Shown: positions 1-64,000 of the stretch, one piece after another | How the letters are laid out: each line of letters opens with the position of its first letter | Position numbering within the stretch: position 1 is the first letter of the stretch | From: Gemmatimonadota bacterium | Lineage (GTDB): Bacteria; Gemmatimonadota; Gemmatimonadetes; Longimicrobiales; Gaopeijiaceae | DNA length: 64,000 bases | Direction of reading: 5' to 3' | Assembly: GCA_003248075.1 (NCBI GenBank) | Contig: QJYK01000226.1 | Location: forward strand, 1 to 64,000 | Position numbers and translations under genes: made by a program | Notes under the pieces: model-generated | Databases searched by the model: none | Told to the model about the DNA's origin: nothing | Seen by the model: only the letters and a program-made list of their open reading frames with translations

Positions 1-28
1 GAAGCTGAGCGGTTGAGCGGAGCGCTCG

Positions 29-57
29 CGGTTTCCATAGCGGAAAGTCGGAAACCG
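29..57 (+). promoter_or_regulatory. Inverted repeat upstream of the 23-codon ORF
   Basis: CGGTTTCC (29-36) and GGAAACCG (50-57) form a perfect 8-bp inverted repeat with a 13-nt spacer. A competing 5-bp pairing, TTTCC (32-36) with GGAAA (42-46), uses the same left arm. It ends 12 nt before the ribosome binding site of the small ORF. It could be a repressor site or a switchable RNA hairpin; the sequence does not decide between them. Confidence 0.45.
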
Positions 58-83
58 ACGCCCCTTAGAAAGGAGGTGAGCGC

Positions 84-155
84 ATGTTTAGCTCGCTGTT
101 CGATTTCTTCGGATCGCTGCTTTCCCTGCTCGGGAACGGCGTAGTCGGCTGGTAG
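84..155 (+). CDS. Small 23-residue hydrophobic/amphipathic peptide
   Basis: The ORF runs from ATG to TAG and encodes 23 residues beginning MFSSLFDFFGSLL and ending VVGW. Phe, Leu, Val and Trp alternate with Ser, Gly and one Asp, which would suit a short amphipathic or membrane-inserted helix. The strongest evidence is translational: AAGGAGGTGA at 70-79 is a ten-base match to the anti-Shine-Dalgarno sequence, with GGAGG ending 7 nt before the ATG. The HD-GYP gene starts 36 nt after the stop, so the two probably share a transcript. I recognise no family. Possible roles are a signal peptide for the adjacent membrane protein, a leader peptide for translational coupling, or a small toxin. Function is unknown. 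Confidence 0.5.
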   Translation: MFSSLFDFFGSLLSLLGNGVVGW

Positions 156-191
156 GTTAGCGGTGGACCGAGGGGGCCCATCTCATCCCCC

Positions 192-1616
192 ATGACGTCA
201 CCTATCGTAAAGGCCTACGTCGGAGCGATGTGCGGGTTGGCGGTAATCGCGCTCGCCCTCACGGAGTGGCCGGCGCTTTTCGGCATGGGTACGTCCAGCC
301 TAGTCGGTCTCAGTGCTCTGATGGGCATGGGTCTCCTGTCGGAGTCGCTCGCTATTCGCCTCACGGTCGGCAAGAGCGCGGGAAATACTTCCATTACCTT
401 CATACCCCTATTGGCTGGCGTACAGTTGTTCGGGCCGCCGGCGGCCGTCCTGTTGATGGGGCTCACCGGAGCGTTCGGAGAGTTCCTCATTCGCCGTAAG
501 GTTTTCGTGCGCGGCGTATTCAACGTCGCGCAGTGGATTGTCGCATCGTTTGTAGGTGGCCTAGTGTTCAGGGCCCTCGGCGGCGTGGCCCTTGAGAGCC
601 AACTAGCGGCGGGGTTGGAGACGCGTTTGGTGGGGCAACTGGTGCCCTTCATGCTCTTTGGAATGGTCTTCCTCGCGGTGAATCACGCCGCGGTCTCGCT
701 AGTGATTGCCCTGAATCAAGGGTTGAGGTTCTCAGAGGTCTGGGCTCAAATGCTAGGGCACTCTGGGGCGAGTTTTCACGACCTCTTGATTAGCCCTCTG
801 GCGATCGCGGTTGCCTTCCTCTACGTGCAGCTTGGCGTAACCGGCATCCTTTTGGTTCTCCTGCCCCTACTGTTCATTCGGAGATCGTACTGGACGACTA
901 GCCGGCTTCGGGAAGCAAACACGGACCTCCTGAAGGTGCTGGTAAAGGCGATCGAGACGCGGGACCCCTACACTTCTGGTCATTCGTTGCGGGTGTCTCA
1001 CCTTGCAAGGCGAATCGCTGAAGAGTTGGGTCTACCCCGCGGTGCCACCGAGCGAATTGAGACTGCGGCTCTCTTGCATGACATCGGCAAAATCGAGGCC
1101 GTGTTTACAGGGATCCTGGCGAAGCCCGAATCCCTGACACCTGAGGAACGAGCGGTTATCCAATCGCACGTCACCAAGGGCGAGGAGCTCCTGCGCAACC
1201 TCTCGTCTTTTCCCGAAGAGGTGATTCTAGCCGTACGGCATCATCATGAGCGGGAAGACGGCACGGGGTATCCAGACGGAATCCCCGCAGAAACCATTCC
1301 CCTTGGTGCCAAGATCATCTCTGTTTGTGACGCTGTTGACGCCATGCTTTCGGACCGTCCCTACCGGAAGGCGCTCAGTGTCGCGGCTGTGATGGAGCAA
1401 CTCCGAGTGCACTCTGGCACTCAGTTTGACAGTAGGGTTGTCGAGGCGCTCGTCAGCGGGCAGCTGATCGACGAGTACGCCGAGATCATGCGCGCCAGCC
1501 ACGACCAACCCGGCGCGGGCCCCCTATACCTTCCGGGGCAGCCCCCCGCCCAAGGCCCGTCAGGAAGACGTGTAGCGAAACTGGCGTCGGGTGCAATGCG
1601 ACTTACGGGCTCATAA
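192..1616 (+). CDS. Membrane-anchored HD-GYP domain phosphodiesterase
   Basis: The N-terminal half (about residues 8-230) has six or seven hydrophobic segments and resembles MASE-type membrane sensory modules. The C-terminal half is an HD-GYP domain: H264, the HD pair H296-D297 in LLHDIGK, and HHHEREDGTGYP at 350-361. HD-GYP proteins hydrolyse cyclic di-GMP (some act on 3'3'-cGAMP) using a di- or tri-iron/manganese centre. All hallmark residues seem present, so activity is expected. Base composition is lower in GC than the rest of the window (sampled lines about 55-62%), which may indicate acquisition by transfer. The start is supported by a G-rich stretch at 169-177. The ligand of the membrane module is unknown; the small peptide encoded just upstream is a candidate partner. 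Confidence 0.85.
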   Translation: MTSPIVKAYVGAMCGLAVIALALTEWPALFGMGTSSLVGLSALMGMGLLSESLAIRLTVGKSAGNTSITFIPLLAGVQLFGPPAAVLLMGLTGAFGEFLIRRKVFVRGVFNVAQWIVASFVGGLVFRALGGVALESQLAAGLETRLVGQLVPFMLFGMVFLAVNHAAVSLVIALNQGLRFSEVWAQMLGHSGASFHDLLISPLAIAVAFLYVQLGVTGILLVLLPLLFIRRSYWTTSRLREANTDLLKVLVKAIETRDPYTSGHSLRVSHLARRIAEELGLPRGATERIETAALLHDIGKIEAVFTGILAKPESLTPEERAVIQSHVTKGEELLRNLSSFPEEVILAVRHHHEREDGTGYPDGIPAETIPLGAKIISVCDAVDAMLSDRPYRKALSVAAVMEQLRVHSGTQFDSRVVEALVSGQLIDEYAEIMRASHDQPGAGPLYLPGQPPAQGPSGRRVAKLASGAMRLTGS

Positions 1617-1745
1617 TCCGGGTACTGTGGTCACAACGAGACACATTCCCTAGGGGGCGGTGCACTCGGGCAAGCAGAACGCGTCCTCCCGTTGATCATG
1701 AATCGTCGGGAAAGCCGATCGAACTCGGCGGGCGAGAGTCGTCAA

Positions 1746-4700
1746 CTATCCGACGAGGAGGGACCTCAACTCGCTGGCACGCGCGTCGAACCGCAGCTGC
1801 TCCGCCAAGTTGAGCGCCTCATCCACATGTTGTGACCAGTCTGGCAACCGTGCTCTCCTGGCCACTCTCGTGCGAAGCGCAACGACCTTCAGCCACGCAG
1901 GCGGCAGACGGTCTCTAAGGCGTCGGGCGTGGAGATCCAATAGGTCAACCGCCTCGGTGTAGTGCCCACTGCGCTCAAGAAGCTTCGACACGAAGGCCAG
2001 TACGAGGGTCGGATCGAAATGCCAGGAGTCGGGAAGGGGCCCCAAGGCGGCCTCTCTTCTTCTTGCTTCAGATAGGGCTCCAATGTTGAGACAGCAGAGT
2101 CCGACCCCAGCCTGCACCAGGTGGACGACGTCCGACGGGGTTGTCTGCTCCCTAAGTAGTCCCTCCGCGAGCCGAAACTGCTCTACGGCGGCCTGATAGT
2201 CCTTCCTCATTACAGCCAATTCACCCAGGTTGCACAGGTGATTTGCGCGGAGCACGGTCGCTTCGGCGCTCGCTAACACGGCGGCAGCCTTTGCGAATGA
2301 CTCCTCCGCCAACTCTAGGTTCCCCGCGTCGAGATTCGCCACCCCGACGTTCGACTCTAGGTTGAACCGCAGCATCAACTCACCACTCGTCTCGGCCCGC
2401 GCGCGGGCAGACGCCAGTACCCGGTTGGCCTCGGACCCGAAAGCAAGGCCACTGTATAGCAGCACAAAGTACAGTCTAGTCAGCGCGCGAAAGGCGTGAC
2501 CTTCGCATTGTTCCTCGGCAACTCTGACGGCTTCCCTTGCCCGTTCGAGCGCTTCCCTTCCGTCACCGAATAGGATGTTCAGCGCCAGCGAGGCGTTCGC
2601 CAAACAGGCGGCGGCGGGGTGGCCGACCCCTGCGCACTCGCGGATCTCGTCGAAGAGATGACGGATCGCCCTTACCTCTCCGACTCGGTGCAGCAGATGT
2701 AACTCGGAGTCGAGAGCGAGTGCCAGAGCCTCCCAGTCTTCCATCTCTCGCGCCGCGGCTTTGATGCTCCCCAGTCGGTCCAAGAGATCGGTCATGGGGG
2801 TCGCACCGACTTCGGCGAGGCCCTCGACGCGTCGAATGTCCATGCGCAAGGCGAGGGCGTTGTTTCCGGTCTCCCGCAAGCGCTTTGCCGCCAGCTCCAG
2901 GAGTGGGTTGGCTCGGGCGATGTCCCGACTCATGTGGAGCACGCGAGCCAGGTCGGCGGTGGCTTCCGCCCTCTGGTACGGATCCTTGACGCTCTCCATG
3001 ACGACCCGGAGGAAGTGTGCCGCCTCGGCCGTTGCTCCTTTCTCGAGGGCCTCGTCTGCGGCTCTTCTGCCGAAACGCGAAGCCGCCTCCGACTCACCCG
3101 CTCTGGAATAGTGGATCGCGAGCTCGCCGACGGATGCCTGGTCCATCGAGAGAAGGAACTCGGCCGCGCGCCTATGGTGCAACGCTCGGCGGGCGTCACT
3201 CATGCGATGGTAGATCGCGCCGCGGAATAGCTCGTGCGCGATGCGAACCTTCCCGCGCTCCATCGTCACGAGGCGGTAGCGGGCCAGCTCCTCTACCTGC
3301 TCGACACACGTCCCGGGCTCTGTCCGGGTCAGTCCCGCGAGGTCGGCCACCGCCATCCAACGGCCCCAGACGGCCAGATGCTCAGCGGTGGCCGCGGCCC
3401 CAGGACCGAGGCTCGCGATCCGGGGGTCCAGCAGCTGTCGGAGGGAAATGGGTATGGTGATCGCATCGCTCGGGAGGTCTGGCAGTCGAAGCTGGCCCGC
3501 GAGGAGGTCCTTGGTCAGCTCGATGACGTAGAACGGATTCCGACCGCCCAGCGCGCACAGCCGTCGGCGGCTCACCTGGTCCACGCAGCCTCCGGCCACG
3601 AGGTCGACCAGGTGCTCCGCGTCGGCCTCGCCGAGGTCCCGCAGCTCGATCGAGGTCACGGGGAGCTCTCTGCTCTCCTCGAGATACCGGGAGACTCCGC
3701 CTCCGCCAGGCACGAGATCGGCTCGGAGGGAGGCGACCACTCCGATGGGGCCCGAACGCCACCGCCGCTGCGCGAATTGCAGGACCGCCACAGTGGTCGC
3801 ATCCGCCCACTGCAGGTCATCGATGAAGAGCAGTGTCGGCTGCTCCGCGGCCAGCTTCGAGAAGAGGATGGAGAACGCGTCGTACAATCGTCGGGAAAGA
3901 GCGGTTTCGTCGATCGGCGGGACCGCGGGCCGCTCCATCCCGGGCGGTAGCTCGGGCAGGATCGACGCAATGACCGCCCGCCATGGGTCTTCGAGCGTAC
4001 CCACGTGCCGAACGACGCCGGGATCACCCAGGGCGTCGATGAGAGGATTGAGCGGGATCCTTTGCTCCAACTCTACCGGGCGGGCTTGGAGGCACCGGAA
4101 CCCGTTCAGGTGAGCCTCACGCCTGATCTCTTCAAGCAGCCGGGTCTTGCCGACCCCCGCCTCTCCCTTCACGAGCAGGAACCCGAAGTCGCCATCTCGG
4201 ACGTGGCGAAGCGCGTTGCGGGCAGCGTCGAGATCCGCCTTGCGACCGACCAGCGGCGGCGGCTCCTCGGATCGACGTGGGCTCGGTGCCGCGCGCGCAC
4301 TCAGTTCCCGCACTCGTACGAGTAGCTGGGCCGTCTCGGCGCAGATTGACGAGCCCGAGGGGAGCGATTCCAGGTGAGCGGCGAGCGCCGCCTCGGCGCT
4401 TTCCGGGTTGCCGGTCATGACGCGCGCTTCGATGAGCTTGCGCAGGGTCGACTCGTCGGGCTCCGGGTCGAGGGCGTGGAGGACCTCGGCGGCTTCCCTC
4501 GCGGTGCGCCAGTCTCCGTACGGGCGGCTCGCGTCCCAGGCGCGCGCCGCGCTGTCGCGGAGCGCACGCCTCAAGGCTGCGCGCTTCGCTTCGAGCCAGT
4601 CCTCGAACTCGCGGCCAGGGGTTCTTGCGAGCTTGCTGGCGAAGCCCAGACGCAAAAGCCCGAGCGCCTGCCGCAGATCACCCGCACGCACCACCATCCG

Positions 4701-5153
4701 GAACTCGGTGAGGTCGCAACGCAGGACTCGCGGATCGGCAGACAGATGCTCCTCGGAGCCGAGGGCGTCTCCATCGAGGCCCAGCCGGCTCCGGACGTCG
4801 TGCAAGAGCTGGCGGAGTCGGTGTCGCGGCCGCGCGCCATCCTCGTCCTCCCACAGCAGCCAGATCACTTGCCGCCTGGTGAGGCCGCGCTCCTCGTGAC
4901 CCCAGATCAGGGTGAGGAGCGACTGCTGCGAGGGGGTCAGCCGAAGGACGCCGCCCCCCGCAGGGGTCAGCCTGGGACCCCCGAAGAGGTCGAGGCTCGC
5001 GATGTGCGGACCCGTTTCCGGACCGTTCACGACTCCCTCCACGGTCCCTGCGCGACGACGATGTGCGTATCGCCGCGCGGCCTCTGCCCCGGCCACATCG
5101 TGTCGGGGGGTGGGCAATCTCACGTTCGCCCCGGCCTCCAGCAAGCGCGTCAT
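1746..5153 (-). CDS. SARP/BTAD-type STAND ATPase regulator with TPR domain
   Basis: The protein has 1135 residues. After a basic N-terminus, residues 50-140 look like an OmpR/SARP winged helix (LTPSQQSLLTLIW, LTRRQVIWLLWEDE), followed by a BTAD-like helical region (150-265). A STAND/AAA ATPase follows, with Walker A GEAGVGKT (330-337) and Walker B LLFIDDLQWAD (441-451). A long TPR-like region fills the C-terminus. Proteins of this kind are signal-integrating transcription activators. The reading frame stays open upstream to 5909, but the ATG at 5153 overlaps the stop of the AraC gene as ATGA, and the upstream translation is low-complexity shadow sequence. Coupling suggests the two regulators are made together. 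Target genes are unknown. Confidence 0.75.
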   Translation of the reverse strand: MTRLLEAGANVRLPTPRHDVAGAEAARRYAHRRRAGTVEGVVNGPETGPHIASLDLFGGPRLTPAGGGVLRLTPSQQSLLTLIWGHEERGLTRRQVIWLLWEDEDGARPRHRLRQLLHDVRSRLGLDGDALGSEEHLSADPRVLRCDLTEFRMVVRAGDLRQALGLLRLGFASKLARTPGREFEDWLEAKRAALRRALRDSAARAWDASRPYGDWRTAREAAEVLHALDPEPDESTLRKLIEARVMTGNPESAEAALAAHLESLPSGSSICAETAQLLVRVRELSARAAPSPRRSEEPPPLVGRKADLDAARNALRHVRDGDFGFLLVKGEAGVGKTRLLEEIRREAHLNGFRCLQARPVELEQRIPLNPLIDALGDPGVVRHVGTLEDPWRAVIASILPELPPGMERPAVPPIDETALSRRLYDAFSILFSKLAAEQPTLLFIDDLQWADATTVAVLQFAQRRWRSGPIGVVASLRADLVPGGGGVSRYLEESRELPVTSIELRDLGEADAEHLVDLVAGGCVDQVSRRRLCALGGRNPFYVIELTKDLLAGQLRLPDLPSDAITIPISLRQLLDPRIASLGPGAAATAEHLAVWGRWMAVADLAGLTRTEPGTCVEQVEELARYRLVTMERGKVRIAHELFRGAIYHRMSDARRALHHRRAAEFLLSMDQASVGELAIHYSRAGESEAASRFGRRAADEALEKGATAEAAHFLRVVMESVKDPYQRAEATADLARVLHMSRDIARANPLLELAAKRLRETGNNALALRMDIRRVEGLAEVGATPMTDLLDRLGSIKAAAREMEDWEALALALDSELHLLHRVGEVRAIRHLFDEIRECAGVGHPAAACLANASLALNILFGDGREALERAREAVRVAEEQCEGHAFRALTRLYFVLLYSGLAFGSEANRVLASARARAETSGELMLRFNLESNVGVANLDAGNLELAEESFAKAAAVLASAEATVLRANHLCNLGELAVMRKDYQAAVEQFRLAEGLLREQTTPSDVVHLVQAGVGLCCLNIGALSEARRREAALGPLPDSWHFDPTLVLAFVSKLLERSGHYTEAVDLLDLHARRLRDRLPPAWLKVVALRTRVARRARLPDWSQHVDEALNLAEQLRFDARASELRSLLVG

Positions 5154-6034
5154 CCGGGGATTCGGCCGCGCCCGACCCGGCGGGCCACCTTGCCGGGGTT
5201 CGGCCTGCCGGGCTCGGCGCGCAGGGGGGGTCCCACGTCGTCGAGCAGGCGGTGGGTGTAGTCCGGGGCGAGCCCTCCACGGTCCGCTTCCCGCCGTAGC
5301 CAGGCCTCCAGAAGCCACTCCCATCCGAGGCACTCTCGCGCCACGGTGGGCCGGTGGCCCACAAGACGTAGCATCTGATTGCTCAAGGAGAAGGCGTCCG
5401 GGTAGCCGAGCTCGTACGCTATCGACAGCGCGCTCTCGTCGCTGTTCTGGAGTCGGATCGCGGCGCGGAGCACCCTCGCGAAGTGAAGCCAGTGCGAGGG
5501 CACGGGAAGCCCACGAGTCAGGAAGCGGCGCCCGAGCGCCCGGCGTGACATGTAGACGGAGCGCGCCAGTCCGGCGATGGAGCGAAGCTCGGCTGACGCG
5601 TCGATGGTACGTCTGATCAGCCTCGCCGTGTCCCGGTCGACCGAAAGCCCCCTCCATGCCAGGTACTCTGTGATCTCGACGCCCAAGTCCTCCGGTGGCC
5701 GTCTCAGGCACCAGCTCAACTCGTCGACGGAGGGTTCCTCGTGGTAGGGGAGGATCGAGTGGGGACGAACGGTAGCCATGATCCGGGTGACCTCCGGCTC
5801 TGTCGGCAAGCGCTCGCTGGGTGGTAGGACGACGATCAAGCACAGTCCGCCCGGCCGTCGCGCTGCCACCGGAACGTCCTGCGGACGAATCCCCGCCGTC
5901 ATGTTCCACACGAGCGCCGACCCGGGGCGAGTTCCGTCCCTCAGGAGCTGGGCGCGGCCTCGTTCCACCACGTCAAGCGAGGCATAGGGGGGCCTGAGCA
6001 GAGCCAACGGAGGGGGGCAGCTGACGGCGGGCAT
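5150..6034 (-). CDS. AraC-family transcriptional regulator
   Basis: The protein has 294 residues. Residues about 145-225 form a double helix-turn-helix of AraC type: SIAGLARSVYMSRRALGRRF, then an ALSIAYELGYPDAFSLSNQM recognition unit. The N-terminal half resembles a receiver-less effector domain, with no clear cupin motif. GGAGG lies a few bases before the start. The stop overlaps the start of the SARP/STAND regulator by 4 nt (ATGA), so this is the first gene of a two-regulator operon transcribed leftwards. The C-terminal 60 residues after the DNA-binding domain are Arg/Pro/Gly-rich and of unknown role. Confidence 0.75.
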   Translation of the reverse strand: MPAVSCPPPLALLRPPYASLDVVERGRAQLLRDGTRPGSALVWNMTAGIRPQDVPVAARRPGGLCLIVVLPPSERLPTEPEVTRIMATVRPHSILPYHEEPSVDELSWCLRRPPEDLGVEITEYLAWRGLSVDRDTARLIRRTIDASAELRSIAGLARSVYMSRRALGRRFLTRGLPVPSHWLHFARVLRAAIRLQNSDESALSIAYELGYPDAFSLSNQMLRLVGHRPTVARECLGWEWLLEAWLRREADRGGLAPDYTHRLLDDVGPPLRAEPGRPNPGKVARRVGRGRIPG

Positions 6035-6215
6035 GGGACCTCCGAGCGTGAGGGGTGGTCGAACGAGGGGTCGATACCATCCCGACCACGCGTCAGGAGC
6101 GCGTCAGCGTTTTCGAGGTTCTGCCGGCCGTCGACCGTGACCTGGAGCGAGGGGCAAACAAGGGCGTCGTGGCCCTTGCGCTTCGATGCTTCGAGCCTCA
6201 TCATCGCGAAAAATC

Positions 6216-6228
6216 AGAACCGTGTTCT
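6216..6228 (+). promoter_or_regulatory. Palindrome at the start of the TetR gene, likely autoregulatory operator
   Basis: AGAAC-CGT-GTTCT is a perfect 5-bp inverted repeat with a 3-nt spacer; T6214 and A6230 add a further symmetric pair. It lies 4 nt before the ATG of a TetR-family gene, the usual position for an autoregulatory operator. Binding by this regulator is inferred. Confidence 0.5.
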
Positions 6229-6232
6229 AATC

Positions 6233-6916
6233 ATGCCTCGAGAATCGAAGCTCATCGCACCGAAGCAGGACCGGTCGAAGAGGACCCTCGATCGCATCGT
6301 CCGCGCATCGATCGAGATCCTCGAGGAAGAGGGATCCGCCGGCCTGACCGTTCAGGCCATCGTGGAAAGGGCGGGTGCGTCGGTGGGATCGTTCTACGCC
6401 CGCTTCGCAGGTAAGGACGATCTGCTGGAGTACCTCGGCGAGCGCGTCTGGCGCGAGGCAGCCGATCGATGGGATCGCACCCTGGGCGAGGAGGACCGGT
6501 CCGGTCTCGATCTCCCCGCCGTTGTTCGAGCCTCCGTCCGGCTCATCGATCGGAGCGCCAGGTCCCGAGCCGCCATCCTCCGCGCCCTCGGGCGTCTGTC
6601 CGGGACCGGGGAGAGTGCCTTCACCGCATTCCAGGAGCATGTGCTCGAGGGCCTCGCGAGAATACTGGTCGAGCGTGCCGACGAGTTCTCGCACCCGGAT
6701 CCGGAGCTGGCCGCCCACATCGGCCTCAGGGCTGTCCTGGGAGTGCTTTCGGCGCCCGTTGGCCGGGCTTCGTCCGGTCCCGGCGACCGGTCCCGGCTCA
6801 CGGAAGCGGCCCGGGCCCGGGAGGCCGAGCGACTCCTGCTCGGTTACCTCGCCGGGCTCGCGAGCGACGGCCAGGCCGAGGGCGGTGAGATGGACTTTTT
6901 CGATATCTGGGGCTGA
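6233..6916 (+). CDS. TetR/AcrR-family transcriptional regulator
   Basis: The protein has 227 residues. Residues about 10-60 form a TetR helix-turn-helix: QDRSKRTLDRIVRASIEIL, then LTVQAIVERAGASVGSFYAR, whose GxSVGxFYxxF signature is typical. The C-terminal ligand-binding domain has the usual length. The frame is open 96 nt further upstream, but MPRESK at 6233 fits family N-termini and follows directly on a palindromic operator-like site. There is no good ribosome binding site, so the mRNA may have a very short leader. Neighbours are regulators on the other strand and a HigA-like gene, so the regulated pathway cannot be read from context. Confidence 0.8.
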   Translation: MPRESKLIAPKQDRSKRTLDRIVRASIEILEEEGSAGLTVQAIVERAGASVGSFYARFAGKDDLLEYLGERVWREAADRWDRTLGEEDRSGLDLPAVVRASVRLIDRSARSRAAILRALGRLSGTGESAFTAFQEHVLEGLARILVERADEFSHPDPELAAHIGLRAVLGVLSAPVGRASSGPGDRSRLTEAARAREAERLLLGYLAGLASDGQAEGGEMDFFDIWG

Positions 6917-6987
6917 GAGCCCCTCGCCCGGGTCACTCGACGCCGTTGGAGGGGACCTGGCAGCTATCGGCCGTCACCCATCGCGCA

Positions 6988-7287
6988 TCACCTGGTCAGT
7001 CGCTCGATGGCCTCGTGGTCGGCGGCGCGCGGCGAATGTCTCGCCCGCCAGAGATCCCAGTTGCGCTGCTCGTTGAGCCAGAACTCGGGCGTGGTCCCGA
7101 GGAGTCTGGCGAGCCGCAGGGCCGTGTCCGCCGTAATCCCCCGGCGTCCGTTCACGATCTCGTTGATTCGCGGGAACGAGACGTGGATCCGCTGGGCCAG
7201 CTCCGACTGGGTCATGCCTAGGGGCTTGAGGAACTCCTCGCTCAGCATGGTTCCCGGGTGCATCGGCCGTCTGTCGCTCGTCGCCAT
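6988..7287 (-). CDS. HigA/VapI-like antitoxin-family XRE regulator (no toxin partner seen)
   Basis: The 99-residue protein begins MATSDRRPMHPG. It carries the HigA signature HPGTMLSEEFLKPLGMTQ followed by an XRE helix-turn-helix (SELAQRIHVSFPRINEIVNG) and the LARLLGTTPEFWLNEQ tail. HigA proteins bind and neutralise the mRNA-cleaving HigB toxin and repress their own promoter. In most higBA loci the toxin gene precedes higA; the 400 bp upstream here encode nothing like HigB. A longer GTG start at 7332 is possible. A strong palindrome containing a perfect -10 hexamer lies directly upstream. The gene may be a solitary regulator or the remnant of a toxin-antitoxin pair. Confidence 0.8.
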   Translation of the reverse strand: MATSDRRPMHPGTMLSEEFLKPLGMTQSELAQRIHVSFPRINEIVNGRRGITADTALRLARLLGTTPEFWLNEQRNWDLWRARHSPRAADHEAIERLTR

Positions 7288-7334
7288 CGCGTAGACAGCT
7301 CCACTGCCCCGGAGGAAGTTCGACTCGGTCACCG

Positions 7335-7357
7335 CGTATAATATATAACATTATACG
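7335..7357 (-). promoter_or_regulatory. HigA operator and promoter -10
   Basis: CGTATAAT (7335-7342) and ATTATACG (7350-7357) form a perfect 8-bp inverted repeat with an AT-only centre except for one C. On the minus strand it contains TATAAT (7355-7350), a consensus -10 element positioned to transcribe the HigA-like gene. A regulator bound here would block RNA polymerase, as in autoregulated toxin-antitoxin operons. It is very AT-rich in an otherwise GC-rich region. Confidence 0.65.
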
Positions 7358-7741
7358 TGATAAGTCGGGCGCCGGAGACCGAGAAACTCATGTTTGTGTT
7401 CTGCCGCAGCGCCTTTCGCTATGGCGACGGCCTCCTGAGCCGCCTCGTCGGCCCCGCCGCGGCGTCCGACAGTCGTCCGACTGGGGCACTCACACTGTCC
7501 GGCTCCCATCTCGGTGCCACGGCGCCACCGCCACGGATCCGGCTCGCCGCGACCTGCGTGAACGGGCTCTGGTAAGCAGGACCGGGGAGAGCGGGTCGCT
7601 GACAAATCCTTGCGGTAACTGGCTTCTGCGCCAACGATGTCAACGGACGCGGCGCTTGCGGACCGGGGACCCGGGGGCTCGAGGACCCGGAGCAGGAACC
7701 GGTTCTTGTCTGGGGATGCCCCCGGGGCCCGGAGGTCGAAA
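7358..7741. other. Non-coding stretch between HigA-like gene and membrane protein
   Basis: About 380 bp without a convincing gene. Open frames exist on both strands but have no family resemblance or start signals; no HigB-like sequence, tRNA or terminator was found. GGAGG at 7731-7735 belongs to the next gene. Confidence 0.4.
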
Positions 7742-8245
7742 ATGGCCGGACAGAGGCAGACCGTTCGTGACGGTCTCTTGGTAGGGGCGATCGGCTATGT
7801 GTCGGTCGCACTGTTCTTTACGCTGTTCGATCTCCTGGCGGGCAGGGGTCCCGTCTTCACCCTGAACGTCCTCGGGAAGGTCATGTTCCGGGGGGCGAGG
7901 GACGCGGCCATCCTGCAGCTACCGATCCCGGCCGACGTCGGCGCCATGGCGATGTACAACTTCTTCCACCTGGTCGTGGCGCTGGCGGTGGGGCTCTTCG
8001 TCACCTGGCTCGTCGAGCAGGTGGAGTCGCGTCCCGAGCGGGGCATAGTGGTCATGGTCGTGATTCTGGGTGGCTACGTGGGAACGGTTCTTACCGTGGC
8101 TCGTCTTTCGGCTGGGATCGCGCCCCTCCTCCCCTTCTGGACGGTCGTGGTGGTCAACACCCTCGCGGCGGCCGGCGGCGGCTTCTTTCTCGCTCGGGCC
8201 CACCCAGGGCTCTGGCAGCGGGTCAGAAACGCCTCATTCGGCTGA
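7742..8245 (+). CDS. Predicted four-helix membrane protein
   Basis: The 167-residue protein starts at MAGQRQ, preceded by a GGAGG ribosome binding site. The upstream in-frame extension is Arg/Gly-rich and is rejected. Four hydrophobic segments are visible: about residues 12-30, 58-86 (MAMYNFFHLVVALAVGLFVT), 97-120 and 127-147. The charged loop VEQVESRPERG separates helices 2 and 3. I do not recognise the family. It is monocistronic, convergent with the phospholipid cassette, and separated from it by a long stem-loop. Confidence 0.6.
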   Translation: MAGQRQTVRDGLLVGAIGYVSVALFFTLFDLLAGRGPVFTLNVLGKVMFRGARDAAILQLPIPADVGAMAMYNFFHLVVALAVGLFVTWLVEQVESRPERGIVVMVVILGGYVGTVLTVARLSAGIAPLLPFWTVVVVNTLAAAGGGFFLARAHPGLWQRVRNASFG

Positions 8246-8272
8246 AATGGCACGCTGACCACAGTCCGACTC

Positions 8273-8313
8273 GGGCGCCTTCCGAGGATGACCGGAAGCT
8301 AGGGACGGCGCCC
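8273..8313. terminator. Stem-loop between convergent genes, possible bidirectional terminator
   Basis: GGGCGC-CTTCCG (8273-8284) pairs with CGGAAG (8293-8298) and GCGCCC (8308-8313), giving two stacked 6-bp stems with a one-sided bulge. It sits in the 85-bp gap between two converging genes. No U-tract follows on either strand, so it may act as a 3'-end stabiliser or with Rho. Confidence 0.4.
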
Positions 8314-8330
8314 TCTCGCTCTCAGCGGCC

Positions 8331-9065
8331 TCAACGCAGGCGGCGAGCGATCCACACCGTGCGGTAGATCGCCGTGCCCACGGTGCCCAGCGCCACCAAC
8401 CCCACGATGCCGCCCAAGAGGGCGCCGTCAGGGCGCCCGAGCCACATCGAGACCGTGGGGTCCAGGATCGCCCCGAACCCCAGAGCGAGCAGTCGTTCCG
8501 CCCGCTGCATGACGCCCAGCTTGCACACGACGCCGACGCTCTCTCCGCGGGCGCGCGCGTAGCTCACCAGGAGGGACCCGCCAAGCGCCGCCACAACGAG
8601 AACCAGGACCGGCTCGGAGCTGCGGAAGAAGACCGCCAGGCCGACGAACGTCGCGAACTCGGCGAAACGGTCCAATGTGGAGTCCAAGAAGGCCCCCCGG
8701 TCGTCCGCGACGCCCTGGGCTCGCGCGATCCGGCCGTCAAGGACATCCGCGACACCGCCGAGGAGGACCGCCCATCCAGCCGGGTTGGGTGCCCCCGTGG
8801 CGAAAAGGATCCCGGCCAGTACGCCGAAGCCCACCCCGAGGAGGTTGAAGAGGAGAGGTCCCAGGCGCAGCGCCAACGCGGTCTGCTCGAGCGGCCGGAC
8901 CAGCCAGTAGAACCAGTTGCGGGCGAAGGACCCGAGCACGAACGAGCCGCGGTCGGTGACGTCCAGGGGATCCCGGTTGCGCCGGCGCGAGCCGGCGGCG
9001 TAGACCGGCATCGACAGCAACGCGGCCGAAACGATCCCGACCAGGATCATCAGGTCCCGCGTCAC
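8331..9065 (-). CDS. CDP-alcohol phosphatidyltransferase family protein
   Basis: The 244-residue integral membrane protein carries the complete family motif D-x2-DG-x2-AR-x8-G-x3-D-x3-D: DVLDGRIARAQGVADDRG, then AFLDSTLDRF. The four Asp residues bind divalent metal and CDP-diacylglycerol. The enzyme joins a phosphatidyl group to an alcohol such as glycerol-3-phosphate, inositol phosphate or serine; the acceptor cannot be told from sequence. There are about six membrane segments. The GTG start overlaps the stop of the upstream Tam41-like gene (GTGA), making it the last gene of a lipid cassette that could supply its CDP-diacylglycerol substrate. Confidence 0.85.
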   Translation of the reverse strand: MTRDLMILVGIVSAALLSMPVYAAGSRRRNRDPLDVTDRGSFVLGSFARNWFYWLVRPLEQTALALRLGPLLFNLLGVGFGVLAGILFATGAPNPAGWAVLLGGVADVLDGRIARAQGVADDRGAFLDSTLDRFAEFATFVGLAVFFRSSEPVLVLVVAALGGSLLVSYARARGESVGVVCKLGVMQRAERLLALGFGAILDPTVSMWLGRPDGALLGGIVGLVALGTVGTAIYRTVWIARRLR

Positions 9066-10036
9066 CGGGCCTCCTCTTCGGTTTCGGGCCGTGACAGGAG
9101 GACGCGGATGACGCGCGGCCAGAGGAAGATCACGGGCAGCCGTCGTTCGAGCCGCGTCAGCTCGACCTTCATCCCGGTGCGCCGCTCAACCTTGCGGATG
9201 ACGTAGGGTAGCCAATTGTCGAACGTGAGGACGTGCTTGAGCCAGCGCGCCGTTACGCGCGCCTTCGACCACCTGAAGTGTCGGCGCCACATGCGACGCT
9301 CTCTCGGGTCAGGCCTTCGGACGAACCGGTACCCAGCCCCGTCGGTGCGTACGATGCGCCCCTCCCTGACCGCCCGGTCGAGCCCGGGCTGGAGGGCCCG
9401 TCGAAAGTGCTCTCGTTGACCCTGGAAGACCACCTCGGACCGGTTGGTGGCTTCTGGCCGGAACTCGGCTCGGTAGCAGAGGCCCAGAAGCGTTCTTCCT
9501 ACCGCCTCCGCGTCGAACGGCTCGTCGACGAAGGGACCCACCCACTGGAGGACGTCCGCCCTGGCTTCCTCCAGGAGGCCGAGCACCCATTGCCTGGTTT
9601 CCGCGTCCTTCCCCCAGACCAGGCGGACCTGCTGAACCAGCCGGCCTAGGAGGAAATGGTCACGCGGTGCCGGCCCCAACGCGCGTAGAAGGTCCTTCCG
9701 ATCGACGACCAGACACTTGGCGAGGGCCGTGCGTCCACCGTCGGGGGCGATGGCGATGACGTTCGGCGGAAGCACCTTCGAGAGGGCGACCATGAACGCG
9801 GCCGGGCGGTGGATCTCAGACGCCGCACGCAGTCCCCGATAGAAGTCTCCATAGTCGCTCACCACCACGACCAGATCGAGGGCGGAGTGCCGGTCGGGAC
9901 TGGCCCCGTGGAGATGCGATCCGTACAGAAGAACGGCCTCGAGGCTTCCCGCCGCCCCGTGGCGGAGACAATCCAGGAGCTCGCTCAGGGAGCTGGATGC
10001 CGAGGTCGCGCCGCCCGTGTCCCCGCCCGCATTCAC
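9062..10036 (-). CDS. Tam41/Mmp37-like nucleotidyltransferase, putative CDP-diacylglycerol synthase
   Basis: The 324-residue protein shows a nucleotidyltransferase start: LLYGSHLHGASPD at 36-48, then ALDLVVVVSD, whose D54 and D61 match the spacing in Tam41 (D-x-I-x-x-V-x-D). Further Tam41-like features are SKVLPPNVIAIAP and KCLVVDRKDLLRAL followed by FLLGRLVQQVRLVW, which parallels the K-Y-G-V / DL / Y-x-A-G-R-x-x-K-P-V region. Tam41 is the peripheral CDP-diacylglycerol synthase of mitochondria, unrelated to CdsA, and bacterial homologues are known. The gene overlaps its neighbours by 4 nt on each side: an acyltransferase that makes phosphatidate, and a transferase that uses CDP-diacylglycerol. 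That context strongly fits the assignment. The C-terminus is basic and may bind membrane. A different nucleotidyltransferase activity remains possible. Confidence 0.65.
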   Translation of the reverse strand: MNAGGDTGGATSASSSLSELLDCLRHGAAGSLEAVLLYGSHLHGASPDRHSALDLVVVVSDYGDFYRGLRAASEIHRPAAFMVALSKVLPPNVIAIAPDGGRTALAKCLVVDRKDLLRALGPAPRDHFLLGRLVQQVRLVWGKDAETRQWVLGLLEEARADVLQWVGPFVDEPFDAEAVGRTLLGLCYRAEFRPEATNRSEVVFQGQREHFRRALQPGLDRAVREGRIVRTDGAGYRFVRRPDPRERRMWRRHFRWSKARVTARWLKHVLTFDNWLPYVIRKVERRTGMKVELTRLERRLPVIFLWPRVIRVLLSRPETEEEAR

Positions 10037-10812
10037 GCCGCGACCTCCGACCGCATTCCGGCGAGAGCCTCGACCATCCGCTCGCGCATGGCCAGGGCGA
10101 AGGCGTCGATATCACCCGAGCCGGCGCCGTCGGATCCCGGCCACGAGAACGGGCCCAGCACCCGCACGGCACCATCGATCCCTGCCATTCCCGACATGAA
10201 ATCGGTGAACTTGGCGCGCTTCCAGAACCCGTCGGTCACGACCAGGTATACCGTCCATCCGCGCTCCGCGAGAATGTGCCGGAGTCCCTGGGTCTTGAAT
10301 CGCCCAATCTCGCCGTCCTTGGTCCGCGTGCCTTCGGGAAAGACTACGAGGGGGACGGCGGATTCCCGCGCGGCCTCGGACAGAGCGGCCAGTGACCTCC
10401 GGGTGGATCCGGCGTTTGCCCTCGGGTCGACCACCGGGTATTGATAGACCCGCACCATGTGCGAGATTAGCGGGATCCACCGTTCGTAGCGCCTTCTGGT
10501 GATGATCCGCGGGTAGGCGTCACGTAGGCCCGCGACCACGATCGGGATGTCCAGGAGCGATTGGTGGTTCATGAGCACGAGGGTGCCGGCCCGCCCCGGG
10601 ATCGCGGGGACCTCGGGGATGCGGGCCCCTCCGACATGGCGCACGGCGCCCAGGACGAAGTGCGCCAGGGCGTGCTGCCAGCGAGTCAGGACCCGGATCC
10701 TGCTGGACGGGGCCAGTCGGGCCAAAGGCCATATCAAGAGGCGCTGGATCGGGTCTCCAACCAGCAGCATCAGACAGACCAGAGCCAAGGCGAGGTAGCC
10801 TCGGAGCTTCAA
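10033..10812 (-). CDS. PlsC-family 1-acyl-sn-glycerol-3-phosphate acyltransferase
   Basis: The 259-residue protein has an N-terminal membrane helix (about 5-25) and the acyltransferase motifs NHQSLLD (H-x4-D), RRYERWIPLISHM, and FPEGTRTKDGE. The family acylates lysophosphatidate to phosphatidate at the inner membrane. The layout resembles the YihG/PlsC-like subgroup with a long C-terminal region. It is the first gene of a three-gene overlapping operon, so it may feed phosphatidate to the Tam41-like enzyme. Its stop overlaps the next GTG start (GTGA). Confidence 0.85.
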   Translation of the reverse strand: MKLRGYLALALVCLMLLVGDPIQRLLIWPLARLAPSSRIRVLTRWQHALAHFVLGAVRHVGGARIPEVPAIPGRAGTLVLMNHQSLLDIPIVVAGLRDAYPRIITRRRYERWIPLISHMVRVYQYPVVDPRANAGSTRRSLAALSEAARESAVPLVVFPEGTRTKDGEIGRFKTQGLRHILAERGWTVYLVVTDGFWKRAKFTDFMSGMAGIDGAVRVLGPFSWPGSDGAGSGDIDAFALAMRERMVEALAGMRSEVAA

Positions 10813-10951
10813 GGAAAACGGTCTCCGTCACGAAAGGGTGGGCCCCAGAGCGGCAGGCGCGCCTCGAACCGCCAACGGTAATCGGACCCCCAGAGCCACA
10901 TCAAGACACCAGGGTGGACGTGCCCGGCCGGTGCAATCCCAAGAGGAACAG

Positions 10952-11614
10952 ATGGAGTATACGTACTACGGATTCCGCAACTGTGTGGGAGCGTTCTTCG
11001 AGATGCCCACGGCAGACGCACGGAGCATCCTCCCGCCTCACCTCCAGCCGGTGGAGCTTCAGCACACCCGGAGCATCTTCGCGATCACGGCGTTCGAGTT
11101 CACCGAAAGCATGGTCGGCACCTATGAAGAAGTGGTGCTCGCGGTGATCGTTCCCCCGATGGTGGAGCCGGGGAAGCCCCTGCCCAAGGCCGCGTTCTAC
11201 CCCTTCATGGTGGGAACGTCCACCAAGGCGTCGAGGCTCCACGCCATCGAGCGCTGGCACCTTCCCCATTACATGGGGGACCTCGAGATCGCTTTCAGCG
11301 AGGCGGACGGGCAGATGGAAGTCAATGTTCGAGATGAGGGCGCTCCGGTTCTGGACCTCACCGTCACCGACTACGCCTTCGAGTCCGTGAAGAACCTCTA
11401 TAGCGCCTTCATGATCGAAGGCGAAGGCCGGTACAAGGCCAACATCTACATGGAGGCGCCGCACTCAGAGCACGAGGAGGAGCGCGGCTCGCTGACGCTC
11501 TACGAACATCCCATGACCGCTGCGCTCACGATCCCGGAGGTCAACACCTGGCCGTTTCGGGAGCAGTGGTATCGCGCCGGGCTCCAGACCTTCGAGCCTC
11601 TGGAGACGCTCTGA
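10952..11614 (+). CDS. Acetoacetate decarboxylase-like protein
   Basis: The 220-residue protein starts at MEYTYYG, preceded by AAGAGGAA; the frame is open upstream but not protein-like. Its length and pattern match the acetoacetate decarboxylase superfamily: early P-x-L-P-P-H-L, a central YPFMVGTSTKASRLHAIE stretch and a C-terminal VNTWPF. In the classical enzyme a Pro-Lys pair supplies the Schiff-base lysine; the aligned position here reads LPHYMG, so the lysine may be missing and the chemistry different. It overlaps or abuts the diacylglycerol kinase gene. Role unknown; members of this superfamily also act as aldolase/dehydratases or lipocalin-like binders. Confidence 0.6.
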   Translation: MEYTYYGFRNCVGAFFEMPTADARSILPPHLQPVELQHTRSIFAITAFEFTESMVGTYEEVVLAVIVPPMVEPGKPLPKAAFYPFMVGTSTKASRLHAIERWHLPHYMGDLEIAFSEADGQMEVNVRDEGAPVLDLTVTDYAFESVKNLYSAFMIEGEGRYKANIYMEAPHSEHEEERGSLTLYEHPMTAALTIPEVNTWPFREQWYRAGLQTFEPLETL

Positions 11615-12576
11615 GGGACCCGGCGCGCATCTTCGTCGTCTTCAATCCGGCAGCCGGACGCGGACGCGGATCGCGCCGGATCCCTGCGTATCAGAGCCTG
11701 CTCCAGCTGGAGCTCCCCGCGGCAGAGTGGGGCCTCACCCGTGCACCCGGAGCGGAGCGTGAGCTCGCGGAGCGAGCCATCGACGACGGATACGGCGTCA
11801 TCGTCGCGGCAGGGGGCGACGGGACCTGGAGCAACGTCGCGGACCGGATCGTAGCGTCCGGCGAAGACATCGCGTTCGGCGTGCTCCCCAACGGCACCGG
11901 AAACGACTTCGGCCGGAATCTGGGATTCCGGCCCGCAGGCGCGGCGGAGGCCGTGCGCGCGCTGGCGCGTGGCGTCACGAGGCTCGTGGACGTGGGACGG
12001 CTCGAGACACCGAGCGCGTCCGAACACGCGCCGGACGCCTTCGAACCTCGCCACTTTCTGAACCTCATCGGCTTCGGTTTCGACGTCGCGGTGATTGACG
12101 CGGCCGCGCACGCGCGCTTCCTGAAGGGTGAGCTGCTCTACAAAGTGACGGCGCTGCAGCAGCTTTTCCGCTTCCCCGGGGTCCAGCTCAGCGTGGACGG
12201 CGGCGAGGGGCCCATCCGAGAAGGGCGTCACCTGATGCTCACGGTGTCGAACGGCCGCTTCTTCGGAGGTGGCTTCCCGATCGCGCCGGACGCGAGCCTG
12301 GACGACGGTCGCCTACACGCATGCAGGATCGGCGACGCGGCGCCATTGACCCGCCTGAAGTTGTTCAACCTGGCGCAACGTGGTCGGCACCTCGAGTCGG
12401 AGCGTGTGGAGGTCCTGGCGCGACGGTCCTTCCGGATCGGGTTCGGCCGGCCGCCGCGCTTCGAGATGGACGGGGATGTTCGGGTTGCGTCCTGCGAGGA
12501 CCTCACCGTCCGGGTCCTCCCCGCAGCCCTCAGGGTCGTCGTGCCCCCCACGCCCGGGGCGGACGGCGGCCACTGA
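11566..12576 (+). CDS. Diacylglycerol kinase catalytic-domain lipid kinase
   Basis: The DAGK signature is complete: FNPAAGRGRG near the N-terminus, AAGGDGTWSNV, and LPNGTGNDFGRNLGF. The second domain includes NLIGFGFDVAV and NGRFFGGGFPIAPDA. Members phosphorylate diacylglycerol or related lipids with ATP, recycling diacylglycerol to phosphatidate. The first canonical start, GTG at 11566, lies 49 nt inside the preceding gene; the family N-terminus fits better near DPARIFVVF, where a CTG at 11611 overlaps the preceding stop as CTGA with GGAG upstream. The start is therefore uncertain. With the adjacent cassette it suggests a phosphatidate-centred locus. Confidence 0.85.
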   Translation: MVSRRAPDLRASGDALRDPARIFVVFNPAAGRGRGSRRIPAYQSLLQLELPAAEWGLTRAPGAERELAERAIDDGYGVIVAAGGDGTWSNVADRIVASGEDIAFGVLPNGTGNDFGRNLGFRPAGAAEAVRALARGVTRLVDVGRLETPSASEHAPDAFEPRHFLNLIGFGFDVAVIDAAAHARFLKGELLYKVTALQQLFRFPGVQLSVDGGEGPIREGRHLMLTVSNGRFFGGGFPIAPDASLDDGRLHACRIGDAAPLTRLKLFNLAQRGRHLESERVEVLARRSFRIGFGRPPRFEMDGDVRVASCEDLTVRVLPAALRVVVPPTPGADGGH

Positions 12577-12609
12577 CACGCAGAGGGCACCCGTGGTCCA
12601 TGCGGACTC

Positions 12610-12628
12610 TACTTTACGAAGCAAAGTA
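12610..12628. promoter_or_regulatory. TACTTT-N7-AAAGTA palindrome, probable operator for the winged-helix regulator
   Basis: TACTTT (12610-12615) and AAAGTA (12623-12628) are a perfect 6-bp inverted repeat with a 7-nt centre, 38 bp upstream of the membrane-protein/winged-helix gene pair. A TTGACC (12630-12635) follows directly and could be a -35 element, though no good -10 is visible. Autoregulation by the downstream regulator is inferred. Confidence 0.45.
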
Positions 12629-12665
12629 CTTGACCGGCCGTCGAGGGCACCCCAGAGTTTGGTAT

Positions 12666-13283
12666 ATGAGCCTTCCTGCCAGAAAGTTCGGCCGGCGCGA
12701 CCGGACTCCGGTGGCCCTCCACGACAGGGCGATCGCCGACCTCCGTTTCATCCGGGAGACCATGGAGCGGTCCGCCTCGTTCACGGCGGTCTCGGGGCGC
12801 GGCGGTGTCGCTATGGGCCTCGTGGCGCTGCTCGCCGCAGCACTCGCGGGCGGAGGCCTCTCTGCCCAGAGCTGGATGAGCATCTGGATGGCAGCAGCCG
12901 CGGTGAGCTTCTCGATCGCCCTGTGGGCCACCGGCGCGAAGGCGCGCGCCGCGGGCACTCCTCTTCTTGTCGGCGCGGGCCGAAAGTTCATCTGGAACGT
13001 CATCCCGCCCTTGTTTGTCGGAGGTCTGCTGACACTGGCATTGGCCCGCGCAGGCCTACACGCAGCGCTGCCCGGCACATGGCTACTCCTCTACGGAACC
13101 GCCGTACTCGCGGGCGGGGCGTTCTCGGTACGGATCGTACCCCTCATGGGGTCGGCCTTCATGGCTGTGGGCGCGTTCGCGCTGTTCGCTCCCGTCAGCC
13201 TCGGCAACTTGTTCATGGCCATCGGTTTCGGAGGCCTCCACATCGTCTTCGGCCTGGTCATCTGGAGGAAGCATGGCGGCTGA
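12666..13283 (+). CDS. Predicted multi-pass membrane protein
   Basis: The 205-residue protein has a short basic N-terminus (KFGRRDR, then DRAIADLRFIRETMERS), like family members that begin with an RFIRETMEx motif. Six or so hydrophobic segments follow, among them VAMGLVALLAAALAGGGL and FIWNVIPPLFVGGLLTLAL. ATG 12666 is preferred over the ATG at 12600, because the latter would put the palindromic operator inside the coding region. It overlaps the winged-helix regulator by 11 bp. Such membrane-protein/HTH_34 pairs recur in bacteria, but I know of no established function. Confidence 0.65.
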   Translation: MSLPARKFGRRDRTPVALHDRAIADLRFIRETMERSASFTAVSGRGGVAMGLVALLAAALAGGGLSAQSWMSIWMAAAAVSFSIALWATGAKARAAGTPLLVGAGRKFIWNVIPPLFVGGLLTLALARAGLHAALPGTWLLLYGTAVLAGGAFSVRIVPLMGSAFMAVGAFALFAPVSLGNLFMAIGFGGLHIVFGLVIWRKHGG

Positions 13284-13659
13284 TCGGAGCACGGCCCGCA
13301 AGGCGCAGGAAGAAGACTCCAGACCGGCGCTCGGATCCGTGGCGGGCCTGGCTCGGGAGGCCGGCGCGCTCGAGCTGGACCGTCTGATCCACGAGCGGGT
13401 GCGTCTGGGAATCGTGAGCACCCTGGCGGTGAATGGGCGCCTTCCGTTCACCCACCTCCGTGAGCTGCTGGGCACCACGGACGGGAACCTGAGCGCGCAC
13501 GCGCGCAAGCTCGAGGACGCCGGTTACGTCGTCTGCCACAAGTCGTTCGAGGGGCGGACACCACGAACCGATTTCGAGCTCACACCTCGAGGCCGTCGGG
13601 CGCTGGGCGCCTATCTGGACCACATGGAGGCGATCATCCAGGCGACGCGGGACGGCTGA
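13273..13659 (+). CDS. Winged-helix transcriptional regulator (HTH_34/MarR-like)
   Basis: The 128-residue protein contains a winged helix from about residue 35: LDRLIHERVRLGIVSTLAV, LPFTHLRELLGTTDGNLSAH (recognition region), ARKLEDAGYVVCHK, then wing and dimer helix RTDFELTPRGRRALGAYLDH. This is the compact HTH_34 type, related to ArsR/PadR regulators. It has no metal-binding cysteine pair, so a metal-sensing role is unlikely. The gene overlaps the membrane-protein gene, and the palindrome at 12610-12628 is the likely target. Confidence 0.8.
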   Translation: MAADRSTARKAQEEDSRPALGSVAGLAREAGALELDRLIHERVRLGIVSTLAVNGRLPFTHLRELLGTTDGNLSAHARKLEDAGYVVCHKSFEGRTPRTDFELTPRGRRALGAYLDHMEAIIQATRDG

Positions 13660-13690
13660 GCGACGAACATCATTCGGATTTTTTTTCACT

Positions 13691-14410
13691 ATGGACTCCG
13701 CGATACAGAGAACTTCGCTCGCTCCCGGTCTCCACGTCGGGATCATCATGGACGGGAACGGAAGGTGGGCGACCGCCCGCGGCCGCCGCCGCGAGCTGGG
13801 GCACCGCGCCGGGGCGCGATCCGTCGAGCGAGTGGTGCGCTGTGCCCCCGATCTGGGAATCCGCACACTGACCCTCTATGCGTTCTCTTCGGACAACTGG
13901 CGCCGCCCACAGCGAGAGGTCAGAGCGCTCATGGCCCTGTTTCGGAGGTATCTGCGGAGGGAGTCCGGTGCACTGGCAGATGCCGGTGTGCGCCTCAGGG
14001 TCGTCGGGCGACGAGACCGTCTGCCTACCCCCGTCGTCGAGGCCATCACGGAGGCGGAGGCTCGGACATCGGATGGAGATCGCCTACTTCTTCGCCTCGC
14101 TGTGGACTACTCGAGCCGCCATGTGCTCCTCGAGGCCGCGAGGCGCTTCGCGGAGGGGGTGAGCGATTCCTTCACCGAGTGCATTGCCCAGGCGATGCAC
14201 TGCCCCGAGGGAGCCCCGGACGTGGATCTGATGGTGCGCACCGGAGGGGAGCAGCGGCTCAGCGACTTCTTGCTCTGGGAGTCGGCGTACGCGGAGCTCG
14301 TATTCTCGCCCCGAATGTGGCCCGACTTCGACGCCTCGGATCTGACGTCTGCCGTCAAGGAGTTCCGGGGCCGGAACCGGCGCTTCGGAAGGGTGGCCGC
14401 GGCGGTCTGA
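13691..14410 (+). CDS. uppS: Isoprenyl transferase (undecaprenyl diphosphate synthase family)
   Basis: The 239-residue protein has the cis-prenyltransferase motifs: IIMDGNGRWATARG with the catalytic Asp, YAFSSDNWRRP, and the C-terminal RTGGEQRLSDFLLWESAYAE. It condenses isopentenyl diphosphate units on farnesyl diphosphate to make the C55 lipid carrier for peptidoglycan and O-antigen. In many genomes uppS sits with cdsA and rseP; here it stands alone after a regulator gene. A T8 run (13679-13686) lies 4 nt before the start, with only a 4-bp hairpin before it. Confidence 0.88.
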   Translation: MDSAIQRTSLAPGLHVGIIMDGNGRWATARGRRRELGHRAGARSVERVVRCAPDLGIRTLTLYAFSSDNWRRPQREVRALMALFRRYLRRESGALADAGVRLRVVGRRDRLPTPVVEAITEAEARTSDGDRLLLRLAVDYSSRHVLLEAARRFAEGVSDSFTECIAQAMHCPEGAPDVDLMVRTGGEQRLSDFLLWESAYAELVFSPRMWPDFDASDLTSAVKEFRGRNRRFGRVAAAV

Positions 14411-14541
14411 TGACCTCAGGCGCGGGCTGCGGCCTCGCCAGGGGTCGCGAGGCAGAAGACCGGATGCGCAGGGGTACGTCTCCCGGGCGACCGCATACGT
14501 AAACAGTCGTAGAGAAGGCCGGCCGGCGACTGCCCAGATTT

Positions 14542-14572
14542 CCTCCGTGTCCCTATCGCGCGACCACGGAGG
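14542..14572 (+). promoter_or_regulatory. Hairpin that would mask the ribosome binding site of the LuxR-type regulator
   Basis: CCTCCGTG (14542-14549) is perfectly complementary to CACGGAGG (14565-14572), with a 15-nt loop. The 3' arm contains the GGAGG core of the site serving the GTG at 14580. If formed in the mRNA, the stem would block ribosome loading. Control by temperature, a ligand, an RNA or a protein is possible. Confidence 0.5.
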
Positions 14573-14579
14573 TGAGTCA

Positions 14580-17500
14580 GTGACGAGCCACACCCCGCTG
14601 AGGGAGCGCCGCCCCACGAGCCGTGCGCCCTCCGCATTGGCGACGACGGAGGGCGGCGGCTACCCTGTTCACGCAAAACTGGACCGCATAGCTTCGCGAG
14701 TGATCGAAAGGGCCTCGAGACAGGGCGCCACGATGTCGCTCAGCCAGCAGAGCCATCCGTTCGGGGCCGGGACGCTCGCCCCCGGTCGCCTCCCGCTGGT
14801 CGGACGCTCCGAGGAGCTCGCGGCCCTCGATTCCCTTCTGGAGGCGTCCCCCCGGACGGTCGCCGCAGCCCTGCTCTCCGGCGAGGGCGGATCGGGCAAG
14901 TCCCGCCTCATCGAGGAGCTGGCCGCCCGTGCCGAGCGGCGTGGTTGGAATGTCGCCCTGGGGCGGGCCTATCCCGTGGAGCGGGGCGCACCGTTCGCTT
15001 TGTTCTCGGATGCGTTCCTGCGTCTCCTGCACGAGATGGACCGCGGGACTCTGGCGGTGCTGAGCCGGGGCGGTGAGGCGGAGCTCGCCTATCTCTTCCC
15101 CGCTCTGGGCGAGGGGCCCGGGGGCTCTGCGGCGGAGGCCATCTCCGACCCCGACGAATTCCGGACCCGACTCTTCTGGAACTTCGCGGAATTCCTCAAG
15201 AGCTATGCCCGGCGCAACCCTTTGCTGGTCGTGCTGGAGGATCTGCATTGGGCCGACGCGTCCTCCCTGGAGCTGCTCCACTTCGTGGTGCGCCACCTTC
15301 ATGACCAGCCCGTCTTCTTCGTCGCGACCTACGACGCCTCGGAGCGGGACCGCAACCCCGAGCTCCCACAGACCGAGCGCTCGCTGCTTTCCCTCGGGCT
15401 CGCGAAGACACATCGCCTTGCCCCGCTCACACGAGATCACGTCACGGAAATGGTGTGCCGGATCTTCGGCGTGGACCCCGGACTGGTGCGCGAGTTCTCC
15501 GCCATGTTGTTCGGCTGGACGCGGGGCAACCCGTTCTTCGTGGAAGAGACGCTGAAGTTCCTGGTGTCGACCGGAGAGCTGTCCAACCAGAAGGGCACCT
15601 GGGTGGGGTGGGACCAGCAGAGCCTGGGACTCCCACCGTCCATTCGAGACGTCGTGACGTCCCGGCTTTCCGGTTACTCGGAGCTCGCCCAGACGGTGGC
15701 GGAGCTCACCGCGGTCGTGTCCGCCCGGGCCAGTTACCCCATTCTGCGCGCCGTTTCCAAGATCGACGAAGCCCGGCTGCTCGGCGCCCTCGAGGAGCTC
15801 GTCACCCACCAGGTCCTGGTCGAGCACGACGACGCCGGCGAGATCGTCTACGACTTCGTGCACCCGGTCGTGCGCGAGACGCTTTACCGCGATCTCGGCC
15901 TCCAGAGGACGAGGATGCTCCACGGGGCCGTCGCTGTGGCGCTGGAGGAGCACTGGGGGGATGACGCCCTGGAGCACGCAGACCAGCTGGCCTATCACTT
16001 CGCGCGATCCGATGCCCTCAGCCTCAACCGCAAGGCGGTCAGCTACCTCTCTGCCGCAGGCGCGCGCGCCCTGGACCGACACGCCGACCGCGAGGCCGTC
16101 GAGTATCTGGAGGCAGCCGTCGATCGCGTGCGTCGGGCTCCCGTGGACGATGACGTCGCGCTGCGTCTGCACGGTGACCTGGGACGGGCCCACCTACGTC
16201 TGGCCAACTACGAGAGGGCCGCGGAGCACTGGGCCATCGTGGCCGCAGCTACCTCGGGAGGCACGTCGGCGCACGCATCGGCTCAGCGCGTTCTGGGCCT
16301 TTCCACGTTCTGGTGCGGGCGCCACCAGGAGGCGCTCACGCAACTCGGGGAGGGCCTCGTGTCTGCCGAGGCCGCCGACGATCACGTCCAGACCGTGCAC
16401 CTCAGGCTGGTGCTCAGCCACTGCCTGCAGGAGCTCGGGCGTGGCACCGAGGCGCTGTCCGAGCTCGAGACCGCGCTCCCCCTCGCACAAACCCTCGGCG
16501 ACAAGGAGCTCCTGGCGAGGGTGCATCGCTCCCTGGCCCTGCTGCGGATCTGGATCGGACCGCCGGACGCAGCCGAGCGACATGCTCTGGAGGCAATCGA
16601 ACTGGCAGGGCAGGCGAATGACCTCTCCGTGGAGTTCTGGGCTCGATGGGGCCTCGCCGTGCTGAAGGGCATGACCGGGGACACCGCGTCCATGGGAAAG
16701 TACCTCAAGGGAGCCACCGCTCTGGCGGACAGGCTGCGCTCTCCGGTACTCAGCCTGTGGACGACCGAGTTGACGATCGAGCTCGCCTTTGCCACGGGCG
16801 ACTGGCAGGCCGGCGTCGCGATGGCCGAGCAGGCGACGGCGCTGGCGGGAAGCATGAACCAGAAGGCGCTCCTCCCCCGACTGCTGGTATTGACCGCGCT
16901 GTTCCACATGGGTCGTGGCGAGCTCGATCGCGCCAAGGAGCTGGTGGACGAGGCATGCGCGGCATCAGGAATGCACGAGGCCGAGGGTCCGAAGGATGTG
17001 CACCGTATCGTTCCCGCGTACACCGGACTGGCTCACTATCTCGTCGCGCTGGGCGAGTACTCCGACGCCATCGCCGCCGCCCGACAGGGGCTGGAGATCG
17101 CGGAGGGCAGTGGGTATTGGCTCTGGGCCGTCCACCGCCTGCTGCCGATCTACGCGGAGGCGTGCCTGTGGGCAGGAGAGATCGACGAGGCCGAGATGAT
17201 CGGGTCCCGCATACGAGCGATCGCGGAACGCATGGACCATCGCCTCGGCATGGCGTGGGCCGACGTCTGCGACGCGCTGGTTCGCTGGAAGCGGGGAGAC
17301 CCCCAGGGAGGTGCCCGAGGCATGCGTGTCGCCGCGGAGAAGCTCGAGGCTGTCCCCATGATACCCCACGCGATGAGGCTCCGCCGCCAGCTCGCAGGCC
17401 GCCTGGAGGAGATCGGGGATCGGAAGGGGGCCCTGGCCGAGCTGGGGCTCGTCTGGGACGTCGCCTCGCGCCTCGGCGCCGAGATCGAGCTCGAGAAGGC

Positions 17501-17768
17501 CAGGATCATGTACCGAGAGATGGATCATCGGCCGCCGCCGAGATCCAGAGGGGACGGATGGGACCGCCTGACCCAGAGAGAGCTCGAGGTCGCCAAGCTG
17601 GTCGCGCGCCGCCTCAGCAATCAGGAGATCGCAGAGGAACTGGACTGCGCCGTCCGAACCGTGACGACACATCTGTCCAACATCTACAAGAAGCTCGAGA
17701 AGCTCGGGATCAAGAGGAGGGCCCAGCTGGGCGACCTCATCCGGGACCAGGGGCTCCTCGACGACTGA
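14580..17768 (+). CDS. LuxR-family STAND ATPase regulator (LAL/MalT-like)
   Basis: The protein has 1062 residues from a GTG at 14580, chosen because GGAGGTGA (14568-14575) lies at ideal distance; the GTG at 14547 has no such site. Walker A GEGGSGKS is at about 101-108, and Walker B reads LLVVLEDLHWAD. A long TPR-like middle follows. The C-terminal 65 residues are a LuxR helix-turn-helix: LTQRELEVAKLVARRLSNQE, then IAEELDCAVRTVTTHLSNIY. LAL proteins activate transcription after ligand-driven oligomerisation. It is the mirror image of the SARP/STAND regulator at 1746-5153, with its DNA-binding domain at the opposite end. Targets are unknown; the thioesterase gene 105 bp downstream is on the same strand. 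Confidence 0.85.
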   Translation: MTSHTPLRERRPTSRAPSALATTEGGGYPVHAKLDRIASRVIERASRQGATMSLSQQSHPFGAGTLAPGRLPLVGRSEELAALDSLLEASPRTVAAALLSGEGGSGKSRLIEELAARAERRGWNVALGRAYPVERGAPFALFSDAFLRLLHEMDRGTLAVLSRGGEAELAYLFPALGEGPGGSAAEAISDPDEFRTRLFWNFAEFLKSYARRNPLLVVLEDLHWADASSLELLHFVVRHLHDQPVFFVATYDASERDRNPELPQTERSLLSLGLAKTHRLAPLTRDHVTEMVCRIFGVDPGLVREFSAMLFGWTRGNPFFVEETLKFLVSTGELSNQKGTWVGWDQQSLGLPPSIRDVVTSRLSGYSELAQTVAELTAVVSARASYPILRAVSKIDEARLLGALEELVTHQVLVEHDDAGEIVYDFVHPVVRETLYRDLGLQRTRMLHGAVAVALEEHWGDDALEHADQLAYHFARSDALSLNRKAVSYLSAAGARALDRHADREAVEYLEAAVDRVRRAPVDDDVALRLHGDLGRAHLRLANYERAAEHWAIVAAATSGGTSAHASAQRVLGLSTFWCGRHQEALTQLGEGLVSAEAADDHVQTVHLRLVLSHCLQELGRGTEALSELETALPLAQTLGDKELLARVHRSLALLRIWIGPPDAAERHALEAIELAGQANDLSVEFWARWGLAVLKGMTGDTASMGKYLKGATALADRLRSPVLSLWTTELTIELAFATGDWQAGVAMAEQATALAGSMNQKALLPRLLVLTALFHMGRGELDRAKELVDEACAASGMHEAEGPKDVHRIVPAYTGLAHYLVALGEYSDAIAAARQGLEIAEGSGYWLWAVHRLLPIYAEACLWAGEIDEAEMIGSRIRAIAERMDHRLGMAWADVCDALVRWKRGDPQGGARGMRVAAEKLEAVPMIPHAMRLRRQLAGRLEEIGDRKGALAELGLVWDVASRLGAEIELEKARIMYREMDHRPPPRSRGDGWDRLTQRELEVAKLVARRLSNQEIAEELDCAVRTVTTHLSNIYKKLEKLGIKRRAQLGDLIRDQGLLDD

Positions 17769-17873
17769 CGCCTCTGGGCTCGGCGTCGGGTCGCGCATCC
17801 GGGCGGCGCGCCCCCTCCGTAGAACCGCGCGCCGTGGCTTGCCGACCCGCCCGCCGGCCGGCCAATTGTAGAC

Positions 17874-18308
17874 ATGACCGTCCGCGACGAAGCCGTGACC
17901 GTCCGAGAGGCGATGGTCACGGTGCGCAGCTATGAGCTCGACTCGTTCGGGCATGCCAATCACGCCGTCTTTCTCAACTACCTGGAGCACGGCCGCTTCG
18001 AGGCGTTGCGTCAGGCTGGACTCCCCTATGGGTCGATCGTGGAGCGCGGCTGGGGAGTCTTCGTGGTCCGGGTAGAGGTGGACTACCTTGCGGAGGCCCG
18101 GCTGGCGGACGAGCTCCTCGTGCGGACATGGCCGGCCGTGTATCGGCGCTCCAGCATGATTCTGGGACAGGAGATCGTTCGACGGGAGGACCCGACGAAG
18201 CGCGTCGCGCGCGCCCACGTGACGGCCGTCTGGGTCGGACCCGACCGGCGCCCGATGCGTCTACCCCCGGAGGTGCGCCAAGCCCTCGGGGAACCCCCGG
18301 CAGGCTGA
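17874..18308 (+). CDS. Hot-dog fold acyl-CoA thioesterase (4HBT/YbgC-like)
   Basis: The 144-residue protein carries the 4-hydroxybenzoyl-CoA thioesterase pattern: YELDSFGHANHAVFLNYLEH, with the catalytic Asp in LDSFGH, then GRFEALRQAGL and VDYLAEARLADELLVRTWP. Members hydrolyse acyl-CoA or acyl-ACP thioesters in the cytoplasm as dimers or tetramers. Substrate preference is not evident. A second downstream Met is possible (MVTVRSYE), since the first 13 residues repeat a VTVRE-like element. Confidence 0.8.
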   Translation: MTVRDEAVTVREAMVTVRSYELDSFGHANHAVFLNYLEHGRFEALRQAGLPYGSIVERGWGVFVVRVEVDYLAEARLADELLVRTWPAVYRRSSMILGQEIVRREDPTKRVARAHVTAVWVGPDRRPMRLPPEVRQALGEPPAG

Positions 18309-18399
18309 ACCGTCTGCCCTTGACGGCCGCCGAGCACCCCCTGAACGTGCGGTTCCCCGCGCCCTCCCGGCGCCAAGAACCGACGCGGAGCCGAAACCC

Positions 18400-19737
18400 A
18401 TGACCCCCCGCATCCCGAGCCGCCTGTGCGGCATCACCCTGTCCCTGTTCATCGTCACCGCCACGGCGTGCGGCCCAGACGCGCCGCAGGCCTCGACGGA
18501 AGCCGGGGCCAACGCCGAGGGTACGCCATCGCAGTTGGCTGCCAGCTGCGCCGCGGACAACGGAGGGTTGACCCTTCCCACCGGGTTCTGCGCCATCGTG
18601 TTCGCCGAAGGGGTGGCGGGGGCCCGTCACCTGACGGTCGCAGACAACGGCGACGTCTTCGTAGCCCTCAGAAACACGCGACCGGACCGGAACGGACCGG
18701 TCGTGACGGGGGGCGTGACGGTGATGAGGGACACGAACGGGGACGGGCGCGCTGATACGAGCGAGCGCTGGGGCGTCAACGGCGGGAACGATGTCCTCCT
18801 GGTGGACGGTTTCGTGTACCACTCGCCGGACGATGCAGTGCTCCGCTATCCGATCCAGGCAGGGTCCATGACGCCTTCGGGGCCGCCGGACACGATCGTC
18901 TCGGGCTTGCCGGCGACGGAGAACCACACGGCGAAGAGCATCGCCATCGGCACGGACGGATCCCTGTACGTCAACATCGGGTCACCGTCCAACGCGTGCA
19001 TGGAGCAGACCCGCACGGCCGGCTCTCCCGGCCAGGATCCGTGTCCCCAGCTTCAGACCCGCGCCGGAGTCTGGCGCTTCGATGCGAACCGTAGGGGACA
19101 AACCCAGTCGGACGGCGCGCGATTCGCCACCGGGCTCCGGAACACCGTGGCGCTGAGGATGCATCCAGAGACCGGGGTCCTGTACGGGGCCGTGCACGGC
19201 AGGGACCAGTTGCACGACATGTTCCCGGACAGATTCACCATCGACGACAACGCCGAGAAGCCCGCCGAGGAATTCGTGCGTTTGGTGCAGGGAGCCGATT
19301 TCGGCTGGCCGTACTGCTATTTCGACCCCCAGTCCGGAGAGAAGGTGCTGGCGCCCGAGTATGGCGGAGACGGGCACGAGGTCGGGCGTTGCGCGGACAA
19401 GAGCATGCCGATCATCGGCTTCCCGGGGCACTGGGCCCCCAACGACCTCGAGTTCTACACGGGATCTCAGTTCCCGGGCCGCTATGAGGGCGGCACCTTC
19501 ATCGCATTCCACGGCTCGTGGAACCGGGCGCCCAACCCCCAGGAGGGGTACCGCGTCGTGTTCGTTCCGGCGGCCGGAGGCGAGCCGGGCTCCCGATGGG
19601 AGACCTTCGCCGACGGATTCCGGGATCTGCCGAGCCAGGGGCGGCCGGTAGGTCTGGCGACGGGCCCGGACGGATCCCTGTACGTGTCCGACTCGACCGG
19701 CGGCCGCATCTGGAGGATCGTCTACGCCGGGCCCTGA
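18400..19737 (+). CDS. Glucose/sorbosone dehydrogenase-like PQQ-type beta-propeller lipoprotein
   Basis: The 445-residue protein starts with a lipoprotein-type signal (CGITLSLFIVTATAC, cleavage before Cys24). The rest matches the soluble glucose/sorbosone dehydrogenase propeller: FAEGVAGARHLTVADNGDVF, ENHTAKSIAIGTDGSLYVNI, TGLRNTVALRMHPETG, and the C-terminal PVGLATGPDGSLYVSD. Relatives oxidise aldoses or sorbosone with PQQ in the periplasm. No PQQ biosynthesis gene is in this window. The gene lies 17 bp before a phosphopantetheinyl transferase gene. Confidence 0.8.
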   Translation: MTPRIPSRLCGITLSLFIVTATACGPDAPQASTEAGANAEGTPSQLAASCAADNGGLTLPTGFCAIVFAEGVAGARHLTVADNGDVFVALRNTRPDRNGPVVTGGVTVMRDTNGDGRADTSERWGVNGGNDVLLVDGFVYHSPDDAVLRYPIQAGSMTPSGPPDTIVSGLPATENHTAKSIAIGTDGSLYVNIGSPSNACMEQTRTAGSPGQDPCPQLQTRAGVWRFDANRRGQTQSDGARFATGLRNTVALRMHPETGVLYGAVHGRDQLHDMFPDRFTIDDNAEKPAEEFVRLVQGADFGWPYCYFDPQSGEKVLAPEYGGDGHEVGRCADKSMPIIGFPGHWAPNDLEFYTGSQFPGRYEGGTFIAFHGSWNRAPNPQEGYRVVFVPAAGGEPGSRWETFADGFRDLPSQGRPVGLATGPDGSLYVSDSTGGRIWRIVYAGP

Positions 19738-19754
19738 CGCATCCGCCGACGTCG

Positions 19755-20525
19755 ATGTCGCGGGTCACCCGGGGATCAGGGACACCATGGGTCGGTAACG
19801 ACGTTGTGGATCTGAGCAATCCGCGCGTTGTCGACAAACACGGTGACCTCCGGTTCCTGAACCGGGTCTTCACCCCCGACGAGCGCGAGGTGATCAAGGA
19901 GTCGGTCGATCCGCCCCTTGATCTGTGGGGGATGTGGGCCGCCAAGGAGGCGGCCTTCAAGATCGTCGCGAAATGGTCGCCCACCCCACCGCCCTTCGAG
20001 CACAAGGCCTTTGCCGTGGCATGGGGTTCGGAGGACCGCGGTACGAATCCCTACGGTCGGGTCCTTCGAGCGGGTCGGGTGCGGTACGGAGCGCACGTCG
20101 CGATCCGGGTCGAGATCACGAGGACGGGTCACGTACTGGCTGCGCTCGCTTGGCCCGCCGACGAGGGCGCTCCTGAGGGCTCCCGTGTCCTCGATGGGAC
20201 GGTTCTCTCGCTTTCGGACCCCGGGGCCCGGTGGGCGCGAGACCTGGACGAGCTGAGAAAGCGGCTCACCCGCGCCGAGGTCGCGTCGGTCCACTCGCTA
20301 CCTTCGGCCGCAGTACGATTGGGCGCTCGATCGGCCCTCTCGCGGGCGTGGAACGTCCAGGAGTCGCGTCTCGAGATCGTTTGCGATCCCGGCCCCATCG
20401 GCCGCAGGCCCCCTCGGGTGCTGCTGGACGGATCGGCGTGTGATGCAGACGTGTCGTTGGCACACGACGGGGCTTGGATCGCCTGGGCTTACACCTTCGT
20501 CAGAAGCCCGTCGGTCGGTAGTTGA
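19755..20525 (+). CDS. 4'-phosphopantetheinyl transferase superfamily protein
   Basis: The 256-residue protein has the metal-binding motif VGNDVVDLSNP (Asp16) and WAAKEAAFK (61-69), which together define AcpS/Sfp-type enzymes. RVLLDGSACDADVSLAHDGA near the C-terminus resembles the Sfp-family third motif. The enzyme would move phosphopantetheine from CoA to a carrier-protein serine. The N-terminal half alone looks AcpS-like (RFLNRVFTPDER), while the length resembles Sfp. The last 26 bp overlap the convergent barrel gene. No carrier protein or synthase gene is nearby. Confidence 0.75.
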   Translation: MSRVTRGSGTPWVGNDVVDLSNPRVVDKHGDLRFLNRVFTPDEREVIKESVDPPLDLWGMWAAKEAAFKIVAKWSPTPPPFEHKAFAVAWGSEDRGTNPYGRVLRAGRVRYGAHVAIRVEITRTGHVLAALAWPADEGAPEGSRVLDGTVLSLSDPGARWARDLDELRKRLTRAEVASVHSLPSAAVRLGARSALSRAWNVQESRLEIVCDPGPIGRRPPRVLLDGSACDADVSLAHDGAWIAWAYTFVRSPSVGS

Positions 20526-21636
20526 GCTGGATGGAGGTCCCGAGCCGCCTGTAGTATGCGCTCCCGATGTCGGTCTCGGCCCGGGTCCAACCGAATCGGA
20601 TGCCGCCGTCGAGGTTCGGCGCCAGGGGACGGACGAGCTGTAGGTAGGCGATGGACGCGTTGTCCGCCTCCTCGCCGGGGACGAGGCGTGCAAAGTTGGT
20701 GTCGTGGACGTAACTCTTGGTGGTGATCACGGCGAACACGTTGACGGTGAAATCGACCGGGAGTGGAGCCGTGAGGAGGGCCCTGAAGCTCAACGCGTCA
20801 TATTCCGGTCGATTGGAGTTGGACCGGTTCAGCGTCCCGTCCAAGCCGATCTGCGCGACGACATCACCGCTGTAGGTCCACTCCAGTCCGACCGTGGCCG
20901 TGTGGTCACGACGGAAGGGGTCCGCCACGTCGAAGCTCGGCTGGTTCTTGTACTCGGTCCAGCGATACCCTCCGTAGAACCGCACCGACCCGGCGCTTCC
21001 CCAACGTGCTCCGACCTCCAACCCGGATGAGGTGCGGTCGAGCAGGTCGAGCTGCTCGAGGAACTCGAACGCCCGGTAATCGGCGTGCTCCAGGTCGAGC
21101 CGCGCATCGAAGGCGATCCCGTCGAAGGACCTCGTGCGGACACCGACCGCTCCTTGGCTGGTGAAGTAACCCGGCTGCAGGAACAGCGGCATGGGGGGGC
21201 GATCCCGGATCGTTCTCCCGCGTACCGACCCTCTGGCGAATACCGAACCCCAGCCCCCGAGCGTCTGCGACGCCTGCACGGCGGCGCTCCCGACCCACTC
21301 GCGGGGCGCATAGTCGCGCACCTCGAAGCCGACCGCCGCCGCCTGGCGCATGCCGCCGTCGAAGGAGAGCTCGACGCTCGAGCGAGGGGCTCTGAACAAC
21401 ATTACTACGCCACGTGCCCCGAACTCTCCCACCACCGCCGTCGCGTGGTCGGTGCTGTCCACGATCGGAACCGTGACGGCGGAGAAATTTCCCGAATACG
21501 TCTCGATCGAGCCCCCGAGCGTGAGGACCAGGTCCCGCACTTCGACTTGAGCACCCGCGGGACGGCCGGCCAGGGCGACGACAGGTGTCACGACCGCAAG
21601 CGCGCGGGACGCGATCGTCCGGCAACGCCTCACCAC
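20500..21636 (-). CDS. Exported outer-membrane beta-barrel protein
   Basis: The 378-residue protein has a signal peptide (ALAVVTPVVALAGRPAGAQ). Its remainder alternates hydrophobic and polar residues typical of transmembrane strands, for example SVRFYGGYRWTEYKNQ and TATVGLEWTYSGDVVAQIGL, and ends in Phe, the usual BAM recognition residue. I recognise no named family. It is the last gene of the lipoprotein/kinase/regulator/coiled-coil operon and overlaps the preceding gene by 7 bp. GGGAGG precedes the GTG start. It is a candidate target of, or partner to, the two-component system. Confidence 0.7.
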   Translation of the reverse strand: MVRRCRTIASRALAVVTPVVALAGRPAGAQVEVRDLVLTLGGSIETYSGNFSAVTVPIVDSTDHATAVVGEFGARGVVMLFRAPRSSVELSFDGGMRQAAAVGFEVRDYAPREWVGSAAVQASQTLGGWGSVFARGSVRGRTIRDRPPMPLFLQPGYFTSQGAVGVRTRSFDGIAFDARLDLEHADYRAFEFLEQLDLLDRTSSGLEVGARWGSAGSVRFYGGYRWTEYKNQPSFDVADPFRRDHTATVGLEWTYSGDVVAQIGLDGTLNRSNSNRPEYDALSFRALLTAPLPVDFTVNVFAVITTKSYVHDTNFARLVPGEEADNASIAYLQLVRPLAPNLDGGIRFGWTRAETDIGSAYYRRLGTSIQLNYRPTGF

Positions 21637-22559
21637 GTGATCGACCTCCCGCTGCCGCGGAACAGGCCCGCCCTCACGAGAAGGCTCTGACGCCGATCCT
21701 CGAGCTGCGCGCGATAGGCCTCGAGCTGTTGGATCTGCTCTTCGAGCGTGAGTGGGCGGCCTCCCGCGGCGGTGCTGTCCGCCGCTACGCCGGTCCGTGG
21801 CGGACCTCCGGCGACGACGGGCACGCGCGTGTCGTCGAAGCGGTCGACGCTCGCCAATAGGTCGCTGCTCTGACGCCGAATGCGTAAGCGGTTGTTCAGG
21901 GTACGGATGCGGTCGTCGGCTTCGTCGATCAGGGTTTGGACGAAGGTCGCCTGTCGTTCGAGTAGCTGCGCCTTGGTACTGCGCTCCTCCGGCCCGTCGC
22001 GGGGGTCGAAGGTGATCTCGGGAAGCACGACCGGTTGGAGGCGCAGGCCGCCCTGGCTCTCCTCGTCGAGTGCCTGGAGCTCGTTGCGGAGGTCGTTGAA
22101 AAGGGCGTTCAACCTCAGTCTTTGATCCGAGCTCGGGGACGCGTCCATCTCGTCGAGGAGCTCTTCGAGACGCGCTTCGATCGCCTGCATGAGCCCGCCG
22201 CGGATCGAGGTGAGGGAGTCCCTGGCGAGCTCCACGCGCTGCTCCTGCGCGCTGAAGGGACCCGCCCGATCCTGTGCCAACGCCCAGGCCCGCTCGAGCG
22301 CGTTGTCATCCCCCGATCGCCGAGCCCTCGAGACCTCGTCCAGTGCCGCCTGCCACTGTCCGTCGACGACGTTGAATGCCGCCACTGCGGTCTCGTACTC
22401 GAGCCGCGCGCGCGCCAGCTCACGTCGCCGCTGCGCCACGAGGGCTTCCAACGATTGTGACACCTGAAGGGCCAGCGCGGGGACGTCGGAGAACAAGGCC
22501 GGTCCGAGGGCCAGCGCGAGAGAGAGCCGGACGAACCCCGAGCGAGCCCGCATCATCAC
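21630..22559 (-). CDS. Exported coiled-coil protein
   Basis: The 309-residue protein has a signal peptide (FVRLSLALALGPALFSDVPALA) and then long heptad-rich helices: LEALVAQRRRELARARLEYE, GGLMQAIEARLEELLDEMDA, and LEEQIQQLEAYRAQLEDRRQ. Central segments include a proline-containing linker (RLQPVVLPEITFDPRDGPEE). I do not recognise a family. It sits between a sigma-54-type response regulator (4-bp overlap) and an outer-membrane barrel (7-bp overlap), so the barrel and the coiled coil may form an envelope assembly. Confidence 0.65.
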   Translation of the reverse strand: MMMRARSGFVRLSLALALGPALFSDVPALALQVSQSLEALVAQRRRELARARLEYETAVAAFNVVDGQWQAALDEVSRARRSGDDNALERAWALAQDRAGPFSAQEQRVELARDSLTSIRGGLMQAIEARLEELLDEMDASPSSDQRLRLNALFNDLRNELQALDEESQGGLRLQPVVLPEITFDPRDGPEERSTKAQLLERQATFVQTLIDEADDRIRTLNNRLRIRRQSSDLLASVDRFDDTRVPVVAGGPPRTGVAADSTAAGGRPLTLEEQIQQLEAYRAQLEDRRQSLLVRAGLFRGSGRSITW

Positions 22560-23974
22560 GCCTCGATGCCGTACTTCTCGAGCTTGTAGTAGAGAGCGCT
22601 CGGCTTGAGGCCGAGCAGACGCGCCGCCTCTGCCTTCACGCCGTCGGCGCGCTCGAGAGCCTGACGGAGCAGCCGCTCTTCGATGCCCTCGACGGCCCGA
22701 TTGAGATCGACGCCGCCCTCGGGCAGGTCGAGGGCCTCCGCGTCCGAGACGGGTATCTCGAGAACCGCGTCGTTCCGATGCGCCGAACCCAGCCTGGGCA
22801 GGTCCTCCTCCCGAATCTCCTCCGCCTCGGCGAGAACGAGCGCGCGTTCGATGACGTTCTCAAGCTCTCGGACGTTGCCCGGCCACCCATGGCACGCGAG
22901 GCGCGTCAGCACGCCGGGGCTGGCCGTCCGCGCCGGAGACGCGGTGCGCCCGGCCAGCTTCTCGATGAAGTGGTTGACGAGGAGCGGGATGTCCTCTTTT
23001 CGCTCCCTGAGCGGTGGGAGCGTGAGGGGGATCACGTGCAGGCGGTAGAACAGATCCTCACGGAAGGTTCCGTCTCCACGCAGGCTGTCGACCGATGCGT
23101 TGGTGGCGGCAACGATGCGAACGTCGACCGGAATCGTCTCCTCCCCGCCGACGCGCTCGAGCTCCCGTTCCTGGAGGACCCGAAGCAGGCGGATCTGAGT
23201 CGTGTGTGGCACCGTGGCGATCTCGTCCAGGAAGAGCGTGCCACCGTTCGCCAGCTCGAAACGGCCGCGGCGCCGCTTCTCCGCCCCCGTGAAGGCCCCC
23301 TTCTCGTGGCCGAACAGTTCCGAGTCGAGGAGGCTCTCGGCGAGCGCACCACAGTTCACGCGGACGAATGGACCGTCGCGTCGCGGAGAGCGCGCATGGA
23401 TCGCCCTGGCCACGAGCTCCTTACCCGTCCCCGATTCCCCATAGATCATCACGGTCGAGTCGCTGCGCGCGACCCGGTCAATCCAGCGGAAGACTCCCTC
23501 CATCGCCGGCGACGCGCCGATGATCTCGCCGTAGCGCGCCCGGGTCTCCTCGCGCAGGTAGGTGTTCTCGACCCGCAACGCCGTGTTCTCGCGACGCAGC
23601 CGCTCACGTTCCGCCCGGTCTGTGACCAGGCGATCGACCTTGACGCCGAATTCCTCCGGAGAGAACGGCTTGGTGATGAAGTCGGCCGCCCCCTCCTTCA
23701 TGGCCTCCACGACTTTCTCGATCGTGCCGTGGGCGGTGATGACCATCACCTCGGTATCGGGATGGGACTCCTTGACGCGCCGTAGGACCTCCATGCCATC
23801 CATCTGGGACATCTTGAGGTCCGTGATCACCAGATCGGCTTCCTGGTCCACGAGCATCTCGAGGCCCCGACGCCCGCTCTCGGCCGCTCGGGTCCGATGA
23901 CCTCGACGACGCAGAAGGAGCTCGAGCCCCTCCCTCATTGAGTCGTGGTCGTCGATGATCAGGATCTCAGCCAT
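22556..23974 (-). CDS. NtrC-family sigma-54-dependent response regulator
   Basis: The 472-residue protein has a receiver domain with acidic pair D8-D9, phospho-acceptor D52 (LVITDLKM) and the lysine of FITKPF. The AAA+ domain has Walker A GESGTGKE, the sigma-54 contact loop GAFTGA, Walker B GTLFLDEIA and the arginine finger region. A Fis-type helix-turn-helix closes it (EAARLLGLKPSALYYKLEKY). It needs RpoN for activation. It lies 39 bp from the histidine kinase gene that is its likely cognate. I found no clear -24/-12 promoter at the operon start. Confidence 0.9.
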   Translation of the reverse strand: MAEILIIDDHDSMREGLELLLRRRGHRTRAAESGRRGLEMLVDQEADLVITDLKMSQMDGMEVLRRVKESHPDTEVMVITAHGTIEKVVEAMKEGAADFITKPFSPEEFGVKVDRLVTDRAERERLRRENTALRVENTYLREETRARYGEIIGASPAMEGVFRWIDRVARSDSTVMIYGESGTGKELVARAIHARSPRRDGPFVRVNCGALAESLLDSELFGHEKGAFTGAEKRRRGRFELANGGTLFLDEIATVPHTTQIRLLRVLQERELERVGGEETIPVDVRIVAATNASVDSLRGDGTFREDLFYRLHVIPLTLPPLRERKEDIPLLVNHFIEKLAGRTASPARTASPGVLTRLACHGWPGNVRELENVIERALVLAEAEEIREEDLPRLGSAHRNDAVLEIPVSDAEALDLPEGGVDLNRAVEGIEERLLRQALERADGVKAEAARLLGLKPSALYYKLEKYGIEA

Positions 23975-24013
23975 GTGCCGTGAAAGGCGGGAGACGTGAT
24001 GCGGCCCGGGTCA

Positions 24014-25438
24014 TCAGACCCGCACGGAGGGAGGAGGATCCTCGAGGCTTCGGAAATATATGCGGAACTCCGAACCGCTCCCACCATCTGTTTCCTTCAT
24101 CGGCCGCAGCTCGACCCGGCCCCCGTGCACCTCTACCAGCTTGCGGACGATCGCCAACCCGAGACCGGCGCCCTGTTCCTTGTCCGTCACGAAAGGGTCG
24201 AAGATGCGGTCGCGTAGCCGGTCGGGGACGCCGGGGCCATCGTCCCGAACCGCCACCACCGTCTCGCCGCGCTCGACCCAGCCCCGCAACTCGACACTAT
24301 GCGCGACCTGAGCGGCGTTGCGTAGAAGGTTCAGCGCCGCCCGCTTCGCGTGGTCGGGCGTGACCGTGGCGAAAAGCGGCTCCGGCGGAAGGTCGACGCT
24401 GAGCGCGCCCCCGCTTCGGTCCAGCTCCGCCTCGACCAGGGCGCAGGCTTCCCGAAGCGGCACCCGTACGTCGCAGGCTTCCCGCGTCGGTGCAAGCGGC
24501 CGGGCGAAGGTCAGGAAGTCGTCGATGATCCCGTTGAGCGCAGCGACCTCGGTGCGCACCCGCTTCATGAGCTGGGCTCTCTCGGTCGGATCGTCCGTAC
24601 CCGCCGCCGCCGAGGCGAACAGCTCGAGCCCGCCGAGCGGGTTGCGGATCTCGTGTGCCACCTGCGCCAGCATCAGGCGGAGTTGCTCGTCCCGTTCCAG
24701 GACCCCGCGCCGCATTCGTTCCATGGCCCGAGACAGTCGGCCAAGCTCCAGGCCTGCCTCCGGGGCTACGGGCTCGTCGAGACGCCCGCGCTGGATCCTC
24801 ACAGCCACACGGCTCAACCGGTCCAGAGGCTCCGTCACGCCCCTGGCCAGGAGCACGGCCAACAGGATCGCGAGCGCCGCGGCGATCGCCGACCCGATCA
24901 GGAGGTTCGTGCGAAGCGTCGTGAGCGGGGACAGATAGTCCGCGGGCATGAGCACCGCCAACACCAGATCCGACTGCTCCAGCTCGGCGAAGCCCCATTT
25001 GTATTGCACACCGTCGTTCCCCTCGAACGCGCGGGTGGTGGCGTATCCGAGGTGACGTGCCGAATCGAGCTCCTCCTCGAAGGGCTCCAGGAAACGGAGG
25101 CGCATCCCGATCGGGACCGAGTCCGCTGCGAACGAGCTGACCAGCACCGTGTTGTCGGGTGCCACCACGTAGGCCTCCGAAACGTAGTGCAGCAGCCGAG
25201 TCAGACGATTGTGGTTGCTGATCCAGGCATCCAAATCCTCGAATCCCGGCATCAGCCCACCGATGATCGTCGACTGCAGCCCGGTCTCGGCGGCAGCCCC
25301 CGCGACCCACGCCGCCCTGCGGTCGAGCTCTGCCTGGACGGCTCCGCTCGCTTCCCGCCACGCGAGATACCCGCCCGTGACGGATGTCACGATGGCGAAG
25401 GCGACGATCGCGATGACGAACAGCCCGCGGATCGACAC
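24014..25438 (-). CDS. Membrane sensor histidine kinase
   Basis: The 474-residue protein has two membrane helices (about 5-25 and 178-198) bracketing a 150-residue extracytoplasmic sensor domain. A HAMP-like linker follows (TEPLDRLSRVAVRIQRGRLD), then the HisKA box LAQVAHEIRNPLGGL with His262. The ATPase domain shows an N box (LNLLRNAAQVAHS), DDGPGVPD and GAGLGLAIV. It belongs to the class paired with NtrC-like regulators. The sensed signal is unknown; an envelope cue is likely given the exported neighbours. Confidence 0.9.
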   Translation of the reverse strand: MSIRGLFVIAIVAFAIVTSVTGGYLAWREASGAVQAELDRRAAWVAGAAAETGLQSTIIGGLMPGFEDLDAWISNHNRLTRLLHYVSEAYVVAPDNTVLVSSFAADSVPIGMRLRFLEPFEEELDSARHLGYATTRAFEGNDGVQYKWGFAELEQSDLVLAVLMPADYLSPLTTLRTNLLIGSAIAAALAILLAVLLARGVTEPLDRLSRVAVRIQRGRLDEPVAPEAGLELGRLSRAMERMRRGVLERDEQLRLMLAQVAHEIRNPLGGLELFASAAAGTDDPTERAQLMKRVRTEVAALNGIIDDFLTFARPLAPTREACDVRVPLREACALVEAELDRSGGALSVDLPPEPLFATVTPDHAKRAALNLLRNAAQVAHSVELRGWVERGETVVAVRDDGPGVPDRLRDRIFDPFVTDKEQGAGLGLAIVRKLVEVHGGRVELRPMKETDGGSGSEFRIYFRSLEDPPPSVRV

Positions 25439-25441
25439 GGC

Positions 25442-26431
25442 TCAGCTACCGCAGGATACCTGCTCCACCCGCACGTCGGCGAAGCGAATGGGGAGGGGCG
25501 TTCGCGGAGCGACGACGATATGGTATGGCACGTGCGAGCGTGCGGCGGGAGAGCAGAAGTCTCCGGGCACTCGCTCGTAGACCTCGGTCAGCGTGCCCAG
25601 GTCCACCTGGAGGATGCGTCGAACCTCCACGGAGTCTCCAGCCTCTTCGCGTTCGCCGACCACACCGACGATCACCATCTCCTCCGTGAAGTCCACTGCG
25701 GGGACCTCCGTTTCACCTCCGTGAGAGCGCCAGAAGGTCATCCAATCGTTGCGATTCAAGAATACGGTGGGTTCTTCGAGGCCTGAGGGCGTGTCCTCAC
25801 CGCGGTCGAGGGTCCCGAAGGGGACGCTCCCCGCGTAGGTGGAGACGAACGTCTCTCCCAGGGTCCTGTTGCGTGCCAGGAGAGCGGCCAACACCACGCG
25901 TGACGCCGCCGCGTCCGGCCCCGCGTCCAGCGTCGTGAGGTTTGCCAACGAACCGTCGGCGCAGCGTACCCAACTGGCTTGCTCCTCCTTCACGTCATCG
26001 CGGATCGCAAGGCGGATCCGCGTTCGGGTGGGCCCGCACGTCGGGTCGAGCGCCTGCGAGAGCTCGTCGATGAACAGCTCTTGGCCGGGAACGTCGTTGA
26101 GCTGGGTGATCAAGGATGCGTACCCCTCTGCGAAGAGGCTCGGGTGACCCGGATTGCTCCGGACGTCCTCGTCCCCCCAGAGGTCGCGGTAGAACATGGA
26201 TTCCTGCAGGGTCCACGCGCCGCTGGATTCCCACGACAGGACCTGACGGAGCGTCCCGACACCCAGCCGGAGCGGAGCTTCGAGCTCCACCTCAACGCCC
26301 CCGATCTGCCCGAAGCGGAGCGCGCCGGGGTTCGTCGGGAGATCGCCGCCGCAGGCCGGAAGCACCGTCAGCGCGAGGAAGGCGGCTTCCAGACGCACCC
26401 GCCCCGGCCGGCGCCGTCCGACGTGCGGCAT
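25442..26431 (-). CDS. Lipoprotein with C-terminal PrcB-like domain
   Basis: The 329-residue protein starts at MPHVGRRRPG. The frame is open to 26956 but that extension overlaps pyrE and is rejected. A signal with lipobox LPACGGD gives a lipoprotein. The last 110 residues (NDWMTFWRSHGG, VDFTEEMVIVGVVGERE, and a final IRFADVRVEQVSC) match the PrcB C-terminal domain, found in proteins associated with protease complexes. The middle part has no recognised family. It is the first gene of the operon with the kinase, 3 bp from it, and may be the periplasmic signal receiver. Confidence 0.65.
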   Translation of the reverse strand: MPHVGRRRPGRVRLEAAFLALTVLPACGGDLPTNPGALRFGQIGGVEVELEAPLRLGVGTLRQVLSWESSGAWTLQESMFYRDLWGDEDVRSNPGHPSLFAEGYASLITQLNDVPGQELFIDELSQALDPTCGPTRTRIRLAIRDDVKEEQASWVRCADGSLANLTTLDAGPDAAASRVVLAALLARNRTLGETFVSTYAGSVPFGTLDRGEDTPSGLEEPTVFLNRNDWMTFWRSHGGETEVPAVDFTEEMVIVGVVGEREEAGDSVEVRRILQVDLGTLTEVYERVPGDFCSPAARSHVPYHIVVAPRTPLPIRFADVRVEQVSCGS

Positions 26432-26443
26432 CGGGGCTTGCGG

Positions 26444-26461
26444 GGTCGGGCGGACCCGACC
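26444..26461. promoter_or_regulatory. Perfect inverted repeat between divergent pyrE and lipoprotein genes
   Basis: GGTCGGG (26444-26450) and CCCGACC (26455-26461) flank a 4-nt centre. It occupies the middle of the 42-bp gap between the two start codons. It could be a shared operator or a stable hairpin in either leader. Confidence 0.4.
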
Positions 26462-26473
26462 AGTCTGGCACGG

Positions 26474-27037
26474 ATGATCGATCATCGTGAAAGGCTGAAG
26501 CGGCTCCTCGTGGAGCGATCGGTGAAGCTGGGCGATTTTACCCTCGCCAGCGGAGCACGTTCGACCTACTACGTGGATGCCCGGCGCACGACGATGTGTG
26601 CCGAAGGCCAGGTGTTGGTCGGCCACGTGGTCTTCGACCTCCTGAAGTCGGCCGGCCTGGACGCAACCCACATCGGCGGCCTCACGATGGGTGCCGACCC
26701 GATCTCCTACGCCGTTGCCCATCGGAGCTGGCTCGAAGGGTCCCCCGTGGACGCCTTCTCCGTTCGAAAGAAAGCCAAGAAGCACGGTACCGGCCAGCGT
26801 ATCGAGGGCGGGTTGCCCGATCGTGCGCGGTGCATCGTGGTCGAGGACTCCATGACCACGGGAGCGAGCGCTCTGCTGGCCGTCGACGCCCTCCGGGAGC
26901 ACGGCGCCTCCGTTCTGGCCGTCATCACCTTGGTCGATCGGTTGGAAGGCGGTCAAGACCGCCTAGAGACCGCCGGTCTCCCCCTCCACTCGCTCTTCAC
27001 CGGTCCCGAGCTCCGCGAGGCCGCCGGGACGTCTTGA
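26474..27037 (+). CDS. pyrE: Orotate phosphoribosyltransferase
   Basis: The 187-residue protein starts at MIDHRERLKR; upstream in-frame sequence overlaps the divergent gene and is not used. It carries the PRPP-binding signature CIVVEDSMTTGASAL, and the substrate segment GDFTLASGARSTYYVDAR typical of orotate enzymes (K/R-x-x-F-x-L-S-G). It converts orotate and PRPP to orotidine monophosphate in pyrimidine synthesis. A related adenine/guanine transferase is less likely given the LASGxxSxYYxD motif. It ends 13 bp before the convergent dnaN. Confidence 0.9.
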   Translation: MIDHRERLKRLLVERSVKLGDFTLASGARSTYYVDARRTTMCAEGQVLVGHVVFDLLKSAGLDATHIGGLTMGADPISYAVAHRSWLEGSPVDAFSVRKKAKKHGTGQRIEGGLPDRARCIVVEDSMTTGASALLAVDALREHGASVLAVITLVDRLEGGQDRLETAGLPLHSLFTGPELREAAGTS

Positions 27038-27050
27038 CGGAGCCTGCGCC

Positions 27051-28163
27051 TCAGTCCAGGAGGCGTAGTGGCATGACCAGACACAGGTAGTCGATGGTCT
27101 CGTCACCCTCTGGTACCGGCTCCATGGTCGCGGCGCGCTCCGGTGCCTTGAAAGCCACCTTCACGTCCTCCGTCGGCATGTACCGGAGCACCTCGAGCAG
27201 GTAGTTGGCGTTGAAGCCGATCTCCAACTCCTCACCGTCGTATCCGATCTCGACCTCGTCGTGGCCCTCACCGAGATCCGGTGTCAGGACGTTCAAGTGC
27301 ACGCGTCCCGACTCGAACTTCATCCGAATCCGGTGCGTCTGATCGGAAGCGACCACTGCCATGCGGCGCACGGCGGACTCCAGCGCCTTCTTGCCGATCG
27401 TGGCGACCTTGTCGTTGTCCTTGGGTATGACCTGCTCGTAGTTCGGGTACGACCCTTCGATCAACCGCGTGAACACCTCGGTGGACTCGGCCCTGAAGCC
27501 GAGGTGGTTTCCCGTCCTCGCCACACTCAGCCCGTCGTCTCCCTTGAACAGGCGCTGGACGTGCTGAAGCGCGGCAGGGGGCACGATGAAGTCCGCCGAC
27601 GGCAGGCCTCCGGAGCTCGCGGGGATCGACATACGGGCGAGGCGATGTCCGTTCGTCGCCACCATGCGCATCTCGCCATCCCGAAGCTCCCACAAAACCC
27701 CATTCAGGATCGGCCGGCTCTCCTCGGTCGACACCGCGAAGGCCGTATGGTGGATGAGGCTGTGCAGGTCTTTCCCCTTGACCTGCCAGCCCCCGTCGAA
27801 CTCGATCGAGGGCAACGTTGGGAACTCGTCCGCCGGAAGGCCGTTGAACTTGAAGTTGCTGCGGCCGCACTTCAGCTCGATCTGATCCGCCTTGGTCGAA
27901 ACCTGCACCGGCTGGTCCGGGAGCTCCCTGGTGATCTCCTGCAGCTTCTTCCCCGGTGCGGTCAGGCTCCCCTCCTCCTTCACTTCCGCGGGCACCTTCA
28001 CACGTACCGCGACGTCGAGATCGGTACCACTCATCCAGACCACGTCACCCTTGGCTTCGAAAAGGATGTTCGACAGGACGGGAAGCGTGGTCTTGGAGGG
28101 GATGCTCGCCGATACGGCCGCTAGGCCATTGTGGAGGTTCTGCCTGGTGATCGTGAAGTTCAT
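27051..28163 (-). CDS. dnaN: DNA polymerase III beta sliding clamp
   Basis: The 370-residue protein matches family length and begins MNFTITRQNLHNGLAAVS. Conserved elements include TTLPVLSNILFEA, FNGLPADEFPTLP, and the C-terminal DYLCLVMPLRLLD (M-P-x-R-L). The clamp encircles DNA and tethers the replicative polymerase. GGTGAGGAG precedes the start. dnaN follows dnaA on the same strand across a 316-bp gap that may hold the origin. Confidence 0.96.
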   Translation of the reverse strand: MNFTITRQNLHNGLAAVSASIPSKTTLPVLSNILFEAKGDVVWMSGTDLDVAVRVKVPAEVKEEGSLTAPGKKLQEITRELPDQPVQVSTKADQIELKCGRSNFKFNGLPADEFPTLPSIEFDGGWQVKGKDLHSLIHHTAFAVSTEESRPILNGVLWELRDGEMRMVATNGHRLARMSIPASSGGLPSADFIVPPAALQHVQRLFKGDDGLSVARTGNHLGFRAESTEVFTRLIEGSYPNYEQVIPKDNDKVATIGKKALESAVRRMAVVASDQTHRIRMKFESGRVHLNVLTPDLGEGHDEVEIGYDGEELEIGFNANYLLEVLRYMPTEDVKVAFKAPERAATMEPVPEGDETIDYLCLVMPLRLLD

Positions 28164-28479
28164 TGATCCGAGCGCTCCTCACCCTTGGTTGCCGATGGCG
28201 CGGCGGGTTTTCAACGACGAGGTAGAAGCTATCTGTCTTTTAGTTAATAGAACATAGTCGTAGTAGAGGGTGTGGGACTGTGGAAATGTCGGCCCGATAC
28301 GGGACGAACACCCTACTCCGGTAATCGATTCCGAGCTGCGTGGCGCGTGTGGAGTGGGCGCGGGAAAACCCGAGCTTGCCACACGATCGACACGGCGCCG
28401 CGCGGAGGACGTGGAAAAGGGGGTCGGTTTCCGCACGGTATCCACAGACGTGGCGGAGTGGGCGAGCGGCATGCGAGGG
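28164..28479. other. dnaA-dnaN intergenic region, candidate oriC
   Basis: These 316 bp contain no gene. DnaA-box-like sequences are GTATCCACA (28438-28446, one mismatch to TTATCCACA), TGTGGAAAT (28279-28287) and CGTGGAAAA (28410-28418), the last two one mismatch from TTTTCCACA in reverse orientation. An unusually AT-rich tract (28229-28258, with TCTTTTAGTTAATAG) could be the unwinding element. The position is classical for oriC, but the boxes are degenerate; see also 40034-40215. Confidence 0.5.
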
Positions 28480-29880
<1,401 letters not shown>

Positions 29881-30032
29881 CGGAGCTTCTCTCGGGCGAC
29901 CGCGAGGGTTGTGGCGGTGTCGCCGGCCGGTGTCCGAAAAGAGTGTGCCGGCATCCTCGAGGGGTGGTCGACGTGATGAACGGAAGACGTTCCCGGCCAA
30001 TCCTGAGTCGGTTCCCCGACGCAGGGGCGCCG

Positions 30033-30061
30033 AAGCTAGAAATCGGTTGGGGAAAAGTCAA
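30033..30061 (-). promoter_or_regulatory. Predicted dnaA promoter
   Basis: On the minus strand TTGACT (30061-30056) and TAGCTT (30038-30033) are separated by 17 nt. This leaves a leader of about 145 nt before the dnaA start. It is back-to-back with the rpmH/rnpA promoter. Strength of the -10 is moderate. Confidence 0.5.
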
Positions 30062-30119
30062 TTCGTCGCCGAGTCGTCCGTGTGCGGACGCGGCTCCCCG
30101 TCTGGGTCCGCGCGTACCG

Positions 30120-30149
30120 TTGACCCTCGTCGAGCGGAAACACTATCTT
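30120..30149 (+). promoter_or_regulatory. Predicted rnpA/rpmH operon promoter
   Basis: TTGACC (30120-30125) and TATCTT (30144-30149) are spaced by 18 nt. Transcription would begin near 30156, so the first start codon in the transcript for the rnpA frame is ATG 30180 and for rpmH ATG 30199. Confidence 0.6.
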
Positions 30150-30179
30150 TCCAAGCTCGTTTCGAGACGAAGAAATCCC

Positions 30180-30728
30180 ATGCATCGGGCCATTCTCGAT
30201 GAAGCCGACGTACAAGCCCCGCAACCGCAAGCGCGTCAACAAGCACGGGTTCCGGGCCCGCATGAAGACCCGAGGCGGTCGCGCTGCACTGAACCGCCGC
30301 CGGAGGAAGGGTCGGTCACGGCTCGTCGTGACGATCGGGAGCAAGTAGCGTTACCCGGGCAGGGTCCCGGGGAACGGCTTCCCCGAGGCGCCAGGATCAG
30401 GCGCACCAGGGACATCCGCGCGCTGCTCGATGGGGGGAAGCGCAAGAGGACGCAGATGCTGGACGTCTTCTTGTCCGCGTCCCCCGTTCCTTTTTCCCGG
30501 CTGGGCCTGATCGTTCCGAAGCACGGTCGCACGATCGTGGAGCGGAATCTGCTGAAGCGGCGGTTGCGCGAGATCGGACGCCGGCGCGTTCTTCCGTCAC
30601 TCGCCGTGCGAGGCCTCTCTCTCGACGTGCTGGTTCGCGCTCGCGCCGGGGCGTACAGGGGAGACTTCGCGGCACTGGCTCAAGAGCTCGGAGAGGCCGT
30701 GGAGGAGCTGTGCTCTCGAGGGTCCTGA
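30180..30728 (+). CDS. rnpA: Ribonuclease P protein component with N-terminal extension overlapping rpmH
   Basis: The RnpA core starts about residue 65: [19 protein letters not shown], then [20 protein letters not shown] and the RNR-type motif [11 protein letters not shown]. The family is usually about 115-120 residues. Between ATG 30180 and a Met in the middle of the core there is no in-frame ATG, GTG or TTG. The only canonical start therefore gives 182 residues with a basic, Pro/Gln-rich 64-residue extension. The extension is read from the same DNA as rpmH, in another frame, so rpmH (30199-30348) lies wholly inside rnpA. Thermus strains have this kind of nesting. A rare start codon near 30350-30375 is the alternative. 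The protein aids catalytic P RNA in tRNA 5' maturation. Confidence 0.75.
30199..30348 (+). CDS. rpmH: Large ribosomal subunit protein bL34
   Basis: The 49-residue protein begins [18 protein letters not shown] and continues [20 protein letters not shown], the universal bL34 pattern, ending in VVTIGSK. It is too short for a standard ORF threshold but unmistakable. Its start is 19 nt after the rnpA ATG and in a different frame, so the whole gene is nested in the rnpA reading frame. No clear ribosome binding site precedes it, which suggests coupling to rnpA translation. Confidence 0.95.
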
Positions 30729-30985
30729 TCGGAGCGATCAGATTCTATCAGGTGGCGGTGTCTCCGTGGACGCCGGCGTCGTGCCGGTATACGCCCACCT
30801 GTTCCGCCTACGCCATCGAGGCAGTGCGCAGCCATGGGGCTCTGAGAGGCGGGGTCCTCGCAGCACGTCGTCTCCTCCGATGCCACCCGTGGGGCGGGCA
30901 CGGGTACGATCCCGTCCCGCTTCCGAAACTTGATCCCACAACGGCGGGCGGTCCGACCGGACAGCTCACGCCGGATGATCGATGA
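30710..30985 (+). CDS. yidD: Membrane protein insertion efficiency factor YidD
   Basis: The 91-residue protein has the YidD signature with three conserved cysteines: [36 protein letters not shown], and [18 protein letters not shown]. It is thought to help YidC insert inner-membrane proteins. The GTG start overlaps rnpA by 19 bp and has GGAGGAG upstream; the stop overlaps the yidC start (ATGA). Confidence 0.95.
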
Positions 30986-32682
30986 ATACCGAAGCCCGCT
31001 TTCTCCTGGCCATCGGCCTCATGCTCCTGGTCCTCGTGGGAACGAACCTCCTGTTCCCACCCGTGACACCCGACGTCCTCCCGACCGACTCGCTCCCGTC
31101 GACCGCGCCCACGGTCGACGCCGAAGGGAATCCCGTGCTCCCGAACGCGGTCGGTGACGTGCCACGAGGGCCGGAGGTCGAGGCGGACAGCGTCTCGGAG
31201 CGTCTCGTGACGGTGGAAGGGCCACTGTACCGATACACGTTTTCGAACATCGGTGGACGATTGGTCGCCGCGGAGATGCTGCGCTTCGAGTCGCTGAGTC
31301 ACGGAGGCACCGTCGACCTGATCCCGGAGGGCGCGGCTGGGGCGCTGGGCCACAGGTTGGTGATAGGCACGGACACGGTAGATCTCGAGCATGCGGTGTT
31401 CGACATCCAGCCGGCGTCGGGACTTCGCGTCGCCGAGGGCTCAGGACCTCAGACGCTCAGGCTGTCGTACCGCCACCCCACGCTGCCGTTCGGTTTCTCG
31501 ATTGACTACACCTTCGAGCCCGGCGTCTACCAGATCCGTGCAGCGGGCAACGTGGAGGGTCTCGACCGCCCGCTGCTCGTCACCGAGCTGGGCGATGGCC
31601 TCGCCTATACCGAGGCGGATTCCGCGGGCGAGGCGCGCTCCATGGCCTACGTGGTCAATCATGTGCAGGATGGCATCGACTCACGCCTCGAGAGCCGTGC
31701 TTCGCCGGGCATCCTGGAAGGCCCTCTCCTCTGGGCGGCCTTCCGGAACAAGTTCTTCGTCATGGCTCTCCTGGGGGGTACCGGTGAGGCGGCGCCGAGC
31801 GAGTTCGATTATCTGGGGGGCCTGATCGTTCGTCCCAGCCGTCTGGACAGCCGCGTCCAGGTGCTGACCACCCAGTCGGTCGGCGCCGATGGCGCGTTCG
31901 CCTATAGGCTCTTCGTGGGCCCCCAGGAGTACGCGCGTCTGTCCTCACTTGGGGAAGACCTCGAAGAGGTCAACCCATATGGTTGGAGATTCATCCGGCC
32001 GATCGTCCGCCCGTTCGTGTCGATCATCACGACCATCCTCAACTACCTGCACAACCAGCTCAGGCTGGGCTACGGATGGGTGCTCGTCCTGTTCGGAGTG
32101 GTCATGCGCATCGTGCTCTGGCCGCTCAACCATAAGGCCATGCGCGCGCAGCTCAAGAACATGGCCGTGCAGCCCTTGATCCAGGAAATACAGACCCGGT
32201 ACAAGGACAACCCGGAGCGCCTTCAGAAGGAGATGATGAAGCTGTGGAAGGACCACGGCTACAACCCGCTCGCCGGGTGTCTGCCGATGTTGCTGCCATG
32301 GCCCGTCTTGATCGCGCTCTTCTTCGTCTTCCAGAATACGATCGAGTTCAGGGGCGTGCCGTTCCTGTGGCTGCCCGACCTGTCGGCGCCGGACCCGCTC
32401 TTCGTCCTCCCGCTCTTCCTCGGCGTCTCGATGTTCCTCATGCAATGGGTGAGCATGAGGTCATTGGAGCAGGTCAACCAACAGATGAAGATCATGATGT
32501 ACGTGATGCCGGTCATGATGGTCTTCATCTTCTTCAAGCTGGCGAGCGGACTGAACCTGTACTATTCGACCGTGAACATCGCGACCATCCCGCAGCAGAT
32601 CTGGATCAACAAGGAACGCAGGAAGATGAGGGCGGGAAACCTGGCCGGATCCGCCGGCCCGACGTCCTCGAAGAAGGGATGA
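30982..32682 (+). CDS. yidC: Membrane protein insertase YidC
   Basis: The 566-residue protein has an N-terminal helix (about 6-26), a Gram-negative-type periplasmic P1 domain (to about 345), and the conserved insertase core. The core includes [20 protein letters not shown] with the hydrophilic-groove arginine, [20 protein letters not shown] in the cytoplasmic loop, and [20 protein letters not shown]. The large P1 domain shows the organism is diderm. YidC inserts small membrane proteins alone or with SecYEG. Translational overlap with yidD suggests co-expression. Confidence 0.96.
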
Positions 32683-32704
32683 GCGTTCGAGTCGGCCTGC
32701 CGTG

Positions 32705-34069
32705 ATGGGCGAGGTCGACACGATCGTCGCGGTGGCGACGGGCCCGGGCGGCGCGCTGTCGGTCGTTCGGATGTCGGGACCGAGCGCCTTCGAGATCCTC
32801 TCGGCCCTGTGCGACGGCGAACAGCCGGTACCTCCTGCGCGCGTCGCGACACTTCGGACGCTGAAGGATCCCGCCGAGCGATCCGCGATCGACCGCGCGC
32901 TGGTCGTGCGCTACCCCTCGCCCGCGAGCTACACCGGAGAGGACCTTGTGGAGCTGTCCTGTCACGGTGGATGGCTCATCCCGGCGCTCGTGTGTGAGGC
33001 GTGCGAGGCCTTGGGTGCCCGCCGGGCGGAGCCCGGCGAATTCACCCGGCGGGCGTATCTGAACGGTAAGCTCGACCTCGTCCAGGCGGAGGCCGTCGCC
33101 GACCTGGTGGAGGCCCGCAGCCGCGCCGGACACCGGGCCGCCATGTCACAGGTCGAGCGGGGGCTGTCCCGGCGGGTGGGAGAGCTCAGAGCGAGCATAC
33201 TCCACCTCGAAGCACTGCTCGCCCATCACCTGGACTTCCCCGAGGAGGACGACGCACCGGTATCGGTGGACGGGATCGCCACGGACGCGGCGGAGCTCGC
33301 CGGGCGCATGGTCGCACTGATCGCGACCGCCCCGGAAGGCGAGCTGTTGCGCGAAGGAGCGGTCGCCGTGCTCGCGGGGGCCCCGAACACGGGGAAGTCG
33401 TCCCTCTTCAATGCGCTCGTCGGCCGGGAGCGGGCGATCGTGACCGCGCACCCGGGCACCACGCGCGATGCGCTGGAGGCGGTGGTGCAGCTGCGGGGAT
33501 TTCCCTTCCGCCTGGTCGACACGGCCGGGATGCGGGAAACCCCGGACGCCGTGGAGCGGCTCGGCGTGGAGGTCGCCTTCGAACGGCTGACCGAGGCGCA
33601 CGTCGTACTCCTGTGTGTCGACGACGGGGCGCCACCGCGCGAGCCCTCCTTCCTGGCGAGGGTGAAGTCGACGCCGGTGGTGGTGGTACGCTCCAAGGCC
33701 GACCTCAGGAAGCAGGCGCCGCAGTCGTCCGCTCCGCCGGAATGGTGTGCCGACGTCGTCGACACGTCGGTGGTGACCGGTGAGGGGCTGGACGTCCTCA
33801 GGTCCCTTCTGCCGAGCTTGGTGTTCCGGGGAATGGTCCAGGCTGGAACCGAGCAACCGGTCCTGACTCGGCGCCGTCAGACCCGGGCGCTCCAGGCGGC
33901 GCTGGACGCGGTGCGCGCCTTCCACGCCGCGCTGCTCTCCGACGTTCCCCCCGAGGTCGCTTCGTCGCATCTGAAGGAGGCGGAGACCGCCCTGGAGGAT
34001 CTCGTCGGCGTCATCGCCGTGGAGGATGTCCTTGACGCTGTGTTCGCGGAGTTCTGCATCGGCAAGTAA
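32705..34069 (+). CDS. mnmE: tRNA modification GTPase MnmE
   Basis: The N-terminal tetrahydrofolate-binding domain reads DTIVAVATGPGGALSVVRMS and ends with GEFTRRAYLNGKLDLVQAEA. The inserted G domain has G1 GAPNTGKSS, PGTTRD, and G3 DTAGM; the NKxD position reads SKAD. The C-terminal CIGK provides the catalytic cysteine. With MnmG it makes the 5-carboxymethylaminomethyl group on wobble U34 of tRNAs. GTG 32702 immediately before ATG 32705 is an alternative start. mnmG follows after acyP. Confidence 0.95.
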   Translation: MGEVDTIVAVATGPGGALSVVRMSGPSAFEILSALCDGEQPVPPARVATLRTLKDPAERSAIDRALVVRYPSPASYTGEDLVELSCHGGWLIPALVCEACEALGARRAEPGEFTRRAYLNGKLDLVQAEAVADLVEARSRAGHRAAMSQVERGLSRRVGELRASILHLEALLAHHLDFPEEDDAPVSVDGIATDAAELAGRMVALIATAPEGELLREGAVAVLAGAPNTGKSSLFNALVGRERAIVTAHPGTTRDALEAVVQLRGFPFRLVDTAGMRETPDAVERLGVEVAFERLTEAHVVLLCVDDGAPPREPSFLARVKSTPVVVVRSKADLRKQAPQSSAPPEWCADVVDTSVVTGEGLDVLRSLLPSLVFRGMVQAGTEQPVLTRRRQTRALQAALDAVRAFHAALLSDVPPEVASSHLKEAETALEDLVGVIAVEDVLDAVFAEFCIGK

Positions 34070-34084
34070 CCAGGGAGTACCGCG

Positions 34085-34372
34085 ATGGAGGGGACGGGAG
34101 CCGTGGGCAGGGGATACCTGGTTCACGGGCGCGTTCAGGGTGTTGGATTCCGTTGGTGGACGCGGGGTATGTGTCGACGCTTGGGCATCGCCGGTCATGT
34201 CCGGAACCTGCCGGACGGCAGCGTCGAGGTGCAGGTGCTCGGCCCGGTCGAGGCGCTCGCGGAGCTCGAACGGCTCCTGTGGGAGGGCCCGCCTGCGGCG
34301 CGAGTGGACGAGGTGAGGGTGATCGGATTCGACGATCGCTGGCATCCCGATCGGCTCGACGTGGAACTGTAG
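34085..34372 (+). CDS. acyP: Acylphosphatase
   Basis: The 95-residue protein matches family size. Catalytic Arg23 lies in GRVQGVGFRWW, and Asn41 in VRNLPDGSVEV. It hydrolyses carboxyl-phosphate bonds of acyl phosphates. It sits between mnmE and mnmG, which are usually adjacent, with 15 bp to mnmE, so it is probably part of the same operon. Confidence 0.92.
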   Translation: MEGTGAVGRGYLVHGRVQGVGFRWWTRGMCRRLGIAGHVRNLPDGSVEVQVLGPVEALAELERLLWEGPPAARVDEVRVIGFDDRWHPDRLDVEL

Positions 34373-34426
34373 GGAAGCGTATAATCAACGCGGTATAACA
34401 TGCAGCATGATGGAGTACGAGGTGAC

Positions 34427-36310
34427 ATGAACCTCAAATACGAAGTCATCGTCGTCGGCGGTGGCCATGCGGGCACCGAGGCGGCCGCGGCAGCGGCGCG
34501 GGCCGGGATCCGCACGCTTCTGGTGACGCCGGATCTGGGGCGGCTCGGCCAGATGAGCTGCAACCCCGCCATCGGCGGCGTAGCGAAGGGCGTCGTGGCT
34601 CGGGAGGTCGACGCGCTTGGCGGACTCATGGGGCGGGCGACCGACGCTTCGCGAATCCAGTTCCGGATGCTGAATCGGTCGAAAGGACCCGCGGTGTGGG
34701 GCCCGAGGGCACAATGCGATCGCGCGCTGTATCCGGTGGCAATCCGGCGGGCGCTGGACGAGCTGGATTCGCTGGACCTGTTCCAGGAGATGGTGACGGA
34801 GCTCGTGGTGGAGGACGGCCGGGTGCGCGGGGCGCGAACGAGGGGAGGTGTGACGCTCCAGGCGGAGGCCATCGTGGTCACCGCCGGCACCTTCCTGCGC
34901 GGGCGGATCCACGTGGGTGGGACGGCCGGGGTCGGCGCGGGCCGGGCCGGGGAGGCGCCCTCCGTCGAGCTGGCCGAGGGGCTCGAGGGCCTCGGACTCG
35001 AGCTGGCGCGGTTCAAAACGGGGACGCCCCCCCGGGTGGACGGTCGTTCTGTGGATTACTCCGCGATGGAGCGACAGGAAGGCGAGTCTCCCGGCGGGCG
35101 ATTCTCCTTCTACCATCAGGAGGATGTTCCGGAGCAGCGTCCATGCTGGATTACGTGGGCGGGGACCGACCTGAAGGAGATCGTCAGGACGAACCTGGAG
35201 CGAAGCGCCCTGTACGGTGGGAGCATTTCGGGCCGAGGTCCGCGGTACTGTCCCTCGATCGAGGACAAGATCATCCGTTTCCCCAACGCCGCCCGGCATC
35301 AGGTCTTCCTGGAGCCCGAGGGGCTGCACACCACCGAGCTCTACGTAAACGGGCTGTCGACTTCGCTGCCGGCCGAGGTGCAACTGGAGTTCCTGCGCAC
35401 GCTCCCGGGGATGGCCGATGTGCGCATGACCAAGACAGGCTACGCGATCGAGTACGACTACTTCCCGCCCCACCAACTGAGGCACACGCTCGAGCTGAAG
35501 GCGGTGCGCGGCCTCTATCTCGCGGGGCAAGTGAACGGAACCACCGGGTACGAAGAGGCGGCGGGACAGGGGGTCGTCGCTGGCGCCAACGCTGCGCTCA
35601 AGGTGCGGGGCGAGCCGCCCTTCGTGCTCGAGCGCGATCAGGCGTATATCGGGGTCCTGATCGACGACCTGGTGACGCGCGGGGTGGACGAGCCTTATCG
35701 TCTGTTCACGTCGAGGGCGGAGTTCCGGCTGATGCTCCGCCAGGACAATGCCCACCGTCGGCTGGGGCCCCTGGCCAGGGACCGTGGGCTCCTGACGCGG
35801 CAGCAGGAATCGATCCTGGCCGAGCGCCTCCGAGAGGAAGACCGCATCCTCGTGTGGTTCCGTGAGACGACGCTCACGCCCGCGGTGGCCCAGGCGGTCC
35901 TGACGTCCGCCGCTTCGCAGCCGATCACCGAGCCCACCCGGGCCCTCGATCTCCTGAGGCGGCCTCGCGTGCGCGCCGAAGCGCTCTATTCCTCCACCGG
36001 GCCGGGGCGGGCTCCGCTGGCCCGGGCGGACGCCCTGGCCGCGGTCGAGATTGAGCTCAAGTACGAGGGCTACGTCGCGCGCGAGCGCGAACGGGCGCGT
36101 AAGCTGCGTGAGCGCGCTAACATATTGCTAGACAATGACTTGCAATACATGGGCTTCTTGACACTGTCCCACGAGGCGCGGGAGAAGCTCGATCGAGTCC
36201 GGCCGGAGACGCTGGCTCAGGCGGCCCGCATCCCCGGGGTATCCCCGGCCGATCTCCAGAATCTGGTTCTGGAGCTCAGACGCCGGAGATCCGCCGGCGT
36301 CGGGCAGTGA
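34427..36310 (+). CDS. mnmG: tRNA uridine-5-carboxymethylaminomethyl modification enzyme MnmG
   Basis: The 627-residue protein is of normal length. The FAD-binding motif is VIVVGGGHAGTEAAAAAARA, followed by NPAIGGVAKGVVAREVDALG, and the late MTKTGYAIEYDYFPPHQL and LAGQVNGTTGYEEAAGQG. It is MnmE's partner in U34 modification. ATG 34427 is preceded by GAGGTGA. TATAAT at 34380-34385 might give an internal promoter, but no clear -35 matches. rsmG, its common downstream neighbour, is absent here. Confidence 0.96.
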   Translation: MNLKYEVIVVGGGHAGTEAAAAAARAGIRTLLVTPDLGRLGQMSCNPAIGGVAKGVVAREVDALGGLMGRATDASRIQFRMLNRSKGPAVWGPRAQCDRALYPVAIRRALDELDSLDLFQEMVTELVVEDGRVRGARTRGGVTLQAEAIVVTAGTFLRGRIHVGGTAGVGAGRAGEAPSVELAEGLEGLGLELARFKTGTPPRVDGRSVDYSAMERQEGESPGGRFSFYHQEDVPEQRPCWITWAGTDLKEIVRTNLERSALYGGSISGRGPRYCPSIEDKIIRFPNAARHQVFLEPEGLHTTELYVNGLSTSLPAEVQLEFLRTLPGMADVRMTKTGYAIEYDYFPPHQLRHTLELKAVRGLYLAGQVNGTTGYEEAAGQGVVAGANAALKVRGEPPFVLERDQAYIGVLIDDLVTRGVDEPYRLFTSRAEFRLMLRQDNAHRRLGPLARDRGLLTRQQESILAERLREEDRILVWFRETTLTPAVAQAVLTSAASQPITEPTRALDLLRRPRVRAEALYSSTGPGRAPLARADALAAVEIELKYEGYVARERERARKLRERANILLDNDLQYMGFLTLSHEAREKLDRVRPETLAQAARIPGVSPADLQNLVLELRRRRSAGVGQ

Positions 36311-36413
36311 CACATCCCTCGGCTTAGCCCTCGATTTCGCGCGGACCCGGAGCGCCTAGGATCCACATTCGCGGCAACGGCAGCGGTGGCTCTGGCCTGG
36401 GATCCCTCGGGGA

Positions 36414-36429
36414 GGTTTCACGTGAAAAC
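36414..36429. promoter_or_regulatory. parS: parS-like centromere site 1
   Basis: GGTTTCACGTGAAAAC matches the bacterial parS consensus TGTTTCACGTGAAACA at 13 of 16 positions, keeping the central GTTTCACGTGAAA. It lies about 0.7 kb upstream of parA and 1.5 kb upstream of parB. Confidence 0.75.
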
Positions 36430-36445
36430 AGCCGGTCGGACCTGG

Positions 36446-36461
36446 TGTTTCACGTGGAACG
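36446..36461. promoter_or_regulatory. parS: parS-like centromere site 2
   Basis: TGTTTCACGTGGAACG matches the parS consensus at 14 of 16 positions. It is 32 bp from site 1, three helical turns, so ParB dimers would load on the same DNA face. It lies immediately before the stop of the minus-strand lipoprotein gene. Confidence 0.75.
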
Positions 36462-36464
36462 CTC

Positions 36465-36950
36465 TCAGCGCCTCTCCAGAACGATGTGGGCTTGAGCCGG
36501 CTCCGGCGTCCCGTCGAGGTTGAAGTCGAACTCGCTGTCCCCGTCCAAGATGAGATGACCGTCCGTGAACTGGAACGTGGCGGACGACGTTTCGGCGGAG
36601 GGGAACGTACGCTCGAGGACGACGGTGCTTCCCGCTACTGACAACCGGCCGATCTCCGTGGAGCTGGCCTGCATGTACAGGAGGATGGCCGTGTACTGCC
36701 CCGAGGGCTGCACGTTGATCGTGAACTGGGCTCCCAGTTGGATCAGGTCGGGGGCCACTGAGGGGTTCGCCTTGTTGGTCAGCACCATCGCGAGCGCTTG
36801 CCAGTCCCCGACGAAAGGCGCCAACGCAGGGTCGGATCCCCCATCCCCGGGACCCGTCCCGTCCCCTCCCCCGCATGCCGCGGAGAAGAAGAGCACGGAC
36901 GTCGCGAAAACGCGCCGCGCCCACCTTCCGCCCTTGACCCTGGATCCCAT
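36465..36950 (-). CDS. Small lipoprotein of unknown function
   Basis: The 161-residue protein has a signal with lipobox FSAACGGG, followed by a Gly/Asp-rich linker and a compact domain. That domain starts FVGDWQALAMVLTN and contains the strand-like QFTINVQPSGQYTAILLYM and TFQFTDGHLILDGD. The layout resembles lipocalin-like ligand-binding lipoproteins that begin with a G-x-W motif. The gene is inserted, in opposite orientation, between mnmG and parA, with parS sites at its 3' end. Confidence 0.6.
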   Translation of the reverse strand: MGSRVKGGRWARRVFATSVLFFSAACGGGDGTGPGDGGSDPALAPFVGDWQALAMVLTNKANPSVAPDLIQLGAQFTINVQPSGQYTAILLYMQASSTEIGRLSVAGSTVVLERTFPSAETSSATFQFTDGHLILDGDSEFDFNLDGTPEPAQAHIVLERR

Positions 36951-37046
36951 CGAAGTCCCCCCCGCACGCTGGATTGCGGGGCCGTCGAATGGCCGCGCAC
37001 GGCCAGAACTTCAACGCGTGCGCTCGGATCGTCAAGAAAAACTCGC

Positions 37047-37075
37047 TTTACCTGTCCGGAGCCAAGGAGTATTAT
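37047..37075 (+). promoter_or_regulatory. Predicted parAB operon promoter
   Basis: TTTACC (37047-37052) and TATTAT (37070-37075) are spaced by exactly 17 nt, 52 bp before the parA start. It is the best promoter-like sequence in the 177-bp gap. Confidence 0.55.
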
Positions 37076-37127
37076 TCGGCCCCGTAATCCATCGGCGTCG
37101 GCGCGCCGGCATCTTCTCAGGACGCTC

Positions 37128-37925
37128 ATGTCGCGGGTCATCGCCATCGCGAATCAAAAGGGCGGGGTGGGCAAGACGACCACCGCCATCAACCTGGGCG
37201 CCTCGCTCGCGGTGGCCGAGCAGCGGACTCTGGTCGTGGATATCGACCCCCAGGGCAATGCCACCAGCGGGCTCGGCCTCGACCCGAGAGACGATCGGGC
37301 GACGGTTTACGATGTCCTCATGGGCTCCGCCACCGCCACGGAGGCTGCGACCAAGGGGGTCCATTTCCCGTTCCTGGACCTGATTCCATCCACGCGTGAC
37401 CTGGTCGGGGCCGAGATCGAGCTCGTTCAGGCCGAACAGCGGGAAACGGTGCTCCGAAGGGCGCTCGTTTCCGTCCGAGAGGCGTACGACTACGTGCTGG
37501 TGGACTGCCCACCCTCACTCGGCCTCCTCACCCTGAATACGCTGACGGCGGCCGACTCCGTCCTGATCCCCATCCAGTGCGAGTTCTACGCCCTGGAGGG
37601 GCTGAGCCAGCTGCTGAACACGATCCGGCTCGTTCAGAGGGGCCTCAATCCGGGCCTGGACATCGAGGGCGTGCTCCTCACGATGTACGACCGACGCCTC
37701 AACTTGTCGCGTCAGGTGGCGGCCGAGGCCCGGGAGTACTTCGGCGCCAAGGTGTATCGGGCGGCGATCCCCCGGAATGTCCGCCTTGCGGAGGCCCCCA
37801 GCTTCGGCCAGCCGATCGTGCTCTACGACGTCCTCTCCCAGGGAGCCCAAGCCTATCTGGCCCTCGCGAAGGAGCTGATGGCACGGCGAGGAGCCGATGC
37901 AGGACGTCCGAGGGCCGCCGGGTGA
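37128..37925 (+). CDS. parA: Chromosome partitioning ATPase ParA (Soj)
   Basis: The 265-residue protein has the deviant Walker [10 protein letters not shown] (11-19) with the signature lysine, Walker A' [18 protein letters not shown], and [16 protein letters not shown]. No N-terminal DNA-binding domain is present, as in chromosomal ParA. It forms ATP-dependent dimers on DNA and moves ParB-parS complexes. The start at [10 protein letters not shown] is preferred over the open upstream frame. It overlaps parB by 4 nt (GTGA). Confidence 0.95.
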
Positions 37926-38815
37926 CCCGTCGCGACCGGCTCGGGAAGGGGCTCGGGGCGCTCCTCGGCCAGTACCTCGAGCCTCAGGTCGACGAGACGG
38001 AGCTCCGACGGATCCGACTCACGGACATCGTACCGAACCCGCTCCAGCCCCGGCGCAACTTCACCGAGGCGGAGCTGGCCGAGCTTGCTGCATCCATCAG
38101 GGAGAACGGGCTGCTCCAGCCCCTGGTGGTCAGACCGGCCCCCGACGCCCCGGACCGCTTCGAGCTGGTGGCTGGAGAGCGGCGCTACCGGGCCATCGCT
38201 TCCCTCGGGTGGGACGATGCTCCGGCGCTGGTCCGGGACGCCACGGACGACACCATCCTGGTTTTGGCCCTGGTCGAGAACCTGCAGCGTGAATCGCTCA
38301 ACCCGTTGGAGGAAGCGGAGGGCTACCGAGCCCTCACCGATCGCTTCTCCATGAGCCAATCCGACGTCGCGCGCGCGGTGGGTAAGGACCGATCGACGGT
38401 CTCCAATCTGCTCCGGCTTCTGCACCTCCCTCCGTCCGTGCGGAAGTTCCTCGAATCCGGCGAGATCTCGATGGGGCACGCGCGCGCCCTCCTTGCGGTA
38501 CCGGATCCCGTGAAAGCGGCCGATCTGGCGCGTCGGGCGGCGCGCGAAGGATGGTCGGTACGTGAAGTCGAGCGACGCGCCGCCGGCCCGGCCGCCGAGG
38601 GGCCGTCGCGGCGTCCGGGCCGCCCGCCGGCGGCCATCGATCCCGTCGTGCGCGCCCTGGAGGAAGCTCTACAGGATGCCCTCTCCACGAGGGTGAACGT
38701 GAAGCGCGGTCGGAAGGGCAAGGGGGTGATCGAGATCACCTTCCACGGTCCGGAGGACTTCGAGCGCGTCTTCACACTCGTCACCGGAAAGGATGCGTCG
38801 GAGGTCGTGGGGTGA
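37922..38815 (+). CDS. parB: Chromosome partitioning protein ParB (Spo0J)
   Basis: The 297-residue protein begins with an N-terminal ParA-stimulating stretch (RLGKGLGALLG). The CTP-binding/ParB-N core follows: IVPNPLQPRRNF, GERRYRAIASLGW and ENLQRESLNPLEEAEGYRAL. The parS-reading helix-turn-helix is MSQSDVARAVGKDRSTVSNL with GHARALLAV, and a C-terminal dimer domain ends the protein. It loads at parS and spreads as a CTP-dependent clamp. Start and stop both overlap neighbours by 4 nt. Confidence 0.95.
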   Translation: MTRRDRLGKGLGALLGQYLEPQVDETELRRIRLTDIVPNPLQPRRNFTEAELAELAASIRENGLLQPLVVRPAPDAPDRFELVAGERRYRAIASLGWDDAPALVRDATDDTILVLALVENLQRESLNPLEEAEGYRALTDRFSMSQSDVARAVGKDRSTVSNLLRLLHLPPSVRKFLESGEISMGHARALLAVPDPVKAADLARRAAREGWSVREVERRAAGPAAEGPSRRPGRPPAAIDPVVRALEEALQDALSTRVNVKRGRKGKGVIEITFHGPEDFERVFTLVTGKDASEVVG

Positions 38816-39594
38816 GTGGCGACGCGACCGGCCGGCGATTCCTCACCGTCATGGTGGTGCCCGATCGTGGCCAGGAGACCCATACCCTACGCGTTTCCTA
38901 TCGCACCCTGCGCGCCGTCGGCGTGCTCGGCGGTTTTGCTGCGCTGGCCCTGACGCTGGTCGCCGGCAGCTGGTGGTACCTGGCGGCTCGCTCGGCCCGG
39001 GTCACCGCCCTCGAGGCGCGGGTTGCCGAGTTGACGGAGGAGCGCCGCCGCATCGATGAGCTCGCGGTCCAGATGGAGGCAATCGAGCTCGGCTATGGCA
39101 AGATTCGGGATTTGTTCGGTCCGGGCACCGCCGCGCCCTCCGAGGTATGGCTCCCGCCTCCGAGCACCTCACCCCGCGGCGGTGGCACGACATCTGCTAT
39201 GCCGACGACGCTCCCCAGCAGCTGGCCGTTGACGGAGAGGGGCTTCGTGACGCGCGGCCTCCTGGATGAAGACTGGGGCGGCGAAGAGCACCCAGGCCTC
39301 GACATCGCGGTACCCACGGATTCCTACATCCGAGCGGCGGGTGCCGGGACGGTCGTCGACGTCGGAGACGACCCGATCTACGGGAGATTCGTGGTGGTCG
39401 AACATGCGGACGGGTACACGACACTCTATGGGCACGCGTCGACCCACCTCGTGTCACCCGGGCAGACCGTACGACGGAACGAGGTGATCGCGCTGTCCGG
39501 CTCGACCGGTCGGTCGACGGCTCCTCACCTTCATTTCGAGATCCTTCTCAACGGAGAGGCGGTCGATCCGCTCTCCCTCGTTCAACAGCCCTGA
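38812..39594 (+). CDS. Membrane-anchored M23/LytM-family peptidase
   Basis: The 260-residue protein has one N-terminal helix (about 33-57) and a short coiled coil (ARVTALEARVAELTEERRRI). A Ser/Pro linker leads to an M23 domain with zinc ligands in HPGLDIAV (H-x3-D) and HLHFE, plus TLYGHAS. All metal and catalytic positions look intact, so it is probably an active cell-wall endopeptidase. It is translationally coupled to parB (GTGA) and lies 22 bp before a bactofilin gene. LytM-bactofilin pairs are known in shape control; coupling to parAB is unusual. Confidence 0.85.
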   Translation: MSGDATGRRFLTVMVVPDRGQETHTLRVSYRTLRAVGVLGGFAALALTLVAGSWWYLAARSARVTALEARVAELTEERRRIDELAVQMEAIELGYGKIRDLFGPGTAAPSEVWLPPPSTSPRGGGTTSAMPTTLPSSWPLTERGFVTRGLLDEDWGGEEHPGLDIAVPTDSYIRAAGAGTVVDVGDDPIYGRFVVVEHADGYTTLYGHASTHLVSPGQTVRRNEVIALSGSTGRSTAPHLHFEILLNGEAVDPLSLVQQP

Positions 39595-39616
39595 AACGGC
39601 AGGAAGGCAGGACCCG

Positions 39617-40033
39617 ATGGCACGCGATCGCAGCGGAAACGGTGGCACGACCCCCGACACGGTCATCAGCATCATCGGTCCGGGAATGAAGGTGGTCGGC
39701 GACTGCGAGACCGACGGCACCATCCGCATCGAGGGGACCGTGGAAGGCTCCGTCCGCGCCGGCAAGGCCGTCGTCGTCGGGAAGGACGGTCTGGTGAAAG
39801 GCGACGTGGCGACCCAGGACGCCGTGATCTCGGGACGGATCACCGGGACCCTCACGGCCGACTCCCGACTGGAGGTGCAGGCCACGGCCCGGATCGAGGG
39901 TGAGGTGAGGGCCCGCAGGCTCCAACTGGAGGAAGGCGCAGTCCTGAACGGGACCGTCAACATGGGGGAGAGCGGCCCGGCACCGGCGAGCGTCTACAAG
40001 GCGCGCGACACGGGCGCGCTGGTCGAGAGCTGA
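39617..40033 (+). CDS. Bactofilin
   Basis: The 138-residue protein is a right-handed beta-helix of short repeats with a Gly/Val-rich rhythm: GTIRIEGTVEGSVRAGKAVV, LVKGDVATQDAVISGRITGT, and RIEGEVRARRLQLEEGAVLN. Its flanks are short and disordered. Bactofilins polymerise without nucleotide, bind membrane, and recruit cell-wall hydrolases or chromosome-segregation proteins. The gene follows parA, parB and a LytM peptidase on the same strand, so this filament may scaffold the peptidase, ParABS, or both. Confidence 0.88.
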   Translation: MARDRSGNGGTTPDTVISIIGPGMKVVGDCETDGTIRIEGTVEGSVRAGKAVVVGKDGLVKGDVATQDAVISGRITGTLTADSRLEVQATARIEGEVRARRLQLEEGAVLNGTVNMGESGPAPASVYKARDTGALVES

Positions 40034-40215
40034 CGTTGTCCTGGGCTCTGTGGATACTTCGGCCCTGAACGCCGCGCTCGGGCATATCCTTACAAGTTAT
40101 TGTGCGCCATGACCTTAATGGCATGGACACAAGAGCCTGTCACGGTCGTGCAACGACAATCCGGGCGTTGTCCACAGTCTATCCACGCGCCGCAGGATGC
40201 TCGCGAGGATCGCCC
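40034..40215. other. Intergenic region with DnaA boxes, alternative oriC candidate
   Basis: TGTGGATAC (40049-40057), TTGTCCACA (40168-40176) and CTATCCACG (40179-40187) are DnaA-box-like. The second equals the consensus used by high-GC actinobacteria, and the first is one mismatch from the classical box. An AT-rich tract (about 40083-40103, with CCTTACAAGTTATTG) lies between them. No gene or terminator is visible in the 182 bp. It could be oriC, a DnaA-titration site or a DnaA-regulated promoter. Confidence 0.5.
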
Positions 40216-41022
40216 ATGAAACTAGAATCTCTGATCCAGTACATGGACGCGTACCTCGGCGTCCCGTCCCACCCCGACTACCCGAACGCCCTCAACGGGC
40301 TCCAGGTGGACGGTGGGCGAGAGCGCGTCACCCGAATCGCGGCGGCGGTGGACGCCTCGAAGGCAGCCATCGACGCCGCAGTCGCGTCGGGAGCGGACCT
40401 TCTCCTGGTGCACCACGGTCTGTTCTGGGACGGACTCAAGCCCCTGACCGGAAGACGGATGCGGCGCGTCCGCCCACTCGTCGAGCACGGTCTGTCGCTC
40501 TACAGCGCGCACCTTCCCCTGGACAGCCATGCCGAGGTCGGCAACTGCGTCCTGATGGCTCGTGCGCTCGGAGTTGAGCCGGAGGCGCGCTTCGCACTCC
40601 ATGAGGGCACGCCGATCGGCTGGTGGGGGCGACTGGCCCAGCCGCTGGACCCGCAAGCGCTGGGACGACGAATGGTTGCCGCGCTCGGGCAGGAAGGTGT
40701 CTCCGGCGGGCCCCTGACCTACGGGGGCGATGCGCGGGGTGTCCACATCATCGCGGGTGGACCCGCCCGGATCGAGCGCGTCGGCGTGGTCACGGGCAGC
40801 GGCGCGTCGTTCGTGGCCGAGGCCGTGGATCTGGATCTGGACGCCCTGGTCACGGGCGAGGGCGCTCACCATAACCACTTCGACGCCACCGAGCTCGGGA
40901 TCAACTTGTTTCTCGGCGGGCACTACGCGAGCGAGACCTTCGGCGTGAAGGCCCTGGCGGCACATGTAGCCGATCGCTTCTCGCTCGAGTGGCTCTTCCT
41001 GGATCTGCCGACCGGTTTGTGA
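40216..41022 (+). CDS. Nif3-like dinuclear metal-centre protein (YbgI family)
   Basis: The 268-residue protein starts MKLESLIQYMDAYL and shows PNALNGLQVDG, LLLVHHGLFWDG with the metal-binding His pair, SLYSAHLPLDSHAEVGNCVL, and a C-terminal HNHFDATELGINLFLGGHYA with further metal ligands. Members are labelled GTP cyclohydrolase 1 type 2 homologues, but that activity is not established. The frame is open upstream through the DnaA-box region; ATG 40216 fits the family start. Confidence 0.88.
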   Translation: MKLESLIQYMDAYLGVPSHPDYPNALNGLQVDGGRERVTRIAAAVDASKAAIDAAVASGADLLLVHHGLFWDGLKPLTGRRMRRVRPLVEHGLSLYSAHLPLDSHAEVGNCVLMARALGVEPEARFALHEGTPIGWWGRLAQPLDPQALGRRMVAALGQEGVSGGPLTYGGDARGVHIIAGGPARIERVGVVTGSGASFVAEAVDLDLDALVTGEGAHHNHFDATELGINLFLGGHYASETFGVKALAAHVADRFSLEWLFLDLPTGL

Positions 41023-41031
41023 CGCGGCCGT

Positions 41032-42690
41032 TCAACGCGCCGGCATCATCGCGTCGCGGGCGCTCTTGAATTCCTGACCGACGTGCCACTCCGGCCACGC
41101 GTCCGACATCGCGATGTCGAGGCTCACGAGGAACACCATGGTCCCCTGTTGAACGGCGCCCGCGAACGTGAAGGAGTCCGAGAACTCGTCCTGAGGCGAG
41201 TGATAGCGTTCTGCGGTGTACGCCTCCTGGATCCGCTGGCCGTAGTCGGCAGGTCGTCCGCGATAGCGCCTTCCGTGCTCGACATAGAGGGACGGGATCC
41301 CGGCTCTGGCGAAAGGAAAGTGGTCACTGCGGAAGAAGAAGCCCTTTTCTGGCTCCGCGTCCGGCATGATCTCCAGCCCGAGCTGTTCGGCGCGAGCATG
41401 AACCAAGGCCCCGAGCTCGCTACGCTCCTCGCCCTGCACCGTCACGTCGTCGGTTTCACCCCAGAGGTTCGCCCCGTCGATGTTGATCTCCGCCACGGTA
41501 CGGGCCAGCGGCATCAGGGGTGACTGAACGTACCACTGGGCTCCCAGGAGCCCCTGCTCCTCGGCGGCCGTCGCGATGAACAGAATCGAGCGAGCCGGCC
41601 GGTCCGGGTAGGCCGCCATCACGCGCGCGAGCTCGAGCAGGAGCGCCGTGCCGGACGCGTTGTCGTAGGCGCCGTTGTAGATGCTGTCCCCCTGTATCGC
41701 CTCGCCGACGCCGAAGTGGTCGTAGTGCGAGGTGAGGGTGATCACCTCGTCCGGACGTTCCGAGCCCCGCACGAGACCCACTACGTTACGCGTCTGCAGC
41801 TGACGCACGTCGCTGTCCACGGATCCGCTCACGCGGAGGCCGGTAGGCACCGGCGCGAAACCGCGGCGCCCCGCTTCCGCCTTGAGCTCGGTGTAGTCGA
41901 GCCCAGCGAGGGCGAGCATCCGTGATGCCGCCTCGCGTGTGACCCACCCGAGCATTCGCGCGGGTTTCGGCGCCTTCGGATCCGGGGGCAGGGAGAACTG
42001 CTCACCGGCACGCCCGCCCCGGACCACGCTCCACGGGTACCCTGCGGGCCCGGTCTCGTGAACGATGAGCGCACCCAGCGCTCCCTGGCGGGCGGCCTCC
42101 TCCCACTTGTACGTCCAGCGGCCGTAGTAGGTCATGGCCCGACCGTCGAACAGGTCGGGCTCATCTGCCGGTGCGGGCGGGTCGCTGACGAGGATCAGGA
42201 TGAACTTCCCACTGACGTCCGTACCGGCGAAGTCGTTCCACCCTTCCTCCGGCGCGTCGATGCCGTATCCCACGAAGACGAGCTCGCCGGAGCCGGAGAC
42301 CGACGCGGCCTGCGGGTCTCCCGGAATCAATACGAAATCGTCTAGATAGCCGGCGTGCACCTCCCCCCCGGGACCCGCGATCGAAAGACGCACGTCCTCC
42401 GCCCTGGGGGCGTACCCGATCATTGGTACGGGCTGGAAGTAACTACCCTCCACAGGCTCCAGACGATAATCGCGGAAGCGATCGGCGATGTACTGAGATG
42501 CCAGGTCACCTCCGGGATGCCCCGGCCCTCGTCCCATGAACGCGTCCGAAGCGAGCGTCCTCATACGCTCGCGCACCGAATCCGCTGAAATGCCGACGTC
42601 CGACGTGTCGCGGGCGGGCTGGGACTCCTCCGAGCCGCCGCAACCCAACACGACGAGCGAAGCGACGATGGTGATGGCGCATCCTTTCAC
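41032..42690 (-). CDS. M28-family zinc aminopeptidase lipoprotein
   Basis: The 552-residue protein has a lipobox LVVLGCGG after a short signal. Zinc-peptidase residues appear in order: ITLTSHYDHFGVG (His), YNGAYDNASGTALLLELARV (bridging Asp), TAAEEQGLLGAQW (catalytic Glu pair), EINIDGANLWG (Asp), and RSDHFPFARAGIPSL (His). A protease-associated domain is inserted before the core (about 130-280). It likely releases N-terminal amino acids from peptides at the outer envelope. It stands alone between convergent and same-strand genes. Confidence 0.88.
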   Translation of the reverse strand: MKGCAITIVASLVVLGCGGSEESQPARDTSDVGISADSVRERMRTLASDAFMGRGPGHPGGDLASQYIADRFRDYRLEPVEGSYFQPVPMIGYAPRAEDVRLSIAGPGGEVHAGYLDDFVLIPGDPQAASVSGSGELVFVGYGIDAPEEGWNDFAGTDVSGKFILILVSDPPAPADEPDLFDGRAMTYYGRWTYKWEEAARQGALGALIVHETGPAGYPWSVVRGGRAGEQFSLPPDPKAPKPARMLGWVTREAASRMLALAGLDYTELKAEAGRRGFAPVPTGLRVSGSVDSDVRQLQTRNVVGLVRGSERPDEVITLTSHYDHFGVGEAIQGDSIYNGAYDNASGTALLLELARVMAAYPDRPARSILFIATAAEEQGLLGAQWYVQSPLMPLARTVAEINIDGANLWGETDDVTVQGEERSELGALVHARAEQLGLEIMPDAEPEKGFFFRSDHFPFARAGIPSLYVEHGRRYRGRPADYGQRIQEAYTAERYHSPQDEFSDSFTFAGAVQQGTMVFLVSLDIAMSDAWPEWHVGQEFKSARDAMMPAR

Positions 42691-42731
42691 GGTCTGACTC
42701 CTGACGGTCTTATCAAGATGTGGAACGTTAG

Positions 42732-44960
42732 TCAGAAGAGCCCGTCAAGGTAGAGGTGCAGCTTCCATCCGTGCTCGCGTCGCACTGCCCGGGCCAGGTC
42801 CAACCGGAAGATGCCGTCGAGCAACGAAGCGCCGGCTCCCACGGAGATCACTGGATCCCGGACGGTGAATTCCTGTCGCGCACCAGCCCATCCCAGGTCG
42901 GTGAACCCGGCAAGGCGGGCCCCGGCAAAGCCAGTGGCCAGCTCACCCCGGGCGCGCCAGAACGAGCTACCGTGCAGCTTATTCGCGTCGATTCCGCGGA
43001 GCGTAGCCGTCCCCCCGACGAAATACTCGGACTGCAGCGGCCCGTCGCTCCAGCGAGCCCCGCCGCCCAGCTCGATGGCTCCGACGAGTCCGAACGGAAT
43101 CGGGTGGGACAGAGAAACCGCGGAGGCCGTGCGTGCCACGGTGGCGTCGCCTCCGGAGAGCTCGCCGGACCAGGAACCGGTCAGGATCAGCCCGTTCGGG
43201 TCGAGGCCGGAGAACCAGGACAGCATGACCCGGACCCCCGACTGGTCGACCCTGTCTGCCTGCAGCACCGCCGCCACCGAATCGTCGCGGAGCGGGGCGG
43301 TGAGATAGAAGTCCGTGCCGACCTGCACCGGGCGCTGGGCCTCGTGAAAGCCTGCCACCGACCAGCGGACGTTCTGTCCTGCGCGGGCGTAGGTCAGCGA
43401 CGCCCCCGTCTTGCGAAGATACTCGCCACGGTCCAGACCCAGCAGGAGGGCCCCGACCGAGCTCTTGAGCGTGAACGGATCGTGGAATTCGCTCATGGAC
43501 TCCAGCCGGTGGAACGCGGACAGCGCCCATCGCCGATCCGGATCACCGCGGAACACCGTGGCGCCGAGATTGGGCTCCGCGTCCGCCACGCCGATGCGCG
43601 CTTCCAGATCGAAGGCCGTGGCGGGCCCCAGGGGAAACGTCGAGACCATGCCGACGCTCAGGCCCTCGACCCGATTGTAGCGGACCAGGCCCCGCTCCCA
43701 GCCCCATGCGAGACGCGGGCGGAAGCGGTGGAAGGTCGGGAGCATCGTCTCGAGCTCTCCACGCAGGTCGTCGACCTCCGCGTCCGTGAATGCGGTGGGA
43801 GACCGCTCTCCGAGCGACTCGGAAAGATCGGGGTAGCTCACGAGCTGGTCCGTTTCGGGAACCACCACGGTGACATAGGAAACCCGGCCTCGGTCGTCCT
43901 CGATGCGCCTCTCCCGCCGGGACCAACCCGGCGGGAGTGGACCCTCGATCGGGATCTCCGTGCGGGCTTCGTTCACGACGTATTCGCCGACGTTCCATTC
44001 CACGGTGAGGGGGATTCGCAGCAGCGTACCGAGACGCGCCTCGCCCTCGAGCGCGAAGCGCCTCGGCAGCCAGTAGCGGAATTCCTGCAGGGAGTACTCG
44101 ACCGTGACGTAGTTGATCTCGGCCTGCACCGGCTTGAGTAAGCCGGGCACCTCCTCCGAGTCCTCCGGCTCGTCCAGCGACAGGTCGAAGGGGCGAGCGG
44201 GCTTGTAGGTGGCTCGGACCAGCGAGGCGCTCTCCGAATCGAACCACAGCGATCCGGCGACGAGATGGAAGTCGGCCCGTCGCGGCTCGACTCGGATCTC
44301 CTCGAGGACGATCTCGCGATCCTCGCTGGGGATGCGGAGCCGAAGGGTATCGCCGGAGGCGAACCGGTAGTGGGCGGCAGCCGAGTCCGACAGCGGATGC
44401 AGCGCCCAATCATCGCCGAACATCAGGCGGTCGCCCGATGGGTCGAACACGAATCCAGGCAGCTCGACTTCCCGCAGCAGCTCGTCGGGCAGGTCACGAA
44501 CGAGCTCCGCCCGAACCTCCGCACCCGCACCCCCGACGCGTCCCTCGGTCTGAAGCTCGTCGCCGCTCCGGGTGTCGGCACCGACGATGGGAACGGCGCG
44601 CCGTGCTCCCAGCCACTGGATCGCGCGCTCTCCGTCGGCGCTCCAGCGGAGCCGAGCGATGCGCTCCTGTTCGAACAGGCTTCGCTCCCTCCGGAACCTC
44701 AGGGCCGTCAGCCCGACGTAGATCCTCTCCCTCAGGACCCCCTCGTACGAGCGCATCCCCTCGACGTCACGGTCCCGTGCCAGCCGTGCGCGCTGCATGA
44801 GACTCTGTGCAGCGAGGTCCCGAAAGGCGTCCCCCGGCTCGGTCTGACGGGCCGCAAGGCCGTCGGGGGCCGCGCACAGGAGGACCGCGCAGAAGCAGCC
44901 TCGCCGCCACCTTCTCCACCTCTTCGGTCCGTTGCCGGTCCAGGGGGTGGGAGATACCAT
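42732..44960 (-). CDS. Omp85-like outer-membrane barrel protein with large N-terminal domain
   Basis: The 742-residue protein has a signal peptide (CFCAVLLCAAPDGLAA). Residues to about 370 form an exported domain containing GFVFDPSGDRLMFGDDWALH and VEYSLQEFRYWLPRRFALEG, resembling DUF5686-like surface-protein regions. The C-terminal half is a barrel ending in the Omp85-type block GGTATLRGIDANKLHGSSFW and a terminal Phe. Omp85 barrels insert or export proteins or lipids; no POTRA repeats are obvious, so the transport role is uncertain. It diverges from the M14 peptidase with only 31 bp between starts. Confidence 0.65.
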   Translation of the reverse strand: MVSPTPWTGNGPKRWRRWRRGCFCAVLLCAAPDGLAARQTEPGDAFRDLAAQSLMQRARLARDRDVEGMRSYEGVLRERIYVGLTALRFRRERSLFEQERIARLRWSADGERAIQWLGARRAVPIVGADTRSGDELQTEGRVGGAGAEVRAELVRDLPDELLREVELPGFVFDPSGDRLMFGDDWALHPLSDSAAAHYRFASGDTLRLRIPSEDREIVLEEIRVEPRRADFHLVAGSLWFDSESASLVRATYKPARPFDLSLDEPEDSEEVPGLLKPVQAEINYVTVEYSLQEFRYWLPRRFALEGEARLGTLLRIPLTVEWNVGEYVVNEARTEIPIEGPLPPGWSRRERRIEDDRGRVSYVTVVVPETDQLVSYPDLSESLGERSPTAFTDAEVDDLRGELETMLPTFHRFRPRLAWGWERGLVRYNRVEGLSVGMVSTFPLGPATAFDLEARIGVADAEPNLGATVFRGDPDRRWALSAFHRLESMSEFHDPFTLKSSVGALLLGLDRGEYLRKTGASLTYARAGQNVRWSVAGFHEAQRPVQVGTDFYLTAPLRDDSVAAVLQADRVDQSGVRVMLSWFSGLDPNGLILTGSWSGELSGGDATVARTASAVSLSHPIPFGLVGAIELGGGARWSDGPLQSEYFVGGTATLRGIDANKLHGSSFWRARGELATGFAGARLAGFTDLGWAGARQEFTVRDPVISVGAGASLLDGIFRLDLARAVRREHGWKLHLYLDGLF

Positions 44961-44991
44961 CCGGTAACCTCAAACGATGGTAAGGAGTTCG

Positions 44992-47289
44992 ATGATGCGC
45001 CGCGTCACGACCGTTGTTCTGGCCACGATCCTGATGCCGATCGCCTCCTCCTCCCAGGGCGTTCCAACCCCGAGACAGCACTTCGGGTTCGACATCGGTC
45101 AGGACCGAAAGCTCGCTGACTGGAGCCAGCTTACCTCCTACTACGAAAAACTGGCCCAAACGAGTCGCAGGGTGGTGGTTGACACGCTGGGCACCACGAC
45201 GAAGGGACGCCCATTCGTCATGCTGACCGTGACCAGCCCGGAAAACCACGCGCGTTTGGCGGAGCTGCATGACATTCAGATGAAGCTGGCCGACCCCCGA
45301 CGGGTCTCGGGGCCGGACGAGCTCCGGTCGCTGGTGGAGCGCGGCCGCACGGTGGCGCTCATCACCCACGGCATCCACGCGACCGAGGTCGGTGGAAGTC
45401 AGACCGCCGCGCGACTCCTGTGGCGGCTCGCCACGTCGAATGATCCGGAGATCCTCCAGATCCTCGACAACGTGATCCTGCTCGACATCCCCTCGCTCAA
45501 CCCGGACGGTCTTCAGTGGGTCGTCGAGTGGTACGATCAACACGTCGGCACCCCGCTCGAGGGGGCCCCCCTGCCCTGGCTGTACCAGTTCTACGTGGGG
45601 CATGACAACAACCGAGACTGGTACGCTTTCACACAGGCCGAGACGATCCTCACGGTCGAAAAGGCGCACAACGCATGGCACCCCCAGATCGTCCACGACA
45701 TCCACCAGATGGGCTCGACCGGGGCGAGGATCTTCTTCCCCCCGTACATCGATCCGTGGGAGCCGAACATCGACCCGGCGCTCCAGTCCGCCGTCAATCA
45801 GCTGGGCAGCTTCATGGCCGCCGAAGTGACCGCGAGAGGGATGCCCGGCGCGGTCGTCGCGGGACAGTACGACGCCTTTACGCCCGCGCGGGCCTACCAG
45901 CATTACCACGCCGGTGCGCGTATCCTGTCCGAGACGGCGTCGGCCAACATCGCGACCCCCATCGACATCTCGCCTGAGCGGCTCGGGCCGGGCAGGGGCT
46001 ACGACTCGTCACAGCGGTCGTGGAACTTCCCGGCGGTCTGGCCCGGGGGCCGCTGGGGACTTCCGGACATCGTCAACTACATGGAAACGGGAGCTCTCGC
46101 CCTGCTCGAAAACGCGGCACGAAACCGGACATACTGGCTGAAGAACTTCTACGACATCGGTACGAGGGCCGTGAACAAGTGGGAGTCCTGGCCCGATGCG
46201 TGGGTGATCCCCTCGGGGCAGAGCAACCCTACCGGCGTGGCGTACGTGCTTCGCATCCTCGCGATGGGGGACGTGGAGGTCCACACGGCCGCGCGTGCCT
46301 TTTCGGCCGGCGGGATCTCCTTTCCGGCGGGCAGCTGGGTGATCCCGATGAAGCAACCGTACGCTTCCTTCGCGCAGACGATGCTGGAGGTACAGCGCTA
46401 CCCGGATCTCCGCGAGTACCCGGGAGGACCCCCGCAGCGCCCCTACGACGTGACTGCGCATACGTTGCCGTACCTGATGGACATCGAGGCGGTCGCGATC
46501 GACGAGGTTCCCAACGTTGCGATGTCCGATCCGATCGAGCCGCCGGACTTCGATTTCCGACTGCCGGAGCACTTGAGGGGCTCGGGGGCGTCCAGAGTCG
46601 CGATCTACAAGTCGTGGCAGGAGCCGATGGAGGCCGGATGGACGCGCTGGCTCTTCGACCGGTACGGGATGCGGTACGACACGCTACACGACGCCGACGT
46701 GAAAAGGGGCAATCTCTCGCGGCGCTACGACGTCATCTTGCTCCAGTCGCAGGGCGCGCGCTCGATCGCCAGCGGCTTTTCGGAGGGCTCGGTCCCCTCG
46801 CAGTACGTCGGAGGCCTCGGCGAGTCTGGGGCGTCGGCGCTTCGCGACTTCGTCCGGGCGGGGGGACGGGTCGTCGCCGTGGAGGACGCGGTGGAGTACG
46901 TGGCCGACCTCTTCGGACTCGCGGTCAGCAACGCGGTGGAGGGCCTTTCGAGCACCGACTTCTACATTCCGGGGTCGATCCTCCGTCTGGAGCTCGACCC
47001 GGCCTCACCTCTGGCGGCGGGGCTGGACCCGGAGAGCATCGCCTGGTTCGGCACCGGGAGCATGGCCTTCGACGTGGGGGACCCAGGCCTTCGCGTCGCC
47101 GCTCGCTACGGCAGCGGCTCACCCTTGCTCTCCGGCTGGGTGCTCGGTGGCCAGAACGTAGCCGGTAGGCCGGCGATCGTGGAGGCCGACGTGGGCGAGG
47201 GATCGGTGGTCTTCTTCGGATTCCAGCCGAACTACCGCGGCCAGACCGTCGCCACATGGCCGCTCCTCTTCAACGCTCTCTCGAGATGA
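44992..47289 (+). CDS. Exported M14-family zinc carboxypeptidase
   Basis: The 765-residue protein starts at MMRRVTT, selected because AAGGAG (44982-44987) lies just before it. It has a signal peptide (VVLATILMPIASSSQ). The M14 zinc motif is HGIHATEVGG (H-x-x-E), with later zinc or substrate residues in IPSLNPDGLQW and NNRDWYAFTQ, and IVHDIHQMGSTGARIFFPP. A long C-terminal region (about 500-760) resembles a glutamine-amidotransferase-like fold, as in many Gemmatimonadota/Bacteroidota M14 enzymes. The stop overlaps the zinc-ribbon gene (ATGA). Confidence 0.85.
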   Translation: MMRRVTTVVLATILMPIASSSQGVPTPRQHFGFDIGQDRKLADWSQLTSYYEKLAQTSRRVVVDTLGTTTKGRPFVMLTVTSPENHARLAELHDIQMKLADPRRVSGPDELRSLVERGRTVALITHGIHATEVGGSQTAARLLWRLATSNDPEILQILDNVILLDIPSLNPDGLQWVVEWYDQHVGTPLEGAPLPWLYQFYVGHDNNRDWYAFTQAETILTVEKAHNAWHPQIVHDIHQMGSTGARIFFPPYIDPWEPNIDPALQSAVNQLGSFMAAEVTARGMPGAVVAGQYDAFTPARAYQHYHAGARILSETASANIATPIDISPERLGPGRGYDSSQRSWNFPAVWPGGRWGLPDIVNYMETGALALLENAARNRTYWLKNFYDIGTRAVNKWESWPDAWVIPSGQSNPTGVAYVLRILAMGDVEVHTAARAFSAGGISFPAGSWVIPMKQPYASFAQTMLEVQRYPDLREYPGGPPQRPYDVTAHTLPYLMDIEAVAIDEVPNVAMSDPIEPPDFDFRLPEHLRGSGASRVAIYKSWQEPMEAGWTRWLFDRYGMRYDTLHDADVKRGNLSRRYDVILLQSQGARSIASGFSEGSVPSQYVGGLGESGASALRDFVRAGGRVVAVEDAVEYVADLFGLAVSNAVEGLSSTDFYIPGSILRLELDPASPLAAGLDPESIAWFGTGSMAFDVGDPGLRVAARYGSGSPLLSGWVLGGQNVAGRPAIVEADVGEGSVVFFGFQPNYRGQTVATWPLLFNALSR

Positions 47290-48167
47290 CGCCGATCAAG
47301 AACGAGTGCCCCGAGTGCGGCAAGCCGGCCTCCGGGAACTTCTGTCAAAACTGTGGGGCGAGCCTCGGTGGTCGGTTCTGCAACCAATGCGGGGCCAAGG
47401 CGGACAAGGGGGCTCGTTTCTGTAATCAGTGCGGAGCGCCCCTCGGGGCGGGTGGGGTCGTCGCGGGCGCTTCCGCACCTGTGGCTCGCGCCGACGCGCC
47501 CCGCCCCGGATCGGCGGTGGCGACGCAGCAACGACGGGCCTCCGTAGGTGCGCAAGCCGCTCCGGCCGGCGGCGGCGCGAGCGGGAACCTTCCGTGGTGG
47601 ATCGCGGGGGTCTCGATGTTCGGGCTGATCCTGGTTGTCGGCATCAACATGGTCCGACCGGGGGCGCCTGCCGCGCCCGCGTCCGGGGCACCGGGCGACG
47701 GCACGAATCCGGCGGGGGGGCAGTCCAGCCTCGATCTGAGCTCCATCTCACCCCGCGAGGCCGCCGACCGCCTTTTCAACCGCGTCATGACGACCATTTC
47801 CCAGGGTGATACGGCGGGCGCGCTGGCCTTCCAGCCCATGGCGGTGCAGGCGTACGGGCTGGTGGCCGACCTGGACCTGGACGGGTTGGTGCATCGAGCG
47901 CTTCTCGAGCTCCTGGTGAGCCCCGAGGCGGCCATGGCGAGCGCGCAGCAGGTCCTGGCCGTCGAGCCGGACCACGTGCTCGGGCTCGGAATCGCCGCCG
48001 ACGCGGCGGTGCGCATGGGCGACGACGCCCGTGCGGAGGAGCTGTACAGGCACGTGCTGCGGGTCTACGACGCCCAGGCCGCCCGCTCGCTGGTGGAGTA
48101 CGATTCCCATCGCACGGTGATGGCCGACGTCCGCGCGAGCGCCGAGGCGTTCCTGGCGGGTCGCTGA
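47286..48167 (+). CDS. Zinc-ribbon membrane protein
   Basis: The 293-residue protein begins with four CxxC knuckles (CPECG, CQNCG, CNQCG, CNQCG) making two zinc ribbons. An Ala/Pro/Gly-rich linker and one membrane helix (WWIAGVSMFGLILVVGINMV) follow. The C-terminal helical domain resembles TPR repeats (EAADRLFNRVMTTISQGD, then EPDHVLGLGIAADAAVRMGD). The ribbons should face the cytoplasm. It is translationally coupled to the M14 peptidase. Function unknown. Confidence 0.7.
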   Translation: MTPIKNECPECGKPASGNFCQNCGASLGGRFCNQCGAKADKGARFCNQCGAPLGAGGVVAGASAPVARADAPRPGSAVATQQRRASVGAQAAPAGGGASGNLPWWIAGVSMFGLILVVGINMVRPGAPAAPASGAPGDGTNPAGGQSSLDLSSISPREAADRLFNRVMTTISQGDTAGALAFQPMAVQAYGLVADLDLDGLVHRALLELLVSPEAAMASAQQVLAVEPDHVLGLGIAADAAVRMGDDARAEELYRHVLRVYDAQAARSLVEYDSHRTVMADVRASAEAFLAGR

Positions 48168-48201
48168 GCTAGCGAGCCGATCCGCCGAGGCCCGTCGCAT
48201 C

Positions 48202-49209
48202 GTGCGCGTCTTCCTGACGGGCGGGACCGGCCTGGTCGGCTCCCACGTCGCGGAGCGCGTGCGCGCGGAAGGCCACGAAGTCGTGGCTCTGGTGCGGCCA
48301 GGATCGGATGCCCGACACCTACGCGAGCTCGGGTGCCGCTTGGCCCCGGGCGACGTCAGGGATGCGGGAGGAGAGCTGGTCACCGCGATGAGCGGGTGCA
48401 CGCACGTCGTCCATGCGGCGGCGTTGGTCTACTCGCGAGGGTCGTGGGGGGAGATCGAGGCGGTGAACGTCGGCGGCACCCGCGCCGTCGTGCGCTCCGC
48501 CGCCGAGGCCGGCATCCGGGTCGCGGTCCACATCTCGTCGGTCGCGGTGTACGGCGAGGCCCGCGCGGGTGTAGACGATGCCACGCCGGAGGAGGAGCTA
48601 CTTCCGGTCTCCAGCAACTACGGGCGCTCGAAACAGCAGGCCGAGGGCGCGGCACGCCTCGAGGCGACGGCCGCGGGCCTGCGTCTCACGGTCCTGCGGC
48701 CGGCGTCCGTGTACGGAGAGCGCGACCGGCTCATGACTCCGAGAATCGCGCGTCTCAGCCGCTGGCCGGTCACCCCGATCCTCGGCTCAGGCTACAACAC
48801 GATTCCGGCCGTCTACGCCGGAAACGTGGCTGACGCCGTCTGGCGGGCCCTGGTCGCCGGACGCGGGGGAGCGACGTGGGACGTCGCGTTGGACCACCCG
48901 CTCACGCAGCGCATGCTGGTGGAGGGAATCGCACGCGGGATGGGGCGGCGTCCCCGCGTCGTCGCGGTGCCGGCGCCCACCGTGCGCGCGGCGGCCGCGA
49001 TGCTGGGATGGTTGGGCGTGCGCACGCCGGGCGCGTCCGACCTGCCTCTGGGTCGGGTCGTCGCGCTCGCGCTGGCTGACAACCCCTATCGTTCGCAGCG
49101 TATCCGGGACGAGCTCGGGTGGAGCCCGCCACACAAGCATGAAGACGCGCTGCCTCGCGCCGGCGCCTGGCTGGCCCGCGAGGGACAGCGTGGGCGTCGA
49201 TCAATCTAG
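48202..49209 (+). CDS. NAD-dependent epimerase/dehydratase (extended SDR)
   Basis: The 335-residue protein starts at a GTG with VRVFLTGGTGLVGSHVAERV, the Rossmann nucleotide motif. HVVHAAALVYSRG, HISSVAVYGEA and the catalytic YGRSK (Y-x3-K) follow. It resembles dihydroflavonol-reductase/3-beta-HSD-like members that act on sugar nucleotides, sterols or aldehydes; the substrate is not evident. It lies 11 bp before the LOG-family gene and is probably in the same operon. Confidence 0.85.
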   Translation: MRVFLTGGTGLVGSHVAERVRAEGHEVVALVRPGSDARHLRELGCRLAPGDVRDAGGELVTAMSGCTHVVHAAALVYSRGSWGEIEAVNVGGTRAVVRSAAEAGIRVAVHISSVAVYGEARAGVDDATPEEELLPVSSNYGRSKQQAEGAARLEATAAGLRLTVLRPASVYGERDRLMTPRIARLSRWPVTPILGSGYNTIPAVYAGNVADAVWRALVAGRGGATWDVALDHPLTQRMLVEGIARGMGRRPRVVAVPAPTVRAAAAMLGWLGVRTPGASDLPLGRVVALALADNPYRSQRIRDELGWSPPHKHEDALPRAGAWLAREGQRGRRSI

Positions 49210-49220
49210 GAGACCGAGAC

Positions 49221-49994
49221 ATGACGGAGCACGACTCCGGCGCCCACTGGGCCGAGCCCTTTCCCCACGCGCGGCGGACCGAGGACGAACGGCTCCTCGA
49301 GAGCGTGGAGGAGCTGGAGACGATCGGGAAGGACGCGTGGCGCGTCTTCCGCATCATGGGCGAGTTCGTGGAGGGCTTCGAGGAGATGGCCAAGGTGGGA
49401 CCGGCGGTCTCCATCTTCGGCTCGGCTCGGGTGCGCCGTGGGGATCCTCAGTACGAGATGTGCGTGGAGACGGCTCGCCTGCTCGGAGAGTCCGGGCTGG
49501 GAATCATCACGGGGGGTGGCCCCGGGATCATGGAGGCTGCCAACAAGGGCGCGCGTGAGGCGGGGGCGATGTCCGTGGGATGCAACATCGAGCTCCCGTT
49601 CGAGCAGCACCTCAATCCCTACGTGGACCTCGCCATCGACTTCCGGTACTTCTTCGTGCGCAAGACGATGTTCGTGAAGTACGCCCAGGCCTTCGTCATC
49701 TTCCCGGGGGGCTACGGTACGATGGACGAGCTCTTCGAGGCGCTCACGCTCATTCAGACCGGCAAGGTACGCCTGTTTCCAGTCGTTCTGGTCGGGAAGG
49801 AGTACTGGGCCGGTCTCCTGTCCTGGCTACGCGACCGGATGGCGGTCGACGGCAAGATCGAGGAGCGGGACCTGGAGCTCCTGTATCTGGCCGACGAGCC
49901 CGTCGAGGTGAGGGACCACGTCGTGCATCGACTTCGGCGGCGGAAGGAGATTCTCGGGGGGCGCGACCCGAGCCCCGGAGGGAAGTCGCCGTGA
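49221..49994 (+). CDS. LOG-family nucleoside monophosphate phosphoribohydrolase (TIGR00730-like)
   Basis: The 257-residue protein carries the LOG signature PGGYGTMDELFEALTLIQTG and the earlier GIITGGGPGIMEAANKGARE. AVSIFGSARV marks the Rossmann-like start. Relatives cleave ribose-5-phosphate from AMP or cytokinin nucleotides. The N-terminal 70 residues form a family-typical helical extension. GTGA overlap couples it to the DUF819 transporter. Confidence 0.88.
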   Translation: MTEHDSGAHWAEPFPHARRTEDERLLESVEELETIGKDAWRVFRIMGEFVEGFEEMAKVGPAVSIFGSARVRRGDPQYEMCVETARLLGESGLGIITGGGPGIMEAANKGAREAGAMSVGCNIELPFEQHLNPYVDLAIDFRYFFVRKTMFVKYAQAFVIFPGGYGTMDELFEALTLIQTGKVRLFPVVLVGKEYWAGLLSWLRDRMAVDGKIEERDLELLYLADEPVEVRDHVVHRLRRRKEILGGRDPSPGGKSP

Positions 49995-51181
49995 TCTCCG
50001 ACCCCCTGGCGCTCACCGCCCTCGTCGCGGTCCTGACGCTCCTCGCGTTCTGGCTCGACTACCGCGTTCCCTGGCTGTCCAAGGTCGGGGCGTCGATGCT
50101 CACGCTCGCATTGGGCGCGCTGGTCTCGAACCTCGGGCTCGTGCCGGCCACGTCGCCTGTCTACGACGTCATCTCCGGCCCGGTCACCATGGTCGGGATC
50201 GCGTGGCTTCTGCTGTCGGTGCACCTCGGAGACCTGAAGCGAGCGGGTCCGCGCATGCTGGGCGCTTTCGGAATCGCCCTGGCGGGCACCGTGGCCGGGG
50301 CGCTGGTGGGTGCGCTGGCGTTCGGGTCCGCGATCGGCGAGGAGGCGTGGAAGCTGTCTGGCACGATCACGGGGACGTACACCGGAGGGTCCGTCAACTA
50401 CGTGGCTGTGGGGAACGGCCTCGGGCTGTCGCCCGCCATGTTCGTGGGGGCAACGGCATCGGACGCCCTGCTCACGAGCGTGTGGCTGGGCGCGACGCTC
50501 CTGATTCCGGTTTGGCTCGGCCACCTCTACCCGCCGATCCCCACGGAGCTGACCACCCATCCCGGCGGGCCGGCCGACCCGGACCACCACCACCACCCGT
50601 TCTTCCAGAAGGTGTCCCTCTCGACGCTCGACCTCGCCAAGCTCGTCGCGCTGGCGATCGCGCTCTACGCCCTGGCCGAGATCGTCGCGGGGGGGCTGGC
50701 GATGCTGGCTGAGCGCGGCTCCGTGCCGGCATGGTTGGGTAAGGTCCCGTCCGTGCTCTGGCTCACGACGTTCGCCCTGGTCGCGGGGCACCTCCGTCCG
50801 ATCGGACGCCCGGAGGGCGCCATGCAGCTCGGCACGCTCGCGATCCATTTCTTCTTCGTCGTGATCGGGATCTGGTCGAGGATCGCGGACATCATCGAGA
50901 CGGGCCTGGCGGTATTCCTGTACGTGAGCACGGTCGTCCTGGTGCACGGGCTCTTCGTCTATGCCGGAGGTCGCCTCGCCCGCATCGACGTCGGGACGCT
51001 CTCGGTGGCCTCGCAGGCCGCGGTAGGCGGTCCGTCCAGCGCGCTGGCGGTCGCCGCCGCCCGCGAGTGGCCGGGGCTCATCCTTCCTGGAGTGATCGTC
51101 GGGCTGCTCGGCTACGCGGTGGGGAACTACCTGGGCTTCGGGGTGGCGTGGGCCGTGCAGGCGATGGGGATCGGCCTGTAA
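49991..51181 (+). CDS. DUF819-family membrane protein
   Basis: The 396-residue, roughly eleven-helix protein matches DUF819/YjcL-like carriers: LAFWLDYRVPWLSKVGASML near the start, SGTITGTYTGGSVNYVAVGN in the conserved glycine-rich centre, and ASQAAVGGPSSALAVAAARE near the end. A His-rich cytoplasmic loop (DPDHHHHPF) is notable and might bind metal. Substrate is unknown. The start GTG overlaps the stop of the LOG gene. Confidence 0.8.
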   Translation: MISDPLALTALVAVLTLLAFWLDYRVPWLSKVGASMLTLALGALVSNLGLVPATSPVYDVISGPVTMVGIAWLLLSVHLGDLKRAGPRMLGAFGIALAGTVAGALVGALAFGSAIGEEAWKLSGTITGTYTGGSVNYVAVGNGLGLSPAMFVGATASDALLTSVWLGATLLIPVWLGHLYPPIPTELTTHPGGPADPDHHHHPFFQKVSLSTLDLAKLVALAIALYALAEIVAGGLAMLAERGSVPAWLGKVPSVLWLTTFALVAGHLRPIGRPEGAMQLGTLAIHFFFVVIGIWSRIADIIETGLAVFLYVSTVVLVHGLFVYAGGRLARIDVGTLSVASQAAVGGPSSALAVAAAREWPGLILPGVIVGLLGYAVGNYLGFGVAWAVQAMGIGL

Positions 51182-51273
51182 CGAGACGTCGTTCTTGTGG
51201 TAGGGACGGGGTGACGGCAGAGTGGAGGCCGCCCGGGCCAGCCGCCCGGCACTGCCCAACGGGAGGGTAGGGA

Positions 51274-53715
51274 ATGGACGACGTCCTGAGAGATCTCCGT
51301 TACGCGATCCGTGGCCTGGTCCGCGCGCCGCTGTTCGCGGCAGCCGCAATCCTCACGCTCGGGCTCGGGGTCGGCGCCAACACCGCGGTGTTCAGTGTCG
51401 TCAACGGCGTGCTCCTGCGCCCGCTTCCGCACGCGGACGGCGACCGGCTCGTCTACCTCAGGCAGGCGGCCCGGCTGGCCGGAATCGACAACGCGCTCTT
51501 CTCGGTGCCGGAGATCATCGACTTCCGCGGCGCCGAATCGCTCACGGACCTCGCGGAGTTCTCGGCGAGCTCGTACAACCTGACCGCGCGGGGCGAGCCG
51601 CAGCAGGTCCTCGCGGGGATCGTCACGGGCAACTTCTTCGAGGTGATGGGGCTGCGACCCGCGCTCGGCCGCGTGCTCGACTCGGGCGACGACGGGGCGG
51701 CCGCGGCGCCGGTCATCGTGCTCACGTACGACTACTGGATGCGCGCGTTCGGGGGCGACCCGAACGTGGTGGGCGAGGTCGTCGACCTGGGCGGCATGGC
51801 GGCGGAGATCGTCGGCGTGGTGCAGCAGGCGCCGCACTATCCGGAGCGGACCGACGTCATGGTCAACATGGTGACGAGCCCACACCACCTGAGCGCGACC
51901 ATGGTGCACGGGCGGACACACCGCATGACCGAGGTATTCGGGCGGCTGGCCCCCGGCGCCACCCTCGAGCGGGTACAGTCCGACCTCGACGTCATCGCGG
52001 CGCGCATCCACCAGGAGTACCCGGAGGCGTACGAAGCCGCCGCCGGCTACACGGTGTCGGTGAGCCCGCTCGCCGAGGTGCTCACCCGCAGAGCCACGGG
52101 AACGATCTACCTGCTGTGGACGACGGCGGCGTTCGTGCTCCTGATCGCCTGCGCGAGCGTGGCGAACCTCGTGCTGACCCGGTCCGTGCGCCGCGAGCGC
52201 GAGTTCGTCGTGCGCGCGTCGCTGGGCGCGGGGTCCAGACGGATCCGTCGGCTGCTCCTGGCGGAGAGCCTCGTCCTCGCGCTGGCGGGTTCGCTGCTGG
52301 GCGTGCTCGTGGCGCTCACCGGCGTCGACGTATTGACCTCGTTCGCCGCGCGCTTCACGCCGCGCGCGGCAGAGGTATCGCTCGATGGGATGGTGCTCGC
52401 GTTCACCGCCGGCATCGCGATGCTGCTCGCGATCGCGCTCGGTTACGTGCCGTCGGTACCCGGGGCATCGTCGGCCGGGTCGCTGACGTCGACCGGCACC
52501 CGCACGGTCGGCGGACACAGGCGCGTGCAGAGTGCGCTGGTCGTCGCTCAGGTCGCGCTGTCCGTGACGCTGCTCACGGGCGCGGGGCTGCTCGTGCGCA
52601 CGCTCATCAACCTGTACGACGTGGACGTGGGCGCAGATCTCCAGGGCGTGCTGACCGTAGAGGTCCCGGTCGCCGCTTCCGGCCGCAACGACACCGAGGT
52701 GCGCGAGATCTACGACCGCATGCGCGACCGGATGGCGACGCTCCCCGGGGTCGCGGACGCTGGCGTCGGCTCCACGGTGCCGCTGCGCGACAACGAGTTC
52801 GAGCTGGAGATCAAGGCCGAGGACGTCCCCCCGAACCCGGACCAGCCGACGCCGCGCGCCGAGTTCCGCACGGCGACGCCCGAGTACTTCGACGCGGCGG
52901 GGATCCCGATCCTGGCGGGGCGGGCGTTCGCGTCGACCGACACCCAGGGCGAGGCGCCGGTCGTGATCCTCAACCAGGCGGCCGTGAGGCTGCTGTTCCC
53001 GGAAGGGATGGACCCGATCGGGCGCCGGGTGGCGTGGACCGGGTCCGTGCTCGAGTTCATCCCCATCACGGGCGACTGGCGCACGGTGGTCGGTGTCGCC
53101 GGCGACACCCGGTCGGCGTCGCTCGATCAAGAGCCCCGCCCGGCCATGTACCAGCCCTTCGACCAGGAGGTGGTCTTCGCCGGATCGTTCGTGGTGCGCT
53201 CGGCCGGCGACCCCGAGCAGCTCCTGCTGCCCACGACGCAGGTCGTCCGCCAGATCGACCCGAGCGTCCCGATCGGCAAGGTCGGCACGCTCTCCGAGCT
53301 GCGGGAGGAGAGTGTCGCCAACCAGCGCATCAACGCTTTGCTCGTGTCGGGCTTCGGCCTGGTCGCGCTGCTCATCGCGGCCGTCGGGCTGGCCGGCGTG
53401 CTCGGCTTCTCGGTATCCCAGCGGACCGGGGAGATCGGCGTGCGCATGAGCCTGGGCGCCGAGCCGGGGCAGGTGCGCCGCATGGTGGTGCGCGAAGGCG
53501 CCTACCTGCTCGTCGTGGGCCTGATGCTCGGCGCGATCGGCTCGGTCTTCGCGACGAAGGTGGTCGAGGGGATGCTGTTCGGCGTGGCCGCCCACGACCC
53601 CACCACCCTGCTGGTGGTGGCGCTCCTCATGGGGACGGTCGGCGTGACGGCGGCGTGGATCCCCGCGATGAGGGCGTCGAGCGTCCAGCCGGTGGAGGCG
53701 CTGCGGCGGGAGTAG
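51274..53715 (+). CDS. ADOP-type ABC permease (MacB/FtsX duplicated)
   Basis: The 813-residue protein follows the acidobacterial duplicated orphan permease plan. It has a short N-terminal stretch (DVLRDLRYAIRGLVRAP), TM1 and a MacB periplasmic domain (to about 280), FtsX helices (IYLLWTTAAFVLLIACASVA), then a second copy after HRRVQSALVVAQVALSVTLL. It ends with SSVQPVEALR. No ATPase gene is adjacent, which is normal for the group. GGGAGGG precedes the ATG. Export substrate unknown. It converges on the kinase gene. Confidence 0.88.
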   Translation: MDDVLRDLRYAIRGLVRAPLFAAAAILTLGLGVGANTAVFSVVNGVLLRPLPHADGDRLVYLRQAARLAGIDNALFSVPEIIDFRGAESLTDLAEFSASSYNLTARGEPQQVLAGIVTGNFFEVMGLRPALGRVLDSGDDGAAAAPVIVLTYDYWMRAFGGDPNVVGEVVDLGGMAAEIVGVVQQAPHYPERTDVMVNMVTSPHHLSATMVHGRTHRMTEVFGRLAPGATLERVQSDLDVIAARIHQEYPEAYEAAAGYTVSVSPLAEVLTRRATGTIYLLWTTAAFVLLIACASVANLVLTRSVRREREFVVRASLGAGSRRIRRLLLAESLVLALAGSLLGVLVALTGVDVLTSFAARFTPRAAEVSLDGMVLAFTAGIAMLLAIALGYVPSVPGASSAGSLTSTGTRTVGGHRRVQSALVVAQVALSVTLLTGAGLLVRTLINLYDVDVGADLQGVLTVEVPVAASGRNDTEVREIYDRMRDRMATLPGVADAGVGSTVPLRDNEFELEIKAEDVPPNPDQPTPRAEFRTATPEYFDAAGIPILAGRAFASTDTQGEAPVVILNQAAVRLLFPEGMDPIGRRVAWTGSVLEFIPITGDWRTVVGVAGDTRSASLDQEPRPAMYQPFDQEVVFAGSFVVRSAGDPEQLLLPTTQVVRQIDPSVPIGKVGTLSELREESVANQRINALLVSGFGLVALLIAAVGLAGVLGFSVSQRTGEIGVRMSLGAEPGQVRRMVVREGAYLLVVGLMLGAIGSVFATKVVEGMLFGVAAHDPTTLLVVALLMGTVGVTAAWIPAMRASSVQPVEALRRE

Positions 53716-53745
53716 CGGCGAAGGGCGCCGCCCGGGCGCGACCGG

Positions 53746-56367
53746 TCAACGCCCTCCGGCAGCGTCCAGACGCTCCCGGATTACATCGAACCAGTTGAGC
53801 ACGACGACGATGCGCGAGGCTTCCCGGCCCGTTTCCTCCCTCCGATTGTCGATGACCACCAGCCTCCGCCCGTCCGGGAACACGTCGAAGGCGGAGACCA
53901 GGCCGGAGAACACGTCGACGGGATCGCTCACGACGAAGGTCGGCTCGAGGGCGACGTCCACCCGCGTGAGCGTCGAGGGGTCGGAGCGTTGGAAGAAGAG
54001 GGACCGCCCGTCCGGGGACCAGCGGGGTCGCCAGGCCCCCCCGCGGGACACGTTCCAGGGTCCGAGCGCGGACGGGTAGGCGCGCACGAAGACCTGGTTG
54101 TCGTTCCCGACCTCGTTCGAGACGTACGCGAACCAGCGTCGGTCGGGCGAGACCTCAGCGCCGAACTCCCGGTAGGCCGTGTGGAGCAGATCCTCGGACC
54201 CCTTCGTGCCGTCGGTCGTGAGCCGGATGAGGTCCCGATCGGCTCCGGTCATCCGTTCGAGGACGAGCTCGTCCCCTCCGGTCCAGTCCGTGGGTGTCAC
54301 CAGCACGCTGTCCTCGAAGAGCGAGACGGCGGGCGAGCCACCGTCGACCGCCTTGGCGACGACGCTGGTGCCATCGTGTTGATACGCGACGCGGGTACCG
54401 TCCGGCGACCAGATCGGTGAGGCGTTTTCGCCCTCGAAGGTCAGCTGCGTGGGGCCGGTCCGGCGCACGAGGTCGTAGATGTAGATCTGGGACTGGCTGA
54501 CTTCCGTCGCGCCCGCGCCGAAGACCAGACGCTCGCCGTCCGGCGAGACCCGGACTCCGTACGGGTTCTGCCCCAGGCTCCCGAGCGTGTCCACAGACCC
54601 GTCGAGGCCGACGAGGAGGAATAGGCGCTGCCAGACGCGCGCCGTCGTCAGCCCGGTTCGATAGACGAGGGTGCCGGTGCCCGACAGCGCGAAGCCCCAG
54701 GGCACGACGCCGTCGAGGACCGGGACCGGCGGGCCGGTCACCTCGGCGCGCGCGAGGTCGAACGGCACGACCTGGAGGCCGCCTTCGGGGTGGGCGAAGA
54801 GGATGTGGCCGCTCTCCAGGTAGATGGGTCGCTCCCCCTCCTGGACGAGGACGCGAGAGGAGCCGCCCCGGAAGTCCTGGATGCGGATGGATGCCTCCCC
54901 GCGACGGGCCTCCTGGGTGTAGAGGACGGCCGAGCCGTCGGGCAGGGCGTATGGACGGCCGACGAACCCCTCGATGCGCAGCGAGTCGACGCTGCCGTCG
55001 CTCCGGATCCTGAGGATCCCGTCGGAGCTGGCGGCCACGACGACGTCCCCGCTCGCACCCCAGTGTGGATTGTCGAGGCGGTTCTCCGATTGGTACAGCG
55101 TGAGCGGGCTGCCGCCGGCTACGGAGACGCTCATGAGCTCGTCGCCCATCACGTAGGCGATGCGCCGGCCGTCGGGAGAGAACGCCGGGTTACGCCCCCC
55201 CTCCGTTCCCGCGAGGGGGCGCCACGCCGCATGGTCGGCAGTGCGCACCCAGAGCGGCGGGTGGTCGTCCCCTTCGTCCCGCCATGCGAGCGCGAAGGTG
55301 CGGCCGTCGGGCGAGACGGCGACCTCGGCATACCGGCTCAGCCAGTCCGTCCCGGCGTCCATCCACAGCTCCGTGGGGCCGTCGCTCGTCCGAGCTGTCC
55401 CCCGCATCCACCCGGCCACCGCGGCCACCGCCGCGAGCGTCGCGAGAGCCCAAGGGAGGACGGCCGAGGTGCGTACAGCGGAACGGGCTTCCGGTGGGGC
55501 GGCTGCGGCGGCGAGCGCCGTCCCGTGCCGGAAGCCCGGATCGCCCAGGGCCCTCGAGAAGGCGTCGGCGCTCTCGAATCGGTCGGCCGGCAGCCGCTCC
55601 AACGCCCGTGCCACCGTGTCGGCCACATGGAGGGGCACGGTCTTGCGCACTGCCGTGACCGGCCGAGGCTCCTCGGTCAGGATCTTGGCGAGCACCGCCT
55701 GTGCGGAGCTCCCGGTGTGCGGCGGGTCGCCGACCAGCATCTCGTACAGGACGCACCCGAGGCTGTAGACGTCACTGGCCCGCCCCGGGTCCCGGTCCGC
55801 GGCGGCCTGCTCGGGGCTCATGTAATACGGCGTTCCCAGCGACAGCCCCGTCTCGGTCAGCCGGCCGCCGCCGGCCTGGCTCACGGCCAGCGCGATGCCG
55901 AAGTCGGAGACGAGCGGCTCGCCCCGGGAGAGCAGGATGTTCTCGGGCTTGATGTCGCGGTGGATGATGCCCGCGTCGTGGGCCACCTGGAGGGCTCCGG
56001 CCACGGCGCGCGCGATCCGCACCGCCTCGTCCACACCGAGCTGCACGTCGCGACGGAGGCGGTCCCGAAGCGACTCGCCCTCCACGTACGGCATCACGTA
56101 GAAGAGGAAGCCGTCCGCCTCGCCCGAGTCGAAGAGCGGCAGGATGTGCGGGTGCTGCAGGTTGGCGGTGGTCTTGATCTCGGCGAGGAACCGCTCGGCT
56201 CCCATGACCGCGGCGAGCTCGGGCCGCAGGACCTTGAGGGCCACCCGCCGCTCGTGCTTCCGGTCGTCCGCGAGGAACACGGTGGCCATGCCGCCCTCGC
56301 CGATCTTCGATTCGATGGCGTAGCGGCCCTGCAGGGCCCGATTCAGCCGGTCGACGACATCCTGCAT
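53746..56367 (-). CDS. Ser/Thr protein kinase with TolB-like beta-propeller
   Basis: The 873-residue protein starts at MQDVVDRLN with GGGAGG upstream; a longer start at 56400 is less supported. The kinase domain (residues 16-290) has the glycine loop IGEGGMATVF, Lys45, HRDIKPEN (136-143) and DFG (155-157), so it should be active. One membrane helix follows (VLPWALATLAAVAAVAGWM). The remainder is an exported WD40/TolB propeller with repeats such as NPAFSPDGRRIAYV and SPIWSPDGTRVAYQHDG. These are common in Gemmatimonadota and Acidobacteriota. Ligand and substrates unknown. Confidence 0.9.
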   Translation of the reverse strand: MQDVVDRLNRALQGRYAIESKIGEGGMATVFLADDRKHERRVALKVLRPELAAVMGAERFLAEIKTTANLQHPHILPLFDSGEADGFLFYVMPYVEGESLRDRLRRDVQLGVDEAVRIARAVAGALQVAHDAGIIHRDIKPENILLSRGEPLVSDFGIALAVSQAGGGRLTETGLSLGTPYYMSPEQAAADRDPGRASDVYSLGCVLYEMLVGDPPHTGSSAQAVLAKILTEEPRPVTAVRKTVPLHVADTVARALERLPADRFESADAFSRALGDPGFRHGTALAAAAAPPEARSAVRTSAVLPWALATLAAVAAVAGWMRGTARTSDGPTELWMDAGTDWLSRYAEVAVSPDGRTFALAWRDEGDDHPPLWVRTADHAAWRPLAGTEGGRNPAFSPDGRRIAYVMGDELMSVSVAGGSPLTLYQSENRLDNPHWGASGDVVVAASSDGILRIRSDGSVDSLRIEGFVGRPYALPDGSAVLYTQEARRGEASIRIQDFRGGSSRVLVQEGERPIYLESGHILFAHPEGGLQVVPFDLARAEVTGPPVPVLDGVVPWGFALSGTGTLVYRTGLTTARVWQRLFLLVGLDGSVDTLGSLGQNPYGVRVSPDGERLVFGAGATEVSQSQIYIYDLVRRTGPTQLTFEGENASPIWSPDGTRVAYQHDGTSVVAKAVDGGSPAVSLFEDSVLVTPTDWTGGDELVLERMTGADRDLIRLTTDGTKGSEDLLHTAYREFGAEVSPDRRWFAYVSNEVGNDNQVFVRAYPSALGPWNVSRGGAWRPRWSPDGRSLFFQRSDPSTLTRVDVALEPTFVVSDPVDVFSGLVSAFDVFPDGRRLVVIDNRREETGREASRIVVVLNWFDVIRERLDAAGGR

Positions 56368-56486
56368 GGCCGTAACCTCCCGGAGGGGCCATAGACGCAT
56401 GACTCAACCGCCGGCACAACGTTCGTCACCCCGTCAGCCTGCGCCAGGGTCTGCGGCGCGGCAGGCGGGGCGGGGCCACTCCGTCC

Positions 56487-56516
56487 TTGAAGCCAAACCC
56501 CGCCCCGGGCTACCTT
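56487..56516 (+). promoter_or_regulatory. Possible lipA-pdh operon promoter
   Basis: TTGAAG (56487-56492) and TACCTT (56511-56516) are spaced by 18 nt, 59 bp before the lipA start, in the 208-bp divergent gap with the kinase gene. The match is modest. Confidence 0.35.
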
Positions 56517-56575
56517 TCCTGGCTCCCGTAGGGCGATCATCGGGCGCATTGTCGCCCGGATTCAGGGGATAGATC

Positions 56576-57679
56576 GTGACGAGAACAGCCACGGACACAC
56601 CATACGGGTACGCCCCGTCCGGGAAGGACACCGGGGTGGTGAAGCCGAAGGGCACGTCGCGCATCCGGGCGCACGAGGGTCTTGAGACCATCGAGCTCCG
56701 GTCGCGGAAGCCGGAATGGCTCAAGGTCCGCTCGCCCGGAGGACGCAACTATCTGCGCCTGAAGCAGATGATGCGGTCCGAGAGCCTCCACACGGTGTGC
56801 GAGGAAGCCGGCTGCCCGAACATCGGCGAGTGCTGGGAGGCCGGCACGGCAACGTTCATGATCCTCGGCGACGTATGCACGCGGGCCTGCAAGTACTGCG
56901 GCGTGGCGCATGGCATGCCGACCGGCCTGGACACGGACGAGCCCCGCCGCGTCGCGGAGACCGTCGCGGAGATGGCGCTCGAGCACGTGGTGATCACGAG
57001 CGTGAACCGGGACGAGTTGCCCGACGGCGGCGCGGGCATCTACGCCGAGACAATCCATCGGATCCATCAGGCGGTGCCGGGCTGCTCGGTCGAGGTGCTC
57101 ATCCCCGACTTCAAGGGCGACGAGGACGCGCTGCGCACGGTCGTGGAGGCCGGACCCGCCATCCTCGGGCACAATCTCGAGACCGTGGAGCGGCTCCACC
57201 CCGACGTGCGCCCCGGCGGCCGCTACTGGCGATCGATCTCGTTCCTGGGCGCGGTGAAGAAGATCGACACGGCGATGCTCACCAAGACCGGCATCATCCT
57301 CGGCATGGGCGAGGAGGCCCCCGAGATCCGCCAGGCGATGGCGGACCTTCGCGAGGCCGCCGTCGACATCCTGACGCTGGGTCAGTATCTGCGGCCGTCC
57401 CCCATGCACATTCCGGTGGCCCGCTGGGTCACCCCCGACGAGTTCGCGACGTGGAAGCGAATCGGGGAGGAGGAGCACGGCTTCCGGCACGTGGAGTCGG
57501 GCCCCCTCGTGCGCTCGAGCTACCACGCGAAGGAGCAGGCCCGTGAGGTGGTGGCAGGGGGGCCCGGGTCCATCGTCGATGTCCTGGAAGCCGACATCCC
57601 TGCTCCCGCCGAGGTCGCCTCGGGGCTGATCCAGCTCGAGGTCGGGCGTCCCGGCAAGCCGACCGCAGGAGGCCGCTGA
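56576..57679 (+). CDS. lipA: Lipoyl synthase
   Basis: The 367-residue radical-SAM enzyme has both cluster motifs: C75-x4-C80-x5-C86 (CEEAGCPNIGEC) and the SAM cluster C101-x3-C105-x2-C108 (CTRACKYC). LTLGQYLRPSPMHIPVARW and SGPLVRSSYHAKEQ complete the family pattern. It inserts two sulfurs into octanoyl groups on E2 proteins. The GTG start follows AGGGGATAG. Directly before the pyruvate dehydrogenase genes, it serves the lipoyl domain encoded at 59773. Confidence 0.95.
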   Translation: MTRTATDTPYGYAPSGKDTGVVKPKGTSRIRAHEGLETIELRSRKPEWLKVRSPGGRNYLRLKQMMRSESLHTVCEEAGCPNIGECWEAGTATFMILGDVCTRACKYCGVAHGMPTGLDTDEPRRVAETVAEMALEHVVITSVNRDELPDGGAGIYAETIHRIHQAVPGCSVEVLIPDFKGDEDALRTVVEAGPAILGHNLETVERLHPDVRPGGRYWRSISFLGAVKKIDTAMLTKTGIILGMGEEAPEIRQAMADLREAAVDILTLGQYLRPSPMHIPVARWVTPDEFATWKRIGEEEHGFRHVESGPLVRSSYHAKEQAREVVAGGPGSIVDVLEADIPAPAEVASGLIQLEVGRPGKPTAGGR

Positions 57680-57684
57680 CGACC

Positions 57685-58773
57685 ATGGCCCAGACGAGGA
57701 CCAGGACCAGAGGTCAGGAGGCCGCCTCGGCCGGCGATCCGTTCGAGCGGCACGGCGTGACGCCGGAGCGCGCGCTGGAGCTCCTTCGGGAGATGCTCCT
57801 GTTCCGGCGCTTCGAGGAGAAGGCCGAGGAGGCGTACGCCATCGGCAAGATCGGGGGCTTCTGCCACCTGCACATCGGCCAGGAGGGGGCGGCCGTCGGC
57901 AGCATCCTGCCACTCCGCCAGGACGACTACGTCATCAGCGCTTACCGTGAGCACACGCAGGCGCTCGCGAAGGGGGTGAAGCCGGACGCGGTGATGGCCG
58001 AGCTTTACGGACGGGCGACGGGTGCGTCGGGAGGGAAGGGTGGCTCGATGCACATCTTCGACAAGTCCGCGCGTTTCATGGGCGGGCACGGCATCGTCGG
58101 GGGGCAGGTTCCGCTGGCCACCGGGATCGCCTGGAAGATCAAGTACCGTGGGGAAGACTCGGTGGTCGTTTGCTTCATGGGGGACGCCGCCGTGAACCAG
58201 GGCGGCTTCCACGAAGCGCTGAACATGGCCGCCATCTGGGAGCTGCCCGCCATCTACGTGGTCGAGAACAACGAATACGGGATGGGAACCGCGTTCCGGC
58301 GCGTATCTTTGACCGATATGGTCCAGAAGGCGTCCCCGTACGGAATCCCCGCGACCTCCGTCGACGGTCAGGACGTGCTTGCGACCTATGCGCACTTCCG
58401 CGACCTGGCGGCGACGGTGCGCGAGGGTGGTGGTCCGCGTTTCGTCGACCTCAGGACGTACCGGTTCCGCGGTCACTCCATGTCGGACCCGGTATCCGGC
58501 ACCTACAGGGCGAAGGAGGAGGTCGAGCACCGAACCAAGGACGACGACCCGATCGTACACCTGCGAGACAAGCTGATGGCCGGCGACCACCTGGATCAGG
58601 CCGGGTTGGAGGCCGTGGACGCAGAGGTCCGATCCGTGGTCAACGCGGCGGCGGACTTCGCCGACCAGTCCCCCGCGCCTGGGCCCGAGGCGCTCTATCG
58701 GCACGTGTGGGCCCATCTCAACCCGAACGGGCGACTCTGCCTGGACGGTCGGGGAGAGTCCCCATGGCGATGA
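57685..58773 (+). CDS. pdhA: Pyruvate dehydrogenase E1 component alpha subunit
   Basis: The 362-residue protein has the thiamine-diphosphate motif GDAAVNQGGFHEALNMAAIW ending in the ENNEYGMGT segment. HLHIGQEGAAVGS, YREHTQALAKG and KGGSMHIFDKSARFMGGHGI are typical E1alpha segments. It decarboxylates pyruvate with E1beta. Branched-chain E1 is less likely, because GGHGIVGGQVPLATG and gene order with lipA/E2 fit pyruvate. It overlaps pdhB by 10 bp. Confidence 0.92.
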   Translation: MAQTRTRTRGQEAASAGDPFERHGVTPERALELLREMLLFRRFEEKAEEAYAIGKIGGFCHLHIGQEGAAVGSILPLRQDDYVISAYREHTQALAKGVKPDAVMAELYGRATGASGGKGGSMHIFDKSARFMGGHGIVGGQVPLATGIAWKIKYRGEDSVVVCFMGDAAVNQGGFHEALNMAAIWELPAIYVVENNEYGMGTAFRRVSLTDMVQKASPYGIPATSVDGQDVLATYAHFRDLAATVREGGGPRFVDLRTYRFRGHSMSDPVSGTYRAKEEVEHRTKDDDPIVHLRDKLMAGDHLDQAGLEAVDAEVRSVVNAAADFADQSPAPGPEALYRHVWAHLNPNGRLCLDGRGESPWR

Positions 58774-59744
58774 TGACGTACAGGGACGCGCTCAACGCGG
58801 CGCTCCGCGAAGAGATGGAGAGGGACCCGGACGTGTTCTTGATGGGCGAGGAGGTCGCGGAGTACGACGGCGCCTACAAGGTCTCGAAGGGCCTGCTCGA
58901 CGCGTTCGGGGACAAGCGGGTCGTGGACTCCCCCATCAGCGAGCTCGGCTTCGCGGGTCTCGGCGTCGGCGCCGCAATGGCGGGGCTCCGGCCGGTCATC
59001 GAGTTCATGACGTTCAACTTCGCGTTTCTGGCGATCGACCAGGTGATCAACAGCGCGTCGAAGATGATGTACATGAGCGACGGTCAGTTCCCGATTCCCA
59101 TCGTCTTCCGCGGACCGACCGGGGCCGCTCTCCAGCTGTCGGCGCAGCACTCGGTGTCTTGCGAGACGTACTACGTGCACTCTCCAGGCTGCAAGGTCGT
59201 CACGCCGGCGACTCCGGCAGACGCCAAGGGGCTGCTGAAGGCGGCGATTCGGGACGACGACCCCGTCGCGTTCATGGAAGGCGAGCTGCTCTACAACTTC
59301 AGAGGCGAGGTTCCGGAGGACGACGACTACGTCATTCCGCTCGGCGTGGCGGATTTGAAGCGCGAGGGCTCGGACGTATCGATCGTCACCCACGGGAAGA
59401 TGGTGCACATCGCGATGCAGGCCGCGGCGAAGCTGGAGAAGGACGGGATCCAGGCGGACGTGCTGGACCTACGCTCGATCCGCCCGCTCGACGTCGATGC
59501 GATCCTGGCGAGCGTCCGCAAGACCAACCGCATGGTCTACGTGGAGGAGGGCTGGTCGTTCGTCGGGGTGGGCGCGCAGGTCGCCCACATCGTTCAGGAG
59601 GAGGCCTTCGACCATCTGGACGCCCCGGTCCTGCGTGTGACCCAGGCGGACGTACCCATGCCGTACGCTAAGAGCCTGGAGGCTTTGGCCAAGCCCACCG
59701 CAGAACGGGTCGTAGACGCCTGCAACAAGGTTCTCTACCGATGA
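58764..59744 (+). CDS. pdhB: Pyruvate dehydrogenase E1 component beta subunit
   Basis: The 326-residue protein starts MAMMTYRDALNAAL. GEEVAEYDGAYKVSKGLLD, DSPISELGFAGLGVGAAMAG, and IPIVFRGPTGAALQLSAQHS are E1beta hallmarks. The C-terminal transketolase domain ends VPMPYAKSLEALAKPT. It forms the heterotetrameric E1 with pdhA. The downstream E2 gene begins 29 bp later. Confidence 0.93.
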   Translation: MAMMTYRDALNAALREEMERDPDVFLMGEEVAEYDGAYKVSKGLLDAFGDKRVVDSPISELGFAGLGVGAAMAGLRPVIEFMTFNFAFLAIDQVINSASKMMYMSDGQFPIPIVFRGPTGAALQLSAQHSVSCETYYVHSPGCKVVTPATPADAKGLLKAAIRDDDPVAFMEGELLYNFRGEVPEDDDYVIPLGVADLKREGSDVSIVTHGKMVHIAMQAAAKLEKDGIQADVLDLRSIRPLDVDAILASVRKTNRMVYVEEGWSFVGVGAQVAHIVQEEAFDHLDAPVLRVTQADVPMPYAKSLEALAKPTAERVVDACNKVLYR

Positions 59745-59772
59745 ACCCAACTGGACGCGCCACCGCCGGCGC

Positions 59773-61029
59773 GTGGTCGGCATGATCACCAAGGTACACA
59801 TGGAGGCCCTTTCTCCCACCATGGAGGAAGGCCAGCTCGTCAAGTGGCACAAGGCCGAAGGCGACGAGGTCGCCAGCGGCGACATCGTAGCCGAGATCGA
59901 GACCGACAAGGCCACCATGGAGTTGGTCGCGCGCGGGGACGGTGTCCTGCGCCGCATCATCCTCCAGGAGGGCGGTACGGCACCGGTGGGCGAGGTGATC
60001 GCCGTGATCGCCGGGGCGGACGAAGACATCTCCGAGGTGGCGGGAGCGAGCGCCAACGGTGGACCCGCCTCGAGCGGTCCCGCTGCGCCGCCCCCGGCCG
60101 CGCCGAGCGCGGCGAAGGGTGCGGACTCCCCCGCGACCCCGGCGGCCGAGCGCGTGGAGGACACGGGCCGGGACGGGGAACGGGTGAAGGCCTCTCCGCT
60201 CGCCCGGCGCCTGGCGAGCGATCTGGGGGTCGACCTGAGCCGTGTCGAAGGCTCCGGCCCCGGCGGGCGCATCGTGAAGCGGGATGTGGAGGCTGCCCGG
60301 GAAGCCGCGCCGGCTGCGATGGCATATGCCGCGGACGAGAGCGAGTACGAGGACGTGCCGGTCTCGCAGCTGCGGAAGACCATCGCGCGGCGGCTCGCCG
60401 AGTCGATCGGCCCGGTTCCCCACTTCTTCCTCACCATCGACGTGGACATGGGCCGCGTCATCCAGGCGCGGCAGAGCTTGAACGCGCTTCTGGAGCAGAG
60501 CGGCGAGAAGGTCTCGATCAACGACATTCTGCTCAAGGCCATCGCCGCGGCGCTGCGCAAGCACCCGGACTGCAACGCCCATTGGCAGGGCACCACCATT
60601 CGGCGCTTCAACGCTGTTCACATCGGTGTAGCCGTGGCCATCGACGACGGCCTCATCACGCCGGTGGTGCGCAACGCCCACGCGAAGGGGATCGCACGCA
60701 TCGCCCGAGAGGTCCGTGAGCTCGCCGGGCGTGCGCGGGAGAGGAAGCTGCAGCCGGACGAGTACACGGGCTCGACGTTCTCGGTCTCGAACCTGGGGAT
60801 GTTCGGAATCCACGAGTTCACGGCGATCATCAACCCGCCCGAGGCGGGCATCCTGGCGATCGGTGGCATCGAAGACACTCCGGTCGCGGCGGACGGTCAG
60901 GTCGTGGTGCGGCCGCGCATGCGCATCACCATGAGCTGCGATCACCGCGTGATCGATGGTGCGCAAGGGTCCCGTTTCCTGGCCACGCTGAAAGGGATGC
61001 TCGAGGAGCCTACGGCGATCCTGCTGTAG
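59773..61029 (+). CDS. pdhC: Dihydrolipoamide acetyltransferase E2
   Basis: The 418-residue protein has one lipoyl domain (residues 5-80) with acceptor Lys46 in ETDKATMEL. An Ala/Pro linker leads to an E1/E3-binding domain (about 138-175, ASPLARRLASDLGVDLS), and the catalytic domain carries SCDHRVIDGA with His391. The start is GTG 59773 or ATG 59782. No E3 (lipoamide dehydrogenase) gene follows, so E3 is encoded elsewhere. Confidence 0.93.
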   Translation: MVGMITKVHMEALSPTMEEGQLVKWHKAEGDEVASGDIVAEIETDKATMELVARGDGVLRRIILQEGGTAPVGEVIAVIAGADEDISEVAGASANGGPASSGPAAPPPAAPSAAKGADSPATPAAERVEDTGRDGERVKASPLARRLASDLGVDLSRVEGSGPGGRIVKRDVEAAREAAPAAMAYAADESEYEDVPVSQLRKTIARRLAESIGPVPHFFLTIDVDMGRVIQARQSLNALLEQSGEKVSINDILLKAIAAALRKHPDCNAHWQGTTIRRFNAVHIGVAVAIDDGLITPVVRNAHAKGIARIAREVRELAGRARERKLQPDEYTGSTFSVSNLGMFGIHEFTAIINPPEAGILAIGGIEDTPVAADGQVVVRPRMRITMSCDHRVIDGAQGSRFLATLKGMLEEPTAILL

Positions 61030-61070
61030 GGAAGCCGTGGCGCTCCCGGCGCGGGGTGCCAGCTTCCCTA
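61027..61070. terminator. Symmetric hairpin between convergent pdhC and pheA
   Basis: TAGGGAAGC (61027-61035) pairs perfectly with GCTTCCCTA (61062-61070), with an inner TGGC/GCCA stem (61038-61041, 61058-61061). Each outer arm begins with the stop codon of its gene, so one DNA element supplies both stops and both hairpins. There is no U-tract on either strand. Confidence 0.55.
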
Positions 61071-61904
61071 CGGAAGGGCGACCTCCTCCGGGTATCGTCC
61101 CACCACGCGCAGCTCCACCGCGAAGCGCCGGAGCTCCTCCACCGCCTCGTCCTGGATGTCGATCGGTGCGCCGCGCACATCGGCAAAGAATCGGTACTCC
61201 CAGGGCTTCCCGGGAATCGGCCTGGACTCGAGGCGGGTGAGGTCGACCCCGTGCGCGGCGAAGACGCCGAGCGCCTCGTAGAGCGAACCCGGGCGGTGGG
61301 GTAGCGTCCACGCCAAGGACGTCTTCGCACCCGTCGCCGGCGGCGACACCGGCTCGCGGCGTAGCAGCAGGAAGCGGGTGTAGTTGTGATGCTCGTCCTC
61401 CAGGCCCGTCTCGAGCACGCGGGCGCCCCAGGTGTCGGCGGCGAGCCCCGACGCCACTGCGGCGTCGTACCCGGCATCGCCGGCCATGAGGTCGCGCACG
61501 CTGCCCGCCGTGTCGAACGCGACGACGGGCTCGACGTGCGGGTGGTCCCGTAGCCAACCACCGCACTGCTGAAGAGCCACCGGATGCGAGGCGACACTTC
61601 GGACGTCGACCGGCTCGACTCCCGGCGGTGCGATCAGGCACAGGCGCACCGGCACGCGCGCCTCTGCGACCGCGTGGAGCGGATGTCGGACCAGGAGGTC
61701 CATGGCCGGTTGGACCGCGCCGGCCAGGGTGTTCTCGACGGGGACTGCGGCCGCTGCAGCGCTTCCCTCGACGACCGCGTCGAAGACGTCGTCGAAGGTT
61801 CGGCATTCGAGCATGTCAACGGCTCCACCGAGCAGTTTGGACGCAGCCTCGTGGCTGAATGCGCCCCGAACCCCCTGGATCGCGACGATGGGGCGGGAAG
61901 TCAT
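61068..61904 (-). CDS. pheA: Prephenate dehydratase
   Basis: The 278-residue protein starts MTSRPIVAIQGVRGAFSHEA. The dehydratase domain has ENTLAGAVQPAMDLL, ASHPVALQQC, and the TRF-type catalytic motif in HHNYTRFLLL. A C-terminal ACT domain includes PGSLYEALGVFAAHGVDLTR and the ESRP motif (LESRPIPG), which binds phenylalanine for feedback inhibition. There is no chorismate mutase domain. TGGAGG precedes the start. The upstream 47 bp are GC-rich with no promoter, and an intrinsic terminator lies beyond them. Confidence 0.93.
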   Translation of the reverse strand: MTSRPIVAIQGVRGAFSHEAASKLLGGAVDMLECRTFDDVFDAVVEGSAAAAAVPVENTLAGAVQPAMDLLVRHPLHAVAEARVPVRLCLIAPPGVEPVDVRSVASHPVALQQCGGWLRDHPHVEPVVAFDTAGSVRDLMAGDAGYDAAVASGLAADTWGARVLETGLEDEHHNYTRFLLLRREPVSPPATGAKTSLAWTLPHRPGSLYEALGVFAAHGVDLTRLESRPIPGKPWEYRFFADVRGAPIDIQDEAVEELRRFAVELRVVGRYPEEVALP

Positions 61905-61951
61905 GGGGCCTCCAGAAGGTGGCGCTCGCGGGGGCGGCGGTGCGTGGGCGG

Positions 61952-61981
61952 AAAAAAAACGACCCGGCAATTTGCCGGGTC
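61952..61981 (-). terminator. Intrinsic terminator upstream of pheA, possible attenuator
   Basis: Read on the minus strand, GACCCGGC-aaatt-GCCGGGTC (61981-61961) forms a perfect 8-bp stem followed by G and U8 (61959-61952). It points toward pheA, whose start is 48 nt further on. It either ends the upstream permease transcript or attenuates pheA. Confidence 0.8.
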
Positions 61982-62031
61982 GCCTCGAAACTCGGGCTGA
62001 CGGTCGACGGTCTAGGTCGCGTTCACCAAGA

Positions 62032-62079
62032 GGTCCCGTCCCGGCACATTGCTGGGCCGGGAGATAAATCGACGGGACC
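62032..62079 (-). promoter_or_regulatory. Structured leader hairpin with arms repeated in the terminator
   Basis: On the minus strand GGTCCCGT (62079-62072) pairs with ACGGGACC (62039-62032), and inside it CCCGGC (62061-62056) pairs with GCCGGG (62045-62040), with a one-sided 10-nt internal loop. CCCGGC and GCCGGG recur in the terminator stem 50 nt downstream, allowing a competing antiterminator pairing. Confidence 0.5.
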
Positions 62080-62186
62080 GGATCGTTGGGCACATGGCGC
62101 TCAGGGTCACGCCTCGGACTGCGGGCGTCAAGTGCGGGTTCACCGGCTCAAGGCTCGCGCTCACGACAGAAGAAGGGCCCGCTGGC

Positions 62187-64000
62187 TCATTCGGCCCTCA
62201 GGGCCCGAACCGGCTCCACGGCTGCAGCTCGGCGAGCCGGGACGTAGACGGCCAGGGTCGCCACGGCGACGAGGATCGCGGGAACGCCCAGGAACGCCAT
62301 CGGGTCGAGCGCGTTCACGTTGTACAGGAGAGACCGTACCATGCGTCCGGCCGCCACCGCCCCGAGGAGCCCCAACGCGGTCCCGATCACCATGAGTCGA
62401 ATCCCTTCGCCCAACACCAGACGAACGACGCGGTGGCGGTCGGCGCCCAACGCGATGCGGATGCCCAGCTCGCTCGTTCGCTGGGCGACGGAGTAGGCCA
62501 TGACGCCATAGATGCCGACTGCGGCGAGGAGGAGCCCAAGAGCCCCGAACAGACCGAGGACCGAGCCACCGAGGCGGGCGGGAAGGAGGGCGATACCCAT
62601 GTGCTCCTCCATCGTCCGGACGTCGAACACCGGCATGTCGGCGTCCGCTGCGCGCACGATCTCGCGGATCTCGCGCAGGACGTTCTGGGGTGAGCCGGAG
62701 GCCCGGGCCACGACGGCCAATTCGGTCCCGAAGAGCTCTCGGTGAGGCAGGAACATCATGTCGGTGGGGGCCTCGCCGAGGCTGCGGTACTTGCCGTCGG
62801 CCACGATGCCGACGACCTCGCGGTCCTTTCCGGCCGTGTGGACGATCCTGCCCAACGCAGACACGCCCGGCCAGAAGTGTTCGGCGAAGCGCTGGTTCAC
62901 CACGATGACCGGCGGCGCGCCCTCGTCGTCATCCACCGTGAAGGTCCGCCCCGCGATGAGATCCACCCCGAGGGCCTCCAGGAAGCCCTCGGTGATCCGG
63001 GCGTACTGGATGCTCTGCCGCTCACCTTCCGCGAACTCGTACCCCGGGATCTCCACGCCCCGATCGGATGCGCCGAGCCCGAGCGGGAGCCAGTCCGAGA
63101 GACCTACGTCCCGGGTATCCGGCAGCGCGCGGACCTCGGCCAGCACACGGTCGAAGAAGACGGTCGCTCGCTGGCGGTCGTAGCCCTGGAGGCCAGGGTC
63201 GACGGAGGTGACCGCGATGGTCGCGGGCTCGTCGAAACCGGGGTCGATCCTGGTCGCGCCCTGGAGGCTACGGATGAAGAGCCCCGCGGTGACGAGGAGC
63301 AGAAGCGAGAGCGCGATCTGGAGCACGACCAGCCCCCTGCTCGTCCGAGACCCTCCCGGCCTGCGCGCGGAGGCACCCTTCACGGCGGTCAGCACATCCG
63401 GGCGCGCGGACTGCAACGCGGGGGCCAAGCCGAACAGGATGCCCGCACACACGGAGACGACCAGAGTAAAGGCCAATACGGTGCCGTCCATCTCGATCGC
63501 GAACGCCCACGGCCCATCCATGGGAGGCCGCACGCGTGCGAGCAAACGGATGGCGATGCGGGCCAGACCGAGGCCTGCCACGCCGGAGATCACGCTGAAC
63601 AGGAGGCTCTCCGTGAGGAGCTGCTGCAGAATCCGCCCGCGGCCGGCCCCGAGACTGAGGCGGATCCCCATCTCCTTGCGCCGCTCGCGAGCCCGCGTGA
63701 GAAAGAGGTTCGCGACGTTCACGCACGCGATGAGCAGCAGGAGCGACACCACAGCCATCATCACTCCGCTCATGCCCACCTGCGCCGTACGGAACATGGG
63801 GTGGATGCCGGCTTCCATCTGAGGCACCACAGTTGTTCCGAGCTGGTCCTCGTAGTCGTCGGGAAGCTCCTCGCGAAGCTGGAGGAGCAGGCGGTCGAGC
63901 ACGTCCTGCGCGCGCTCGACCGTCGCGCCGTCGTTCAGCCTGGCGATGACGTTCATCATGTTGCTGCCACGGGCTTCGATCAGATTGCGCCCCGGATCGA
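62187..64000 (-). CDS. ADOP-type ABC permease, N-terminus beyond the window
   Basis: The frame is open to the window edge. Residues before the first Met (RNLIEARGSN) and the following MMNVIARLNDGATVERAQ match the periplasmic domain of ADOP permeases. FtsX helices appear at SGVMMAVVSLLLLIACVNVA, and a second copy starts at SRGLVVLQIALSLLLLVTAG. The C-terminal AAVEPVRALRAE is the usual ending. The protein is thus about 600 residues here plus a missing N-terminal portion. It is on the same strand as pheA, with a 282-bp gap holding a hairpin and terminator. Confidence 0.88.
   Translation of the reverse strand, partial: DPGRNLIEARGSNMMNVIARLNDGATVERAQDVLDRLLLQLREELPDDYEDQLGTTVVPQMEAGIHPMFRTAQVGMSGVMMAVVSLLLLIACVNVANLFLTRARERRKEMGIRLSLGAGRGRILQQLLTESLLFSVISGVAGLGLARIAIRLLARVRPPMDGPWAFAIEMDGTVLAFTLVVSVCAGILFGLAPALQSARPDVLTAVKGASARRPGGSRTSRGLVVLQIALSLLLLVTAGLFIRSLQGATRIDPGFDEPATIAVTSVDPGLQGYDRQRATVFFDRVLAEVRALPDTRDVGLSDWLPLGLGASDRGVEIPGYEFAEGERQSIQYARITEGFLEALGVDLIAGRTFTVDDDEGAPPVIVVNQRFAEHFWPGVSALGRIVHTAGKDREVVGIVADGKYRSLGEAPTDMMFLPHRELFGTELAVVARASGSPQNVLREIREIVRAADADMPVFDVRTMEEHMGIALLPARLGGSVLGLFGALGLLLAAVGIYGVMAYSVAQRTSELGIRIALGADRHRVVRLVLGEGIRLMVIGTALGLLGAVAAGRMVRSLLYNVNALDPMAFLGVPAILVAVATLAVYVPARRAAAVEPVRALRAE

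Follow-up and report, generated by a model that had tools for sequence, protein, structure and literature searches.

In textbooks, the activated membrane lipid is CDP-diacylglycerol. Tam41 has been reviewed as a mitochondrial enzyme acting on phosphatidate (PMC7018664). In Bacteroides, inositol phosphoceramide arises when phosphoinositol is moved from phosphatidylinositol (PI) via an AUR1-like enzyme (PMC8791184, PMC9246714); the PI is made on diacylglycerol, and neither a lipid kinase nor a Tam41-like enzyme is described for the BT1522-1526 operon. For Prevotella, activation of the head group followed by condensation with ceramide has been proposed (PMC9246714). The ceramide phosphoglycerate pathway of Caulobacter combines serine palmitoyltransferase (SPT) with CpgB, a bacterial ceramide kinase and thus a precedent for this activity (PMC10331486), and with CpgD, a head-group cytidylyltransferase that activates phosphoglycerate and resembles inositol-1-phosphate cytidylyltransferase (PMC12275187). 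A search of the open literature, with subscription papers lying mostly outside it, found no mention of CDP-ceramide or close variants, and literature searches for sphingolipids or PI in Gemmatimonadota yielded nothing useful.

The locus analysed here lies in a stretch of 64,000 nucleotides (the window) from a Gemmatimonadota bacterium (contig QJYK01000226.1, positions 1 to 64,000). Both coordinates and sequence bear out the originally described set of three open reading frames on the minus strand, coding for a PlsC-fold acyltransferase (10033..10812), a nucleotidyltransferase (NT; 9062..10036) and a CDP-alcohol phosphotransferase (PT; 8331..9065). The overlaps between acyltransferase and NT genes (10033-10036) and between NT and PT genes (9062-9065) each read GTGA on that strand. 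Most related loci, of which there are about 90, keep this order, which is thus not due to chance. In these loci, the cassette faces a divergent gene pair (10952-12576, plus strand in the window), composed of the gene for an acetoacetate-decarboxylase-fold (ADC-like) protein (10952..11614) and that for a YegS/DAGK-type lipid kinase (11566..12576, with a start that may lie anywhere between 11566 and about 11620). A short divergent intergenic region (10813..10951) separates the two halves. All five genes were found in 47 of 64 loci from named genomes, several of the others being truncated contigs. The unit is larger than three genes and includes the divergent pair. A search for relatives recovered the NT family from Gemmatimonadota and from metagenome-assembled genomes whose labels, as deposited, read Latescibacterota, Krumholzibacteriota, Eisenbacteria, Acidobacteria/Vicinamibacteria, Gammaproteobacteria and Acidimicrobiia. 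In several phyla, a zinc-type alcohol dehydrogenase gene adjoins the kinase gene (L104 685-1914, L118 949-2172, L157-L159) and may be a further member of the module. In the window, the kinase gene is followed (12321-14410) by genes for a membrane protein, a short regulator-like protein and an undecaprenyl diphosphate synthase homologue, a trio also seen together next to the module in about eight relatives.

NT had been proposed to be a Tam41-like enzyme. Searches with the single sequence against Pfam, NCBIfam and the PDB were uninformative, with no Pfam family above its cut-off and Polbeta (E 0.068) as the sole Pfam match; the family was resolved by a family profile and a structural model. Relatives were gathered within the family and order to which the window genome belongs, and 31 of them were aligned to build the profile. 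Its first PDB matches were S. pombe Tam41 (6ig2/6ig4, E 7e-4, positions 11-203), followed by the next match at E 0.78, and hhalign aligned the NT family with a Tam41 fragment at E 4e-6 over 180 columns. Comparison with the Pfam model Tam41_Mmp37 (PF09139) gave a mixed picture: the window protein itself had no match, nine of the 31 close relatives matched (best E 2.7e-8), and the others either reached 12.7-23.7 bits, short of the cut-off of 24, or had no match. The same model found no match in the window genome and two sub-threshold matches in 101 genomes of the phylum.

In Foldseek, the AlphaFold2 model of NT (pLDDT 88, pTM 0.86) came closest to 7ecd, the structure of a Tam41 from Firmicutes with CTP-Mg (E 1.5e-7; TM score of 0.61 relative to the target), and next to SpTam41 6ig4 (E 6e-6), with Tam41 alignments of 260-276 columns. 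The next nucleotidyltransferase appeared at 3.6e-4, and antibiotic- and toxin-type enzymes were well behind. In the model, a nucleotidyltransferase domain is followed by the Tam41 second domain. The YGS motif, D54, K107, R132, E191 and R193 are invariant in 71 sequences; in the hhalign and hmmsearch alignments, S40 and the latter five residues correspond to YGS, ID, the lysine of IIKYGV, the arginine of AGRF and GDIR of Tam41. The C-terminus forms conserved basic helices (residues 244-315), as judged from the family alignment and the model, which may be the counterpart of the positively charged, amphipathic membrane-binding helix of Tam41. NT thus shares with Tam41/Mmp37 proteins (PF09139; 6ig2, 6ig4, 7ecd) a nucleotidyltransferase domain with a second helical domain, YGS, the aligned D/K/R residues and a basic helical C-terminus, whereas its identity to them is low (about 13-20%), the window protein stays under the Pfam cut-off, and NT is set in a probable sphingolipid module, its substrate being a prediction. 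NT is a remote homologue of Tam41; its activity as a CTP:lipid-phosphate cytidylyltransferase is predicted from sequence and model. Genome G008 has a further, divergent paralogue of NT (L053 81-989; about 30-32% identity), whose short contig contains none of the other four genes of the module.

Single-sequence searches also returned Polbeta, AadA and HalB matches, which would fit a small-molecule or protein nucleotidyltransferase of the aminoglycoside or toxin-like type that sits in a lipid operon by chance. These matches are weak, below significance and limited to the N-terminal domain (AadA/aminoglycoside-type models: E 0.06-0.2, 10.9-12.6 bits against cut-offs of 193-400), whereas family profile, hhalign and fold all favour Tam41, the second domain included, and the association with lipid genes holds across phyla. 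Such an identity is highly improbable; none of the searches clearly matched NT to enzymes of the aminoglycoside or tRNA type, and aminoglycoside- and toxin-type nucleotidyltransferases were rejected.

PT, which is predicted to catalyse the last step, belongs to the Pfam family CDP-OH_P_transf (PF01066, E 5.6e-10). NCBIfam models of archaetidylinositol-phosphate and PI-phosphate (PI-P) synthases match it at 3e-34 to 6e-26, with scores below their equivalog cut-offs (118.6 versus 180 and 91.5 versus 170 bits). Its best PDB matches are AF2299-PI synthase fusions and the PI-P synthase 6h53. The motif D107xxD110Gxx-A114R115...G124xxxD128xxxD132 (DxxDGxxAR(8x)GxxxDxxxD) is 100% conserved in 67 sequences and shared with PI-P synthases (6h53, 5d91/5d92) and archaetidylinositol-phosphate synthase, whose KARAE...ERSER stretch aligns with RARGE...QRAER of PT; PT differs from these enzymes in its sub-threshold scores and in its predicted lipid donor.

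In most Gemmatimonadota, a PI-P-synthase-like paralogue of PT (about 40% identical) lies beside the gene for myo-inositol-phosphate synthase (MIPS). In genomes lacking NT, it is located just before MIPS in a housekeeping block (prfA to obgE), whose genes were named from their sequences (MIPS neighbourhoods L176-L183, from G000, G022, G010, G069, G014, G005, G026 and G041). The paralogue is found within 3 kb of MIPS in 56 of 66 genomes without NT, as against 10 of 32 with NT (Fisher 3e-7), and in four NT-bearing genomes, including the window genome, it is gone from this slot while MIPS stays. Most simply, this loss would mean that the inositol-phosphate acceptor has passed to the cassette PT. 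The presence of MIPS was dropped as an argument for an inositol head group since the gene occurs in 92 of 98 genomes and does not discriminate, whereas loss of the MIPS-linked paralogue does.

PT further matches the model of DIPP synthase, which uses CDP-inositol (4e-11), and head-group cytidylyltransferases occur in other bacterial sphingolipid clusters (PMC9246714, PMC12275187). NT could accordingly be imagined to make, for instance, CDP-inositol from inositol-phosphate, with PT condensing the product with ceramide or ceramide-phosphate. We consider this improbable: the cytidylyltransferases of those clusters are related to inositol-1-phosphate and phosphocholine cytidylyltransferases and are not Tam41-like, while NT matches an enzyme that activates a membrane lipid and keeps the conserved basic helical C-terminus, and a lipid kinase would be needless.

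The acyltransferase matches Pfam Acyltransferase (PF01553, E 8.4e-15) and carries NHQSLLD (NHx4D) and PEGTR motifs conserved in 64 sequences. The kinase is recognised by the Pfam models DAGK_cat (5e-26) and YegS_C (8e-24), and its GGDGT motif is invariant in relatives. The ADC-like protein matches Pfam ADC (E 2.6e-7), and its model (pLDDT 96) is similar to MppR/ADC in Foldseek (E 2e-11). At the level of the family alignment, no lysine is found among the conserved positions to provide the catalytic Schiff-base residue, so that the protein is probably not an ordinary decarboxylase. A search of the window genome for cdsA identified one copy, outside the cassette (PF01148, E 3e-50).

A gene for an SPT-type alpha-oxoamine synthase is part of the cassette cluster and adjoins the ADC-like gene in all 18 non-Gemmatimonadota loci examined, and it also adjoins an ADC-like gene in some Gemmatimonadota. 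Some Acidobacteria contain a run in one direction of the genes for SPT, ADC-like protein, kinase, acyltransferase, NT and PT, with a short-chain reductase gene before SPT. The window itself has no SPT gene, which is a point against a sphingolipid function; in the window genome, SPT is encoded on a different contig, where its gene overlaps that of an ADC-like paralogue (41% identity). This SPT has its best PDB matches in the Sphingobacterium SPTs 3a2b and 8guh (about 5.5e-80), with the active-site sequence GTFSKSL shared. SPT relatives score under the NCBIfam equivalog cut-offs, and their SPT specificity is thus a prediction.

Among 98 related genomes, 28 contain both NT and SPT, four NT only, seven SPT only and 59 neither, so that SPT is present in 28 of 32 NT-bearing genomes and in 7 of 66 genomes without NT (Fisher 6e-14, a statistic that ignores phylogeny). 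The ADC-like family was detected in 37 of the 98 genomes, namely all 35 with SPT and two drafts in which SPT was not found (Fisher 1e-24, likewise ignoring phylogeny). The initial view of the ADC-like gene as a mere neighbour was dropped once the gene was found to track SPT. Its family, whose members often overlap the SPT gene, is a candidate sphingolipid protein family (examples at 10952-11614 of the window and 8852-9514 of L156). Several genomes with SPT and without NT keep the SPT, ADC-like and kinase genes together, which places the kinase with the sphingoid backbone.

Three of the four genomes with NT in which SPT was not found probably reflect draft gaps: G040 and G049 retain the ADC-like gene, with a second fragment at a contig end in G040, and G043 is about 89% complete and has a congener with SPT. 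Of the genomes with SPT and without NT, G003 contains part of a cassette-type PT gene, with its start at base 11 of a contig, and G032 has a completeness of 60%. The fourth genome with NT and no SPT, G041 (L173/L054), is a real exception to the pairing of the two. Its genome, a single contig of about 93% completeness, has the kinase, NT and PT but lacks genes for SPT, the ADC-like protein and an adjacent acyltransferase; relative to its congener G005, the middle three genes are missing as a block.

The cassette is thus tied to a lipid kinase, a decarboxylase-like protein and SPT, which does not support the self-contained route from phosphatidate to a phospholipid of the original prediction; that pathway is probably wrong. 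The same linkage makes ceramide-1-phosphate more likely than phosphatidate as the activated lipid. The folds of the YegS-type kinase and the PlsC-type acyltransferase, which normally act on glycerolipids, and the scores of PT under the PI-P synthase cut-offs speak against the inositol sphingolipid reading set out below. The kinase, NT and PT of G041 may act on diacylglycerol, and a route through phosphatidate and CDP-diacylglycerol is thus possible there and, by extension, in the window genome. In such a route, which is close to the original idea, the kinase and/or acyltransferase would supply phosphatidate, NT would convert it to CDP-diacylglycerol and PT would form PI-phosphate, providing a second, CdsA-independent supply of inositol phospholipid. 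The use of phosphatidate by characterised Tam41 enzymes (PMC7018664) is compatible with it as well, as is the fact that many cassette-bearing genomes have lost the PI-P synthase paralogue next to MIPS. We nonetheless regard this route as unlikely, because CDP-diacylglycerol is already supplied by CdsA, because SPT is linked to the cassette in every non-Gemmatimonadota locus examined and co-occurs with it, and because the kinase sits with SPT even where NT is absent.

Our preferred reading, to which we assign a probability of roughly 60%, is that a sphingolipid module has the cassette as its head-group half and makes an inositol sphingolipid via CTP-activated ceramide. SPT, encoded elsewhere in the window genome and within the cluster in relatives, would build the sphingoid backbone together with the ADC-like protein. 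The backbone would then be N-acylated, possibly by the PlsC-fold acyltransferase, which may also act elsewhere. The YegS-type enzyme, a predicted ceramide kinase of the same broad superfamily as CpgB, would phosphorylate ceramide to ceramide-1-phosphate. NT would transfer CMP from CTP to this lipid, yielding CDP-ceramide, and PT would combine CDP-ceramide with inositol-phosphate, giving inositol-phosphoceramide(-phosphate) and CMP. Housekeeping CdsA would serve the diacylglycerol lipids. We infer the order of these steps, ceramide-1-phosphate as the substrate and inositol-phosphate as the acceptor. Like the Caulobacter pathway, the module would combine SPT, a lipid kinase making a sphingolipid phosphate and a CTP-dependent nucleotidyltransferase (PMC10331486, PMC12275187), but this last enzyme is Tam41-like in the window and followed by a CDP-alcohol phosphotransferase. 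Its parallels with the Bacteroides operon would be a phosphotransferase resembling PI-P synthases and the addition of phosphoinositol to a lipid that derives from SPT.

The odds seem about even that these genes represent a bacterial CDP-ceramide pathway, present across Gemmatimonadota, Acidobacteriota and several candidate phyla, in which inositol-phosphoceramide is built directly on the activated ceramide and no AUR1-type transfer from PI takes place. The SPT-coupled decarboxylase-fold protein is singled out by the analysis as a candidate sphingolipid protein. If ceramide-1-phosphate is the substrate, the module would constitute a new branch of lipid biochemistry, the Tam41 family would gain a role outside CDP-diacylglycerol synthesis, and a genetic marker would become available for producers of phosphosphingolipids in widespread environmental phyla.
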